55,393 bases of DNA from a bacterium 1XD21-70. Its GTDB lineage: Bacteria; Bacillota; Clostridia; Lachnospirales; Lachnospiraceae. The DNA is taken from positions 1 to 55,393 of the forward strand of contig RAYB01000035.1 in assembly GCA_003669055.1 (NCBI GenBank). The letters run 5' to 3'. This document shows, piece after piece, positions 1-55,393 of the stretch. Numbering within the stretch: position 1 is the first letter of the stretch; each line of letters begins with the position of its first letter. The position numbers and the translations under genes were made by a program. Under the pieces are notes generated by a model. That model was given only the letters and a program-made list of their open reading frames with translations. It was not told the DNA's origin and did not search any database.

Positions 1-40
1 TAACTTTATTCTACCAAACGGCTATAGACCATGTCTATTT

Positions 41-370
41 TTATGAAATTAATTTGCGAAACTTATTATACGTCATCCATGATCTGCCATTATAAGACCA
101 CTCATGTTCTAAATATTCATTCTGCTTTTTCTCAACCATTTCAGATTCATAGGGGGAGCGAAAAAAGGAAAAATAAAAATTACGTATATTCAAAAAATTC
201 GGTCCTATTTGAATCATCTGGTGCAATTTATGATTATCCTCAGAATCAATTCTGCATGTTGTTATGTCATATTTCCGCAATGTCTGATAAACCTGCGCAA
301 ATGCTAATACTGTTTCTCCATCTATGCTTTCTTTTTCTTCCAACGACAATTCATTAAAAAACAACTCCAA
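41..370 (-). CDS. Small hypothetical protein, third gene of the DUF262/ATPase cassette
   Basis: Predicted 109-residue soluble protein of unknown function. It begins MELFFNELSL and is rich in aromatic and charged residues, with no signal peptide or membrane segment. It lies 59 nt downstream of the DUF3696-type ATPase on the same strand, so it is probably co-transcribed with it. The start used is TTG at 370, preceded by a GGAAGG-like ribosome binding site about 12 nt away; no better in-frame ATG exists. The acidic start and AT-rich codon use match the two upstream genes. It may be an accessory or effector subunit of the cassette, or a truncated remnant of a longer partner. No family was recognised with confidence. 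Confidence 0.55.
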   Translation of the reverse strand: MELFFNELSLEEKESIDGETVLAFAQVYQTLRKYDITTCRIDSEDNHKLHQMIQIGPNFLNIRNFYFSFFRSPYESEMVEKKQNEYLEHEWSYNGRSWMTYNKFRKLIS

Positions 371-429
371 TTTTTCTTATTTCCTTCCCATAGTCTTTCA
401 TATCCAAAATTTACGAAAGTTTCACTTAA

Positions 430-1536
430 CTACATTAACTCAGTCATAAGAATTCCCCATTCATCCAGCAGCCCCAAAGGATAATCACTTAAATTTCCCT
501 TTTCATCCACATAAATATTGTTAACTTTCGTTTCCTGATCACTGTTTTTTGAAAAGAAAGAAACCCCCACTTTTCCATTACTGATCTGCCCATTTTTTAC
601 AGCAACTCTTACTCCATTTATTACATGGTCGCTGTGAGATTCACAAATAATTTGACAGCCTTGATTCGCTGCTAATGATATCAATTTTGCAATCATAGTC
701 TGCCCTTTGGGATGAAGATGCGATTCGGGATTTTCAATCAATAAAAGACCATCTTCACTCGAAACAAGCAGTTCCACAACAAGAGGCAGAACATATGGAA
801 TACCAAACCCCACATTGACCGGTAAAAATGCATCAGAAACCAGCCTGTCTCCACCATAGCTGATTGCCAGTTTCGCTTTTTCAATTGTATGAAGTAATTC
901 TGCCGATATCCGTATACCAGGCGATATTTCTGCCATCCATGCCGATACTTGGTCAATCAAACGATTCGTTTTTCCGGTCTGCAGACACATTTCATCAGGA
1001 ATTTTTATTTTTTCTCCTTCAAGTGCTAAGAATGGAACTACAAATTCCCCACGCGTTCCCAATCGTGCAGCCCCGTTTTTTTTCCAATTTTCACTGCTGT
1101 ATTGTTTTTGAAGCCCTATATGCTCCGCCCCTAAATAGGAAAAACATTCTGAAAATAATGAAACTTCATAATCCTCATTTTTTCCCACTCCAATCCTCGT
1201 TAACTGATCGTCGTTTGGTTTGCCAGGTTCATATTTATAATAACAGTCATAGGGCGCATGATCTTCAAACTGAACATAAAATCTAATACTATCAGAGTCT
1301 CCACTTTGGCAAAAAATGTCCTTGCCGGTCCCTAACTGTATTATTTCACCATTTGTATATAAGCACTCTAATCCAGATTTATAATTTTCCCAAAAGCTTT
1401 GTCTTAAAAGCAATAATGCCTGTATTACGGAGGATTTTCCCATTCCATTCATTCCAAAAAACAAATTCAAATTCTCCAACGGCAATGATAACTTTTTTAT
1501 TGACTTAAAATTTTCTATTTGCATATAGTTAATCAT
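430..1536 (-). CDS. AAA/SMC-like ATPase, DUF3696 type
   Basis: A 368-residue ATPase of the AAA_21/OLD-like group with DUF3696-type C-terminal features. Visible motifs are Walker A GMNGMGKSS (residues 28-36), an ABC-signature-like VGFGIPYVLP (242-251), Walker B with the family's LLLIENPESHLHP (265-277), and the switch motif ESHSDHVINGVR (299-310). The start codon overlaps the end of the DUF262 gene by 8 nt, which implies translational coupling and a shared transcript. Proteins of this kind usually act as nucleotide-dependent switches for a nuclease or toxin partner; here the DUF262 protein is the obvious partner. A defence role is inference from gene pairing, not shown by the sequence. Confidence 0.85.
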   Translation of the reverse strand: MINYMQIENFKSIKKLSLPLENLNLFFGMNGMGKSSVIQALLLLRQSFWENYKSGLECLYTNGEIIQLGTGKDIFCQSGDSDSIRFYVQFEDHAPYDCYYKYEPGKPNDDQLTRIGVGKNEDYEVSLFSECFSYLGAEHIGLQKQYSSENWKKNGAARLGTRGEFVVPFLALEGEKIKIPDEMCLQTGKTNRLIDQVSAWMAEISPGIRISAELLHTIEKAKLAISYGGDRLVSDAFLPVNVGFGIPYVLPLVVELLVSSEDGLLLIENPESHLHPKGQTMIAKLISLAANQGCQIICESHSDHVINGVRVAVKNGQISNGKVGVSFFSKNSDQETKVNNIYVDEKGNLSDYPLGLLDEWGILMTELM

Positions 1537-2656
1537 CTGCTAATACCTTCCGAAAAATTTTATATATTGTATTATGCCGACCTTTGACATTATCTATAGC
1601 AGCAGTCCCACTCGTGATAATATTTACAAATTTTTTATCTTTTAACAATTTATCATATTCTTCCAACAGCTTATCTTTTTTTACGAGCAGTTGTTCACAT
1701 TCTTTTTCACTTAACTTAGCCATATTAACGGTTATTGCATCATAAAGCGGTTTATTAAGCCGTCCGTATCGTCCATTCGCCGTAATTTTCCGAAAGGCTA
1801 TCTCACCAAAAATATTGGTAATATATTTCATTGCTTTAAAAAAATCAATACGGCATTTCTCAATTGTAGATTTCGGCTCCTTTCGTAATCGAATCATCAC
1901 TTCATTCAGGTAATCTTCTAAATTACCTGAATACTGCTCTGTTCCCAGCAAATAAAAAGCCAAAAAACGGTTAACAAATTCACAATCCAGCATTCTACTG
2001 GGATCTATCTTTTTTCTTGTTGCCTTTACAAACTCCTCAGAATGTGCCAATTCCTTTAATAAATTAGCTGCCTGTCCTCTATAAACGGAATTTTTGATCT
2101 CTGCTGGTGTCAGGGTCAATCCTCCTGTATTAATTCTTGTAAATATGCTTGTTCTCACTTTATCCGGAGTTCCAGGTCTGATAACATATGCAGTTAATGA
2201 CTGTGTTTTTATTCGTCTCTGTATACTAGACGGAAGATCCTCAAATTTTTTTCCTTCGTATTCCTTTAGATATTCCAGCCCGGTCAAAGCAAGCCGGTTC
2301 TTGTCATTTAAATCAAGTACCATAAATTTTTTAATAGCATATAGCCTTTGCAGGCCGTCTACAACAATTAATTTATCATCATCCGTACTGTCAAAATAAA
2401 ATGACGGAAGCGGAATACGAATCATCAACGATTCAATCAACCTGCTCTGCTGGGTAGGATTCCACAAATCAGGACATCTCTGAAAATCTGGCTCCAGTAA
2501 AATATCTCCATATTTCAGCTGATCAATGATATTAGAAATAACCATCGGCTGAGTAATAATATCCACATCTTTAGGATTAAAAGGCTCTGTTATTTCTTCC
2601 TCATCAGTATCCAAATATAATTGCTCTTCTTCTATTTCGCAGCTTTCAATATTCAT
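1529..2656 (-). CDS. DUF262 (ParB/Srx-fold, GmrS-like) protein
   Basis: A 375-residue protein with a DUF262 domain. Key motifs are EPDFQR (residues 55-60), the SLMIRIPLPSFYF stretch (76-88) and VDGLQR (99-104), the DGQQR-type motif of this ParB-related fold, followed by FTRINTGGLTLTPAEI, also typical. DUF262 domains are found in GmrSD-type modification-dependent enzymes and in several phage-defence proteins, where the motif is linked to NTP hydrolysis or nuclease control. There is no C-terminal DUF1524 HNH domain, so any nuclease activity would need another protein. The ATG at 2656 is preceded by GGAG; a GTG at 2704 is in frame but has no ribosome binding site. First gene of a three-gene minus-strand cassette just past the infA terminator. 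Confidence 0.85.
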   Translation of the reverse strand: MNIESCEIEEEQLYLDTDEEEITEPFNPKDVDIITQPMVISNIIDQLKYGDILLEPDFQRCPDLWNPTQQSRLIESLMIRIPLPSFYFDSTDDDKLIVVDGLQRLYAIKKFMVLDLNDKNRLALTGLEYLKEYEGKKFEDLPSSIQRRIKTQSLTAYVIRPGTPDKVRTSIFTRINTGGLTLTPAEIKNSVYRGQAANLLKELAHSEEFVKATRKKIDPSRMLDCEFVNRFLAFYLLGTEQYSGNLEDYLNEVMIRLRKEPKSTIEKCRIDFFKAMKYITNIFGEIAFRKITANGRYGRLNKPLYDAITVNMAKLSEKECEQLLVKKDKLLEEYDKLLKDKKFVNIITSGTAAIDNVKGRHNTIYKIFRKVLADD

Positions 2657-3068
2657 AAAATTATTTCTCCATAGGAAGTCCTTATACAATATATTCTCAA
2701 CCACTTTATTTATTAATATACCATAAGATATGTGCTTCTCGACATCTGTATCTTATTGCCTTACCCTCAGTGCACAAGGGGACACACGGTTTTGCATCTC
2801 AGATTTGCAGATTATTCCGATTATATCATGCCTTTTCAGGCTATGTCCATATTTCAACACCAAAAATCGAAATTATTCTGCTTTACAAAAAAGCCAGCTT
2901 TTGAAATTGTATGAATACAAATTCTAAGTTGGCTTTTTGAGAATTCTATATTTATTTTTATATTTCTGCGTGAACACACTCTGGAGGAAGGCAGGAAAAA
3001 ATCCGTCCGATCAACCGGCCGCCCGCCCTCCAAGGCGTCCCCCTCGCCTGTCTGGCTTACTTCAGACT
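2657..3068. other. Intergenic region between infA and the DUF262 cassette; no rpmJ
   Basis: No gene is seen in this 412-nt stretch. Just below infA, the 128 nt from 2941 to 3068 read on the minus strand contain no ATG, so the L36 gene that normally follows infA is absent. A small hairpin (GTCTG/CAGAC) follows the infA stop and a strong bidirectional terminator lies at 2887-2938. The AT-rich part at 2657-2880 probably carries the cassette promoter, but no clear -35/-10 pair could be defended. Confidence 0.6.
2887..2938 (-). terminator. Bidirectional intrinsic terminator ending the ribosomal operon
   Basis: A stem of AAAAAGCCAGCTT against AAGTTGGCTTTTT encloses a second, AT-rich stem (GAAATTGTAT against ATACAAATTC), with T runs on both strands. 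On the minus strand it ends the rpsJ-infA transcript and insulates the DUF262 cassette. Confidence 0.85.
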
Positions 3069-3287
3069 CTATTTATCCCTCCAGATAATCCTCCCCTTGG
3101 AAAGATCATACGGCGACAGTTCAATCGTCACCCGATCCCCCGGAAGAATCCGGATATAATTCATCCGCAGCTTCCCGCTGATATGCGCCAGCACCTGATG
3201 CCCATTCTCCAGTTCCACCTGGAACATGGCATTCGGCAGCTTCTCCACAACAGTTCCCTCAATCTCAATTACATCTGCTTTAGACAT
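3069..3287 (-). CDS. infA: Translation initiation factor IF-1
   Basis: A 72-residue S1/OB-fold protein that binds the ribosomal A site during initiation together with IF-2 and IF-3. It starts [20 protein letters not shown] and contains the family's [16 protein letters not shown] and [11 protein letters not shown]-like segments. Length and sequence are typical of bacterial IF-1. GGAGG lies 9 nt before the ATG. It follows the KOW gene in the order map-KOW-infA, the usual clostridial arrangement, but here it is the last gene of the operon: the expected rpmJ-rpsM-rpsK-rpsD-rpoA-rplQ block is not downstream. Confidence 0.97.
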
Positions 3288-3413
3288 GTACTCTTACCTC
3301 CTGAATGCGTAACATCTGCAACAGCCCAGATGCCCTTACGGTTATTCACCCTGTCACTCTCCCGGATTACAAATCCACAGGATTTCAAGCTGCACTCCCC
3401 GGCACAGGCAGAA

Positions 3414-3677
3414 TCACCTCTCCCCCACGCCAGAAATGCACTCCACAAAACTTTTCAGCCGGGCATAAAGTTCCTCATCCGACACCGGAAATTCCCTGAC
3501 CAGGCAGTTCTTCACCACCTGGATATGCCTTATATTCTTCCGCTTGGGATGCCCCTGCGTCCGGGTTCTTCCATCTGCCAGCAACGCCCGCTCCCCGTCC
3601 ACAGACAATATCACATAGTACTGACCCTTATCATGCCCGGCAAGAGATCTCGCCAGACAACCTGGTTGATAATCCAT
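3414..3677 (-). CDS. KOW-domain RNA-binding protein (L14e/L27e-like)
   Basis: An 87-residue protein with an N-terminal KOW-type motif: GCLARSLAGHDKGQYYVIL near residues 6-24, then HPKRKNIRHIQVVK. Proteins like this sit between map and infA in many Clostridia and are annotated as KOW or ribosomal L14e/L27e-like RNA-binding proteins; the role is unproven but probably ribosome-linked. ATG at 3677 (MDYQPG) fits the family start; a GTG at 3695 overlapping the map stop in a GTGA coupling would add six residues. It is separated from infA by 126 nt. Confidence 0.85.
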   Translation of the reverse strand: MDYQPGCLARSLAGHDKGQYYVILSVDGERALLADGRTRTQGHPKRKNIRHIQVVKNCLVREFPVSDEELYARLKSFVECISGVGER

Positions 3678-3691
3678 CCTGCTCACCGTCC

Positions 3692-4444
3692 TCACAGCAG
3701 AGACAAAATCTCCGGCTCCCCCTCTGTAATCAGAATTGTATTCTCATAATGCGCAGAAAGCGAACCATCATCTGTTACCACCGTCCAGTCATCATTCAGC
3801 CATACCACATCCGCACGCCCCATATTGATCATAGGCTCAATCGCAAGCGTCATGCCCGGACACAGGCGGATTCCCTTCCGCTTCTGGGCGAAATTCGGCA
3901 CCTCCGGATCCTCATGAAGCGCCTTCCCCACTCCGTGCCCTACCAGGTCACGAACCACCCCATAACCGAAATGCTCCGCATAGGCCTGAATAGCCGAAGA
4001 GATATCATTGAGGTGATAGCCCTTTTTCGCATACTTGATGCCCTCAAAAAAGCACTCCCTTGTCACCTGAATCAGCTGCTGCGCCTCCGGCGAAATCTTC
4101 CCGATGGCATGCGTCCTGGCCGCATCCGAATGGTATCCATTGTAGATCACCCCCGCATCCAGGCTGACAATGTCACCCTCCCGCAGAATCCGGTGCTTAT
4201 TCGGAATCCCATGCACCACCTCATCATTTACCGACACACAGATAGAAGCAGGATACCCATTATAATTCTTAAAAGAAGGAATACAGCCAAAACCACGGAT
4301 CAGCCTCTCCCCGGTTCGGTCAATATCCATCGTTGAAATCCCAGGCTTCAAAATCCTGCCCAGTTCCTCATGCACCTGCGCAAGGATTCTTCCCGCTTCC
4401 CGCATCAATTCTATCTCTCGCTCTGATTTAATCGACACTGACAT
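3692..4444 (-). CDS. map: Methionine aminopeptidase, type I
   Basis: A 250-residue metalloenzyme that removes the initiator methionine from new proteins. The metal ligands are visible: two Asp in VSLDAGVIYNGYHSDAAR, His in LVGHGVGKALHEDP, Glu in LAIEPMIN and Glu in HYENTILIT. Length is typical for type Ia enzymes, without the N-terminal zinc-finger extension seen in some. It lies 3 nt after adk and its stop overlaps an alternative GTG start of the KOW gene, so it is part of the spc transcript. Confidence 0.97.
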   Translation of the reverse strand: MSVSIKSEREIELMREAGRILAQVHEELGRILKPGISTMDIDRTGERLIRGFGCIPSFKNYNGYPASICVSVNDEVVHGIPNKHRILREGDIVSLDAGVIYNGYHSDAARTHAIGKISPEAQQLIQVTRECFFEGIKYAKKGYHLNDISSAIQAYAEHFGYGVVRDLVGHGVGKALHEDPEVPNFAQKRKGIRLCPGMTLAIEPMINMGRADVVWLNDDWTVVTDDGSLSAHYENTILITEGEPEILSLL

Positions 4445-4447
4445 AAT

Positions 4448-5092
4448 TTATGCCCCCAGGACGGCCACGATATCCTGGAACACTTCATTCAATTCCTTCG
4501 TCCCATCCACCGTCACTAAAATCCCCTGCCCCTTATAATAATCGATCAAAGGCTGGGTCTGGTCATGGTACACCGTCAGGCGCTTCAAAACCGTCTCCGG
4601 CTTGTCATCATCCCGCAGCACCAGCGCATCCTGGCAGCTGTCACATACCCCCTCCGCCTTCGGCGGGTTAAACGCAACATGATAGGTAGCGCCGCACTTT
4701 AAGCACGCCCTTCTTCCGCCCATACGCGTGACAATCGCCTCATCCGGCACATCCACATCAACCGCATAATCCATCTTCTCCCCACGCTTTGCAAGCGCCG
4801 CAGTAAGGCTCTCCGCCTGCGGAATCGTCCGCGGGAATCCGTCCAGCACATATCCCCCGGCACAGTCACCCTCACTGATTCGATCCAGCAACATGCCAAT
4901 GGTGACATCATCCGGCACCAGCTGCCCCTGATCCATATACGACTTCGCCTTCATGCCCAGTTCGGTTCCGCCCTTGATATTCGCACGGAAAATATCACCC
5001 GTAGAAATATGCGGAATCCCATACTTTTCCGCAATCTTCTTCGCCTGAGTCCCTTTCCCCGCACCAGGAGCCCCCAACATAATAATCTTCAT
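4448..5092 (-). CDS. adk: Adenylate kinase, zinc-lid form
   Basis: A 214-residue cytoplasmic enzyme interconverting ATP + AMP and 2 ADP. It shows the P-loop GAPGAGKGTQA at residues 7-17, the AMP-site STGDIFR, the DGFPRT motif, and a four-cysteine zinc lid (CLKCG ... CDSCQ) typical of Gram-positive enzymes. The second of two adjacent ATGs is used (MKIIMLG), 7 nt after AGGAGG. It is separated from secY by a hairpin with a U-tract at 5133-5169, so its level may be set partly by read-through. Confidence 0.97.
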   Translation of the reverse strand: MKIIMLGAPGAGKGTQAKKIAEKYGIPHISTGDIFRANIKGGTELGMKAKSYMDQGQLVPDDVTIGMLLDRISEGDCAGGYVLDGFPRTIPQAESLTAALAKRGEKMDYAVDVDVPDEAIVTRMGGRRACLKCGATYHVAFNPPKAEGVCDSCQDALVLRDDDKPETVLKRLTVYHDQTQPLIDYYKGQGILVTVDGTKELNEVFQDIVAVLGA

Positions 5093-5132
5093 CATTCAAC
5101 CTCCTCTTCCTTCAGATTTCCTGTTTATAGCA

Positions 5133-5169
5133 GAAAAAGCTGCCGCCCATTTTTCTCTGCGCAGCAGCT
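5133..5169 (-). terminator. Internal intrinsic terminator between secY and adk
   Basis: On the minus strand AGCTGCTGC (5161-5169) pairs with GCGGCAGCT (5138-5146) around a 14-nt loop and is followed by TTTTTC. It sits in the 86-nt gap after secY and would attenuate transcription before adk-map-KOW-infA. Confidence 0.65.
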
Positions 5170-5181
5170 CTCCAGCTTATC

Positions 5182-6498
5182 CTAATCGTTTAAAAATCCC
5201 TTATAATTCCGCACAATCACCTGCGACTCAATGGCTTTGATCGTCTCCAGGATGACACTGACAATAATGATCAGGGAAGTACCCAAAAACGACAGACGGC
5301 TCACGCCAAACACACCAGAAATCATAATCGGAATTACACTGATGATAATCAGGCCCACAGCGCCAACAAAAATGATATAATTCAAAATCCTGTCCAGATA
5401 CTCCGATGTCGGCTTACCCGGACGGATACCCGGGATAAATCCACCGGATTTCTTCATATTGTTAGCCACTTCCAGCGGGTTAAAAGTAATCGACGTGTAG
5501 AAATAGGCAAACAGCACAATCAACACAATATAAATCACCAGACCCACAGAATACCAGGGCATCTCCGGACGGAACCAGGAAGACTGATTCAGCATCATCA
5601 GAATCTTGCCCGGAATCGTACTATAATCCGGATTAAAAAACTGCGCAATCACAACCGGGAACGACAAAATAGAAGAAGCAAAAATCACCGGAATCACGCC
5701 TGCGGTATTCACCTTCAGCGGGATATGGGAGGACTGGCCGCCCACCATCTTCCTTCCCACCATCTTCTTGGAATACTGTACCGGAATCCTGCGCTCACCG
5801 TCCTGCAAATAGACCACGAACACCACCATTGCCACGATGACTGCCAGAATCATCAGAAACGCAACCACCTGGACAGCAATAATCCTGCCGTTCATAAACG
5901 TATTATACAGACTGCTGACATCCTGGGGCAAAGAAGAAACGATGTTGAAAAGCAGGACAATAGAAATCCCGTTCCCCACACCCTTCTCGGTTATCCGCTC
6001 GCCAATCCACATCAGGAATGCACTCCCTGCGGTCATTGTCATCACCGCAACCACCACACTCCAGAAATTGTAATCAATCAACAACCCCTGACCGCCAAAT
6101 CCAACCGCCATAGCCGTAGACTCCAGCAGAGCCAGCGCCACGGTCAGATAACGGGTATACTCCGCAATCTTCTTTCTGCCATCCTCGCCCTCCCTCTGCA
6201 TTTCCTCCAGCTTCGGAATCGCGATCGTCAAAAGCTGCATGATAATCGAAGATGTGATATACGGGGTAATGCTCAGAGCCAGCACTGACATGGAAGTAAA
6301 AGAACCACCTGTCATCGCATCAAAGAAATTGAACGCATCTCCGCTCTGCCTGGCAAAAAAATCCTTAAAATAGGAGGTATTCACCCCGGGAATCGGAAGT
6401 TCCGACCCGAAGCGAATCACCACCAGCATCATGAAAGTATAGAGAAGCTTCTTGCGAATCTCCCTGTCCTTCCATGCATTTCGGAGTGTCTTTAACAT
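5182..6498 (-). CDS. secY: Protein translocase subunit SecY
   Basis: A 438-residue polytopic membrane protein with ten hydrophobic segments that forms the channel of the SecYEG translocon. It begins MLKTLRNAWKDREIRKKLLYT and carries the family markers GSELPIPGVN near the first transmembrane segment, EKGVGNGISIVL, RRIPVQY and a C-terminal PGKPTSEYLDRIL loop involved in SecA/ribosome contact. Length is normal. It follows rplO by 1 nt, the standard spc position, and is followed by an attenuating hairpin. Confidence 0.98.
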   Translation of the reverse strand: MLKTLRNAWKDREIRKKLLYTFMMLVVIRFGSELPIPGVNTSYFKDFFARQSGDAFNFFDAMTGGSFTSMSVLALSITPYITSSIIMQLLTIAIPKLEEMQREGEDGRKKIAEYTRYLTVALALLESTAMAVGFGGQGLLIDYNFWSVVVAVMTMTAGSAFLMWIGERITEKGVGNGISIVLLFNIVSSLPQDVSSLYNTFMNGRIIAVQVVAFLMILAVIVAMVVFVVYLQDGERRIPVQYSKKMVGRKMVGGQSSHIPLKVNTAGVIPVIFASSILSFPVVIAQFFNPDYSTIPGKILMMLNQSSWFRPEMPWYSVGLVIYIVLIVLFAYFYTSITFNPLEVANNMKKSGGFIPGIRPGKPTSEYLDRILNYIIFVGAVGLIIISVIPIMISGVFGVSRLSFLGTSLIIIVSVILETIKAIESQVIVRNYKGFLND

Positions 6499-6499
6499 A

Positions 6500-6940
6500 T
6501 TAGATCACCTCGCAGGTTCCACCTAAAGCCTCAATCTTTGTTTTTGCACCCTCGCTGAATGCATCTACTTTTACGGTCAGCTTTTTGGTTAATTCTCCGT
6601 CACCAAGAATCTTGACACCGTCTCTGGGATTCTTAATGATGCCGCACTCCATCAGGGACTCTACCGTGACCACTGCATCATTGTCAAAACGCTCCAGGGC
6701 GCTCACATTGATTGCAACGATCTCTTTTGTATTGCGGTTCGTAAATCCTCTCTTCGGAATCCGACGATATAAAGGCATCTGACCGCCCTCAAAACCAGGC
6801 CTCGGAGCACCAGAACGGGCTTTCTGCCCCTTATGGCCCTTACCGGCTGTCTTGCCGTTGCCTGAACCATGGCCGCGCCCTCTTCTGAAATTATCGCTGT
6901 GCTTGGAACCGGCAGCCGGTTGTAAATTCGATAAATCCAT
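6500..6940 (-). CDS. rplO: 50S ribosomal protein L15
   Basis: A 146-residue 23S rRNA-binding protein with the typical Gly/Lys/Arg-rich N-terminal tail ([20 protein letters not shown]) that threads into the large subunit, and a globular C-terminal half ending [13 protein letters not shown] at 6940 follows AGGAGG by about 9 nt; an adjacent GTG upstream is less likely. Directly precedes secY. Confidence 0.97.
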
Positions 6941-6966
6941 CACATTGCACCTCCTTACTTCGGTAA

Positions 6967-7149
6967 TTAGACTTCTTCAACTTTCACCAAGTGTTTCACA
7001 TGCCAGATCATGCCTCTGACCGCATCATTATCCGGCAGTTCCACTGTCTTGTTCAGCTTTCTAAGACCCAGGGCCTCCACCGTTGCTTTCTGCTTCGGAA
7101 CCGCCCCGATCGGGGATTTGACTAATGTCACTTTTAACTTCTCAGCCAT
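6967..7149 (-). CDS. rpmD: 50S ribosomal protein L30
   Basis: A 60-residue small-form L30, starting [15 protein letters not shown] and containing the conserved [20 protein letters not shown] segment. It binds 23S rRNA near the 5S junction. Normal bacterial length, with a strong AGGAG ribosome binding site and the usual place between rpsE and rplO. Confidence 0.97.
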
Positions 7150-7162
7150 CTCATTCTCCTCC

Positions 7163-7672
7163 TTAGCCTAAAATCTCATCTACGGATTTGCCGCGCAGTC
7201 TCGCATACTCCTCCGGAGTCTTAAGCTTGGTCAGCCCATCAATCACAGCCAGCACTACATTGGTCTTATTGTTGGAACCCAGGGACTTCGCACGGACGTT
7301 CTTAATCCCTGCCAGTTCCAGTACGGCACGTGCCGGGCCGCCAGCGATGATACCAGTACCTTCCGGAGCCTTCTTCATCAGTACGCTGGAACTGCCAAAC
7401 TGTGCCAGGATGTCGTGAGGGATGCTCTGGTTCTCATCCACCGGAATCTCCACCAGGTTCTTGGCAGCCGCCTCTTTGCCTTTGCGGATTGCTTCCGGAA
7501 CCTCACCTGCCTTACCCAAGCCGGCGCCAACATGGCCTTTGCCGTCCCCGACTACTACCAGAGCAGAGAATCTCATGGTGCGGCCGCCCTTAACCGTCTT
7601 CGATACACGCTTGATTGCTACTACATTGTCATTTAACTCTAACTGACTTGCGTCAATAATTGTACGCTTCAT
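7163..7672 (-). CDS. rpsE: 30S ribosomal protein S5
   Basis: A 169-residue protein at the mRNA entry and decoding-fidelity region of the small subunit. It shows the N-terminal double-stranded-RNA-binding fold with [20 protein letters not shown] and the C-terminal [17 protein letters not shown] segment. Length and order (rplR-rpsE-rpmD) are standard. The [11 protein letters not shown] region, where spectinomycin-resistance changes cluster, looks ordinary. Confidence 0.97.
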
Positions 7673-7688
7673 GCCGTTCTCCTCTCTA

Positions 7689-8057
7689 CTAGAATTTCAG
7701 ACCGGCTTCGCGGGCCGCATCTGCAAGTGCCTGAATCTTACCCTGGTAAATGAAACCGCCACGGTCAAACACGACCTCCCCGATTCCCTTCTCCAGCGCC
7801 CTCTTAGCGATCAGAGTTCCAACATAGCTGGCAGCAGCCACATCATTGGTATGCTCCAGTTCCTCTTTTGCTGCCTTCTCCAAGGTAGATGCCGCTACCA
7901 GAGTATTGCCGACGGAATCGTCAATAATCTGGGCATACATATGATTGTTGCTTCTGAACACAGCCAGACGCGGTCTCTCTGCAGTCCCTGCAAAGCGGTT
8001 GCGTAATCTGGTATGTTTTTTAACGCGAACTTCTTTTCTCGACTTCTTGCTAACCAT
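7689..8057 (-). CDS. rplR: 50S ribosomal protein L18
   Basis: A 122-residue 5S rRNA-binding protein. It has the basic N-terminus [20 protein letters not shown], the [24 protein letters not shown] core and the [25 protein letters not shown]-terminus. Normal length, 14 nt downstream of rplF. Confidence 0.97.
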
Positions 8058-8071
8058 TTTCGCACTCCCTC

Positions 8072-8614
8072 CTACTTCTTACCAGTCTTACCAACTTTAC
8101 GTCTGATTGTCTCATCGGCGTACTTAATGCCCTTGCCCTTATACGGCTCAGGTCTTCTCTTGTCTCTGATTTCGGCAGCATACTGGCCAACTTTTTCTTT
8201 ATCAATACCCTTCACCGTGATCTTGTTCTGACCCTCGAGGACTGTCTCCAGCCCCTCCGGATCCTCCATCTCCACCGGATGGGAATAACCCAGGTTCAGG
8301 GTTAATTTCTTGCCCTGCTTGGATGCACGGTAACCCACACCATTCACCTCCAGAACCTTCTCATAGCCGCTGGTCACACCAACTACCATGTTGTTGATCA
8401 GAGTCCTGGTAAGCCCATGAAGGGATTTCATCCTTTTCAAATCATTAGGCCTGGTTACTATGATATGTCCATCCTCTTCCTTTATAGACATCTCTACCGG
8501 CAACTCCCTCTCAAGAGTTCCCTTCGGCCCTTTTACAGTCACTTTGTTATTCTCCGCGATCGTCACGGTCACACCAGCCGGAACCGCGATTGGCATTCTT
8601 CCGATACGTGACAT
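8072..8614 (-). CDS. rplF: 50S ribosomal protein L6
   Basis: A 180-residue two-domain protein at the factor-binding region of the large subunit. It starts [15 protein letters not shown] and has the family's [11 protein letters not shown] and [17 protein letters not shown] motifs. A strong AGGAGG site precedes the ATG. It is preceded by an unusually long 209-nt spacer that contains a repeat element (see 8615-8823). Confidence 0.97.
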
Positions 8615-8823
8615 GCCATTTACCTCCTACTTAGATTTTCGGAAAAGACTCATGTCTTTTCTGTTTTCAGCCCATTCTTTTCCTGTTGTGCTTTTCCATT
8701 CCGTTCCAGCCACAACACGTCACTCCACTAAGTTCAGCTTTCGCCTTCGGCTCGGCTTCACTAAGGTTCGTGACGAACCTCGCACTAAATTCGCGCTCTG
8801 CGCGCTCATTAAGTTGCTTTTGG
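8615..8823 (-). repeat. Tandem hairpin repeat element inside the spc operon
   Basis: The spacer between rpsH and rplF contains, on the minus strand, three consecutive small hairpins: CGCGC-AGA-GCGCG, AGGTTCG-TCA-CGAACCT and an AGCC/GGCG-type stem. Each is set off by the word TTAGTG (three exact copies plus one TTAATG variant). This spacing is far longer than the 5-70 nt typical of the operon. The pattern looks like a dispersed palindromic repeat inserted in the transcript; it would fold in the mRNA and could affect processing or translation of L6. Confidence 0.6.
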
Positions 8824-9225
8824 TTACCACACAAACGCCAGTACTTCGCCGCCTACACCTAACTGACGGGCTTCCTTATCAGTTACCACGCCCTGGTTTG
8901 TAGAAATGATAGCGGTACCCAGACCGCCCAGAACCTTCGGCAGGTCTTCCTTGTTCGCGTAAACACGCAGACCCGGCTTGGAGATTCTCTTGATGCCGCT
9001 GATAATCTTCTCATTCTTGTCAGCGCCATATTTCAGGGTGATGCGGATCGTCTTGAATGCACCATCCTCGATGATGTCATATTTCTGGACATAACCCTCC
9101 TTCACCAGGATGTCGGCAATCGCCAGCTTCATCCTGGATGAGGGAACGTCTACGGTATCATGCTTGGCAGTATTAGCATTACGAATTCTTGTAAGCATAT
9201 CTGCAATGGGATCACTCATTGTCAT
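8824..9225 (-). CDS. rpsH: 30S ribosomal protein S8
   Basis: A 133-residue 16S rRNA-binding protein needed for central-domain assembly. It starts [17 protein letters not shown] and ends with the conserved GGEVLAFVW. Normal length. GGAGG lies about 11 nt before the ATG. Flanked by two elongated spacers, 191 nt upstream and 209 nt downstream. Confidence 0.97.
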
Positions 9226-9416
9226 GGTAGATAATTTCCTCCTTGTTTATTGTGCTGATTTTCACGCGGTTCTCCGCGATAGTCCGCCCTGCCCGGACAT
9301 TCCCTGCCAGATATTTCCTGCTGAAATGCCATCAGGCTGCACGGACGGCCTCATGCCCTCACTTTATGCCCTCGCCAGCCCCCGTTCCCGGCAGCCGGCC
9401 GCTAAGCCGCAAAAGG

Positions 9417-9602
9417 TCACCAGCTTGCTTTCTTAACGCCAGGAATCTGTCCCTTGTATGCCAGTTCACGGAAGCATATACGGCAAATCCCATACTTTCT
9501 CAAATATGCATGCGGACGTCCGCAGATTCTGCAGCGGTTATATTCCCTGGTGGAGAATTTCGCCGGACGCTGCTGTTTAATCTTCATTGAAGTTTTCGCC
9601 AT
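9417..9602 (-). CDS. rpsZ: 30S ribosomal protein S14, zinc-binding type Z
   Basis: A 61-residue short S14 with the two-CxxC zinc knuckle [20 protein letters not shown] at residues 23-42. This C+ form is typical of Firmicutes and depends on zinc; a zinc-independent long S14 is not in this window. It lies 15 nt after rplE; the 191-nt gap before rpsH holds GC-rich hairpins but no gene. Confidence 0.97.
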
Positions 9603-9617
9603 GGATCTTTCCTCCTG

Positions 9618-10157
9618 TTATTTAGCAAATGGCATATTGAATAATGTCAAAAGTTCACGGGCTTCTTCATCAGTCTTGGCAGTGGTAACGAAGATGATAT
9701 CCATACCTCTTACCTTGTCAACTTTATCGTATTCAATCTCCGGGAAGATCAGCTGCTCCTTGATACCCAGCGCATAGTTCCCCCTGCCGTCAAAGGCATT
9801 CGGGTTCACGCCGCGGAAGTCACGGACACGCGGCAGAGCCAGGTTGATCAGGCGGTCTGCAAACTCATACATCTTCTCGCCCCGCAGGGTAACCTTACAT
9901 CCGATCGCCATTCCCTCCCTCAGCTTGAAGTTCGCCACGGACTTCTTCGCCTTGGTGGTAACTGCCTTCTGGCCGGTGATCAGTTCCAAGTCACGGACTG
10001 CAGAATCCAGGATCTTGGCATTCTCCTTTGCCTCACCAACGCCCATGTTGATCACGATCTTATCCAGCTTCGGAACCTGCATGACGTTTTTATAACCAAA
10101 TTTTTTCATCAGAGCGTCAACCATCTCGTTCTGATACATCTCTTTTAATCGAGCCAC
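9618..10157 (-). CDS. rplE: 50S ribosomal protein L5
   Basis: A 179-residue 5S rRNA-binding protein of the central protuberance. It begins [24 protein letters not shown] and contains the conserved [15 protein letters not shown] and [20 protein letters not shown] segments and the C-terminal [15 protein letters not shown]. Normal length and position between rplX and rpsZ. Confidence 0.97.
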
Positions 10158-10180
10158 TCTTACGTTCCTCCTCTCTGCAA

Positions 10181-10480
10181 TCAGTCAATGACTTTGCCGG
10201 TTGCCTTGGCAACACGAACCTTCTTGCCGTCTTTTACCTGGAATCCGACCCTGGTGGCCTTCCCGTCAACAACCAGCATAACATTGGAAATATCCATGGG
10301 AGCTTCCTGGCGGACAATCCCGCCCTGCGGGTTGCCCGCACCTGGCTTGGAATGCTTGGTCACCATATTGCAGCCCTCGACAATCACCTTGCCCTCATGA
10401 ACGTGCAATACCTTGCCGGTCTTATCTCTGTCTTTTCCTGTGATCACCTTTACCAGGTCATCTTTCTTAATTTTATGCAC
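10181..10480 (-). CDS. rplX: 50S ribosomal protein L24
   Basis: A 99-residue assembly-initiator protein with an N-terminal KOW motif ([20 protein letters not shown]) and [20 protein letters not shown], typical of bacterial L24. 13 nt after rplN. Confidence 0.97.
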
Positions 10481-10493
10481 GGCCCATACCTCC

Positions 10494-10862
10494 TTACAGT
10501 ACTTCTGGCGCTAAGGAAACAATCTTCATGAACTGTTTCTCACGCAACTCTCTGGCAACCGGCCCAAAAATACGGGTTCCCCTCGGGGTCTTATCATCTT
10601 TGATAATTACAGCCGCGTTCTCATCAAAACGGATATAGGAACCGTCTTTCCGGCGGGCTCCCTTAACCGTACGCACTACGACCGCTTTCACAACGTCACC
10701 CTTCTTTACAACGCCACCTGGTGTTGCATCTTTAACAGAAGCGACGATAATATCACCAATATTCGCATATCTTCTTGTGGATCCACCCATAACACGGATG
10801 CAAAGCAACTCTTTGGCACCGGTGTTATCAGCAACCCTTAGCCTGGTCTCCTGCTGAATCAT
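10494..10862 (-). CDS. rplN: 50S ribosomal protein L14
   Basis: A 122-residue protein of the subunit interface. It starts [20 protein letters not shown] and contains the conserved [15 protein letters not shown] and [14 protein letters not shown] motifs. Normal length. A 72-nt spacer separates it from rpsQ. Confidence 0.97.
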
Positions 10863-10934
10863 GCCTGCTAACTCCTTTCAGTTTTTACAATTATCCGGGA
10901 AACGCAAACTCCGCTTCACTCCATAACTGTTCTT

Positions 10935-11189
10935 TTATCTTGCCTTCTCGATAATCTCCACCAGTCTCCATCTCTTGTCCTTAGACAGCGGTCTGGTCTC
11001 CATCACTTTTACGGTATCACCGATGCCGCACTCATTCTTCTCGTCGTGGGCTTTCAGCTTAACAGTCTTCTTTACGATCTTGCCATACAAAGGATGCTTT
11101 ACATGATCCTCGATCGCAACTACGATGGTTTTGTCCATCTTGTCACTGACGACTTTACCGACACGGGTCTTCCTCAGATTTCTTTCCAT
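10935..11189 (-). CDS. rpsQ: 30S ribosomal protein S17
   Basis: An 84-residue OB-fold 16S rRNA-binding protein: [39 protein letters not shown] and the [17 protein letters not shown]-terminus are all typical. Confidence 0.97.
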
Positions 11190-11212
11190 GTCTTAAATCT
11201 CCTCTCTCTCTG

Positions 11213-11419
11213 TCAAGCCAGTTTTGACTTTTCTGTGATAACAGTCTGAATTCTGGCGATATTCTTACGGACTTCCTTGATTCTGCTGGTGTTGTCCAGC
11301 TGATTGGTCGCATTCTGGAATCTCAAGTTAAACAGTTCTTTCTTTGCAGCAACCAGTTCCTCCTGCAGCTCTGCAGCCGTCTTCCCCTTTAATCCTTCTA
11401 CGAATTTATTAGTCTTCAC
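11213..11419 (-). CDS. rpmC: 50S ribosomal protein L29
   Basis: A 68-residue helical hairpin protein at the exit tunnel, near the docking site for signal recognition particle and trigger factor. The [26 protein letters not shown] core is characteristic. It begins 2 nt after the rplP stop. Confidence 0.97.
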
Positions 11420-11421
11420 TG

Positions 11422-11847
11422 TTATTCACCGCCTTCTAAATCTGCTTTAGCAGCAATCTTACATTTGCAGGGCAACTTATGCATGGCAAGACGCAATGCC
11501 TCACGGGCAGTCTCCTCCGGGACACCTGCGATCTCAAACATCACTCTGCCCGGCTTCACAACGGCTACCCAGTACTCCAGGGCGCCCTTACCAGAACCCA
11601 TACGGGTCTCAGCAGGCTTTGCTGTCACCGGCTTATCCGGGAAAATCTTGATCCATACTTTACCGCCACGCTTGATATAACGGGTCATAGCCACACGGGC
11701 TGCTTCGATCTGGTTGGACTTAATCCAGCAGGGCTCGGTTGCTACCAGGCCATACTCACCGTAGCTGATGGTATTCCCTCTCATCGCCTTGCCCGCCATG
11801 CTTCCGCGGAACTGTTTGCGGCGCTTCACTCTCTTCGGCATTAACAT
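11422..11847 (-). CDS. rplP: 50S ribosomal protein L16
   Basis: A 141-residue protein near the peptidyl-transferase centre and A-site tRNA. It begins [17 protein letters not shown] and contains [22 protein letters not shown]. The first ATG (11847) is correctly spaced from GGGAG and matches clostridial L16 starts; it overlaps the rpsC stop by one base. Confidence 0.97.
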
Positions 11848-12503
11848 TATTTATCGCTCCCTTCCTTGTTTCCTTTAGCAGGAAGTACTTCGCCCTTGTA
11901 GATCCACACCTTAACGCCAAGCTTGCCGTAGGTGGTATCTGCCTCAGCGAAACCATAGTCAATATCTGCTCTTAAGGTCTGCAGCGGAATGGTGCCCTCG
12001 CTGTAAAACTCGGTACGGGCAATATCAGCGCCGCCCAGACGGCCGCCGACAGCAGCTTTGATTCCCTTTACGCCAGCCTTCATGGAACGTCCCATGGTGG
12101 ACTTCATGGCACGGCGGAAGGACACACGGTTCTCCAGCTGCTGGGCAATGCTCTCTGCCACCAGCTGTGCGTCACGCTCCGGCCTCTTGATCTCCTTGAT
12201 GTCGATCAGGAGTTTTTTGTCGGTCAGCTTCTGGACTTCACCTTTCAGCTTCTCGATCGCAGCCCCGCCCTTACCGATGACAACACCTGGCTTTGCAGTG
12301 TAAATGATAACCTTTACCCTCTCAGAAGCCCTCTCTATCTCAATCTTGGAAATGCCTGCGTCATACAGTCTTTTCTTCAGGAATTTACGGATATTGTAAT
12401 CTTCTACCAGACAGTCCGCAAAGTCGCCCTCTGCGTACCATTTGGAATCCCAGTCCTTGATAACACCGACTCTCAAGCCATGTGGATTAACTTTCTGTCC
12501 CAT
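11847..12503 (-). CDS. rpsC: 30S ribosomal protein S3
   Basis: A 218-residue protein at the mRNA entry channel. It starts [22 protein letters not shown], has a type-II KH domain with [13 protein letters not shown], and a C-terminal domain with [21 protein letters not shown]. Standard order rplV-rpsC-rplP. Confidence 0.98.
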
Positions 12504-12512
12504 ATTTGCCTC

Positions 12513-12899
12513 CTATCTTTCATTCAGCACAACGGTGATGTGGCTCATTCTCTTCTCGATCCTGTAAGCTCTGCCCTGTGCCCTCGGTTTTACTCTCTTC
12601 ATGGTCGGTCCCTTGTTCGCGTAGCACTCCTCCACATACAGCTTGGAGCGATCCATACCATTGTTGTTCTCGGCGTTGGCAACCGCTGATTCCAGTAATT
12701 TCTTAATCAAGGCGGAAGCATATCTGGGATTATAGGTTACGATACCGATTGCGGTCTCCACATCCTTACCGCGGATGGCGTCCAATACGAAACACGCTTT
12801 CTGGACGGATACGCGGGCGTAGGATAATTTTGCGGACGGCCGAGTGTCTTTCTTCGCATTTCTTTCTCTCTTAATCTGACTTCTATGTCCTTTAGCCAT
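12513..12899 (-). CDS. rplV: 50S ribosomal protein L22
   Basis: A 128-residue protein whose long beta hairpin lines the exit tunnel. The core region KLSYARVSVQKACFVLDAIR and the hairpin GPTMKRVKPRAQGRAYRIEK are conserved; no unusual insertion of the macrolide-resistance kind is visible. Confidence 0.97.
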   Translation of the reverse strand: MAKGHRSQIKRERNAKKDTRPSAKLSYARVSVQKACFVLDAIRGKDVETAIGIVTYNPRYASALIKKLLESAVANAENNNGMDRSKLYVEECYANKGPTMKRVKPRAQGRAYRIEKRMSHITVVLNER

Positions 12900-12926
12900 T
12901 GCTAATAACCTCCTTTCAATGCGGGT

Positions 12927-13205
12927 TTACCGTTTGGATTTCTTCTCGTCTTTTCCGTGGCCCCTGTAGGTTCTGGTGGCTACGAACTCACCCAGCTTGT
13001 GTCCAACCATATCCTCGGTCACATATACCGGAACATGCTTTCTGCCATCATGAACCGCGATGGTGTGCCCAACCATCTGCGGAAAGATGGTGGAACGGCG
13101 GGACCAGGTCTTAATCACCTGATGCTGGCCTGACGCGTTCAGTGCATCAATCTTTTTTAACAGATGTGCGTCTGCAAATGGTCCTTTTTTTAACGAACGT
13201 CCCAT
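12927..13205 (-). CDS. rpsS: 30S ribosomal protein S19
   Basis: A 92-residue protein of the 30S head. [39 protein letters not shown] and [16 protein letters not shown] are the usual motifs. Normal length. Confidence 0.98.
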
Positions 13206-13225
13206 AGGGTTTGATCCTCCTTCAA

Positions 13226-14071
13226 TTATTTGATCGTCTTGCCATCACGTCTTCTGATGATGAGCTTATTGGACTGTTTGTTCTTCTTCCTGGTCTTGAG
13301 GCCCAGTGCCGGCTTACCCCACGGGGTGCTCGGACCCGGACGGCCGATACCGGTCTTGCCCTCACCACCGCCGTGCGGATGGTCGTTGGGGTTCATGACG
13401 GAACCGCGGACCGTAGGACGGATACCCATATGACGTTTTCTTCCTGCCTTACCCACGTTGATCAGATTGTGCTCACCGTTGCCCACAACGCCGATGGTTG
13501 CACGGCAGGTAATCGGAACCATTCTCATCTCTCCGGAGGGAAGCCTTAATGTGGCATATTTGCCTTCTTTTGCCATCAGCTGCGCGGCATTGCCTGCGGA
13601 ACGTACCAGCTGTCCGCCCTTGCCCGGATGCAGCTCAATGTTGTGAATCTGTGCACCAACCGGAATGTTGGCTAACGGCAGGCAGTTGCCGGTCTTGGCC
13701 TCTGCCATCTCCCCGCTCATCACCTTCATGCCGTCGGTCAGCCCGGCCGGAGCCAGGATATAGGACTTGGTTCCGTCTGCATAGCAGATCAGAGCAATAT
13801 TGGCGCTTCTGTTCGGATCGTATTCGATGCCGATCACGGTTGCCAAAATCCCGTCCTTGGAGTTCCTCTTGAAATCAATGATCCTGTATTTTCTTCTGCT
13901 GCCGCCTCCGCGGTGCCTTACGGTAATCTTACCCTGGTTGTTACGTCCTGCATTCTTCTTTAAGGAAGTAACCAAAGACTTTTCCGGTGTGGACTTGGTG
14001 ATCTCACTGAAATCGGAACCGGTCATATGTCTTCTGGAAGGTGTATATGGGTTATATGTTTTAATTCCCAT
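13226..14071 (-). CDS. rplB: 50S ribosomal protein L2
   Basis: A 281-residue primary 23S rRNA-binding protein needed for subunit association and peptidyl transfer. It contains [39 protein letters not shown], and the functional [16 protein letters not shown] loop including the conserved histidine. Followed by rpsS after 20 nt and preceded by a 153-nt GC-rich spacer. Confidence 0.98.
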
Positions 14072-14224
14072 GACATTAAACTCCTTTCGTTACGTTGTTC
14101 CTGCCCGCATTCCCGGGCATCCTGGGGTTCATTTTCCTCGCCGCCCGCCTTTCTTCAACGCATCCGCGTGTATCCCTTCCGGGAACAGCCTCCGCCTTCC
14201 GGCAGGCTCCCTGCCCTGTCTGTT

Positions 14225-14524
14225 TTACAGGCCTGCAAAGATCTCGATCTCCTTGCTGTCCTCGGTCAGCTGCACGATTGCCTTCTTGGTCTTTGCCGTC
14301 TTGCCGAAGGTCATGCCCCGCCTTTTGGTCTTGCCGTCGCTGTTCATGGTGTTGACGCGGGAAACCTTGGTTCCCGGGAACATCTTCTCCACAGCTTCCT
14401 TGATCATGGTCTTGTTGGCCTCAGGGTGTACCAGGAACGTATATTTTCTGTCAGCCATTGCGTTCATGCTCTTCTCGGTCACTACCGGCTTGAGGATGAC
14501 ATCGTAGTACTGAATGTTTGCCAT
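14225..14524 (-). CDS. rplW: 50S ribosomal protein L23
   Basis: A 99-residue exit-tunnel protein that docks trigger factor and SRP. Starts [20 protein letters not shown], with [20 protein letters not shown]. Its start overlaps the rplD stop by one base. Confidence 0.97.
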
Positions 14525-15144
14525 TATGCGTACACCTCCTCAATGTTCTCCACAGCAGCCTTGGTTGCCACTACGGTGTTATATTTCAAAATGTCATATA
14601 CATTGATTGTATTGACATATGCAGTCTTTACGGTCGGGATATTCCTGGCGGAAAGCACCACATTGTCGCTGTCAGCGCCAACCACTACCAGGGCGCCCTT
14701 TACGTTCAGGTTGTTGAGCACGTTCTGGAACTTCTTGGTCTTGATCTCATCCAGCTTCAACTCGTCCACCACGATAAACTTGTTCTCCTGCACCCGGCTG
14801 GTCAGGGCGGACTTCAGCGCAGCCCTCTTCTCCTTCTTATTCAGGCGGATGGTGTAATCCCTTGGGGTCGGGGCAAATACCACGCCGCCTCCGGTCCACT
14901 GGGGAGATCTCGTGGAACCCTGCCTTGCATGGCCAGTCCCTTTCTGCCGCCACGGCTTCCTGCCGCCTCCGGATACCTCGGCACGGGTCTTCGCCTTCTG
15001 GGTACCCTGGCGCCTGTTGGCAAGCTGGGCAACGACTGCCATGTGTACCAGATGCTCATTCACCTGCACACCAAACACTGCATCGTTAAGCTCCATGGTG
15101 CCTACTTCTTTGCCTTCCATATTGTAAACAGATACGTTTGCCAT
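14524..15144 (-). CDS. rplD: 50S ribosomal protein L4
   Basis: A 206-residue protein with the extended loop [20 protein letters not shown] reaching into the exit tunnel. In gammaproteobacteria L4 also represses its own operon through the S10 leader; whether that applies to the leader at 16184-16408 is unknown. Length and order are normal. Confidence 0.97.
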
Positions 15145-15178
15145 TTCTGTGTATTCCTCCTTTCCTTCGGTTCAGGGC

Positions 15179-15814
15179 CTAACGGCTGACCTTCACAGTT
15201 TCTTTCAGTGTCACCAGAGACTTCCTCGGCCCCGGCACGGCACCCTTGACCAGAATCAGGTTATTCTCGGCATCTACGCGCACGATCTCCAGATTCTGCA
15301 CAGTCACCTGTACATGGCCCATATGCCCCGGCATTCCTTTTCCCTTGAATACGCGCCCGGGAGTCGTGGCAGAGCCATTGGAACCCTGATGGCGATGGAA
15401 CTTGGAACCGTGGGTCATGGGGCCTCTGTGCTGGCCATATCTCTTCACTGCACCCTGGAACCCTTTACCTTTGGAAACAGCGGTGGCATCTACCTTGTCG
15501 CCTGCCGCAAAAATATCCGCCTTGATCTCATCCTTTACGGAATACTCTTCGGCGTTCTCCAGGCGGAACTCCCTCACATATCTCTTGTATGCCACGCCCG
15601 CCTTGTCAAAATGTCCTTTTACCGGCTTGCTGACCAGTTTCTCCCTCTTGTCCACGAAACCGACCTGCACAGCCTTATAGCCGTCATTCTCCTCAGTCTT
15701 AACCTGAGTCACCACACAGGGGCCCGCCTGGAGAACCGTCACCGGCACCAAAACCCCCTGCTCATTGAAGATCTGGGTCATTCCGACCTTGATAGCTAAG
15801 ATAGCTTTCTTCAT
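15179..15814 (-). CDS. rplC: 50S ribosomal protein L3
   Basis: A 211-residue protein near the peptidyl-transferase centre. Starts [20 protein letters not shown]; the conserved [23 protein letters not shown] loop, including the methylatable-glutamine region, and [15 protein letters not shown] are present. Confidence 0.97.
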
Positions 15815-15865
15815 TTCTTTTCCTCCTTACAGCGGATTGCCCGTAAAAAGCAATCATACTAAAGC

Positions 15866-16183
15866 TTATTTTTGTTTCATTTTGATGTCGATATGCACAC
15901 CGGCCGGCATTTCCAGCTTGGACAGCGCATCTACCGTCTTCTGGCTCGGGGTAATGATATCGATCAGCCTCTTGTGAGTTCTCTGCTCGAACTGCTCACG
16001 AGAATCTTTGTACTTGTGTACTGCCCGCAGGATAGTAACCACTTCCTTCTTGGTGGGCAGCGGCACCGGCCCGCTCACCTGCGCCCCTGTCTTCTTTACG
16101 GTTTCGATGATCTTCCCGGCAGACTGATCGACCAGCTGGTGATCATAGGCCTTCAATGTGATTCTCATTACTTGACTTGCCAT
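15866..16183 (-). CDS. rpsJ: 30S ribosomal protein S10
   Basis: A 105-residue protein of the 30S head, also the NusE antitermination factor. ATG at 16183 gives [20 protein letters not shown], the family start, with AGGAGG about 9 nt upstream; a longer frame extends upstream to 16270 but lacks homology and lies in the leader. First gene of the S10-spc operon, behind a promoter at 16416-16444. Confidence 0.97.
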
Positions 16184-16408
16184 AAAAAAAGTCGCCTCCT
16201 TTTCGCACTTTTGGATTAAGTACGACAAGCGGTGACTGTACACTTCTCCGTGTGTGTCATGGGACATCACACTGCGTTACTGCATAACTACACAGCTGTT
16301 CAATTGGTACAGTGACTTGTCGTCAGTTTCCTAACTTGACATTCGCTCCACGGAAAACCTGCCTCATGGTGGGCAGCAACCTCTCGCTTCATTGCTATCA
16401 TGTCACAG
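16184..16408 (-). promoter_or_regulatory. Structured 5' leader of the S10 operon
   Basis: About 225 nt lie between the predicted transcription start near 16408 and the rpsJ ATG. On the minus strand ACGACAAG-TCACTGTAC (about 16306-16322) can pair with GTACAGT-CACCG-CTTGTCGT (about 16222-16241), closing a long arm over roughly 65 nt that itself contains a GTGTG/CACAC hairpin. This is the layout expected of a ribosomal-protein autoregulatory leader. The regulator and mechanism are not shown. Confidence 0.55.
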
Positions 16409-16415
16409 CGCTCCT

Positions 16416-16444
16416 ATATTATCATGGATTTTTTGGAAATGCAA
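16416..16444 (-). promoter_or_regulatory. Sigma-A promoter of the S10-spc operon
   Basis: TTGCAT, a 17-nt spacer, then TAATAT preceded by an extended -10 TGA. Upstream on the same strand are A-rich tracts that could act as an UP element. No comparable promoter was seen elsewhere in the operon. Confidence 0.8.
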
Positions 16445-16552
16445 GTACTTTTTTGCTGTTTTTCCGGGTTTTTTAAGGTTAGCTGCCGTTCCTATTTAAA
16501 AACCACAAAACAACCATCCCCTCTTAATTACACCACACTATGCCCGCAACCA

Positions 16553-16593
16553 GCCGCCATGGAAACGCTTTGCCAAAGCGTTTCCATGGCGGC
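16553..16593. repeat. Perfect 20-bp palindrome with one-base centre
   Basis: Arms 16553-16572 and 16574-16593 are exact reverse complements around a single C. It starts 18 nt past the CoA-transferase stop and lies 109 nt upstream of the rpsJ -35. There is no T tract on either strand, so it is not a classic terminator. Its core TGGAAACGCTTTGC resembles a catabolite-response element, in both orientations. Confidence 0.7.
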
Positions 16594-16610
16594 GTACCCC
16601 CGCGTACCCT

Positions 16611-17846
16611 TTACGGATGCTGCCTAACCACCCCATCCGCCAGCATCTGTTCAATCTCCTCCTTTGTATAACCCAATTCCTCTAAGACATCTACCGTATG
16701 TTCCCCCAGCATAGGCCCGCGCTTAAATTCTGGAAGCCCCATACGCTCGCTCCTTAAGCAGCTGCGAACCAGGTTTGACTCCTTGCCGTTTTCGTACTTC
16801 TTATGGTATACAAAATCATTGGCGATTGCCTGGGGATCCGTTAGTATGTCATCATAGCTATACAAGATCTCACAGCAGAGCCCGGATTCATTGAAGAGCC
16901 GGTTCCATTCCACGGCCGTCTTGGTTGCAAAAATCTTTTCAAAGCGCTTGACCACCGGGCCGCAGATCTCTTCTTTATTAAAATTAGAACGGTTCATGTA
17001 AACCGGGTTGTCAATCATCTCTTCACATCCCATGATCCTGTAAAAGGCCGGGGCGTCCCGTTTGATATTCACGACCTGGGGCATGAACCATCTCCCGTCG
17101 CTGCATTTATAAGGCGCCCCGAACGGGCTGGAATTCTCCCGGCGTTTTGGCATCTTATAGCCGTATTGGGAACTGGTCACAAGCACGTTGGCGAGCCAGA
17201 CTGCCGTGCCGTACAGGCTTAAGGTCACATGGTCGCCCTTTCCCGTCTCGCGGGCAGCCAGAACGGCCGACACCGTAGCTGCCATCAGCCCCATCGCACA
17301 GGTGACGTCTCCGAAGCCGATGGGCATGTATAACGGATAGGTCTCCTCGCTGTCCCCGTAGATTGCCTGGCTGTACATAAAGCCGCCCCTTGCCCAAAAT
17401 GCCGTACTGTCATAGCCGGGGCGTGCTGCCTCCTCCCCTTTCTCGCCGTATCCCACCAACTGGGCCATCACCAGCTTCGGGAACCTTTCTTTCAGGGAAG
17501 CATAATCCAGGCCGGAACGTTCCAGCGCAGAGGTCCTTTGGTTGGTCAAAAAGACATCCGCATCTTCCAAAAGCCCATATACCACCTTTCGGCCTGCCTC
17601 TGTGGAGGTATCCACGCTGATCCCTCTTTTATTGGCATTCAGGTTGTCAAAAACCGGGTTGAAATCATCCTCCGCCGGTGCACCGATCCCCAGCGGCCAT
17701 ACACGGAAGCCGTCCCCTCCCTTCGTATTCTCCACCTTGATCACATCTGCCCCCCAATCGGCCATCATGCGGCCGCAGGAAGCAGATGCCACCATCAGGG
17801 ATAACTCCACGACCTTAATTCCTTTCAGTGGCTTGTATTGCTCCAT
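16611..17846 (-). CDS. CaiB/BaiF family CoA-transferase (family III)
   Basis: A 411-residue class III CoA-transferase that would move CoA between carboxylic acids through an aspartyl-CoA intermediate. The N-terminus LKGIKVVELSLMVASASCGR and WGADVIKVEN are typical, and Asp180 in PIGFGDVTCA fits the catalytic aspartate. It is the last gene of a three-gene operon (acyl-CoA dehydrogenase, MaoC-like protein, CoA-transferase) and lies 47 nt after the MaoC gene. The substrate is unknown; the CaiB (carnitine) and BaiF (bile acid) names only indicate family. Start MEQYKP is preceded by GGAGG. Confidence 0.9.
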   Translation of the reverse strand: MEQYKPLKGIKVVELSLMVASASCGRMMADWGADVIKVENTKGGDGFRVWPLGIGAPAEDDFNPVFDNLNANKRGISVDTSTEAGRKVVYGLLEDADVFLTNQRTSALERSGLDYASLKERFPKLVMAQLVGYGEKGEEAARPGYDSTAFWARGGFMYSQAIYGDSEETYPLYMPIGFGDVTCAMGLMAATVSAVLAARETGKGDHVTLSLYGTAVWLANVLVTSSQYGYKMPKRRENSSPFGAPYKCSDGRWFMPQVVNIKRDAPAFYRIMGCEEMIDNPVYMNRSNFNKEEICGPVVKRFEKIFATKTAVEWNRLFNESGLCCEILYSYDDILTDPQAIANDFVYHKKYENGKESNLVRSCLRSERMGLPEFKRGPMLGEHTVDVLEELGYTKEEIEQMLADGVVRQHP

Positions 17847-17893
17847 ATTCCATCCTCCTCGTTTTTTCTATGGCAGCCCAGGCGGCTGAACGA

Positions 17894-18760
17894 TTATTTT
17901 TCTCTCCATGCTATCTTTCCGCAATCCAGGATTGCTTTCCCGTCCGAATCCTTCACCATCTGGAATAGGGCTTCCCCCGGAGCCTGCCTCCACACCTTAA
18001 GGCAAAAAGAATCGCCGGGCATGGCCGTGCTGCGGAACTGGTTTTCGATTGACACCATCCGCTCCGGCTCTCCCGGGAAAAGCTTTCCCGCCATCAGGCG
18101 GCAGGCATATCCCAGGCTGCAAAGCCCATGTACGATCGGCCTGTCAAAGCCGCTCCTTAGTGCAAACTCCGGATCCACGTGCAGCGGGAAGGTATCTCCT
18201 GTGAGGCGGTAAAGCAAAGGGGTATTCGCAGGGTAGGTGCCTTCCCAGGCAAAATCCGGCTCATCCCCTGGTATCACGGCCGTGCTGCGGGGAGGTTTCT
18301 GACCGCCGAAGCCTCCTGCCTGGCGGTTGAGGTAGCCCATCGTGTTGGTAAACACCCTCTCCCCCGATTCATCCCTGGCCACAATATCCACCATGATTTT
18401 GGCTCCTTTGCCCTCTCCCCGGTCATATACTGCCTGGATGGACTTTTCGACCTTTAAGCATCCCTCCACCGGGATCGGCCTGTGTATCACCAGCCTGTGG
18501 TCCATGTGGAGGGTTCCTTCCGTCTTCAGCCCTGTTATCTTCCTGGTCGGCATCAGGGGCTGCGGGTCGAAAGGTTCTGTGCCAAACGTTGCCATGCAGG
18601 GAACCACACCAAATGTGGGAACCGCCTGCAGCCCTTTCTCATACACAAACCCCAATTCTTCCTGCCCTGCGCCCACGCTTAAATTATACAGGATCACATC
18701 CCGCCAGGTATAAGTATATGTCTGTTCCACAGACAGTCCGACTGCCGACTCATCCAACAT
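17894..18760 (-). CDS. MaoC-like double hot-dog enoyl-CoA hydratase, altered active site
   Basis: A 288-residue protein like eukaryotic hydratase 2 and bacterial MaoC enzymes, which hydrate trans-2-enoyl-CoA to (R)-3-hydroxyacyl-CoA. The N-terminal half is a non-catalytic hot-dog and the C-terminal half holds YRLTGDTFPLHVDPEFA (184-200), followed by GFDRPIVHGLCSLG. The family motif is D-x-N-x-x-H: Asp189 and His194 are present but the expected Asn is Phe191. The Phe codon is TTC, two changes from Asn, so this is not a simple base error. It may be impaired, or use a different chemistry or substrate. 20 nt after the acyl-CoA dehydrogenase gene. Confidence 0.85.
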   Translation of the reverse strand: MLDESAVGLSVEQTYTYTWRDVILYNLSVGAGQEELGFVYEKGLQAVPTFGVVPCMATFGTEPFDPQPLMPTRKITGLKTEGTLHMDHRLVIHRPIPVEGCLKVEKSIQAVYDRGEGKGAKIMVDIVARDESGERVFTNTMGYLNRQAGGFGGQKPPRSTAVIPGDEPDFAWEGTYPANTPLLYRLTGDTFPLHVDPEFALRSGFDRPIVHGLCSLGYACRLMAGKLFPGEPERMVSIENQFRSTAMPGDSFCLKVWRQAPGEALFQMVKDSDGKAILDCGKIAWREK

Positions 18761-18780
18761 CGTTTTTCCTCCTATGCACC

Positions 18781-20007
18781 CTACTTGATCCGGTTGGCCC
18801 GGATCACATTGCCGCTGATCACCATGCGCTGGATCTCATTGGTGCCCTCAAAAATCTGGAAAATCTTCGCATCGCGCATCAATTTCTCCACAGGATAGTC
18901 CCTCATATATCCGTAACCGCCTAAGATCTGTACCGCCTCGGTGACCACCTGGTTAAGGGCATCGGAGCAGTAGCATTTTGCAATGGGCCCTAAGGCTGCT
19001 GCCTGCGGGTCATTGGCATCGAGCAGGGCGGCCACCTTCATGCCGATGGCGCGGCTGGTCTCAATTGCAATCTCCATATCGGCAAGCTTGAAGCTGACGG
19101 CCTGGTTCTTATAGATCGGTTTGCCCATTGTAGTACGCTCCTGTACATACTTCACGCAGACGTCCCTGGCCGCCCTCATGATGCCTGCACAGCCGCTCCC
19201 CACGCTTGCACGCCCCTGTTCCAGGGTCTTCATGGCTATCTTAAAGCCTTCGCCCTCCTTGCCGATAATGGCAGAAGCCGGGATGCGGACATCTTCCAGT
19301 ATCACGTCACAGGTGGCAGATTGGCGGATCCCCATCTTATCCTCATGCTTGCCGATGCTGATCCCGGGAAGGTGGGCATCAACCAGGAACATGGTCAGTC
19401 CTTTGTAGCCTAAGGAGCGGTCTACGGAAGCCACCACACACATGAAATCCGCATAACAGGCATTGGTGATAAAGCACTTGCGCCCATTGAGGATATACTC
19501 TTTTACGTTCCCGTCCTCATCAAGCACCTTCTCTGCCAATGTTTTACAGGCACCCGCATCAGAGCCTGCATCCGGCTCGGTAAGTGCAAATGCCGCGAAC
19601 CCGCTGCGTTTTTTCGGCCAGCGGCTGTCCCTGCCCGGCCTGTCGCTGGTCAGGATATCCACACACCACCTCTTCTGCTCTTCTGTCCCCGCAATCATCA
19701 CCGGTTTAATCCCTAAGCCATTCGTGCCGCAGGTCAGGCCAAAGCCCGCATCCCCGTACATCAGTTCCTCACGGATCCAGGCTGCCGTCACATTGCTCAG
19801 CCCCTGGCCGCCGTACTCCTCCGGCAGGTCGGAGCAGATCAGCCCCATCTCAAACGCCTTGTTGTACGCATCCCAGTCCAGTTCCCCTTTGATGTCCTGC
19901 TCTGCCGCCTTGGGGCGGATCTCCTTCATCACAAACTCATGGACCATATCCACAAGTTCCTTGTCTTCCCCTGTCAATGCCAGCCCTGCTTCTGCTATGT
20001 TTAACAT
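18781..20007 (-). CDS. Acyl-CoA dehydrogenase
   Basis: A 408-residue FAD flavoenzyme that oxidises acyl-CoA to enoyl-CoA or reduces enoyl-CoA, passing electrons through ETF. It shows ALTEPDAGSDAGA, the FAD-contact region ILNGRKCFITNA, and IFEGTNEIQR with catalytic Glu387. A short insertion near DRPGRDSRWPKKRSG precedes the ALTEP motif. ATG at 20007 (MLNIAEAG) is preceded by AAGGGG; the upstream ATG at 20031 is less well placed. First gene of the operon with the MaoC-like and CoA-transferase genes, behind the promoter at 20053-20080. EtfAB are encoded nearby. Confidence 0.95.
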   Translation of the reverse strand: MLNIAEAGLALTGEDKELVDMVHEFVMKEIRPKAAEQDIKGELDWDAYNKAFEMGLICSDLPEEYGGQGLSNVTAAWIREELMYGDAGFGLTCGTNGLGIKPVMIAGTEEQKRWCVDILTSDRPGRDSRWPKKRSGFAAFALTEPDAGSDAGACKTLAEKVLDEDGNVKEYILNGRKCFITNACYADFMCVVASVDRSLGYKGLTMFLVDAHLPGISIGKHEDKMGIRQSATCDVILEDVRIPASAIIGKEGEGFKIAMKTLEQGRASVGSGCAGIMRAARDVCVKYVQERTTMGKPIYKNQAVSFKLADMEIAIETSRAIGMKVAALLDANDPQAAALGPIAKCYCSDALNQVVTEAVQILGGYGYMRDYPVEKLMRDAKIFQIFEGTNEIQRMVISGNVIRANRIK

Positions 20008-20052
20008 GCATTTTACCCCTTTCTTGAACATACCCTGTTGTATTCTGAAAAT

Positions 20053-20080
20053 ATCATATCAAACGCAGGCTCTTTGTCAT
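20053..20080 (-). promoter_or_regulatory. Promoter of the acyl-CoA dehydrogenase operon
   Basis: ATGACA, a 16-nt spacer and TATGAT on the minus strand, about 45 nt upstream of the ATG at 20007. Confidence 0.6.
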
Positions 20081-20122
20081 ACGGCCGCCCATACAAAAAT
20101 ACTTTCGCCTGCACCAAGCCTT

Positions 20123-20141
20123 TGTGGTCAAAATAACCACA
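20123..20141. promoter_or_regulatory. Candidate operator, TGTGGT-N7-ACCACA
   Basis: A perfect 6-bp inverted repeat with an AT-rich 7-nt centre in the divergent region between the dehydrogenase operon and the PucR-type regulator gene. It is centred about 86 bp upstream of the dehydrogenase transcription start, an activator-like position. Binding by the adjacent regulator is inference. Confidence 0.45.
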
Positions 20142-20236
20142 TCTTTTCCAAGTATTTTCCTGTAGAATTTTCCCGTTTTTTCTGCTATCATAAATCACAA
20201 GATTTAAAAACTCCCTGCTGATCGGAGGTAACTTTT

Positions 20237-21862
20237 ATGCAGATAGTACAAAGCATTATTCTCGACTTACTCAAAAGGTTTGATGCCAAGGCCTTCCTGT
20301 CGGAAGAAAAAACCTTCCATTTCCAGAAGATTCAGCTTCTCGATCCGGGATCTCCCCCTGCTCCCCAGGAAAATATCCTCTATCTGGGGTCTTTTGCACA
20401 GGTTCTGCATCTGAGCCAGGCCATCCTTCACAAGGTTTGCATTGTCTGTATCGGTGAGGAGGAGGAAATCCGCGCATTTGCCGCCGGCCGGCCGGCCAAC
20501 CTGATTGCAATCCCTCCCCAATACGCCCTGGCTACCGTGGCCAATGAACTTTACGCCGGATTTGAACGTCTCCAGTCCTGGAGCCGTGACCTGGAGACCG
20601 CGATCCTCACCAGGCAGGACTACCAGGTCCTGGTCTCCATCTGCGCCCGTTTTTTTGGGGAAAACCCGATTATCATGATCAATTCCTCTTACACGGTGCT
20701 GGCTGCCAGCATGCCCTCTGTCCCCTCCCATAAAGGCATTGACGAGATCCTCCGCTGCGGTTACTACCCCAAGGATGTCACGGACGGCTTTGCCCGGATG
20801 GGTTATCAGGCCAAAGGCCCCCATGCATTTGTCACCCCTACCTTTAAGCATTCCCCTTCTTACATGGAATGCCCCTATATGGTCCTGGCCTCCCATGCAG
20901 ACAACGGTATCTTCCTTGGCCTGATCACCGTATATTTTACTGCCGACGACCCGACTGACACCCATTTTGCGTTGTTTTCCTATTTTGCCCCCAAACTCCG
21001 CCAATACTACTTAGACCGGAACCATGAAAATACCCTGTCCCCCACCCCTTTGGAAGAGTTCATTGCCGACCTGGTCAACCATACGCGAAAAGACGAAACC
21101 TTCCTGATGGACCGCGCCCGCTCCCTGCGCCTTCCTCTCAGCGCCACCTACCGCCTCTGTGTGATCTATTTTGAAGAGTTCATCCTCCCCCAGGCCGTCT
21201 ATATGATGAACCGCCTAAAGGGCTGCCTGCGCTTCCCCTTCTTCCGGGTGCTTCTCTACCACAATTCGGTCCTGATGCTTCTGCACGGTGATATTTCCAG
21301 CCTGAGGGTTATCGATGAGATCCATGAATCCCTGGAAGAATTCCGGGAAATCCTCCGGATTTCCAAAGGCTATGCCGGTTTTTCTACTGCCAGTTTCCCC
21401 CTTTTGAAGCTGGATATCGCCTACAAACAGGCGCTTGCGGCAGTCCACTACGGCATGCTCCTGTCTCCGGAAAAAGGCTTTTATTTCTATTCCCATTACT
21501 ACATTTATGAGATGATTGATGACTATAAGAACCGGTATGAACTGGAGGATATGTATGTGAAAAAACTACGCCAGCTGGAGAACCCATCTGAAAAATGTTA
21601 TGATAACCTGGCACTGCTGCGCAACTACCTGCTGACGGAACGGAGCATCTCTGTAACAGCCAAAATCATGCATATGCACCGCAACAGCGTCATCTACCGG
21701 CTGAACAAAATCCAGGATATCTTAGGGCTTGACCTTGACAATCCCGACGTGCGCCTGCGGCTTCTGATCTCCTTTAAGATCTTGGAACTGCAGGCTGGCC
21801 ACACCCTTCCCGTGCCTGTCACGGCGACACAGGACGGCGGGCCAGTCAGTTTTTTTGAATGA
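20237..21862 (+). CDS. PucR/CdaR-type transcriptional regulator
   Basis: A 541-residue cytoplasmic regulator. The long N-terminal part is a PucR-like/GGDEF-related ligand-sensing region. The C-terminal PucR helix-turn-helix covers residues about 462-520, with YLLTERSISVTAKIMHMHRN and SVIYRLNKIQDILGLDLDNP. Regulators of this family usually activate catabolic genes in response to a pathway metabolite. It is divergent from the dehydrogenase operon and convergent with etfA (9 nt between stops), which makes local control likely. CGGAGG precedes ATG 20237 and an extended -10 TGCTATCAT lies at 20183-20191. Confidence 0.85.
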   Translation: MQIVQSIILDLLKRFDAKAFLSEEKTFHFQKIQLLDPGSPPAPQENILYLGSFAQVLHLSQAILHKVCIVCIGEEEEIRAFAAGRPANLIAIPPQYALATVANELYAGFERLQSWSRDLETAILTRQDYQVLVSICARFFGENPIIMINSSYTVLAASMPSVPSHKGIDEILRCGYYPKDVTDGFARMGYQAKGPHAFVTPTFKHSPSYMECPYMVLASHADNGIFLGLITVYFTADDPTDTHFALFSYFAPKLRQYYLDRNHENTLSPTPLEEFIADLVNHTRKDETFLMDRARSLRLPLSATYRLCVIYFEEFILPQAVYMMNRLKGCLRFPFFRVLLYHNSVLMLLHGDISSLRVIDEIHESLEEFREILRISKGYAGFSTASFPLLKLDIAYKQALAAVHYGMLLSPEKGFYFYSHYYIYEMIDDYKNRYELEDMYVKKLRQLENPSEKCYDNLALLRNYLLTERSISVTAKIMHMHRNSVIYRLNKIQDILGLDLDNPDVRLRLLISFKILELQAGHTLPVPVTATQDGGPVSFFE

Positions 21863-21871
21863 TTGCCGCGC

Positions 21872-22879
21872 TTATGATTCCTTCAGCCTGCGGATTTCTT
21901 TGGCCAGCACCGGCAGCACTTCAAAAAGGTTGCCTGCAATGCCATAATCCGCGGCTTTAAATATCGGAGCCTCCGGATCTTTGTTCACTGCCACAATACA
22001 GTCCGAGCCGGACATTCCCGCCAAGTGCTGGATGGCTCCCGAGATCCCGCAGGCAATATAGAGTTTTGGCCCCACCGTCTTCCCAGTCTGCCCTACCTGA
22101 TGGGCATGCCCGATCCATCCGGCATCTACTGCCGCCCTCGACGCGCCCACGGCGCCCCCTAAAGCCTGCGCCAAATCCTCCAGCAGCCGAAAGCCCTCGG
22201 CGCCTCCCATGCCGCGGCCGCCTGCAACGATGACCTCTGCATCCTCCAGGTTTACGGCTCCGGCCGCCGCCTCCCTCACCGACTCGATAAGGCGTGTGCG
22301 GATCCGGTCTGCGGGAACCTTGATCTCCTCTTTGACCACCTGTGCATCTTCCTTCTCCACCAAGGTCTTTTTGAACACCCCGGGGCGCACGGTGCCGATC
22401 TGGGGCCGGGTGTCCGGGCACATGATAACTGCCATCAGGTTGCCTCCGAAGGCCGGCCTTGTCCAGGCAATATTGCCGCTCAGTTCCTCATAATCGAGGC
22501 TGGTGCAGTCTGCCGTCAGCCCCGTTTTCAGCCTGCAGGAAAGGCGCGGCCCAAAATCACGCCCATTGTTGGTGGCTCCGATCAGGATTGCGGAAGGCTG
22601 ATATTTCTCTACCAGTTCTGCCATGGCATAAGTATAAGCGTCGAAGCTGTACTTCTCATACTCCTCCCCCTCCACACTGATGATCCGGTCTGCCCCATAC
22701 TGCTGCACCTGCCCGACTGCCTCCGTGTTGTCCTTGCCCAGGACCACCGCTACCAATTCCTCTTTGGCCTTATCTGCCAGCATCCTCCCGGGGTTCAAAA
22801 GTTCCAGCCCTACGCTTTTGGCCTTTCCTCCATCCGTCTCAATAAACACCCAGATATTCTTATTTGTAAATTTGCTCAT
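21872..22879 (-). CDS. etfA: Electron transfer flavoprotein, alpha subunit
   Basis: A 335-residue FAD-binding subunit of ETF (FixB/CaiE-type). It has the N-terminal ETF domain and the C-terminal FAD signature region GRGMGGAEGFRLLEDLAQ, SRAAVDAGWIGHAHQVGQTG, LYIACGISGAIQHLAGM and VAVNKDPEAPIFKAADYGI. It pairs with EtfB encoded 13 nt upstream and would exchange electrons with the two acyl-CoA dehydrogenases here. ATG at 22879 (MSKFTNKN) fits the family; an ATG ten codons upstream overlaps etfB. No ferredoxin-like domain is fused. Confidence 0.97.
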   Translation of the reverse strand: MSKFTNKNIWVFIETDGGKAKSVGLELLNPGRMLADKAKEELVAVVLGKDNTEAVGQVQQYGADRIISVEGEEYEKYSFDAYTYAMAELVEKYQPSAILIGATNNGRDFGPRLSCRLKTGLTADCTSLDYEELSGNIAWTRPAFGGNLMAVIMCPDTRPQIGTVRPGVFKKTLVEKEDAQVVKEEIKVPADRIRTRLIESVREAAAGAVNLEDAEVIVAGGRGMGGAEGFRLLEDLAQALGGAVGASRAAVDAGWIGHAHQVGQTGKTVGPKLYIACGISGAIQHLAGMSGSDCIVAVNKDPEAPIFKAADYGIAGNLFEVLPVLAKEIRRLKES

Positions 22880-22892
22880 AGTCTCATACCTC

Positions 22893-23702
22893 TCAAATAA
22901 TTTTGGCATCGTTCAGCATGGCCGCCAGCTTCATTGCTGCATCGGCTCCGGCCTCGCCTGTGATGATTACGCCATCTTTGGACTGGTTCGGGGTAAATGT
23001 CTTCTTTACCTTGGTCGGGGATCCATGCAGGCCCAGGCATTCCGGGTCGCATACCATATCCGGGTCGCTGTTCGTAATCTCCGTGATTACTGCCCGGTTA
23101 GCCGCCATCTTGCTCTTGATCGACGGATAGCGGGGATCAAAGGGCGTCTTAGTCACAGTCACCAGGGCCGGGAGTTCCACCTCCACGATATCATGCCCCT
23201 CGTCGGTATCGCGCACCACCCGCATCTTTCTGCCCTCTAATTCCAGACCTGTGGCCAGCGTCACATGGGGCAGGTCCATATGTTCTGCCATCTCAGGCCC
23301 TACCTGGGCGGTATCCCCGTCAATCGCCTGTTTCCCGCAGAAAATCACATCAAATGTTTCGCCTGTTTTCGCCTCAATCGCCTTCACCGCCCTGCTTAAA
23401 ATGTAGCTGGTAGCCAGCGTATCAGACCCGCCAAAAGCCCGGTCCGTAACCAGAAAAGCCTGGTCAGCCCCCACGGACAGGCATTCCTTTAGGGCATTCT
23501 TTGCCTGTGCCGGCCCCATAGTGGCCACGGTCACCTTGCCGCCCTCCTTTTCTTTCAGCCTTACCGCCATTTCCAGGGCGCAGGCATCAAAGGGATTGAC
23601 AATGCTTGGCACCCCCTCACGGATCAATGTGTGTTTCACCGGGTCAATCTTAATCTCTGTGGTATCCGGCACCTGTTTTACACAAACCAGAATATTCATC
23701 AT
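22893..23702 (-). CDS. etfB: Electron transfer flavoprotein, beta subunit
   Basis: A 269-residue ETF beta subunit (FixA-type). It begins MMNILVCVKQVPDTTEIKID and contains the nucleotide-binding CGKQAIDGDTAQVGPEMAEHM and the recognition-loop region VEVELPALVTVTK. ATG at 23702 is 6 nt from AGGTG; a GTG three codons earlier is possible. It sits between a crotonase gene and etfA, forming a crotonase-etfB-etfA operon. Whether this ETF is bifurcating cannot be told by eye. Confidence 0.97.
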   Translation of the reverse strand: MMNILVCVKQVPDTTEIKIDPVKHTLIREGVPSIVNPFDACALEMAVRLKEKEGGKVTVATMGPAQAKNALKECLSVGADQAFLVTDRAFGGSDTLATSYILSRAVKAIEAKTGETFDVIFCGKQAIDGDTAQVGPEMAEHMDLPHVTLATGLELEGRKMRVVRDTDEGHDIVEVELPALVTVTKTPFDPRYPSIKSKMAANRAVITEITNSDPDMVCDPECLGLHGSPTKVKKTFTPNQSKDGVIITGEAGADAAMKLAAMLNDAKII

Positions 23703-23761
23703 TCCATTCACCTCATCTTTTTGTTTACTTGCAGCAGCCCAGCCGGGCTTGGCCGTTACGT

Positions 23762-24541
23762 TTACCTTCCTCTGAACTCAGGGGCACGCTTCTCCAAAAA
23801 GGCTGCGATCCCCTCCTCCTTATCTTCTGTGCCGCACAGCGTAGAAAGTGCCAGCAGTTCCAGAAGTTCCCCTGTTTCCTGGCTGCCAAAATAGGACGCC
23901 TGCACCACCCGTTTGGCAAGCCGTACAGCCACCGGCCCTTTGGCAGCCAGCTTGCCCGCCATCCTCTTTGCCTCGGCAACCAGTTCCTCCCGAGATACAC
24001 ACCTGCTCGCAAGGCCGATCTGAACCGCCTCCGCACCCCCGACCTTCCTTCCCAGCAGAATCATATCCTGGGCTCTTCCTAAACCGATCAGCCTAGACAG
24101 CCTCTGCGTCCCTCCTGCCCCCGGCAGGAGGCCAAGCCCCGTTTCCGGCAGCGCGAACACTGCCTTCTCGCAGACAACCCTAAAATCACAGGCAATGGCA
24201 GTCTCACAGCCCCCGCCGAAGGCATAGCCATTCACTGCAGCAATCACAGGCTTTGCACATTTCTGGATCCGCCCCAAAGCTTTCTGCCCGGCTCCCCCCA
24301 GGCAGTCAATGGGTTTCTTAAGCTTTAGCACGTTTAAGTCTGCCCCGGCGATAAAAGCTTTCTCCCCGGCTCCTGTTACAATCACTGCTTTTACTTCCGG
24401 CGCCGTGTCTGCCCAGGCAAAAAAATGTTCCATCTCTGCCCAGCACGCATCGTTCAGCGCATTCATCCTGTCCGGGCGGTTTGCCGTAAACAGCGCAATG
24501 CCTTGTTCATCTATCTCCAGCAAAAAATTCTGGAACTCCAT
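23762..24541 (-). CDS. Enoyl-CoA hydratase (crotonase family, two-Glu active site)
   Basis: A 259-residue crotonase-fold enzyme. The oxyanion-hole residues lie in AFIAGADL and YAFGGGCE; both hydratase glutamates are present, Glu113 in GGGCE and Glu133 in LPETGLGLLPGAGGTQR. It should hydrate trans-2-enoyl-CoA to (S)-3-hydroxyacyl-CoA. GGAGG precedes the ATG. First gene of the operon with etfB and etfA. No 3-hydroxyacyl-CoA dehydrogenase or thiolase is nearby, so the hydration could serve a short lyase or dehydration scheme rather than full beta-oxidation. Confidence 0.93.
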   Translation of the reverse strand: MEFQNFLLEIDEQGIALFTANRPDRMNALNDACWAEMEHFFAWADTAPEVKAVIVTGAGEKAFIAGADLNVLKLKKPIDCLGGAGQKALGRIQKCAKPVIAAVNGYAFGGGCETAIACDFRVVCEKAVFALPETGLGLLPGAGGTQRLSRLIGLGRAQDMILLGRKVGGAEAVQIGLASRCVSREELVAEAKRMAGKLAAKGPVAVRLAKRVVQASYFGSQETGELLELLALSTLCGTEDKEEGIAAFLEKRAPEFRGR

Positions 24542-25224
24542 GGCAGCCCCTCCTTTCCTCCATCATCCATTTTAGCGGAAGCCTGATGTTATTTCACCTT
24601 CATAAATTCCAAAAAACATTGCCCTCCCAAACCATGGCTTTGTACTCTTTAACCCGGCTTCCCCCAGGCCTGCTGCCTGGTTTCCCCTTGTAGCTATGGT
24701 ATACAACCTGGCTCCTCTTTTTCCGGGTTTCTTTTGGAGCAAATGCCGTGTCGCTGGTTCTTGGCGGTTTGATAGAATAGGGAGAGGGCGTGATGAGAGA
24801 GGGGGGGTACGCAACCGTCAGAAAAGCTTCGCCAAAAGGGCCGGGGTCTGTCAGGGTTCGGCTCCGGTCTCCGGGTCGGCTGTCTCTAAGGGATAACGGC
24901 GGCAGCCACGGTGAGTTTTTTGTACGCAGCCGTGTCTTCGCACGTTGCTGCTATGGCAACTTTTTCGTACAGCTGCCGCCGTTTTCCCTAAGATACAGCT
25001 CTCCCCTCCAAATGTCGCCGTACCCTGACAGGCCCCGGCCCTTTTGGCGAAGCTTTTCTGACGGTTGCTGGTTCTTGGCATGGCTGCTATGTAATGAAGT
25101 GAAATTCGGAGCCAAATGTTAGTACTACTATAAATAAAATCTTGCCCGTTTCTTCTCTTGTTTTTCATTCCTCTACCTGAAGTGTTATGGCAAATCTTAT
25201 TTATTTAATTTTGGAGGTGTTTTT
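24542..25224. other. 683-nt gene-free region between divergent crotonase genes
   Basis: No convincing gene. Short frames here come from the large inverted repeat at 24811-25068 and encode related basic peptides from both strands, which is what a symmetric repeat produces by chance. Copies of GCTGGTTCTTGGC lie at 24753-24765 and 25067-25079. Promoters for both flanking genes must lie here, but none was clear enough to call. Confidence 0.6.
24811..25068. repeat. 258-nt long imperfect inverted repeat (giant hairpin)
   Basis: Outer arms 24811-24856 and 25023-25068 match in 45 of 46 positions as reverse complements. After a diverged stretch the arms pair again (24881-24906 with 24971-24997, about 85 percent), around a 64-nt centre that contains a GTTGC/GCAAC hairpin. 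Such a structure could be a mobile miniature element, a structured non-coding RNA, or a dispersed repeat. No transposase gene is present. Confidence 0.75.
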
Positions 25225-26013
25225 ATGGATTATCAGAATATTTTAGTAGCTGTAGAAGACCGGGTCGCCACTATCACCTTGAACCGCCCTGAATATAGCA
25301 ATGCTTTTGCCAGGGAATCTTACGGCGAAATTGCGGATGCTTTGGGGGAACTTGGTTCGCGCAGGGATGTCGGCGCAATCGTTATTACCGGGGCGGGGAA
25401 GCATTTTTCTGCCGGGGGGGATATCCGGCGTTTCCAGGCGTTAATCGACTCTGGCGAATACTTAGACCCTGACGCTGTTGCCGAGGTGGGGCGCAAGTTC
25501 ATGGCTATCCGCAGCTGCCCGAAGCCGGTGATCGCTATGGTCAACGGCGCGGCGGCGGGCGCGGGCTTAAGCTGTGCCCTCCACTGTGACTTCCGTGTGG
25601 TAGCCCCTTCCAGCAAAATGGTCATGGCTTTTGTCAACCTGGGGCTTTGTGGGGACACCGGGAGCATTTACAACCTGATACGGCTTGTCGGCCCTGATAA
25701 GGCTTCCTTAATGATGATGACAGGGGAACCTTGCCGTGGGGAAGAGTGCGTGAAAATAGGGCTTGCCACGGTTCTGGCTGAAGAGGGGAAGCTGGCCGAA
25801 ACCACTTATGCCCTGGCAAAAAAACTGGCCGGAAAATCGGATTCTGCCCATGCCAGCCAGAAAGCACTCATCCGCAGATGGTTTTATGGGGATATGGATG
25901 GATTTTCCGCAGAGGAAGGGCGCGAGATGGCGGCGGATTCCCGGAAGCCGGATTTTGCGGAGGCAGTCCGGGCGTTTCTGGAGAAAAGGGCGCCGGAATA
26001 TAATAAGGGGTAA
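25225..26013 (+). CDS. Crotonase-family enoyl-CoA isomerase-like protein
   Basis: A 262-residue crotonase-fold protein. Oxyanion-hole elements FSAGGDIRRF and AAAGAGLS are present, but the two hydratase glutamates are replaced by Ser116 and Asn138. An Asp is found at residue 144 in GLCGDTG, the position used by PaaG/ECI-type enoyl-CoA isomerases (PD-G-type motif). It is therefore more likely an isomerase than a hydratase. Monocistronic, plus strand, with GGAGG before the ATG and a bidirectional terminator 9 nt past the stop. Confidence 0.88.
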   Translation: MDYQNILVAVEDRVATITLNRPEYSNAFARESYGEIADALGELGSRRDVGAIVITGAGKHFSAGGDIRRFQALIDSGEYLDPDAVAEVGRKFMAIRSCPKPVIAMVNGAAAGAGLSCALHCDFRVVAPSSKMVMAFVNLGLCGDTGSIYNLIRLVGPDKASLMMMTGEPCRGEECVKIGLATVLAEEGKLAETTYALAKKLAGKSDSAHASQKALIRRWFYGDMDGFSAEEGREMAADSRKPDFAEAVRAFLEKRAPEYNKG

Positions 26014-26021
26014 GGGAAGGA

Positions 26022-26053
26022 AAAGGGAACGGAGGGGATTTTCCGTTCCCTTT
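26022..26053. terminator. Bidirectional intrinsic terminator
   Basis: AAAGGGAACGGA (26022-26033) pairs with TCCGTTCCCTTT (26042-26053) around an 8-nt loop, between the convergent crotonase (25225-26013) and acyl-CoA synthetase (26073-27593) genes. Confidence 0.75.
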
Positions 26054-26072
26054 GTCTATTCTTTTCTTGGCC

Positions 26073-27593
26073 TCACATATTTTGCTGCCCTTTGGTTTCC
26101 CTCTGTATCCGCCCGGCCAGTTCCTTTTTGATGACCTTCCCTGTCGCCGTATGCGGCAGTTCCCTATAAATGTGCACTTGTTTCGGTATCTTATAGCCGG
26201 CTATCTTCCCCCTGCAGTATTCCCGTATCTGCTGGCCGTCCGCTTCCCTGCCTTCCTTTAGGACCACGCAGGCATGGACGGCTTCGCCCCAGTAATCGTC
26301 AGGGATCCCCAGCACGGAGCACTCCGTGATGTCCGGGTGCATCCGCAGTATATTCTCAATCTCTGCCGGGAAGATATTTTCTCCTCCGGAGATAATCATA
26401 TCATGTTTCCTGCCGCTGACATAAAGGTAGCCCTCCGGATCCATCCAGCCAATGTCATTCGTATGGTACCATCCGTCTTTTAGTACCTTCCTGGTTTCCT
26501 CCGGCATCTGGTAGTAATCGAGCATCATCCCCGGGCCTTTGACACAGATTTCCCCTGTCTGGCCGGGCAGGCAGGCCGCTCCCTTTTCGTCAATAATCTT
26601 TATTTCGTGGCTTTTGATCGGCTTTCCGACAGAATTCAGCCTTTTTTTGTTTTCCAGCAGATGATCCTCTGGGGATAATAAAGTCACAATGGATCCCATT
26701 TCTGTCATCCCGTAGGTCTGCTGGAAGCCGCAATGGAATTTTGTGATCGCGCGCTGGATCAGTTCGGAGGGCATGGGACAGGTAGAATAGTTGATCATCT
26801 GGATGCTGCTTAAGTCATATTGGCCGAAGTGAGGGTCGTTTAAAAGCGCTGTCAGCACGGTCGGGATGGCTGACAGCCGGGTTACCTTATGCTTTTCAAT
26901 GCTGGAAAGATATTTCCCTGCATCAAACCGGCGGAAAATAACCACCGTCCCCCCTGCTGCCAAGCAGGAATAGGTTCCCATGGAGGCGGAATGGAACAGC
27001 TGGCTCATCATCTGGAACACCGTGCCCTGGCAAAACTGCAAAGATGACACACAGTCTTCAAGTTCCTCAAGCAGCTGGGCATTGGTATAGCGCACCACCT
27101 TGGGAAAACCGGTTGTCCCGCTGGTATGCAGATGCATCAGCACCTCATCGCCGGATCTGGGTAAAGCATGCCTAAGAGGCTGTACCTCTTGCAGGCGTTC
27201 CTCCATTGTGTCCATGTCTGCCATCGGGCAGCAGCTTCCGGACGGTACGGACAGGGTCTCCGGGCGGTAAAATGCAAGCTTTACCTGGTTGAAAATTAAA
27301 AGCTGGCGAAGTTCGGCGGCGGTGAACCTCCAATTGAGCAAAACCACCACTGCCCCGGCCATGGCAATCCCCACCACAGTCTCAATATAGTCGAGGCTGT
27401 TGCTGGAAATGACTGCCACGGGGTCTCCTTTCTTTATCCCGCTTTTGTCTAAGTACCCTGCGATCCGCTTTGCCCGGCTGAACAGTTCTCCATAAGTACG
27501 GCTCTGTCCGTCCATAATGATTGCTGTCTTTTCTGGGTACTCTCTTGATGCCCTCTCAAAAATACCGGCAAATGAATCATATTTCCTGCTCAT
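26073..27593 (-). CDS. AMP-forming acyl-CoA synthetase (class I adenylate-forming)
   Basis: A 506-residue ligase that activates a carboxylic acid with ATP and CoA (CaiC/BaiB-like in role). Motifs in order: the phosphate-binding loop LHTSGTTGFPKVVRYTN, the adenylate-site QQTYGMTEMGS, the hinge region YLYVSGRKHDMIISGGENIFP, and the C-terminal catalytic lysine in LPHTATGKVIKKEL. ATG at 27593 (MSRKYDSF) follows a GGAGG-rich site; an earlier ATG adds 22 basic residues without homology. Monocistronic, with its own promoter at 27667-27695. The substrate acid is unknown. Confidence 0.93.
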   Translation of the reverse strand: MSRKYDSFAGIFERASREYPEKTAIIMDGQSRTYGELFSRAKRIAGYLDKSGIKKGDPVAVISSNSLDYIETVVGIAMAGAVVVLLNWRFTAAELRQLLIFNQVKLAFYRPETLSVPSGSCCPMADMDTMEERLQEVQPLRHALPRSGDEVLMHLHTSGTTGFPKVVRYTNAQLLEELEDCVSSLQFCQGTVFQMMSQLFHSASMGTYSCLAAGGTVVIFRRFDAGKYLSSIEKHKVTRLSAIPTVLTALLNDPHFGQYDLSSIQMINYSTCPMPSELIQRAITKFHCGFQQTYGMTEMGSIVTLLSPEDHLLENKKRLNSVGKPIKSHEIKIIDEKGAACLPGQTGEICVKGPGMMLDYYQMPEETRKVLKDGWYHTNDIGWMDPEGYLYVSGRKHDMIISGGENIFPAEIENILRMHPDITECSVLGIPDDYWGEAVHACVVLKEGREADGQQIREYCRGKIAGYKIPKQVHIYRELPHTATGKVIKKELAGRIQRETKGQQNM

Positions 27594-27666
27594 ATCAGGC
27601 TTCTCCCCCTCCCTTTGTTTCTTTCCCCATCCTGTTTTGTCTTCCGCACGCTGGCCCAAAATTCAT

Positions 27667-27695
27667 ATGGTATCCATACTTTATCAACTTGCCAA
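27667..27695 (-). promoter_or_regulatory. Likely promoter of the acyl-CoA synthetase gene
   Basis: TTGGCA, a 17-nt spacer and TACCAT on the minus strand, about 70 nt upstream of the ATG at 27593. Confidence 0.45.
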
Positions 27696-27831
27696 AAGAT
27701 TATCTATGTGTATCTGCACAAAAAAGCCCCCATCTTTCCTTCTGTTTTTTGTAAGTTTGTCCATACATTATTTCCCGTTCTTCCTTTATTATCAAATCAG
27801 CAAATATTGAAGCAAAGGAGGGGATCCTATC

Positions 27832-28635
27832 ATGTATCAGTACATTCTTCCATCCGTGGCCGATGGCATCGGAACGGTTATCCTGAATGACCCGCCAAAA
27901 AGAAATGCCCTGGGGCAGGCCATGGCATCGGAACTGCAGCAAGTCCTGGCAGACTGGAGGTTTGACCATAAGGTGCGGACTATAATCCTACGGGGGGCAG
28001 AGGGATATTTTTGTGCCGGCGGTGATATCACTTCTATGAAGCGCCGGGCCGACCGGTATGCCCAGGGGCTTCCCGGGGAGACGCCGGCCAAGGCCAACAT
28101 GGACAATTTCAACCGCCTGATCCTAGCCATCCGGCAGCTGGAAAAGCCGGTAATCAGCTGGATCGAAGGCGCCTGTGCCGGCGGGGGCATGAGCCTGGCT
28201 ATGGCCTGCGATTTCTCTATTGCCGACGAAAACACGAAAATGAGTTTTGCTTTTGTAGGAGTCGGCCTTGCCCCTGATATGGGCAGTTCGCTTTTTCTCA
28301 CCCGGCGCGTAGGTCCGGCCCGGGCCACCGATTTGTTTATGACCGGCCGCCGCTTCACCGGGCGGGAAGCCGAGCAGATGAATATCATCACCCGCGCCGT
28401 CCCGGCCGGTGAACTGGAGGAAACCGTAATGAAGCAGGCAGCGCAGCTTGCCGCAGGGCCGGCTCTCTCTTACCGGGAAATCAAGGCATCCGTCAACCGC
28501 ATCCTGTATCCCGAACTCTCTTCCTGCATGGATATCGAAGCGGATTATGCTGACCGGCTGACCCACACTGCCGACCATGCCGAGGCCGTGAACGCCTTCT
28601 TAGAAAAGCGGAAGCCCGTATTCCAGGGCAGATAG
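27832..28635 (+). CDS. Crotonase-family enoyl-CoA isomerase-like protein
   Basis: A 267-residue crotonase-fold protein with FCAGGDITSMK and GACAGGGMSLAMACDF for the oxyanion hole. The first hydratase Glu is replaced (GGGMS) and Asp149 appears in GLAPDMGSS, the PaaG/ECI-like catalytic position. It is thus the second isomerase-type crotonase of the region and resembles the one at 25225-26013 in active-site plan. Preceded by AAAGGAGG and followed by a strong terminator. Confidence 0.9.
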   Translation: MYQYILPSVADGIGTVILNDPPKRNALGQAMASELQQVLADWRFDHKVRTIILRGAEGYFCAGGDITSMKRRADRYAQGLPGETPAKANMDNFNRLILAIRQLEKPVISWIEGACAGGGMSLAMACDFSIADENTKMSFAFVGVGLAPDMGSSLFLTRRVGPARATDLFMTGRRFTGREAEQMNIITRAVPAGELEETVMKQAAQLAAGPALSYREIKASVNRILYPELSSCMDIEADYADRLTHTADHAEAVNAFLEKRKPVFQGR

Positions 28636-28639
28636 CAGA

Positions 28640-28682
28640 AACACCCGGGATCCATCTTGCCGACGGATCCCGGGTGTTTTTC
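28640..28682 (+). terminator. Strong intrinsic terminator
   Basis: A perfect 14-bp stem (28640-28653 with 28665-28678), loop of 11 nt, followed by TTTTTCC on the plus strand. Ends the crotonase transcript against the convergent permease gene. Confidence 0.9.
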
Positions 28683-28694
28683 CTAACCGCAATC

Positions 28695-30011
28695 TTACAG
28701 GTAAAAACCTGCCGAAATTAAAGCTGCCGCGAAAATAGCCATGATGATCGGTATTACCAGGGACAGCACAAAACTGTTGATGTAAGCCTGCCTGTGGGTC
28801 AGCTTACTGGTGGATAGTGCCGTGATGATACCGGAACTGTGGGGCAGGGTATCCAGGCCGATCGAGGACATGGCAACCAAGCGGTGCAGCTGCGGCGCCG
28901 GAATGCCCGTGGCGATAAAACGGTCGGCAAAATTCTGCAGCGCAATGTTTAAGCCGGAGGATGCGCTTCCGCAGATGCCTGCGCAGACATTAGCAATCAG
29001 GACGATGGTAAACGGGTTATTCCCCAGCACATCCAGCCCGCCGACAATCGTCTGGAACCCGGAGACCGATGCCACAACCCCTCCGAAACCGGAAGCACAG
29101 CACACCGTAATTAACGGCGTGATTGCCTGGGGGATTGCCCCGCTGAAAAGCTTTTTCAAGTCCTGCTTCTTGGGGTTGAAGAGCAGCCATCCCACCACGC
29201 ACCCGGAGAACAGGGCTATTACTGCCGATTGCTTCAATGCATTCAGGACAAGGATTACCACCGCCATGGGAACGATGCACTGCCAGAGCGGCTTCTCATT
29301 CTCAACGTTGGCCTCCACGAGCTGTTCCTTGTCAATCACTGCCCCGGTAGGCATATAGCCCTGTCCCATTTTGTTCGTGCGCTTGCACTGCCACCAGATA
29401 TAGGCAGAGCCGAGGGCCAAGGTAATCACGGAACACAAAATGCCAAGCACCGGGGCTGACATGGTATCGGAGCCAAAGAACTCTACCGGGATCAGGTTCA
29501 GCGTCTGGGGCGAGCCAGGCATCATGCCGATGGTCACCGTCGAGGAACCTAAGGCAGAACAGGTATACAGCCACCAGGGGATATCCAATTCCTTAAACAG
29601 GGACCTGGCAATCGCCACTAAGATGAACACCACCACATATACGTTGACGCCGCCATAAGTCAGGATCAGCTGGATCAGCGGCAGTACCATTACCGCCAAA
29701 AAACGCTGCATGTTCTTATTCTCTGACTTTTTGGCAATCCTGGCCACCTTGATCGCGATTGAAGGCGCCGCCCCTGAGTCTCCCATCACCCGGGCAAACA
29801 GGGCACTGAACAGAAAAATCAGGAAATATCCCTTCATAAACCCCACTGCCTTTGGCATAAATGCTTCATTTAAAGCGACAAACGGATCTGCCCCGCCCAT
29901 GAGCGCCACTACCATGGCTGCTATCACAGAGACAAAGATCGTGTTGTAGCCAAGAAATGCCAACAGCATAAAAATCGCCAGGCCGACAAAAATCCCCAAC
30001 AAACTTATCAT
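28695..30011 (-). CDS. GntP-family organic acid permease
   Basis: A 438-residue inner-membrane transporter with about 12 hydrophobic segments and GntP-family features: the LTYGGVNVYVVVFILVAIA and LGSSTVTIGMMPGSPQTLNL regions and the C-terminal GLDTLPHSSGIITALSTS. Family members carry gluconate, other sugar acids or hydroxy-acids with protons. It is the last gene of the operon nitronate monooxygenase-like / CoA-transferase / acyl-CoA dehydrogenase / permease, so it probably imports the acid that this pathway degrades. The ATG at 30011 is preceded by a GGAAAGG/GGCGG site. Confidence 0.88.
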   Translation of the reverse strand: MISLLGIFVGLAIFMLLAFLGYNTIFVSVIAAMVVALMGGADPFVALNEAFMPKAVGFMKGYFLIFLFSALFARVMGDSGAAPSIAIKVARIAKKSENKNMQRFLAVMVLPLIQLILTYGGVNVYVVVFILVAIARSLFKELDIPWWLYTCSALGSSTVTIGMMPGSPQTLNLIPVEFFGSDTMSAPVLGILCSVITLALGSAYIWWQCKRTNKMGQGYMPTGAVIDKEQLVEANVENEKPLWQCIVPMAVVILVLNALKQSAVIALFSGCVVGWLLFNPKKQDLKKLFSGAIPQAITPLITVCCASGFGGVVASVSGFQTIVGGLDVLGNNPFTIVLIANVCAGICGSASSGLNIALQNFADRFIATGIPAPQLHRLVAMSSIGLDTLPHSSGIITALSTSKLTHRQAYINSFVLSLVIPIIMAIFAAALISAGFYL

Positions 30012-30056
30012 ATTTTACCGCCTTTCCTCATGTACTTTTTATTATGGCAGCAGGCT

Positions 30057-31196
30057 CTACCGAAGCATCGCCTTTGCAATAATCACTCTTTGGATCTCGT
30101 TGGTTCCCTCCACGATCCGGTTCACCCGTGAATCACGGTACAGCTTAGAGATCAGGTATTCGTCACACAGGCCGTAGCCGCCGAAGATCTGGACCGCATC
30201 ATCGGCGATCTTCCAGTAAGCCTCCGTGGTAAAGCATTTGGCAATCGAAGCCTCGGCCGTGCAAGGCTTGCCCTGGTCTAAGAGCATGGTGGCGTTATAC
30301 ACCAGCCCACGGGCTGCCTGGATCAGGATTTCCATATTGGCCAGCTTCTCCTGGATCATCTGCTTCGCACAGATAGGCTTGCCAAAAGCCACCCTCTCTT
30401 TTGAATACTGGACCGCCAGATCCCTGGCCAGCTGGCAGGCGCCTAAGCTGGATGCCGCCACAATCGGGCGGGATGCGGTCAGCACCTTCATGGCATTGGC
30501 AAAGCCTGTCTCCTCCGTGCCGATCAGATGGTCCAGGGGGATCTTTACATCTTCAAAAACCACCTCTGCCGTATTGGACAGGCGCATGCCGAACTTCTCA
30601 ATCTTTTTGCTGACCTGCACGCCGGGGCGGTCTTTCTCCACAATAAATGTCGCCAGCCCCCGGGAGCCCTTGGAGGGATCCACGCTGGCCACCACCAGGA
30701 ATACGCTGGCCAGGGAAGCATTGGTGATGAACATCTTTGCCCCGTTGATGACATAGGCGTCCCCCTTGCGCACTGCCGTTGTCCTGACCGCTGCGCTGTC
30801 CGACCCGGCTCCCGGCTCCGTAAGGCAGAAAGCACTTAAATACCCTTTCTGGAGCAGGCTGGAATAATACTGCTTCTGCTCCTCGTTCCCCGCCGCCATC
30901 ACGATCTTGCCGCCCATGCTTGTTACGTTAAACATGCTCATATAGGTGCTCTCCACCTTGGCTCCTTCCTCAATCAGCATCGAGGTGGTGGTGGTGTCAA
31001 GCCCCATGCCGCCATACTCCTCCGGAACCTGCATCATGTGGAACCCCATCTCAATCCCCTGCCGGATAACCTCCCGGGGATAATGGCCTTCCTTCTCCCA
31101 CTCGAGCACATGGGGCTTGATCTCTTTATTCATAAAATCCCGAACCAGTTCCACCAGGCTCTGCTGGTCTTCTGTTTGGTTAAAAAGTCCGCTCAT
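30057..31196 (-). CDS. Acyl-CoA dehydrogenase
   Basis: A 379-residue flavoenzyme of normal length for the short-chain/butyryl-CoA-type group. Motifs are FCLTEPGAGSDSAA, VINGAKMFITNA, and the catalytic Glu363 in IVEGTNEIQR. It is the second such enzyme in the window and lies in the operon with the GntP permease and the second CoA-transferase, 63 nt after the latter. Electron partner is probably the EtfAB encoded at 21872-23702. Confidence 0.95.
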   Translation of the reverse strand: MSGLFNQTEDQQSLVELVRDFMNKEIKPHVLEWEKEGHYPREVIRQGIEMGFHMMQVPEEYGGMGLDTTTTSMLIEEGAKVESTYMSMFNVTSMGGKIVMAAGNEEQKQYYSSLLQKGYLSAFCLTEPGAGSDSAAVRTTAVRKGDAYVINGAKMFITNASLASVFLVVASVDPSKGSRGLATFIVEKDRPGVQVSKKIEKFGMRLSNTAEVVFEDVKIPLDHLIGTEETGFANAMKVLTASRPIVAASSLGACQLARDLAVQYSKERVAFGKPICAKQMIQEKLANMEILIQAARGLVYNATMLLDQGKPCTAEASIAKCFTTEAYWKIADDAVQIFGGYGLCDEYLISKLYRDSRVNRIVEGTNEIQRVIIAKAMLR

Positions 31197-31259
31197 GCTA
31201 TCTTTCCTCCTGTATATTAAAATGTGCCCCCAAAGCCTCTTTATTCCTCCGGAAATGCA

Positions 31260-32465
31260 TCAGGGTTTCTGATGCGGCCAGCGTGCCTCCAGATCCGTAA
31301 TTTTCGTCTCGTCATAACCTAATTCCTTCAATATCTCCACATTCTGCTCGCCTAAAAGCGGAGCCCGGTGAAACTGTGCCGGTGTCTCTGTCATATCGCA
31401 GTTCCCTGTGCGCGTGTAGAAGGTTGGCATGCTCGGCATATTGGGCAGGGAGGGCTGCTCGGTGATCCAGCCGTTGGCCCGGTACTCCTCATCGCTCCAG
31501 ACCTGCCGCTCATTATAAACCTTGCAGCAGGGAACCCCGGCCTCGTCCAGTGCCTTTAATGCCTCATCCGTACCGGAAAAGTTCTCTGTCAGCCACTCGT
31601 TGAAGAGGGGGATCAGGGTTTTCTGGTTGCGGGCACGGTCTCCCACCTCCATATATTCCGGGTCTTCCTTCCACTCCGGCCGTTTCATCAGGTCACAGAG
31701 GCTGTCCCATGCACGTTTCCCGGCAGCCGCCATCACGATATCGCCGTCCTTGCATCGGAACACCCCGTAAGGGCACATGGTCGGGTGGTGGTTCCCCTGC
31801 CGTTCACTCATGCGGTTCAAGTTGCAGTGGATCAGAGGCGTATTGATATAGATCAGGGAGCGCAGCAGGGACACATCGATGTACTGACCTTCTCCCGTGT
31901 TGCGCCAATGGTACAGCGCAGTCATCACGCTCGCAAACATATTGAAGCCCCCCATCAGGTCCCCCAGCGGCGTACCGCTCTTTTGCGGCTCCCCTCCGGC
32001 CTCCCCTGTAAGGCTCATAATCCCTGACATGGCCTGGGCAATGATATCATAGCCCGGCCTGGAGACATACTTCCCCTTCTGCCCAAAAGTAGTCAGGGAG
32101 GCATAGACAATATCCGGCTTGATTTTACAGACACCCTCATAATCCAGGCCGAATTTTTTCATGGTTCCCGGGCGGAAATTCTCCAGGATCACATGCGTCG
32201 TCGGCAGGAGTTTTTTCACAATCTCCACTCCCTCGGGATCCTTCAGGTCCAGAGCCAGGGATTTCTTCCCCCGGTTAAACCAGCAATAGGTCAGGCTCTC
32301 GCCATCCACCATGGGAGGGAACTTCCGTCCGTCTTCTCCCCTGCCCGGCCTTTCCACCTTAATCACCTCTGCCCCGTAGTCCGCCAGCATGGCTCCTGCC
32401 GTCGGCCCGGCTGCCATGGTTGTAAAATCCAGGATCCTGATCCCCTCCAATGCCTTTTTTCCCAT
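31260..32465 (-). CDS. CaiB/BaiF family CoA-transferase (family III)
   Basis: A 401-residue class III CoA-transferase. It begins MGKKALEGIRILDFTTMAAG, with GAEVIKVERPGRGEDGR and NRGKKSLALDLKDPEG typical of formyl-CoA transferase/CaiB relatives. Asp169 in GTPLGDLMGG falls at the family catalytic aspartate position. ATG at 32465 is preceded by AAGGAG; a frame extending upstream overlaps the neighbouring gene and lacks homology. Second gene of the nitronate-monooxygenase-like to GntP operon. Confidence 0.93.
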   Translation of the reverse strand: MGKKALEGIRILDFTTMAAGPTAGAMLADYGAEVIKVERPGRGEDGRKFPPMVDGESLTYCWFNRGKKSLALDLKDPEGVEIVKKLLPTTHVILENFRPGTMKKFGLDYEGVCKIKPDIVYASLTTFGQKGKYVSRPGYDIIAQAMSGIMSLTGEAGGEPQKSGTPLGDLMGGFNMFASVMTALYHWRNTGEGQYIDVSLLRSLIYINTPLIHCNLNRMSERQGNHHPTMCPYGVFRCKDGDIVMAAAGKRAWDSLCDLMKRPEWKEDPEYMEVGDRARNQKTLIPLFNEWLTENFSGTDEALKALDEAGVPCCKVYNERQVWSDEEYRANGWITEQPSLPNMPSMPTFYTRTGNCDMTETPAQFHRAPLLGEQNVEILKELGYDETKITDLEARWPHQKP

Positions 32466-32502
32466 ATTCTTATTTCTCCTTCCTGCCATAACAGCCCTTT
32501 TT

Positions 32503-33480
32503 TCACTTGCCGTAAACGCCATTGATCCTGGCCAGCCCCTGCTCTGCCTCAGCGGCCATGCCATCGATGATTTCCTTGCAGCTTTCAATCTTATGGATCA
32601 GCCCGCAGGCCGGCCCTACCGCAAACATCCCGCCGTCCACATTGCCGTTCTCATAAGCCGCTTTCCCAAGCTTACCGGCAATCACAGCCATCAATTTCTC
32701 CAGCGTTGCCCCCTGTGCCTCCATCTCCAGGCATTTCCTCGCCGCTGCATTGTCTGCCACACGGACCATGTTGCGGATGCTCTTCTGGCAAAGCACCGTG
32801 TCATTCTCATTGGCATTGACAATCCAATCCTTGTGGTTTTGGTGGATCCAGCATTCCTTGCTGGCCACGAAGCGCGTGCCCATCACAACCCCCTCGCACC
32901 CAAGGCTTAAAGCTGCCAAAAGCCCGCGCCCGTCCGAGATGCCGCCGGCTGCCAGCACCGGCACCTTTACTTCCCTGGCCGTCTTATTCGCCAGCACAAT
33001 CGTTCCCACCCCGTCGGTATGCGGATGGCCTGCCACCTCATAGCCAGCCATTGTAATCAAGTCAGCCCCCATGCCCTCCGCTTTCTTCGCATGCTTAACG
33101 CAGGCTGCCTTATGGATCCACTTCACCTGATCCTTGTGTGCATTGAGCACATCTGCCAGTTCCTGGGGGCTCGCCCCTGCCGTTTCCACAGCCGTTACCC
33201 CCTCATCCAATATCACGGCTACCTGGTCAAAAAGTTCTTTGCCCGGACGCAGGCTTGGAATCAGCGTAATATTCACCGCAAACGGTTTTGATGTCCTTTT
33301 CTTTACTTCCTTTATCGCTGCCCTCAGATCCTCCGGATCCGGATATATCGTCACATTGATCGTGCCAAGCCCGCCGACCTCAGATACCGCGGCTGCCAGT
33401 TCCGGCACTCCAAGATGCTGCATCCCCCCCTGCATAATGGGATAGCGGATCCCCAGTAGTTCTGTCATTCGTGTCTTCAT
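32503..33480 (-). CDS. Nitronate monooxygenase-like FMN flavoprotein
   Basis: A 325-residue TIM-barrel flavoprotein of the 2-nitropropane dioxygenase/enoyl-ACP reductase II family. It shows the FMN-binding IRYPIMQGGMQHLGVPELAAA at the N-terminus, AGYEVAGHPHTDG in the middle and the phosphate-binding AAGGISDGRGLLAALSLGCEGVVMGTRF. In anaerobes such proteins are often annotated as nitronate monooxygenase, though they may act as enoyl-CoA or other reductases. First gene of a four-gene operon with CoA-transferase, dehydrogenase and permease. Confidence 0.85.
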   Translation of the reverse strand: MKTRMTELLGIRYPIMQGGMQHLGVPELAAAVSEVGGLGTINVTIYPDPEDLRAAIKEVKKRTSKPFAVNITLIPSLRPGKELFDQVAVILDEGVTAVETAGASPQELADVLNAHKDQVKWIHKAACVKHAKKAEGMGADLITMAGYEVAGHPHTDGVGTIVLANKTAREVKVPVLAAGGISDGRGLLAALSLGCEGVVMGTRFVASKECWIHQNHKDWIVNANENDTVLCQKSIRNMVRVADNAAARKCLEMEAQGATLEKLMAVIAGKLGKAAYENGNVDGGMFAVGPACGLIHKIESCKEIIDGMAAEAEQGLARINGVYGK

Positions 33481-33850
33481 TATTTATCCTCACTTTCCTT
33501 CGTGATTTTCCGCCGGAATGTACCGGCATACTGCCAGGCCATCCCGGCCTTGACCCCTTGTTTCCATGAGAATAAAATATCATTTTCACTTTTGTAATAA
33601 TACGTCGGTATGTACAATTTTTCTCCCGGCAATCCGGAAAAGTAATGGGCAATTTAACCAGCTCTTTTCAGTACCTGATCCGTGTGCCCCTATGGTCCGT
33701 CCTCCTTTTGCCGCCTATTTGTTAATATTTTGTCATACCGAAAACCAGAGAAACAACCGTAAGGGAAGATAAGTTTTCCCACAGAAAAAAGGCACAGCTG
33801 CCTGTTTATCCAGACAACTGTGCCCTTGGCATTGATTCATTTATTACCGC
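33481..33850. other. Intergenic region, no gene recognised
   Basis: This 370-nt stretch holds the upstream region of the flavoprotein operon (33481-33700, AT-rich; no confident promoter called) and the terminator of the wall-binding protein gene near 33785-33826. Confidence 0.5.
33785..33826 (-). terminator. Intrinsic terminator of the wall-binding protein gene
   Basis: On the minus strand GGGCACAG pairs with CTGTGCC and is followed by TTTTTT (complement of the A run 33785-33790). Confidence 0.8.
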
Positions 33851-35236
33851 CTAATTCCCATAATCCCACTCCGGCTCCTCCGGGCTGCTATAGGTCTTGC
33901 CTTCCACGTCCTCGTCATCCTCCTTCAGCAGTATCCCGCCGGCATTGGTCTTATATTTGACGCCGTCACGGTCTTTCACGGTCGTATTCTTGGCGATCTT
34001 CCCGGAAGAATTCACCACGTAATGCTTCACGTTATTGCCGCTCCAGATGCTAAACACCTCATAACGGCTTCCGGTGTCTGCCTTCTGGATCTTTCCCATA
34101 TAATACAGATGGTTCTCATACACCCCGGTATAGCCCTTGCCGTTGCTGCCGAAATAATACTGGACCGTACCCCCGGCCTCATCGATATTCTGCTTGCCTT
34201 TCAGCATGGAACTCTGGTTGCGGGTACCGAAATAATAGGCCGTGTATTCCATCTCATCCTTATCCGTAAATACCTTCTGGAGGCCATACACCGGCACCCC
34301 GTTATCGTCAAACAGATATGTATTGCCATTGATCTTCACCAAATCGCTGGCCTTGGCAGAACCCCTGGGCGGCCCCACCTTGGGAACACCCTTGTTGGAG
34401 AAATAGAACCACTCCACGTCGTGTTCATAATTGCTCTGCAAATTCTCCGGCGGCTCCACGGAATACCATCCCACCCGTACCTGGCCGCTGGAGTCCACAT
34501 AGCGGTAATCCCCGATGGTATCCGACTCGTCCCCGTTCACACAGGCCCAGCCGGTCTGCACGGCGCCGTCCTCCGCCAGGCTGTAATAAGTGCCGTTGAT
34601 CTTCTTTAGCTTCAATTCCTCGCCGTTATCCTTGGGGACTACTTTCTTGCCGTTGGCAGAGAAATAGTACCAGTGTTTCCCGTCATTCTCATCCTCGGAA
34701 TAAGGCCCGTAGTCATAATAATCGTCATCGTCCTGCTCATTTGGGGAAAACAAACGCTGCCAGCCGGTCACCATCACTCCGTTCTCGTCGCAGTAATACA
34801 TGTCCTCCAGGATCCAGCCCGTCTCCATCGCCCCGGTATCCCCAAAATGGTACCAGTTGTTATTGATCTTCTCCCATTTATCCTTCGCAGCCTTGCCGCT
34901 CTGGTTAAAATAATACCATTCCGACCCGTTCCCCGAGTAATCATTGCTTGCCACCTGCAGCCACTGCCCCGCATACATAATGCCGTCCGGCCCCACAAAG
35001 TAGTTGTCATCATCCACCCAGGAATTGACGGCCATCACGCCGCTGCCATTCAAATATCTCCATAATCCGTCCCCGCCCTTGCGCCATGCATTATAAAGGC
35101 GGCTGCCGGATGCATTGTAATAAACCCAGTTTCCGCCTTCCTGTGCCCAGCCTTCCGCCGCCATGGCAGAAACGCCCGCAAACCCCACGGACAAAACCGC
35201 AGCAAGAGCCAAAACCGCCAAACCACGTCTCCTCAT
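33851..35236 (-). CDS. Secreted cell-wall-binding-repeat protein
   Basis: A 461-residue exported protein. Residues 1-27 form a signal peptide (MRRRGLAVLALAAVLSVGF then AMAAEG). The rest is a string of aromatic choline-binding/CW_binding-type repeats with the W-YY-F-x-x-x-G-x-M pattern, for example WYYFNQSGKAAKDKWEKIN and WYHFGDTGAMETGW, ending in an acidic tail. No catalytic domain is seen. It likely decorates the cell wall by binding teichoic or other wall polymers. AAGGAG precedes the ATG; a candidate promoter lies at 35379-35408. Confidence 0.88.
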   Translation of the reverse strand: MRRRGLAVLALAAVLSVGFAGVSAMAAEGWAQEGGNWVYYNASGSRLYNAWRKGGDGLWRYLNGSGVMAVNSWVDDDNYFVGPDGIMYAGQWLQVASNDYSGNGSEWYYFNQSGKAAKDKWEKINNNWYHFGDTGAMETGWILEDMYYCDENGVMVTGWQRLFSPNEQDDDDYYDYGPYSEDENDGKHWYYFSANGKKVVPKDNGEELKLKKINGTYYSLAEDGAVQTGWACVNGDESDTIGDYRYVDSSGQVRVGWYSVEPPENLQSNYEHDVEWFYFSNKGVPKVGPPRGSAKASDLVKINGNTYLFDDNGVPVYGLQKVFTDKDEMEYTAYYFGTRNQSSMLKGKQNIDEAGGTVQYYFGSNGKGYTGVYENHLYYMGKIQKADTGSRYEVFSIWSGNNVKHYVVNSSGKIAKNTTVKDRDGVKYKTNAGGILLKEDDEDVEGKTYSSPEEPEWDYGN

Positions 35237-35378
35237 AATGTCTCTCCTTCTAACTTCTCAATCCAGTATAGCCATCCCCGGCCATCTTAAGACCCTCCAG
35301 GCTGATTTCCATTTTAGCAAGATACTGCCAATTATTCAACCCATATTTCGGTAATTTATCTAACGATTCTCTTACGAT

Positions 35379-35408
35379 ACCATAAGTTATGTTATCCCCA
35401 GCCGTCAA
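35379..35408 (-). promoter_or_regulatory. Candidate promoter of the wall-binding protein gene
   Basis: TTGACG, an 18-nt spacer and TATGGT on the minus strand; -35 is good, -10 is moderate. Confidence 0.4.
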
Positions 35409-35494
35409 AAACAACACCGCTTTCCAGTGGGCAGGACGGCGCCGATATCCCGGGTGCATTGCTTTCTACTACTATCAGCGCCTATAAATGAGAG

Positions 35495-35523
35495 TTGAAT
35501 ATTGTCTGCACTGATGGTATACT
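35495..35523 (+). promoter_or_regulatory. Sigma-A promoter of the EIIC-chemoreceptor gene
   Basis: TTGAAT, a 17-nt spacer and TATACT, about 28 nt before the AGGGGG ribosome binding site. It is a housekeeping-type promoter; no sigma-28 (motility) consensus was seen. Confidence 0.7.
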
Positions 35524-35557
35524 CTCTTCATATGAAATTCTGTTAGGGGGAATGATC

Positions 35558-37753
35558 ATGGAAAACATCTTACAGACGGCCGACGCGCTATTCCAAAACC
35601 GTTATATTATTTCTATTAAAAAAGCATTTACCATCACGCTTCCAGTAATCATCCTAGGCTCGATAGCGTCGCTGGTCAATAATATTCCCATTAACATTGT
35701 GCAGGCAGGTCTGGCTACCCCGGCTGGGCAGGTGATCCGGGCTGTAAATAGCGCACTCTGGCTGGGCAGCACAGCCGTCATGGCAATTTTGATTGCATGG
35801 ACTTTGGGCTATTATCTTGGCAATGCCTATAAACTTAACGGTACGCTCTCAGCCCTCACAAGTGTATCCGCCTATCTGGGCATTTGCGTTACAACCCCGG
35901 ATGGCGGCATCTCGTTGAGCCGATTGGGATCTAGCGGGCTTTTTGGAGCGATTCTAATCGCGATTCTGGCCACCGAATTGTACCATGTATTTTCCTTTCT
36001 TAAAATCAATACTTCAGAGGATACAGCAGAGGAGGTGCAGCAAATGTTTGCTGCTCTTTTCCCTGTCATGCTGTCCGTTTTCTGTATTGCCCTCACAAAC
36101 GGCATGATATTGCTGGCCTCCGGCAAAGGGATTGACGAGTGGATTTATACTGCCCTGTCGTTTCTTTTTTCAACGGCCGATGGAGGCGGACTTGCTGGTA
36201 CCTTGTTTCTGGTATTCGGCATCCATATTTTCTGGTTCTTTGGTATTCATGGCGGAAATGTGATGGATAGCATCATGGCCAGCGCTTTTGGCGAGAATCT
36301 CATCCATAATACCGGCCTGTATGCCTTGAACCACAATGCCTTTGACAGGCAGCTTGCCATTATTAGCAAGGGCTTTTTGGATACTTTTGTATTTATGGGA
36401 GGAGCTGGTACATCGCTGTGCATTATTATCGCGGTATTCATGATTGCCAAGAGCCGGTATATGCGCAGCATCGCCAAAATGGGCGGTATATTCGCACTCT
36501 TCAACATGAATGAAATTGTGTTGTTCGGCTTCCCTGTAATCTTGAACCCTCTTTTGCTGATACCTTTTCTGCTTACGCCGCTTACAGTGACGCTGATTTC
36601 ATGGAGCGCCATGTCTCTTGGCCTGGTTGCCCGGGTTGTAACAGAGGTGCATTGGGCAATGCCGCCTTTGATCAGTGGATATTTGGCAACCGGCGGACAT
36701 CTGTCAGGCAGCATCCTCCAACTGATCAATATTACTGCAGGCATCCTGATTTATCTGCCATTTATTCGTTTGATGGACAAGCGGGCAGTGCAAAAGGAAT
36801 CCCTGAAGGACAACAATACGGCTCTGTTAAAACATACACTGAATACGGTGGCTGAGAAAGTCCATAACTCCACAGGTGAAATCAATGGAGAGATTACAGA
36901 TTCTTCAATCATCTTGGAAAGCATCGTCAGAGATTTGAATGTGCTCTCTGCCCAGATGCAGCAACAGATGCAGCTCCTGCATACCTGTGACGAATATATG
37001 CGAACCATTGATACCTCGATAGGCAGCACAGATACCAGCATAAAAATCGTCTTGCAGAATATGGAAAAAACAAACACGCTATCCATGACAGGCGCCCAGA
37101 ACATGCAGCAAACGATGCAGGAGATGGAGGAAACTTTCTCCTCCACACAAAAAACCAATGAACAGGCCAGCCGGCTTCATCTGCGCTGTGAGCAGATTGA
37201 GGGAATCTTAAAAAGAATTGAGGACATATCCATGCAGACGGCGCTTTCACTCAATGCCTCGATTGAGGCGGCGCACGCCGGTGTTCATGGCAAAGAGTTT
37301 TCCGTGGTTGCCGCCAACATAAAAGATCTGTCGGAAGCAACGGCAAAGGCCGTTTCCGATATTCAGGGTTTGCTACAGGGGATGAAAGCGGATACATCTG
37401 ATATGATTGAGCGATCTGAGGTCAGTTTAAGGCAGGCAGAAACCGGACGGCAGCAGATGATTGGCACCAACCAGCTGTTTGGCGAAATTGTGCAGAACAT
37501 TAACAACATTCAAGCACAGTGTCATACAGTTCTTAAACACAGCAATGAGGTGATCGGTGAATTGCAGCAAATCAATGAACAAATCCGGGCAACCAGCCAT
37601 TTCTTTGTAGAAATGGTATCCCATATGTCTAAAGTGGCTGAACAGGTTCACGATAGGTCGGATGAATCCAAAGAGATGATGCAAAAGCTGCGGAAGCTAA
37701 ATGTGGAAACAAGCATTTTGACAGTAAGTGCGCTTGAGAACCTTGAAAAATAG
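35558..37753 (+). CDS. PTS EIIC sugar permease fused to a chemoreceptor signalling domain
   Basis: A 731-residue membrane protein with two modules in one uninterrupted frame. Residues 1 to about 425 are a complete PTS EIIC of the lactose/cellobiose/chitobiose group: about ten membrane segments, WFFGIHGGN with His231, and FNMNEIVLFGFPVILNP with Glu319. These fit the His and Glu that bind sugar in the ChbC structure. Residues about 435-731 are an all-helical coiled-coil hairpin like the methyl-accepting chemotaxis signalling domain, with its tip at ISMQTALSLNASIEAAHAG (about 555-575). There is no HAMP, PAS or EIIA/EIIB domain. The tip keeps Glu570 but has His573 and Val576 where receptors have Arg and Glu. 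ATG 35558 is 8 nt from AGGGGG. Likely a sugar sensor, possibly still a transporter. Confidence 0.9.
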   Translation: MENILQTADALFQNRYIISIKKAFTITLPVIILGSIASLVNNIPINIVQAGLATPAGQVIRAVNSALWLGSTAVMAILIAWTLGYYLGNAYKLNGTLSALTSVSAYLGICVTTPDGGISLSRLGSSGLFGAILIAILATELYHVFSFLKINTSEDTAEEVQQMFAALFPVMLSVFCIALTNGMILLASGKGIDEWIYTALSFLFSTADGGGLAGTLFLVFGIHIFWFFGIHGGNVMDSIMASAFGENLIHNTGLYALNHNAFDRQLAIISKGFLDTFVFMGGAGTSLCIIIAVFMIAKSRYMRSIAKMGGIFALFNMNEIVLFGFPVILNPLLLIPFLLTPLTVTLISWSAMSLGLVARVVTEVHWAMPPLISGYLATGGHLSGSILQLINITAGILIYLPFIRLMDKRAVQKESLKDNNTALLKHTLNTVAEKVHNSTGEINGEITDSSIILESIVRDLNVLSAQMQQQMQLLHTCDEYMRTIDTSIGSTDTSIKIVLQNMEKTNTLSMTGAQNMQQTMQEMEETFSSTQKTNEQASRLHLRCEQIEGILKRIEDISMQTALSLNASIEAAHAGVHGKEFSVVAANIKDLSEATAKAVSDIQGLLQGMKADTSDMIERSEVSLRQAETGRQQMIGTNQLFGEIVQNINNIQAQCHTVLKHSNEVIGELQQINEQIRATSHFFVEMVSHMSKVAEQVHDRSDESKEMMQKLRKLNVETSILTVSALENLEK

Positions 37754-37782
37754 GGTACTAAGCATCCCCCGCTTTAAAGTTC

Positions 37783-37811
37783 TTGACGAACGCCCCGCCC
37801 ACTTCTATAAT
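37783..37811 (+). promoter_or_regulatory. Sigma-A promoter of the methyltransferase gene
   Basis: TTGACG, a 17-nt spacer and a perfect TATAAT, starting 29 nt after the EIIC-chemoreceptor stop. It shows that the methyltransferase gene has its own promoter. Confidence 0.85.
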
Positions 37812-37847
37812 GAAGCTACGAAAAGCAAAAGAAAGGCTGACTCAATC

Positions 37848-38708
37848 ATGTGGATTGCAGATAAATGGAAGGACTACCAGATCCTTGACTGTTCAAAAGG
37901 AGAAAAACTAGAACTTTGGGGAGATTATCTTTTGATCCGCCCGGATCCCCAGGTCATCTGGGATACCCCCAAGGCACACAAAGGCTGGGCGCACCCCAAC
38001 GCCCATTACCACCGGAGCACAAAAGGCGGCGGCGAATGGGAATTTTTTGACCTTCCCCAGCAGTGGACCATCCGCTATGGGGAACTGACTTTTCAGCTAA
38101 AGCCCTTTAGCTTTAAGCACACCGGCCTGTTTCCGGAGCAGGCTGTCAACTGGGATTGGTGCCAGGAGAAAATCCGCGGTGCCAACAGGCCTGTGAAAGT
38201 CTTAAACCTGTTTGCTTACACGGGCGGTGCCACGCTCGCCGCCGCCAAGGCCGGGGCTGCCGTCACCCATGTGGACGCCTCGAAGGGCATGGTCGGATGG
38301 GCAAAAGAAAACGCGGCCTCCTCCGGCCTTGGCGATGCCCCTATCCGCTGGCTGGTGGACGACTGCGTGAAATTTGCCGAGCGCGAACTGCGCCGTGGCA
38401 ACCGTTACGATGCCATCATTATGGATCCTCCCTCCTATGGCCGCGGGCCGAAGGGTGAGATCTGGAAGATCGAGGACTGCATCCATCCGCTGATCCGGCT
38501 GTGTGCACAGCTTCTTACAAAAGAACCCCTTTTCTTCCTGGTAAACTCCTACACGACAGGCCTGGCCCCGGCAGTCCTTACCTATCTTCTCTCCACAGAG
38601 CTCTGCCCCCGCTTCGGCGGGCGGACGGATTCCCAGGAGATCGGGCTTTTTGTCCGCCAGTCCCGCCTGGCTCTGCCCTGCGGCGCTTCCGGGCGCTGGG
38701 AAAGATGA
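37848..38708 (+). CDS. Class I SAM-dependent methyltransferase (RlmI/RlmK-like)
   Basis: A 286-residue methyltransferase. Motif I is VLNLFAYTGGATLAAAKAG; the acidic motif II is VTHVDASKGMVGWAKENA; motif IV is IMDPPSYGRG, the DPP-Y form typical of 23S rRNA cytosine/guanine methyltransferases. The PUA-like N-terminal domain of RlmI is reduced here. ATG at 37848 follows the promoter at 37783-37811 closely; a longer frame from 37728 overlaps the previous gene. Convergent with the Wzm gene, 6 nt between stops. RNA target is inferred only. Confidence 0.85.
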   Translation: MWIADKWKDYQILDCSKGEKLELWGDYLLIRPDPQVIWDTPKAHKGWAHPNAHYHRSTKGGGEWEFFDLPQQWTIRYGELTFQLKPFSFKHTGLFPEQAVNWDWCQEKIRGANRPVKVLNLFAYTGGATLAAAKAGAAVTHVDASKGMVGWAKENAASSGLGDAPIRWLVDDCVKFAERELRRGNRYDAIIMDPPSYGRGPKGEIWKIEDCIHPLIRLCAQLLTKEPLFFLVNSYTTGLAPAVLTYLLSTELCPRFGGRTDSQEIGLFVRQSRLALPCGASGRWER

Positions 38709-38714
38709 GCGCTG

Positions 38715-39524
38715 CTACAGCACATCGGAGAAATGCGGCCGCAGCCTCTTAAAAACCTTAAGCCCGGCCAGCCCCACCGCTAACGTCACTGCCCAGAAAT
38801 AGAGCGTCAGCCTCGGCCGCTGCCAGAACCATTCTCCGGTCAGCATGCTGTCCCGGTATCCTGCTGCGATATAGTAAAACGGGTTCAGCTTGAGCACCTC
38901 GGCCAGCCAGGGCGCATTGTCCGCAAACATGCCCTCATGGTACATGATCGGCGTAAGCCACATCCCGAACTGTAAGCAAATGCTGACAATCTGAGCCATA
39001 TCCTTAAAAAACACGTTGACCGCCGATGTCAGGTAGCCGATCCCCAGCGCCAGCATGGACGCCGCAAAGGAGTAATACACGATCTGGATCCAGGACAGAT
39101 ATGGCGACCAGCGGTATGCAGCAAACATCAGATACATAATCAGGACAAAAAAGCTATGCACCAGCAGGCAGGAGACCAGCTTGATAATAGGCAGGATCTC
39201 TACCCGGAACACCACCTTTTTCACAAGGTAATGGTACTCCTGCAGGCAGTTGGTGACACAGTTTAAGGTCTCACTGAAAAAAAACCATGGCACGATGCCC
39301 GGCACCAGCCAGAGCACATAAGGCGCCGGAACCGGGGGAGTGCTCTTAAAACCGACCTGGAAGATCAAAAAATAGATGAGTATTGTCACCAGGGGCTGGA
39401 CAAACATCCACACCATCCCGAAATACGAGCCGACAAACCGTTTCCTGAAATCTGCCTTTGAGAGATCCCATATTAACTTCCGCTTCCCGGCAATCTCCTT
39501 CATCAACGAAACTACATATGCCAT
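38715..39524 (-). CDS. Polysaccharide ABC transporter permease, Wzm/TagG type
   Basis: A 269-residue ABC-2 permease with six hydrophobic segments. It has the conserved N-terminal amphipathic part LIWDLSKADFRKRFVGSYFGMVWMF, the AVNVFFKDMAQIVSICLQFGMWLTPIMY region and LNPFYYIAAGYRDSML. It would export an undecaprenyl-linked glycan or teichoic acid with a Wzt/TagH ATPase. That ATPase is not encoded next to it: the gene ends against a convergent methyltransferase gene. It lies 25 nt after rfbC and shares its promoter. Confidence 0.9.
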   Translation of the reverse strand: MAYVVSLMKEIAGKRKLIWDLSKADFRKRFVGSYFGMVWMFVQPLVTILIYFLIFQVGFKSTPPVPAPYVLWLVPGIVPWFFFSETLNCVTNCLQEYHYLVKKVVFRVEILPIIKLVSCLLVHSFFVLIMYLMFAAYRWSPYLSWIQIVYYSFAASMLALGIGYLTSAVNVFFKDMAQIVSICLQFGMWLTPIMYHEGMFADNAPWLAEVLKLNPFYYIAAGYRDSMLTGEWFWQRPRLTLYFWAVTLAVGLAGLKVFKRLRPHFSDVL

Positions 39525-39549
39525 TGTCCCGAACCCTTTCTCCTGTGCT

Positions 39550-40104
39550 TCAGAAACGGAAGGTCTCTGCCAATCCGCCCCATTTCTGGTCTTTTTCTGA
39601 GATAATCAATTCCACGCCTTCCTGCAGCGGCCAGCATATGCCGATCTCCGGGTCATCCCACGCCATGCCGCCCTCATCCCCCGGATGGTAAAAGTCCGTG
39701 CATTTATAGGCAAATTCCGCTTCGTCGGAGAGCACCAAAAAGCCATGGGCGAACCCCTGGGGAATATAGAACATCTTTTTATTCTCCGCTGACAGCGTCA
39801 CGCCAAACCATTTGCCGAACGTCGCCGAATCTGCCCGCAAATCCACCGCCACGTCGAACACCTCCCCGCGCAGCACCCGCACCAGCTTCCCCTGCGGAAA
39901 CTGCTTCTGGTAATGCAGGCCGCGCAGCACCCCGCGGACAGACATCGACTGGTTGTCCTGCACAAACACCATATCCAGCCCGGCCTCCCTGAAATCATTC
40001 TGATTATAAGTTTCCACAAAATAGCCCCGCTCATCCTTAAATATGGTCGGTTCAATCACATACAGCCCTTCGATCTCACAAGCTGCCACTTTTATCTTTC
40101 CCAT
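39550..40104 (-). CDS. rfbC: dTDP-4-dehydrorhamnose 3,5-epimerase
   Basis: A 184-residue cupin enzyme (RmlC) making dTDP-4-keto-L-rhamnose for surface glycans. The motif GVLRGLHYQ with catalytic His64, IPQGFAHGFLVL and the YKCTDFYHPGDEGGMAWDDPEIGI region are all present. The other dTDP-rhamnose genes (rfbA, rfbB, rfbD) are not in the window, so they must be elsewhere. It has its own promoter at 40212-40240 and heads an rfbC-wzm pair. Confidence 0.96.
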   Translation of the reverse strand: MGKIKVAACEIEGLYVIEPTIFKDERGYFVETYNQNDFREAGLDMVFVQDNQSMSVRGVLRGLHYQKQFPQGKLVRVLRGEVFDVAVDLRADSATFGKWFGVTLSAENKKMFYIPQGFAHGFLVLSDEAEFAYKCTDFYHPGDEGGMAWDDPEIGICWPLQEGVELIISEKDQKWGGLAETFRF

Positions 40105-40211
40105 TATTGCACCCTTCCTTCGTCATTATTTATCAGCCCGCAGACACCAGGCTGCCATGCTTTCCAAACTGCCTGCCGCACGGTTCCCCCGCCAGGCAGC
40201 ACAACAAATAT

Positions 40212-40240
40212 ACTATACTACGCAGTTACCAATTTGTCAA
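40212..40240 (-). promoter_or_regulatory. Sigma-A promoter of rfbC-wzm
   Basis: A perfect TTGACA, a 17-nt spacer and TATAGT on the minus strand. The roughly 100-nt leader contains a CTGCCTG/CAGGCAG hairpin. Confidence 0.85.
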
Positions 40241-40255
40241 AAACGAAACTGTCCC

Positions 40256-41920
40256 CTAAAGCCGCATGCTTACAATGCTGTAGAGCCGGAGTACGGCATA
40301 GGCATTGGCGCAGCACATCAGGTACAGGATTTTATGGTTCCTCTCTTTTGTCAGCACCAGGGTGTCATTTTTCAGGGACATCAGGAGCACCGGCAGGAAT
40401 GGAAGGAAATACCTTCCCTGTACGCCGCTTATGACATTTGCGCCTACAGGGGTCCAGGCTAAGAACATGGAGAGCATGGCTCCGCCGACACAAAAGAGGC
40501 ACAAAGCCCAGACCCAATAGCGCCGTATCCCGGACAAAAACAGCTGCTCCCCAGGCTTGCGGAAGCTTAAAAGAAGCAGGCATGCCGTGAACAGCATAAC
40601 CAGAAGATACGGGACATCTAACACCGGGTCAAGGTTCCCCAGATAAGCCCCGACCATGGTCAGGTGATATTGTTCGGACTGCCAAAACACCGTGTTCACA
40701 AACAGGCGCAGGCACTGCCAGGGCTGGGTCCAAAGGGTTCCCAGGCTGTATCCGGCCTCCTCGGCCCAGCCGATATAATTTTCTGTCTCGGATGCCACAT
40801 AGGTGCTCACCGTCCGGCCGTTGACCAACACCAGCACACAGACGCAGGTTCCCAGCACACAGCACGCCGACAGCAGCCACCTGCGCCGGTTCCCGAATTT
40901 TTTTACCGGGATCAGCAGGCAGAGCCCCAGGAAAACGGTGTAGATGATCTTGCACGGCCCTACCAAGGCCATGACAAGCGCCAATGCCGCCACGTCACGC
41001 GCCCGCACCTGCCCGGCAGCGAATGCCAGGTGCAGGCAGTAAGCGGTAAAATAAAAGATCCAGGCCATAATCCAGGCATCATAGGAAAAAGATGCCGACA
41101 GATGCAGCGTCATGGGCAGCACGGCCACCCCGAACAGCACCTCCCTCCCAAAGGGAAGGCGCTTCATGGCCAGCCAGGTCACTGCCACAAAAAACAGCAG
41201 GTTGCAGATCCTCCCTAAGTATGCCAGCCACAGGCTGTCCAGGGAAAGCAGCCTGGCCAGGGCAATCCCCAGGGCCTGGGGGACGTACGCTGCCGGTGTT
41301 GTCACCACCGGAGGATAGGGGGACACTGCCAGCTTATTCTCGTAGCCTTCCCCCTGGTACGCATATCCGCGCCCGCCGCATGACATCCCGTGGAGCGTCC
41401 GGTAAGTCTCTTCGGTCAGCGGCCTGCCGAGCACCACCGCACCGCTCCCCTTGTCCTGTCCTTGTTTTGTCAGGTACCCGTCTTCCTCGCCGTACACATA
41501 ATCGCCATGGACATCCTCCAGGACCCAGTCCCTGGCACGCACCAGCACATGGCCGTCCTCGCTGTTCGACGGCTGCCCCAGCAAATGGCTGGACAGCTGG
41601 TATGCACTGATATAATGGCTGACCTCGTCCGGCGCCGAAAGCGGGGGCAGGACAAACAGATACAAAAGCCCCAAAAAAAGCCCTGCCACGGGATATATTT
41701 TTGCGGGTTCCCACCGGCCGCTCTTTTGTTTCCCTCCCCAGGACAGCCAGCCGCACAGGCCGGTTCCTGCCAAGGCGGCAGCCAGCAGAAGCAGGTAATT
41801 GCCGACCAGCCAGGCATCCCCGCATCCGGCTGCCCCCATACGCACTTCTCCCAAGTGCCACCAGCCAAGGACAGCCAGCACGGCCACCCCGGCCAGCCAC
41901 CCTTTATCTTTTCCCTTCAT
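40256..41920 (-). CDS. DUF2142 family membrane protein (GT-C-like)
   Basis: A 554-residue membrane protein with about 12 hydrophobic segments. The motif LPPLSAPDEVSHYISAYQLS in the first large loop carries the acidic pair expected of GT-C-type glycosyltransferases, to which DUF2142 proteins are thought to belong. It would transfer a sugar from a polyprenyl-phosphate donor to a wall glycan outside the membrane. ATG at 41920 follows GGAGGAG and overlaps the DUF2304 gene by 17 nt. The donor could be made by the GT2 at 44677-45387. Confidence 0.8.
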   Translation of the reverse strand: MKGKDKGWLAGVAVLAVLGWWHLGEVRMGAAGCGDAWLVGNYLLLLAAALAGTGLCGWLSWGGKQKSGRWEPAKIYPVAGLFLGLLYLFVLPPLSAPDEVSHYISAYQLSSHLLGQPSNSEDGHVLVRARDWVLEDVHGDYVYGEEDGYLTKQGQDKGSGAVVLGRPLTEETYRTLHGMSCGGRGYAYQGEGYENKLAVSPYPPVVTTPAAYVPQALGIALARLLSLDSLWLAYLGRICNLLFFVAVTWLAMKRLPFGREVLFGVAVLPMTLHLSASFSYDAWIMAWIFYFTAYCLHLAFAAGQVRARDVAALALVMALVGPCKIIYTVFLGLCLLIPVKKFGNRRRWLLSACCVLGTCVCVLVLVNGRTVSTYVASETENYIGWAEEAGYSLGTLWTQPWQCLRLFVNTVFWQSEQYHLTMVGAYLGNLDPVLDVPYLLVMLFTACLLLLSFRKPGEQLFLSGIRRYWVWALCLFCVGGAMLSMFLAWTPVGANVISGVQGRYFLPFLPVLLMSLKNDTLVLTKERNHKILYLMCCANAYAVLRLYSIVSMRL

Positions 41921-42317
41921 GCTCTCCTCCGGCATAGCTGCCATCATATTCTTTCCCCGCAGGTGCCGCCGCCCCATGCTCTTCTTTCAGTTTCTCCTCA
42001 AGCGCCATCCGCTGTACCAATTCCTTAATCCTGGTTTCCAGCTGGGAGATGTGGATCGTCATCCTGAATTCCTTCACAATCAGCAAAAAGATGGCAAACA
42101 GGAACAAAAAATTCGGCGTGGAGTAGATCCCCAGGCAGTGGGCAATAAAATCGGCAATCGGCGGAAAGATGCTGAACACCACCAGTACCAAAGAGAGCAG
42201 GATCCAAAAAATTGCGCTCTCAATCTGTATCTTTGACTGCCGGATCTTCCGCATCATCAGCAGGAATGTCACCACCGACACCAGGATCAGCACCACCCGC
42301 AACGTCGTAGTCATCAT
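41904..42317 (-). CDS. DUF2304 small membrane protein
   Basis: A 137-residue protein with three hydrophobic segments in the first 90 residues (TLRVVLILVSVVTFLLMM, AIFWILLSLVLVVFSIF and FLFLFAIFLLIVKEF) followed by a coiled-coil segment with MTIHISQLETRIKELVQRMA and a charged tail. DUF2304 proteins are common in Gram-positive glycosylation clusters beside polyprenyl-phosphate GT2s and GT-C enzymes, perhaps as a partner. Coupled to the DUF2142 gene by a 17-nt overlap. Confidence 0.85.
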   Translation of the reverse strand: MMTTTLRVVLILVSVVTFLLMMRKIRQSKIQIESAIFWILLSLVLVVFSIFPPIADFIAHCLGIYSTPNFLFLFAIFLLIVKEFRMTIHISQLETRIKELVQRMALEEKLKEEHGAAAPAGKEYDGSYAGGEHEGKR

Positions 42318-42337
42318 AAACAGCCCTCACCCTTCTG

Positions 42338-43315
42338 TTATTTGCCCGCAGCCCTGTCCCAATATTGCGGGTTCATGCTGCACAGGCGCACTACCGCCCC
42401 GGGCAGTACACGGTACATCCTCCCCAGGCGGTAACCGGCATATTTGCACGCACTCCCCAAAAACAAAGCAGGCAGGCAGCAGGCATTGCCCTGCCGGATC
42501 AGTCTGCCCGCCACTTCCTTTACCATACGGATCCCCTCCCCCTCCGATGCCAGCCCCGCAAACACCTCCGGGTGGTCGGCCTGGGAAACTGCCAGGTCAA
42601 AGTTCCGGCGAAACTGCTGCAGCGGCGTCAGGTTATGGGAATGCACGACCCGGGCACCGGCCGCATATGCAATGCCGTATCCTGCCCGAACCGCCCCGGC
42701 CGCATAGACCATGTCCTCATTAAAGATCGCCCTGCTGACAAACCCGCCCTGCCGTTCAAATATATCTTTCCGGTACGCACAGCACACATTGGAGGCAAAA
42801 TACGTCTTGATCCCCCGCCGGGGCAGGTCCCTTGCGGTCTTGACACAGCCCTCCTCCGGATAATTGAAGCCCCGGACACAGCGCTCCACCGGCTCGCAGC
42901 CCTTCCCGGGCAGCTGCCTGGCATATGCCATGGCAACCTCCTCCCCCCCAGGGCCCGTTTGGCACAGCGCCTCCACCAGCCGCTCCACCAGCCGCCTCCC
43001 TGCCGGAAGGGCATCGTCTGTCATAAAAACCACCACGTCTGCCTGCGACAGCGCGGCGCCCAAATTCCTCGTGCCGCCATGGTCAAACTCCTCTTTGCGC
43101 ACATGGCGGACTTCCAGCCCGGCAATGCCCTTTGCCAGTTCCGGTTTCCATTCATTTTCTTCCGTATTGACCACGATAATCCGGTTTATGGCAAAGGTCT
43201 GCTGCCGCAGCCTTTTTAACAGGCAGGCAAAACGCCTTCCCGGCTTATATACCGGGATCACCACATCCACCACCGGCTTGCCAGGCCGCTGCCCTTGCCC
43301 TCTTTCTTCCATCAT
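42338..43315 (-). CDS. GT2 glycosyltransferase, rhamnosyltransferase-like
   Basis: A 325-residue GT-A-fold enzyme. The N-terminus VVDVVIPVYKPGRRFACLLK, FDHGGTRNLGAALSQADVVVFMTDDA (DDA as the metal motif) and FNEDMVYAAGAVRAGYGIAY are typical of RfbN/RfbF-like rhamnosyltransferases. This fits the rfbC gene of the locus. Start ATG at 43315 lies just after GGAGGGAGG; an upstream frame overlaps the flippase gene. Confidence 0.88.
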   Translation of the reverse strand: MMEERGQGQRPGKPVVDVVIPVYKPGRRFACLLKRLRQQTFAINRIIVVNTEENEWKPELAKGIAGLEVRHVRKEEFDHGGTRNLGAALSQADVVVFMTDDALPAGRRLVERLVEALCQTGPGGEEVAMAYARQLPGKGCEPVERCVRGFNYPEEGCVKTARDLPRRGIKTYFASNVCCAYRKDIFERQGGFVSRAIFNEDMVYAAGAVRAGYGIAYAAGARVVHSHNLTPLQQFRRNFDLAVSQADHPEVFAGLASEGEGIRMVKEVAGRLIRQGNACCLPALFLGSACKYAGYRLGRMYRVLPGAVVRLCSMNPQYWDRAAGK

Positions 43316-43340
43316 TCTGCCTCCCTCCTGCAAAATATCC

Positions 43341-44633
43341 TCACTCCTGTTTTCCCACCTGGTAATAATGCCAGCCTCCTGCCACAAATCCGGCAGCCAT
43401 CGCCACCATGAGCCAAAGATAAGCCCATGCCGCCCCGTTTAAGCCGCTGCTTTTCACAAGAGCCGGGGCAAGCGTTGCCGCCACGACGGTCAGCACGGCA
43501 TAAATTGCAAAAATTACACGCTGCCGCCGCATGATTACCAGCACATAATAATACAGGTTTAAAACCGCATAGAAGCCGCCCCCTAATACCACCAGCACAA
43601 ATGCACCGTGGCAGGGAACCAGGCTCCCCTCATAGGCTGTCCCCAAAATGCGTTCCATGATCCCCAATACCGGGCGCCCAAGCAGCCAGGCGAGCACCAC
43701 AGCCAGGAAGGAAAGCGCCGCAATCAGCCCTGAGATCATCCCCAGCATACGGACAAAATGTGCGTAGTTTTTCTGGTTCCAGTCATCTGTCAGGTATGTG
43801 AGCACCGGCCGGATCACAAACCCGGCCGCCAGGTTGATGACCGATGTAGGCATAAAGACCACATTAAAATATCCGGACGCCACATCGTCCATATAAGCGT
43901 CAATGGCATATTTGGCTGCCGAAAAAATATAAAAGTCCAAAAATACCGACACAAACAAAAGCCAGGCTGCCCCCGTCAGCGGCGCCAAACGTTTCGGGCT
44001 CCGCCTCCAGTCCACGGCCGGAAGCCGCTTAAGGAGCGGCACGTCAAACACAGCCACGCCTGCCAGCTGTGCCGCCACCGCCACCACACAGGCTCCCGGC
44101 AAGTCCCCTCCCAGCACCAGTGCCGCAAGGAATGCTCCCACTGACAAAACCGTCCGGAAGGTGTTGGATTTGCCCGTCAGGTGGAGATGCCCTGCCCGCT
44201 GGAATTCTGATTCGTAGACATCCGCAAAGCCGTCTATCACCTTGTAGCACACCAGCAGGAATATGACCGTGGCCTTCTGCCTGCCATATCCGCAGAAAAA
44301 AAGGTACCCTGCCCCTGCCGCCAGGGCGAGCGCGCAGGTTAAGCGCCGGTGGAGGAGATAATCCCCGAACCGGTATTCTCTTGCCCCGTCCGTCACCTGG
44401 AAGGGGCGGATCCCAAAATATGCCAGGATAAACATCTGCTGCCCGAAGGTACTGTAGCCAAAGGCAAAGATCCCCCCCTGCTCCTTCCCCACGATCCGCA
44501 TAACCAAAAAGGAAAGCACCATGCTGGCAAATGCGTAGCAGAAGCTGCCAGACATGTTCCAGAGTATATTCTGCCTTTCCTTGTTCTTCCCCGTCCCCAT
44601 CCAGAGCGCAGCCCATCTGTCCGCCATCTTCAT
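43341..44633 (-). CDS. Polysaccharide flippase-like membrane protein (Wzx/MOP)
   Basis: A 430-residue polytopic protein with about 12 hydrophobic segments. The N-terminus RQNILWNMSGSFCYAFASMVL and GGIFAFGYSTFGQQMFILAYFGIRPFQ are like MOP-superfamily lipid-linked oligosaccharide flippases. It is the second flippase of the locus. It follows the dolichyl-phosphate-sugar synthase-like gene by 43 nt. Confidence 0.8.
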   Translation of the reverse strand: MKMADRWAALWMGTGKNKERQNILWNMSGSFCYAFASMVLSFLVMRIVGKEQGGIFAFGYSTFGQQMFILAYFGIRPFQVTDGAREYRFGDYLLHRRLTCALALAAGAGYLFFCGYGRQKATVIFLLVCYKVIDGFADVYESEFQRAGHLHLTGKSNTFRTVLSVGAFLAALVLGGDLPGACVVAVAAQLAGVAVFDVPLLKRLPAVDWRRSPKRLAPLTGAAWLLFVSVFLDFYIFSAAKYAIDAYMDDVASGYFNVVFMPTSVINLAAGFVIRPVLTYLTDDWNQKNYAHFVRMLGMISGLIAALSFLAVVLAWLLGRPVLGIMERILGTAYEGSLVPCHGAFVLVVLGGGFYAVLNLYYYVLVIMRRQRVIFAIYAVLTVVAATLAPALVKSSGLNGAAWAYLWLMVAMAAGFVAGGWHYYQVGKQE

Positions 44634-44676
44634 CCCTGCTCCCTCACCTGCCTTTTGCTGCCGATTCCCGCCTTGC

Positions 44677-45387
44677 CTACTCTACCTCTGTCCGCTTCCG
44701 GAAATTCTGGATCAGCAGGATGGACAGCAGCATGCGCACCATGTACCTTGCCGCCACTGCGGGCTTTAGGTAGCTTTCCCCGCCGCCCCGTTCGGCAATC
44801 TCCACCGGAACCTCGGCCACCTTCGCCCCCTGCTTCAAGAGGTAGGAGACCGTATCCGGTTCCGGCCCGTAATTCAGCCTCAATGCAAATTCCCCGATCA
44901 TCTTCCGGTTAAACATCCGCATGCCGGAGGTAGGGTCTGCCACCCTCGCCCCGGTCGTCAGCCATATGGCTCCCGAGATCAGGCGGCTCCCGATCATCCG
45001 GATGGAAAAATCCTTCCTCTGCTCAAGGAACCGGCTCCCAATCACTATGTCATAGCCCTCATCCATCTTCTGCCTCATCTTTTGGATGTACTCCGGCCGG
45101 TGCTGCCCGTCCCCGTCAAACTGGATCGCACAGGCATAACCCTTATACCAGGCATATTTCATCCCCGCCTGAAAGCATCCGGCCAGCCCTAGGTTCACCG
45201 GAAGGTCCAAAAGATGGTACCCATGGCTCTGGCAAATCTGCGCCGTGCGGTCCGTGGAACCGTCGTTTATCACCACATAATCCAGATCCGGATAATCCTC
45301 CGCCAGTTCCTCCACCACACGGCCGATATTCGCTTCCTCATTAAATGCCGGTATCAATACCAGCACCTTGTCCTTTTGTCCCATCAT
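44677..45387 (-). CDS. Polyprenyl-phosphate GT2 glycosyltransferase (DPM1-like)
   Basis: A 236-residue GT2 enzyme: VLVLIPAFNEEANIGRVVEE, VVINDGSTDRTAQICQSHG, QFDGDGQHRPEYI (DGD metal motif) and the GSRFLEQRKDFS and DPTSGMRMFNRKM regions characteristic of dolichol-phosphate mannose synthase relatives. It would make a polyprenyl-phosphate sugar donor on the cytoplasmic face. No C-terminal GtrA-type or paired membrane segments are attached. Works plausibly with DUF2304 and DUF2142 proteins. Confidence 0.92.
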   Translation of the reverse strand: MMGQKDKVLVLIPAFNEEANIGRVVEELAEDYPDLDYVVINDGSTDRTAQICQSHGYHLLDLPVNLGLAGCFQAGMKYAWYKGYACAIQFDGDGQHRPEYIQKMRQKMDEGYDIVIGSRFLEQRKDFSIRMIGSRLISGAIWLTTGARVADPTSGMRMFNRKMIGEFALRLNYGPEPDTVSYLLKQGAKVAEVPVEIAERGGGESYLKPAVAARYMVRMLLSILLIQNFRKRTEVE

Positions 45388-45399
45388 CAGCCCCCTCCG

Positions 45400-46506
45400 T
45401 CACCCCAGGATCGTATCACAGACCAGGTCCACAACCTCCGGCTCCAGGCCTGCATATAACGGCAGCGTCAGCACCTGCCTGGAAATCCGTGCCGCCACCG
45501 GCGTCCCCTGCTCATCAAACTGCCCCCGGTAGCAGGCATAGCTGTTGATGCAGGGATAAAAATATTTGCGGGCATGGATATCTTTCTTTGCCAGTTCTTC
45601 AAAAACCTGGTCCCTGTCCTTTTTAAAGCCGTCAAACACCACCGGCATATAGGCATAATTGCTGCGCACCCGCGGGTTTTGGGGGCACAAACGGATCCCG
45701 TCCACACCCTGGAGGCGCTCCCGGTAACGCCGGGCCAGCTTCTCCCTCTTTGCGATTTCTTCGTCCACATGGCGCAGGTTGCACAGCCCCATGGCGGCCT
45801 GGAACTCATTCATCTTCCCGTTGGCCCCCACATATTCCACGGTCTCACTGTCCATAATGCCAAAATTCTTCAGCTGGTACAGCCGCTGCCCCAGCCCCTG
45901 GTCTTGGTACGCCACCGCCCCTCCCTCGATGCTGTGGAACACCTTGGTGGCGTGGAAGCTGAACATCGACATGTCGCCGAACTCTGCCACCCCCCGCCCG
46001 TCAAACAGTTCCCCAAAGGTGTGGGCGGCATCGTAGACCACCTTCAGCCCATGCCTGTCGGCTATCTCTTGTATTTTTTCCACATCACAGAGGTTCCCAT
46101 ACACATGGACCGGCACCACCGCACAGGTACGGCTGGTGATACAGCCCTCCAGCAATTCTGCGTCCAACGTATAATCAGTTGCATTGATGTCACAAAACAC
46201 CGGGGTCAGGCCGTTCCTCACAATCGCATGGGTGGTGGAGGCAAAACTGAAAGGCGTGGTGATGACCTCCCCCTCCAGTTCCAGTGCCTGCAAGGCCAGT
46301 TCCAGCGCCATGTGCCCGTTGACAAACAATTCCAGGTTTTCTGCCTTTAAGCGCACCTTAAGCTGCTCTTTAAACCGTTCATGGTAATCCCCCATATTGG
46401 TCAGCCAGGCGCTCTCCCACAAGGGCTTTAGCATCTCCACATATTCCTCAAGCGGCGGCAGGGATGACCGCGTCACTGCCACTGGGCTTTTCCACTTTTC
46501 TCTCAT
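45400..46506 (-). CDS. DegT/DnrJ/EryC1/StrS aminotransferase
   Basis: A 368-residue PLP enzyme that would aminate a nucleotide-bound keto-sugar. Markers are TTPFSFASTTHAI, PVHVYGNLCDVE, VVYDAAHTFGE (Asp159 contacting PLP) and SFHATKVFHSIEGGAV with Lys188 as the Schiff-base lysine. It resembles the FdtB/VioA group rather than perosamine synthases, by eye only. ATG at 46506 has AGAGG 6 nt upstream; a frame extending to 46614 overlaps the ATP-grasp gene. Implies an amino sugar in the polysaccharide. Confidence 0.92.
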   Translation of the reverse strand: MREKWKSPVAVTRSSLPPLEEYVEMLKPLWESAWLTNMGDYHERFKEQLKVRLKAENLELFVNGHMALELALQALELEGEVITTPFSFASTTHAIVRNGLTPVFCDINATDYTLDAELLEGCITSRTCAVVPVHVYGNLCDVEKIQEIADRHGLKVVYDAAHTFGELFDGRGVAEFGDMSMFSFHATKVFHSIEGGAVAYQDQGLGQRLYQLKNFGIMDSETVEYVGANGKMNEFQAAMGLCNLRHVDEEIAKREKLARRYRERLQGVDGIRLCPQNPRVRSNYAYMPVVFDGFKKDRDQVFEELAKKDIHARKYFYPCINSYACYRGQFDEQGTPVAARISRQVLTLPLYAGLEPEVVDLVCDTILG

Positions 46507-46523
46507 GTCTGCCTCTTTCCCTT

Positions 46524-47537
46524 TCAATATACCAGAATCCGGATATCTTTTTGCCCCCTGACGCCTGTGCGTGCCTGCAAAAACTCTTTCTCCGGCTCCC
46601 TGCCGGACGCCCACATGACCAACGCATAGGGAAGGTTCAGACCTGCTGCATGGCTGAACGGATATCCGCCCCCGAACCGGGCATTCATCTCCAGCACATA
46701 GTACTCCCCTCCCGATTCCAGGACATCCACGTCCAGGTTCCCCTTATGCCTTAAAATCCCGGATAATTCCCTCCCCAGTTCCTCCAGCCGCGGCTCCTCA
46801 ACCGTCATGGCTCCGTCTGTCTCCCCGGCCCGCATGTTGGATTTCACCTTAGCCACCGCTGTCCGGAAATCTCCCTTTAAGTCATTGGCCACATCCACCC
46901 CCCACTCCCTGCCGGTTATCTTCTGCTGGAGGATCACACAGGCCGCACAGTCCCTGGCGGCCTCATATTTCAAATAGCTTTCCTGGATCTCTTTGCGGAT
47001 CTTTTTCTCCAAGACCCGCACTTCCTCCTCATTGTCCGCCTCATAGACCGACAAAGAGCCCATGCCCCACCGCGGCTTTAATACCAAAGGGTAGGAAGCC
47101 TCCCCCGCCTCTACTGCCCTGACGGCATCCTCCGCCGAAAGCCAGCTTTCTGGCGTCCGGATCCCCCTGCCCTTTAATGTCTGGTAGGTTTTCCATTTGT
47201 CGTTGCAGACCTCGATGGCCTCGGGCTTTGCCGTCACCACCACCGTCCCCTGCCTGGCAAATGCCTCACTGTTTGCAGAAAGCACCGGAAGGTCGATGTC
47301 AAACAGCGGGATCAAAAGGTCGATCTGCCATTTGCCGCAATAGTCCAGCAGAAACGGGATATACCCCCGGTCATAGATCAGCGGGGTAACCACCTGCCGG
47401 TCGGCATTATAAAAAGCAGGGCTCGCCTCGCTGTTTGCCGCATGGACAAGGCCGCCCTGCCCTGCCATCTTTAATGCTTCCTTAAAATAATCAACCAGGT
47501 ACGTCCTCCGCCCTGCACTTGTCAGCAGAATATTCAT
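46524..47537 (-). CDS. ATP-grasp ligase, CarB-like
   Basis: A 337-residue ATP-grasp protein. It starts MNILLTSAGRRTYLVDYFKEA, has the ATP-binding YPLVLKPRWGMGS and the metal-binding YVLEMNARFGGGYPFSH. Such stand-alone proteins in polysaccharide loci are thought to couple a carboxylate to an amine or alcohol, for example adding an amino acid to a sugar. Start overlaps the upstream GT2 stop by 4 nt (ATGA). Substrate unknown. Confidence 0.88.
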   Translation of the reverse strand: MNILLTSAGRRTYLVDYFKEALKMAGQGGLVHAANSEASPAFYNADRQVVTPLIYDRGYIPFLLDYCGKWQIDLLIPLFDIDLPVLSANSEAFARQGTVVVTAKPEAIEVCNDKWKTYQTLKGRGIRTPESWLSAEDAVRAVEAGEASYPLVLKPRWGMGSLSVYEADNEEEVRVLEKKIRKEIQESYLKYEAARDCAACVILQQKITGREWGVDVANDLKGDFRTAVAKVKSNMRAGETDGAMTVEEPRLEELGRELSGILRHKGNLDVDVLESGGEYYVLEMNARFGGGYPFSHAAGLNLPYALVMWASGREPEKEFLQARTGVRGQKDIRILVY

Positions 47538-48535
47538 CCTTTTTGTCCTCTTTCCCTCTGCGCCCGTTCTGCCAGCCACTGGTACAGCCGCGGAAACCAG
47601 ATCTCCATACGGATATAAAACCTGGTGCGCAATGTCAGTTCCCGGTAGTAGTTTTGATATCTTCTGTCCGTCACCACATCATAGCAGCGTGTATTGACCT
47701 TTGTCAAAAACCAGATCCTGCGGGCAGCGCTTTTTGCCGCCTCGTGGAAACGCCTGCCGGTTGCCTTGTCAAATTCCTGGTAGGTACGCTTCATCTGTTC
47801 CTGGTAGCGCTTCTGCTTTTCTGCATAATCGCCCTGTTTCCCCTGCGCGGTCCACGATGCCGCCACCCCCACGCGGTAGACGCTCATATCCTGGTCGATA
47901 TAATATCCGTACCCTTCTGCCGCCGCCAAAAGCTGCAGCGGGATATCCCCCACCGGGCAGTCCGTATAATAGGAAGGGAGGCTTTTCACCAGGCGGGAAG
48001 GAAATACCATGGATGCCGTGGCATAGCCGCAGGCCTTGTCGATGACCTGCTCCGGCCGGATCCTTTTGTTTCCCCGGTAAGGCCGCATGCGCCTGTCCGA
48101 CCGGGAGCCGTCCACCGTAAGGATCCTTGCACTGTGGATGCACAGGCTGCACCCCGGATGGCTCTCCAAATAATCCACCTGCCGCTGCAGCTTATCCGGA
48201 TCCGTCCAATAATCATCCCCCTCGCACATGGCGATATACTTCCCCCTTGCACGCGGAAAATTGAACGCACCGCTGGGGTTTGTGACCCCTTGGGAATACT
48301 GGTTCTCCTCCTGCAGCAGCGGGCGGATCCTCTCCGGTTCACGCCTGGCATACTCCCGGATAATGTCGGCAGTCCGGTCTGTAGACGCGTCGTCATAGAC
48401 CAGGATCTCAAAATCAAAATCCGTCCTCTGTCCTAAAAAGCCCTCCAGCGCATCCTTGATAAAAGCCTCATGGTTATAAGTAAGGCAGCATATGCTCACA
48501 AGGGGAAGCGCTTTGCGCTTGTTTTCTTCTCTCAT
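47534..48535 (-). CDS. GT2 family glycosyltransferase
   Basis: A 333-residue GT-A-fold enzyme: VSICCLTYNHEAFIKDALEG, ILVYDDASTDRTADIIREYA, CEGDDYWTDPDKLQRQVDYL with the metal-binding DD and acceptor region, then a charged C-terminal extension. Typical of capsular/EPS glycosyltransferases. Coupled by overlap to the ATP-grasp gene. Confidence 0.92.
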   Translation of the reverse strand: MREENKRKALPLVSICCLTYNHEAFIKDALEGFLGQRTDFDFEILVYDDASTDRTADIIREYARREPERIRPLLQEENQYSQGVTNPSGAFNFPRARGKYIAMCEGDDYWTDPDKLQRQVDYLESHPGCSLCIHSARILTVDGSRSDRRMRPYRGNKRIRPEQVIDKACGYATASMVFPSRLVKSLPSYYTDCPVGDIPLQLLAAAEGYGYYIDQDMSVYRVGVAASWTAQGKQGDYAEKQKRYQEQMKRTYQEFDKATGRRFHEAAKSAARRIWFLTKVNTRCYDVVTDRRYQNYYRELTLRTRFYIRMEIWFPRLYQWLAERAQRERGQKG

Positions 48536-48550
48536 CTATCCATTCCTTTC

Positions 48551-49996
48551 TCAGCCGTATCTACGGCCTCCCATCCGTTCCCTGGCCAACCGGAAAAGAT
48601 ACCGGAAGCTTTCCAGGCGCAGGGCAGCCGCCAAAAGGCCATAGATCGCCGCCCCTGACAGAACCTGCAAAAGCAGCCTTAGCCACACCCCGCCCGGAAG
48701 CACAAACTTCAGCCCGTACACCGCCGCGCACATCACCACGGACAGTGCCGCAGCCGGGAAAATATCCGCCCACTGGCTGAAAATCCCATAGCCCAGCAGC
48801 TTCTTGTTCGGCCAGGCATTGACAAACGTGCTGAAAAAATCCAGCACGGCCTTGACGGAAACAAGGACCAGCGGCCCAAAACGGATCCCCGCCAGCAGGC
48901 CCAAAAGCCCCATGGCCTTCTTGATGACCTCCAGCTTTAAAAACACGTCGCTGCGCCCCGCCGCATTGATTGCCTGCAGGTTGGTGATATGGATCGGCCA
49001 AAAAGAATACGCCACGCACATAATCCGGAGGTAGGGCACGCACGGCAGCCACTTTTCCCCCAAGAGCGCAAGCACCAGCGTATCTGCCACCGCACACAGC
49101 CCGAACAGCATCGGCAGGATCAGGAAGGAACTCATGCGTACGGCTCGGCGCACCATATGCCGCATCTCGTCCGGGTGCTGCTGGCGGGACGAAAACGCCG
49201 GCAGCAGCACCGACTGGATCGCCGCACCTAAGTTATTCACAATCAGCTTGGGGAACTGGTCGCCCCGGTTGTAAATCCCCAGGATCTCTTCATTATAAAT
49301 CTTCCCCATGATAAGCCCGTAAAGGTTATTGAACAAAGTATCGATCAGGGATGCTGCCAAAAGCTTCCAGCCGAAGGCAAACATTTCCCTGAGACGGCCT
49401 ATGGCAAACACCAGGGACGGCTTCCAGGAAACGGTAAAAAACAGGGCTACCATCAGGAAAAAATAATACGCCAATTGCTGTGCCGCCATCGCCCACACGC
49501 CAAACCCTGCATATGCCATCCAGATGCTGACTGCCCCGGAAGCCGCCGAGGCCGCCAGGGTAGACACAAACAAACCGCGAAATTCCATCCTCCTGGAAAC
49601 ATATGCGGTCTGCACGGAGATCACGGCACCCGGCAGCAGCACAAGCGCCAGCACCCGGACAACCGGCAGCAGTACCTCAATCCGGTAAAACTTAGCAATC
49701 GCCGGTGCCGCCAGATAGAGCACCCCGTACATGCCCCCTGCCGCCAGCAGGCCAAAATAGAACACCGAAGAAAAGTCCTCCTCATTGGCGTTCTGCCTCT
49801 GGATCAGCGCCGTGCTGAACCCGTTCTGGACAAGCACATTGGCGATGGTGATGAAAATCATGATAATCCCCACCACGCCATATTCTGCCGGGCTCAAAAG
49901 CCTTGCCAAGAGGATGGCAACCACAAACTGGATCCCCTGAGCCCCCCCGTTCTCCAACAGCTTCCAGAACAGGCCGTTTACCACCTTTTGCTTCAT
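48551..49996 (-). CDS. Lipopolysaccharide/EPS flippase, WzxC type
   Basis: A 481-residue MOP-superfamily flippase with about 14 hydrophobic segments. It begins MKQKVVNGLFWKLLENGGAQ and contains LLSPAEYGVVGIIMIFITIAN and NRGDQFPKLIVNNLGAAIQSV, typical of WzxC/colanic-acid-type exporters. ATG 49996 has AGAGG 5 nt upstream; GTG at 50011 is an alternative. First gene of the polysaccharide operon behind the promoter at 50092-50120. Confidence 0.93.
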   Translation of the reverse strand: MKQKVVNGLFWKLLENGGAQGIQFVVAILLARLLSPAEYGVVGIIMIFITIANVLVQNGFSTALIQRQNANEEDFSSVFYFGLLAAGGMYGVLYLAAPAIAKFYRIEVLLPVVRVLALVLLPGAVISVQTAYVSRRMEFRGLFVSTLAASAASGAVSIWMAYAGFGVWAMAAQQLAYYFFLMVALFFTVSWKPSLVFAIGRLREMFAFGWKLLAASLIDTLFNNLYGLIMGKIYNEEILGIYNRGDQFPKLIVNNLGAAIQSVLLPAFSSRQQHPDEMRHMVRRAVRMSSFLILPMLFGLCAVADTLVLALLGEKWLPCVPYLRIMCVAYSFWPIHITNLQAINAAGRSDVFLKLEVIKKAMGLLGLLAGIRFGPLVLVSVKAVLDFFSTFVNAWPNKKLLGYGIFSQWADIFPAAALSVVMCAAVYGLKFVLPGGVWLRLLLQVLSGAAIYGLLAAALRLESFRYLFRLARERMGGRRYG

Positions 49997-50091
49997 CCTT
50001 GCCTCTGCCACGATTTTCTAACCCTCATTTTATCTCCTTATTCTTCCATGTCCATGAAAATATTCTTACGTTTCTCTTGCCAATACCTTTC

Positions 50092-50120
50092 ATTTTACAA
50101 TATTCCCCAGAAATTGTAAA
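50092..50120 (-). promoter_or_regulatory. Promoter/operator between the EPS operon and the L,D-transpeptidase gene
   Basis: On the minus strand TTTACA, 17 nt, TAAAAT reads toward the flippase. The inverted repeat TTTACAAT-N11-ATTGTAAA (50094-50101 and 50113-50120) overlaps both hexamers. Because of the symmetry the plus strand also reads TTTACA, 17 nt, TAAATC toward the transpeptidase gene. A repressor bound here would control both directions. Confidence 0.65.
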
Positions 50121-50190
50121 TCATATATGGTATTTTCCCCATAAATGTGTTAAATTAGTGAAGGATACTATTTTTAGGAGGTCTATACTT

Positions 50191-51687
50191 ATGAACAGCA
50201 GCAAAAAAATATGGCTGTCGTTATTTCTAGCCAGCGCTATGACCCTCAGCCCTTCTTTTTGCGCATTTGCAGAAAATGGCGTTGGTCCTGCATTTGATCC
50301 CCGTTATAATTCCGACATAGAGGGAACATCTGAATCCTCTGAGGCAGACAGCACAAGCACTGCCATAGAGGCAGGAACCGAAGCTGCCACCGAGACAGAT
50401 AACGAAACTGTCACTGAGGCAGATAACAACACACAGGCCGGTTCTGATGCCGGGAGCGGACAAGCTGCCCCGGAGGAAACCCCGGCTCCCGAGACAGAGG
50501 CCCCGGCTCCCGCCGCCGTCTCACCGCAGCCCAGGCTGCAGACTACGATCCTTTTAAGCAGCCAGCACTGGTCGCAGCCTTTTGTCAATGACCAGTGGTG
50601 TGATGCGGGCGATGAAACCTTTTACTCCATTTCTATTTTTATGGAGCAGGCCATCGGCAACCTTTACTACCGCGCTTATACCGCCTCCAATGGCTGGACC
50701 AACTGGGCCATGAACGGGCAGCAGTCCGGCATCCCTGCCGACATGGCTCCTATTGAGGCGATCCAGATCCGTTTTGACGGCCCTGTGCTGGACGAATATG
50801 ATCTTTTCTATTCCGCCATCTTAAAAGACGGCACCGCCACCGGCTGGGCCAAGAACGGGATGACGGCCGGTTCCATGAACCAGGGCAACCCCATCAAGGC
50901 TTTCCGCATGGCATTTTTCCGCAAGGCAGACCCCTCTGATATCACGGTAGGGGACGCTGTGGTTTCCGCCCATGCCGACGGCATCCAGTATATCGACGGG
51001 GCGCTCCGCTATATCCATGGAGGGGACGGCTCCAACTTTACCGGATGGGGCTGGGACGAGAGCCAGCGCTATTACTTTGTCGATTCCGTGCCCGTGACCG
51101 GCTGGCAGTACATAGACGGCTACAAGTATTATTTTGCGGAAGACGGCAAGCTTGTGGAGGACTTGGAACCGATTATCGGCGCACAAGGCCCCTACCTGAT
51201 CAAAATCAACAAAGAGATGAACACAGCCACAATCTATGTGGCGGACGGTGAGAACGGCTTTATCATCCCCTTGAAGTCCTTCCTTTGCTCCTGCGGCGAT
51301 GATACCCCGGTCGGCACCTTCAAGACCCCGGAGAAATACCGGTGGCGCCTGATGAACAGCGGTGTTTCCTGCCAGTATGCCACCAGGCTCGGGCCGGGCT
51401 TAAGCTTTTTGCTCCACTCGATCATCTACGACCGGCAGGATATCAATACCTTGTGGCCGGAGACCTACAACTACTTAGGAGTTGCCCGTTCTGCCGGATG
51501 CATCCGCTTTACCTCCGGCGACGCCAAATGGATCTTTGACCATTGCCCGCTTGGGACTACGATCCAGGTATATAACTCCCCCATCGCCGGGCCTTATGAC
51601 CGCCCGACGATCCAGTCTGTCATCCCGTCCACCCAGCGCTGGGATCCCACGGATCCGCTGGCTGTGGCACAGTTCGGGCAGCAGTAA
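50191..51687 (+). CDS. Secreted L,D-transpeptidase (YkuD) with wall-binding repeats
   Basis: A 498-residue exported enzyme that would form L,D (3-3) peptidoglycan cross-links or attach proteins to the wall. Residues 1-30 are a signal peptide ending CAFAENG. A Thr/Glu/Ala-rich linker follows (about 45-115), then a roughly 130-residue region with W-rich motifs (WTNWAMNGQQSG, GWAKNGMTAGS) like clostridial ChW repeats, then choline-binding-type repeats, and the YkuD domain with His409, Ser434 and catalytic Cys437-Arg439 in ARSAGCIR. The His usually before GC is Ala435. ATG 50191 has TAGGAGG upstream; a longer upstream frame lacks a signal peptide. Confidence 0.93.
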   Translation: MNSSKKIWLSLFLASAMTLSPSFCAFAENGVGPAFDPRYNSDIEGTSESSEADSTSTAIEAGTEAATETDNETVTEADNNTQAGSDAGSGQAAPEETPAPETEAPAPAAVSPQPRLQTTILLSSQHWSQPFVNDQWCDAGDETFYSISIFMEQAIGNLYYRAYTASNGWTNWAMNGQQSGIPADMAPIEAIQIRFDGPVLDEYDLFYSAILKDGTATGWAKNGMTAGSMNQGNPIKAFRMAFFRKADPSDITVGDAVVSAHADGIQYIDGALRYIHGGDGSNFTGWGWDESQRYYFVDSVPVTGWQYIDGYKYYFAEDGKLVEDLEPIIGAQGPYLIKINKEMNTATIYVADGENGFIIPLKSFLCSCGDDTPVGTFKTPEKYRWRLMNSGVSCQYATRLGPGLSFLLHSIIYDRQDINTLWPETYNYLGVARSAGCIRFTSGDAKWIFDHCPLGTTIQVYNSPIAGPYDRPTIQSVIPSTQRWDPTDPLAVAQFGQQ

Positions 51688-51705
51688 CAGGCAAAAACCA
51701 AAAAA

Positions 51706-51755
51706 CCTCATCCCCCACGCAATATGCGCTGGGGATGAGGTTTCAGACTGTCAAA
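51706..51755. repeat. Palindromic repeat, copy 1
   Basis: CCTCATCCCC (51706-51715) pairs with GGGGATGAGG (51731-51740), with an inner CGCA-ATA-TGCG stem and a 2x2 mismatch. The flank TTTCAGACTGTCAAA follows on the right. The same element recurs at 55271-55325. It begins 18 nt past the transpeptidase stop. Confidence 0.8.
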
Positions 51756-52009
51756 GAACCCCTGTTATGCAGCAGCACAACAGGGGTTCTTTTTAAAATT
51801 AACTGCCTACAAAAGGAATTCTTTATACCTATCGGATTATGAATGCAATTTGTTTTAAATAGAATATGCTTTAAATTATGATCATAAGGCTTCCCCTCTC
51901 TAATATCCGTGTTATATGACAACATTAAAAATAGTAATTGAGTTTCACATTTTTCCAAATCATTTTCTTCATAAGCTTTTATAAGCTGCTTTATTATTTC
52001 TGTCTTCAA
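51743..52009 (-). CDS. Small hypothetical ORF, probably a remnant
   Basis: An 88-residue frame starting at TTG 52009 with GGTGGAG about 6 nt upstream. It reads MKTEIIKQLIKAYEENDLEK, helical and acidic at first, but its last 16 residues are encoded by the terminator hairpin and palindromic repeat. This suggests the natural end was lost when the repeat or flanking DNA was rearranged. No family recognised. Confidence 0.35.
   Translation of the reverse strand: MKTEIIKQLIKAYEENDLEKCETQLLFLMLSYNTDIREGKPYDHNLKHILFKTNCIHNPIGIKNSFCRQLILKRTPVVLLHNRGSLTV
51753..51794 (+). terminator. Intrinsic terminator after the L,D-transpeptidase gene
   Basis: AAAGAACCCCTGTT (51753-51766) pairs with AACAGGGGTTCTTT (51779-51792), followed by a T run. 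It can act on both strands, also ending the small ORF at 51743-52009. Confidence 0.85.
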
Positions 52010-52218
52010 ATAATCTCCACCTCATTCTTCATAACATATAATGCATCCACAAATTGTAATTATCGGACATTTCAGAATCAAAGTTATATCTCGCCATATT
52101 TCTCAGTCATTCTAAATTATACTCGCTATGGCTCTACCCCACGTTCTTCCTCCGCTATATCTCCGTCTACACGATCTCCACACGCCCACCTACGCAGCGA
52201 TTAGAAATGCATACTACA

Positions 52219-52257
52219 AAAAAGCAGATACCTTATCGCCTATGGTATCCGCTTTTT
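52219..52257 (-). terminator. Terminator of the Rpn-family gene
   Basis: GCAGATACC against GGTATCCGC with A/T runs on both sides, located 16 nt past the nuclease stop on the minus strand. Likely bidirectional. Confidence 0.75.
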
Positions 52258-52272
52258 CGCAGTTTGTTTTGA

Positions 52273-53082
52273 TCAAACTTTTAAATTCTCTATACTCTCT
52301 TTTGTGAGACCTGTATATCTGATAATTTTTTCTATAGGCTCACCATCTTCTATCATATTCCGGGCAATTCCTATCTTGGCATTCCGATCCGCATTGTATA
52401 ATGCCTGTGCCTCATCATGTCTTGCTTTTGCGCGGAGCCTTTCCTTCTCACGGAATTCTGATGAAGCTGTAATCGTATAATAAGCATTGATCGCCTGACT
52501 CATAACTGGCACCTCCATCTCTTTAATCTTCTCCAATTCCTCTTCGGTTTCCGCCTTGAACAGAGAAAGCCACAGCAGTAACATATCATCCTCACCCACA
52601 TCTGACGGCAATTTGGGAAGTTCAAAGAAATGGAATCCCATTTTATCCGACAGCAGCGTATGGCGTGTGACCTCCAGCGGCTGGAAGAAAGAATGATATT
52701 CTTCACATTCAAACAGTGGAAAATCTATAATACTGATAACGATTGTGCGTGGTAGGGCAGAATAGCCCTGCCCAGTAAGCAACGCTGATGAAAACTCCCT
52801 CGCCCAATAGTACATGACCCTCTCCGGGTAATCCCCCTCATTGCACACCTGTACTTCCAGATCCACACGCTGTCCATTCACAGTCATATTGATATCCAGC
52901 CTGCAGAATTTGTCTCCCAGATTCTCAGGAGGCATCTCCGGGTTTCGTATCACGAACTGCCCAATATCCTCCAATGGTATTCCAAGCAGGTCTGCCACCA
53001 GCTTCTTTAAAAGTTCCGGGTACTGTACAAACAGCATTTTGAACAATGTATCTGTCTTAAACGTATATTCAAGTTTCCGCAT
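52273..53082 (-). CDS. Rpn family PD-(D/E)XK nuclease / putative transposase
   Basis: A 269-residue protein of the Rpn (recombination-promoting nuclease) family. It begins MRKLEYTFKTDTLFKMLFVQ, and the nuclease core is visible: LDINMTVNGQRVDLEVQVCN, where Asp and Glu-Val-Gln fit the D..ExQ active site, followed by YYWAREFSSALLTGQGY. The C-terminal helical part NMIEDGEPIEKIIRYTGLTK is typical. ATG 53082 is 8 nt from AGGGAG; a longer upstream frame lacks homology. Such genes are common in Lachnospiraceae in many copies and are often near mobile DNA. Confidence 0.88.
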   Translation of the reverse strand: MRKLEYTFKTDTLFKMLFVQYPELLKKLVADLLGIPLEDIGQFVIRNPEMPPENLGDKFCRLDINMTVNGQRVDLEVQVCNEGDYPERVMYYWAREFSSALLTGQGYSALPRTIVISIIDFPLFECEEYHSFFQPLEVTRHTLLSDKMGFHFFELPKLPSDVGEDDMLLLWLSLFKAETEEELEKIKEMEVPVMSQAINAYYTITASSEFREKERLRAKARHDEAQALYNADRNAKIGIARNMIEDGEPIEKIIRYTGLTKESIENLKV

Positions 53083-53219
53083 GGCATCATCTCCCTTAAA
53101 TCTTATAGTTTCCCCTATGGATAGTATACCATATTCGATGGCTGATTTCCATAAAGATTTTGTGACCAGATCACTCCTCATCCAAAAGGTATACATAGAG
53201 GCATTCCAGATATTTCACA

Positions 53220-54080
53220 TCATGCCGTTTGCTTATCGTAACAGGCGACAGGTTTATTTTGGCAAATGAATCCATTCAACAGCCGCAGCATCCTCCTTCT
53301 CATAATACTGTCAGCAATCTCTTTACGGATAATCTCCACGGCTTTATCCTTTTTATAAAAATCCCCGAAAGGAATAATCTGTGTGAATGTATCCAAAAAA
53401 ATATTCCTGCTGTTTTTCAACAGGTCTGCAATCTGCCCAGACACATCATCTGCATCGGTATAAGCCCGGACTGCCTTTGGCTTCATCATCTGCACCTCTG
53501 CCCGAAGAATCCCCTTTATAGGCTTCAGTTTCTTCCAATCTGCATTGGCACTTTTATGCTGACGCATAAATGCCCTTTCTAAATCATATAGCAGGAACTC
53601 AATACCATTGCTGTTCCCGCTCAGGCAAAAGCTGGTATTATCATCAAAGTATTCATAACTAGCCGGTAAGAATCCTTTCACCCTGCCAATCCTCTTGAGA
53701 ACTTTCAGGTATGCCAGGGCATTTGCCCGGGTGCCCACATCCATATCTGCAACAAAATTCATCCCTGACAGAACAAAATCTTTTATCCGGTATTTCCCAT
53801 TGAAATATTCAATAATCCTTTTATCCAGCTTTCGAATTAGCCTGTCTATATCAGACACATCATCTACCAGCAGGTACGTGTTGACAATCACCCGAATCTT
53901 CTTTTTATACTGGCTGTCACGGTAGATGACTGTTATTCCTTTACCACTTAGAGAACGATCAATATATTCTCCACTATCCCCATCTATATAATCTTCCCCA
54001 TCATATGACCTGGCAAAAACCTTTTGAAAATGTTCATTATCCGATACCGCAGACAGTTCAAATACCTGATTTAAGTTCAT
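53220..54080 (-). CDS. Replication-initiator-like protein (tentative)
   Basis: A 286-residue soluble protein. Its layout, with VLSGMNFVADMDVGTRANALAYLKVLKRIG in the middle and KLKPIKGILRAEVQMMKPKAVRAY later, reminds of phage/plasmid replication initiators of the Rep_trans-like type, where an acidic catalytic strand is followed by RxEvq-type motifs. This is recognition by eye only. GGGAGG precedes the ATG. It lies downstream of helicase fragments on the same strand, a pairing expected for a small replicon. Confidence 0.4.
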   Translation of the reverse strand: MNLNQVFELSAVSDNEHFQKVFARSYDGEDYIDGDSGEYIDRSLSGKGITVIYRDSQYKKKIRVIVNTYLLVDDVSDIDRLIRKLDKRIIEYFNGKYRIKDFVLSGMNFVADMDVGTRANALAYLKVLKRIGRVKGFLPASYEYFDDNTSFCLSGNSNGIEFLLYDLERAFMRQHKSANADWKKLKPIKGILRAEVQMMKPKAVRAYTDADDVSGQIADLLKNSRNIFLDTFTQIIPFGDFYKKDKAVEIIRKEIADSIMRRRMLRLLNGFICQNKPVACYDKQTA

Positions 54081-54245
54081 AATATTGCCTCCCTATTACA
54101 AATATTTTTTACAAAATAGTTGGCGGAATTTGAACTTTATATTGCGCCATAGTTGTGTAGATACAGTGCAATCCATCCCCAGTAAATCCCACTGGTTATG
54201 TGATTTATATTTGACAAAAGAAAATTGGTTTTTTATGTGTCATTA

Positions 54246-54824
54246 TCATGTATACTCTTTCTGATCATATTCTGATTCCATTAAGATCGCCTGCCGAAGC
54301 GGGAAATTAGAAAACAGTTTAACAGTAGCATCACACCGAAGCAGCCTTGCACATCCAACAGCCTGCTCCAAATCCGTTTCAATAATATAGAACTGAATCG
54401 TCCTCAATATTTCATCTTCAAAAGTGGTAAAACGAAATCGGTATCCATTATAAGTAACAATGGCACACGGATTTAAGTCGGCATCTGTATCAAATCCAAG
54501 CATAAATGCGAACAGCTTATATATCCAGTCTGGCTGGTGCGGTGTTCCAATGACATCTATATCCTGCCCCTTCAACACATCACACCCAACACAATTACCA
54601 TAGTACATGTCATCTGTGCAGTAATCCGCATATTTTTTGAATGTAATCGTATGCTCACATCCTGTCCATTTTTTGATATGCTCCATTACTTTAGGATGAC
54701 CGTCCAGGTATGCGCGGCTCATGGGACGTTCATAGTATTGATAAAGCGTCCCCTCGCACAATGCCTGAATATTTATCTCCGTGTCTATATCAGCATATGA
54801 TTTATCAAATTCTATTTTATTCAC
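54246..54824 (-). pseudogene. C-terminal fragment of a superfamily 2-like helicase
   Basis: A 192-residue frame starting at GTG that overlaps the previous fragment's stop. It contains CDVLKGQDIDVIGTPHQPDWIYKLFAF (motif V-like) and DLEQAVGCARLLR, which matches helicase motif VI Q-x-x-G-R-x-x-R except that the first arginine is Cys (codon TGT, one transition from CGT). No motif III (SAT) lies between it and the upstream fragment, which suggests an internal deletion as well. Probably an inactive C-terminal half of the helicase begun at 54821-55213. Confidence 0.6.
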
Positions 54825-55213
54825 GGTAAATAGTCCATAAAACTCACTTTTTTTAGAATCTTTTTTATTTTGGCGCAGAGTGAGTCACGGGTTGGCAGCT
54901 TTTTCTTCAATCGTTTCAATTCTGAAGGCGAAACCGTTATCCGATCTGCGAGGACTGTGCTGAATATGTAATCTTCATCAATTATAACAAGATCATATTT
55001 TTCCAAATCCACACTGGATAAGCGCCTGTGAGTGGTAATAGCACAGCTAGTAGAACCATAAAATTTATCACGTTCCGATAGATATTGTTTCAATATTTTT
55101 GCATCGCACTTTTTTTCTTTTTTGATAGCCTTGATAATACGTGGAATTGGAACAATCCCCTCAAGGCTGACCATTTCCAGTGTATTTCTTTCCGGCTTTT
55201 CTTTTATCAGCAT
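54821..55213 (-). pseudogene. Middle fragment of the same helicase, lacking Walker A
   Basis: A 130-residue frame: CAITTHRRLSSVDLEKYDLVIIDEDYIF contains a DEAD-like motif II (IIDED) and a plausible motif Ia/Ib region before it. No Walker A lies upstream within the window: the ORF begins 27 nt from a terminator and a repeat. Its frame ends SFMDYLP and the reading continues in another frame from GTG 54824, as if one base were lost. ATG 55213 has GAGGTGAGG upstream. Confidence 0.6.
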
Positions 55214-55239
55214 ATCCTCACCTCTGATTTTATTATATC

Positions 55240-55262
55240 AAAAAAGCCAGCTTTTGCTGACC
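55240..55262 (-). terminator. Terminator upstream of the helicase fragment
   Basis: On the minus strand GTCAGC-AAAA-GCTGGC is followed by TTTTTT. It ends a transcript coming from outside the window on the right. It shares the 18-mer CAAAAAAGCCAGCTTTTG with the terminator near 2887. Confidence 0.65.
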
Positions 55263-55270
55263 CTTTTTTG

Positions 55271-55325
55271 ACAGTCTGAAACCTCATCCCCCACGCAATA
55301 TGCGCTGGGGATGAGGTCAGACTGT
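55271..55325. repeat. Palindromic repeat, copy 2 (full form)
   Basis: ACAGTCTGA and CAGACTGT flank the same CCTCATCCCC/GGGGATGAGG core seen at 51706-51740, making one extended palindrome of about 55 nt. The core has the same orientation in both copies. Copy 1 carries only the right-hand flank. Confidence 0.8.
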
Positions 55326-55326
55326 A

Positions 55327-55365
55327 GACAACTAGCCTCCTAATAGGAGGCGGTTGTCTTTTTTT
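55327..55365 (+). terminator. Strong intrinsic terminator at the right edge
   Basis: GACAAC/GTTGTC and CCTCCT/AGGAGG stems with loop AAT, followed by a 7-T run on the plus strand. No plus-strand gene in the window leads to it except by read-through, so it may belong to the repeat boundary. Confidence 0.8.
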
Positions 55366-55393
55366 CTTTAACTCAGGTTTTCGATGTAGTATA

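Follow-up and report, generated by a model that had tools for sequence, protein, structure and literature searches.

A gene of a Lachnospiraceae gut bacterium joins, in one unbroken frame, the EIIC domain of a PTS sugar permease to the signalling hairpin of a chemoreceptor (MCP). The reading that we favour, with moderate confidence, is that its product is a travelling sugar sensor of EIIC type with an MCP rod, in which the rod's output to chemotaxis is eroding or now addresses a different partner. The gene lies within what we call the window, the whole stretch of 55,393 nucleotides that was analysed (contig RAYB01000035.1 of bacterium 1XD21-70, assembly GCA_003669055.1). Under the favoured reading, the EIIC domain would be the membrane sugar sensor, joined to a chemoreceptor hairpin where related EIICs carry an EAL domain. 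In the ancestor, binding of sugar close to His231 and Glu319 would have moved the EIIC dimer, and this movement would have been signalled along the hairpin to CheA-CheW. The gene is now transferred, as a unit of one gene, among Lachnospiraceae that are only distantly related; in the copies that exist today the EIIC is firmly selected and the hairpin loosely, with the kinase-contact tip close to neutral. Because of this unequal selection, what maintains today's copies is probably that the EIIC, with its attached coiled coil, senses or binds sugar, and they probably lack the usual control of CheA.

One frame joins a permease domain to a chemoreceptor hairpin

The gene and its parts are listed in Table 1; the mechanical list of open reading frames opens the frame further upstream, with a TTG at 35495. 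Pfam calls both domains above their cut-offs: PTS_EIIC at residues 22-341 (E 4.5e-33; 115.1 bits vs. 30.7) and MCPsignal at residues 510-679 (E 1.3e-22; 80.9 bits vs. 34.6). HAMP, EIIA and EIIB were absent from the eight Pfam families listed for the protein at E up to 1. Thus, the preliminary description, which had been made by reading the DNA alone and had proposed this single-frame architecture lacking those three domains, was correct on both points. It had also given the EIIC about 425 residues; the domain is indeed N-terminal, but its match ends near residue 414, a small difference. The NCBIfam model for lactose/cellobiose IIC (TIGR00410) spans residues 8-414 (272.2 vs. a cut-off of 236), the sugar-specific NCBIfam models remain below their own cut-offs, and the solved chain nearest by sequence is the cellobiose-specific IIC 3qnq_A (E 7.6e-54, residues 5-414). 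Both ends of the EIIC are presumably cytoplasmic, by homology, and the hairpin should then be able to sit where chemoreceptor hairpins do. An AlphaFold2 model of the fusion, built from eight rows, had a mean pLDDT of 40.8, and no conclusion rests on it.

Table 1. Features of the fusion gene and its surroundings, in window coordinates
Feature	Position	Strand	Remarks
EIIC-MCP fusion gene, 731 aa	35558..37753	+	ATG at 35558, stop ends at 37753; unbroken frame
EIIC domain, residues 8-414, lactose/cellobiose family	35579..36799	+	TIGR00410; groups in the tree with signalling-fused EIICs
His231 codon (IHGGN)	36248..36250	+	82-row EIIC alignment
Glu319 codon (NMNE)	36512..36514	+	82-row EIIC alignment; next residue Ile
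Hairpin N-terminal arm, residues 411-544	36788..37189	+	Adjoins EIIC directly, no HAMP match; omega 0.51
Hairpin tip region, residues 545-605	37190..37372	+	Degraded, one codon short; omega 0.76, not different from 1
Hairpin C-terminal arm, residues 606-731	37373..37750	+	omega 0.66
Likely ribosome-binding site AGGGGG	35545..35550	+	Direct reading; AGG-rich at the same place in other copies
Weak promoter-like site TTGAAT-17-TATACT	35495..35523	+	About the level of shuffled sequence
Homology unit of the carriers (gene, ~28 bases before it, 1 base after its stop)	35530..37754	+	blastn

A promoter directly before the window gene was considered and rejected, as the candidate is no better than shuffles give: its score was matched by 6.7% of 300 shuffles, and the region held six promoter-like sites where 5.0 were expected. 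Among nine copies, only those at loci L042 and L049 have a promoter-like site reached by fewer than 5% of simple shuffles. No EIIA or EIIB was recognised by eye among the listed frames flanking the fusion gene. By the same kind of reading, the divergent neighbour (33851-35236, minus strand) is a secreted protein whose repeats resemble the choline-binding or cell-wall-binding type, and beyond it a cluster at 28695-33480, also on the minus strand, resembles a transporter, an acyl-CoA dehydrogenase, a CoA-transferase and a nitronate monooxygenase-like protein. On the other side, a promoter-like TTGACG-17-TATAAT (37783-37811; 11/12) stands 30 bases past the fusion stop; the gene that follows it is, by eye, a methyltransferase-like frame.

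The fusion is genuine and thinly spread

Scanning one genome per species, we found nine loci, eight of which are the fusion gene. Six further genomes (L042 to L047) carry the full open frame at 84-88% identity, among them the named strains Acetatifactor muris DSM 23669, Mediterraneibacter agrestimuris DSM 111629 and Schaedlerella arabinosiphila DSM 106076; strains such as these we take to be of mouse-gut origin. The copy in a MAG (L048; locus 8001-10198) is broken by a frameshift and an in-frame stop, the one at L049 is cut off by a contig end, and at L050 the EIIC part alone is matched. An assembly join or frameshift at 36780-36900, against which the preliminary description had cautioned, was rejected because the junction recurs, open, in those six other genomes: the gene is genuine and not an assembly error.

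A DNA search of 397 family genomes returned the fusion in two, the window's own and G708; the latter has two partial matches, which lie at a contig end or close to one and are not part of the alignments. Carriers thus number up to 10. The comparisons use the seven intact copies, namely the window's and L042 to L047; L022 and the copy in genome G310 are the same DNA as L043. The gene is patchy, with a full-length match in 1/299 family genomes and 2/24 genus genomes, and each of nine genomes holds one full or partial copy (two further short matches in the copy-count search belong to another MCP). No second kind of EIIC-MCP appeared among the best candidates per genome of 391 class and 398 phylum genomes; the family, class and phylum samples comprise ~300-400 genomes each with the best two or three candidates per genome scored, so that distant fusions of this kind may be missed.

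The EIIC domain groups with EIICs fused to signalling outputs

In an EIIC tree of 82 rows, all 57 stand-alone EIICs lie on one side of a 100/99 branch (the tree being unrooted), and the other side holds seven MCP-fused rows, 17 EAL-fused rows and one truncated row. A 54-row tree gave the same split, 33 stand-alone vs. 20 fused. The stand-alone rows are those most similar to the window EIIC in our samples rather than a random draw, and the EAL label rests on Pfam for nine rows and on a sequence motif for the other eight; all nine EIIC-EAL proteins scanned have both domains above cut-off. Left out of the trees were L022, L036 (the same place as L003) and the short L032 and L040; L103 belongs to neither group. 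This grouping with EIIC-EAL, apart from stand-alone EIICs, supports the idea of the preliminary description that the sugar channel is itself the sensing domain. The tree hinted that EIIC-MCP is nested inside EIIC-EAL, but the AU test gave this no support and does not separate nesting from sisterhood (p-AU 0.44); since the tree also has no outgroup, a single origin of the fused EIICs is unproven. By plain match score, the kinship of the fusion EIIC looks mixed. Among the best candidates per genome, its top match of another kind is, in the class sample, an EIIC-EAL protein (L084; E 1.7e-68, 38% identity) and, in the phylum sample, a stand-alone EIIC (L149; E 4.3e-69, 35%), slightly above L084.

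Residues presumed to matter for sugar and residues typical of stand-alone EIICs have fared differently. His231 is H in 7/7 MCP-fused, 17/17 EAL-fused and 49/57 stand-alone EIICs, and Glu319 is E in all 82 rows. Both stand where the preliminary description had placed them, and both are kept in all 24 rows fused to MCP or EAL; their role in sugar binding we assume from work on ChbC. Four prolines, in contrast, are conserved in stand-alone EIICs and almost wholly lost from the fused ones: P157 (54/57 stand-alone, 0/17 EAL-fused, 0/7 MCP-fused), P203 (53/57, 1/17, 0/7), P320, directly after Glu319 (55/57, 1/17, 0/7), and P365, directly before Trp366 (51/57, 0/17, 0/7). One EAL-fused row, L093, has kept both P203 and P320. 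The T-E-P triplet also occurs in five of six examined PTS_EIIC loci of other types in the window's genome (L001, L002, L004, L005, L006 and L008, which had no EIIC match by tblastn and were used for this motif only; the count leaves out one further PTS_EIIC match of that genome), and the loss of the proline therefore looks derived. Further, the loss speaks against the word "complete" that the preliminary description had applied to the permease. With His231 and Glu319 kept and the stand-alone prolines gone, the EIIC looks like a sensor, and we infer that fused EIICs have probably kept sugar binding and lost transport.

Window residues 22, 157, 203, 320 and 365 together tell most stand-alone from signalling-fused EIICs, the presumed sugar residues being unchanged, and this set could be used to mark sensory EIICs in databases. 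EIIC-EAL proteins recur in the class and phylum samples, and one such fusion of 710 aa is found in another species of the window's genus (L024, G314:C2, 1432-3561).

The gene moves between genomes as a single-gene unit

By blastn, homology between the window and the eight other loci begins at 35525-35543, 15-33 bases before the gene, and in the seven loci that reach its end it stops at 37754-37755, 1-2 bases past the stop codon. Within the available flanks (up to 8 kb, short downstream in L042 and absent downstream in L049), no flanking gene is common to the window (20001-55393) and the eight other loci; three isolated tblastx matches of 26-31 residues were seen between the window flanks and L048. 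Some common flank occurs between L042 and L043 and between L045 and both L046 and L047, and a stretch of DNA 5-8 kb from the gene is common to L043 and L047. In all 15 pairs of six genomes, fusion EIIC DNA is 87-98% identical vs. 72-84% for rpoB, and dS is 0.06-0.45 for the fusion EIIC vs. at least 1.35 or saturated for rpoB. The protein identity of the closest pair, G000-G310, runs the other way (rpoB 96.5%, fusion EIIC 92.0%), as expected because rpoB is so constrained. These pairs, like the omega estimates given below, exclude the broken L048 and the partial L049, and rpoB had no match in the L046 genome. Between the best CheA match of each other carrier and the CheA of the window's genome, identity is 46-89%. 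Because the surroundings of the gene differ and its EIIC DNA is more alike than rpoB, we conclude that it moves horizontally, and these comparisons indicate that it has been passed between distantly related Lachnospiraceae of the gut as a unit of one gene.

As to a vehicle, carriage by phage was rejected (93 pattern matches in viral_contigs, none of which encodes a relative), as was carriage by plasmid (81 plasmid records with a match, none covering 80% of the query), and no bounding repeats or transposon ends were found around the unit in the three copies scanned. Short shared remnants (L042 ~10202-10271, L043 ~10400-10468) lie on both sides of the gene at differing distances, the downstream one with a GTTACC..GGTAAC palindrome, and may hint at the manner in which the unit is inserted. 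L044 (6674-7900) and L049 (3608-4834) have a neighbouring gene in common at 81.6% DNA identity, which differs in distance and orientation relative to the fusion.

The hairpin is loosely held and its tip is degraded

In ordinary MCPs, CheA and CheW are contacted by the hairpin tip. Of its 48 columns in 35 such MCPs from the carrier genomes, 36 are at least 90% fixed, and each protein keeps 31-36 of these residues, the columns having been defined on the same 35 proteins. These 35 are higher-scoring MCPs; nine genomes have 94 MCPsignal matches, a total that includes fusions and fragments; the ten other MCPs of the window's genome comprise eight of the 35, plus L078 and L079. The seven intact fusions, by comparison, keep 15-20 of the 36 residues (20 in the window copy) and differ among themselves in 22 of these columns. 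All eight tips (those of the seven intact fusions and of L048) have another residue in place of the N of QTN, five of the seven intact fusions have H for the R of EAAR, and in the window copy the tip lacks one residue. The most ordinary tip among the copies seen is that of the broken L048 (23/36), which suggests that the ancestral tip was closer to the ordinary form. In two lower-scoring MCPs of the window's genome, 25 and 28 of the 36 are retained, and odd tips may be tolerated in MCPs.

Codon likelihood with transition bias gave an omega of 0.21 for the EIIC, vs. the values for the three hairpin segments in Table 1. With transition bias fixed at its free estimate, the EIIC (2dlnL 196) and the two arms taken together (16.0) reject an omega of 1, whereas the tip does not (1.1). 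The transition-bias model shows no significant difference between tip and arms (2dlnL 1.2), so the relaxation concerns the hairpin as a whole and not just its tip; a neutral tip between conserved arms, as suggested by our first, simpler codon model, was withdrawn. Between G000 and G310, the tip omega of three ordinary MCP pairs is 0.00-0.03 vs. 0.74 for the fusion, and over 16 ordinary MCP pairs it is 0.00-0.10 in the 12 that were computable. No stop codon occurs in the seven intact copies, where neutrality would give about 12 in the hairpin half and about 13 in the EIIC, a count biased by these copies having been chosen because they were intact. Taken together, the substitution patterns indicate an EIIC that is firmly selected and a hairpin that is loosely held throughout. 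The tip looks worn, and the fusion may no longer steer swimming.

Alternative explanations

The cells that carry the gene are equipped for chemotaxis, and thus a working sugar chemoreceptor, in which the EIIC binds sugar and thereby controls CheA by way of the hairpin, has to be considered. The window's genome has three CheW-domain matches (one in a 711-aa frame that by eye is CheA), ten other MCPsignal matches and, by eye, CheB, CheR and flagellin; a CheA match was found in 9/9 carrier genomes searched; the hairpin frame has been maintained open; and MCPsignal is still above its Pfam cut-off in the window, L044 and further fusion copies. However, the tips argue against it, both by the number of conserved residues lost relative to ordinary MCPs and by the changes in QTN and EAAR, and we consider a working receptor unlikely. 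The preliminary description had envisaged a one-protein link between sugar and behaviour, and against a link that works today stand a tip degraded differently in each fusion, its near-neutral evolution and the missing residue of the window copy; as a whole, that interpretation is partly supported. A permease that is still active in transport or facilitation and merely trails an inert coiled coil is doubtful to a somewhat greater degree. The EIIC is the strongly selected half and has kept residues 231 and 319, as this would predict, but it has lost the prolines conserved in stand-alone EIICs, just as EIIC-EAL proteins have, the protein is without an EIIA or EIIB domain, and the frame of the tail is kept open.

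We give very little weight to a decaying gene, whose function is being lost and which survives for a time by transfer. The frameshift and stop of L048 and the fast evolution of the hairpin are what decay would produce; the selection on the EIIC and the lack of stops, with the bias noted for that count, are not. Thus, a pseudogene was rejected for the seven intact copies on omega and the absence of stops, and is true of L048 as assembled. A broader proposal would make such EIICs a separate class of non-transporting sensors that swap outputs, with the chemoreceptor rod one output taken, the gene mobile on its own and the signal passing by a route other than CheA; we hold it to be unlikely. What we favour is the more limited reading of a travelling EIIC-type sensor with an eroding or redirected chemotaxis output. 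Its interest is that the fusion of an EIIC to a rod, together with the EAL-wired relatives, suggests that EIIC can sense without transport; the PTS of E. coli reports sugar to chemotaxis by phosphate flow. Further, the recent spread across genera and the unequal selection on the two halves would offer a view of a receptor changing its output.

Comparison with known systems

EIIC in c-di-GMP enzymes has already been published: one article gives PTS_EIIC as a rare domain of these enzymes and terms it a phosphoreceiver (PMC8846402). Another names the two domains, EIIC and MCP, in separate proteins (PMC1698476). In the literature that we searched, by title and the start of the abstract and with subscription journals mostly outside the scope, no report of an EIIC-MCP fusion was found. 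Among the known systems closest to it, the PTS_EIIC-EAL proteins share with the fusion an N-terminal EIIC of the same kind, mostly the same lost prolines and an output placed after the EIIC. They differ in that the output is an EAL (c-di-GMP phosphodiesterase) domain where the fusion has an MCP hairpin, and in occurring here and there in many families across the class and phylum samples, whereas the MCP form is a tight set with recent transfers.

Lactose/cellobiose EIIC transporters such as 3qnq_A resemble the fusion over the whole domain, in their match to TIGR00410 and in His231 and Glu319; the fusion differs from them in its four lost prolines, its signalling rod and its separate position in the tree. 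Like ordinary MCPs, the fusion has an MCPsignal domain above the curated cut-off, but unlike them it has a degraded tip and lacks both a HAMP match and a separate ligand domain; a HAMP between membrane and hairpin is usual in MCPs, though not universal. Transporter-like sensors with fused outputs are known in the Amt-type histidine kinases and in the SLC5-type kinase CbrA. As in the fusion, a transporter fold has there been reused as input, although both the fold and the output differ.
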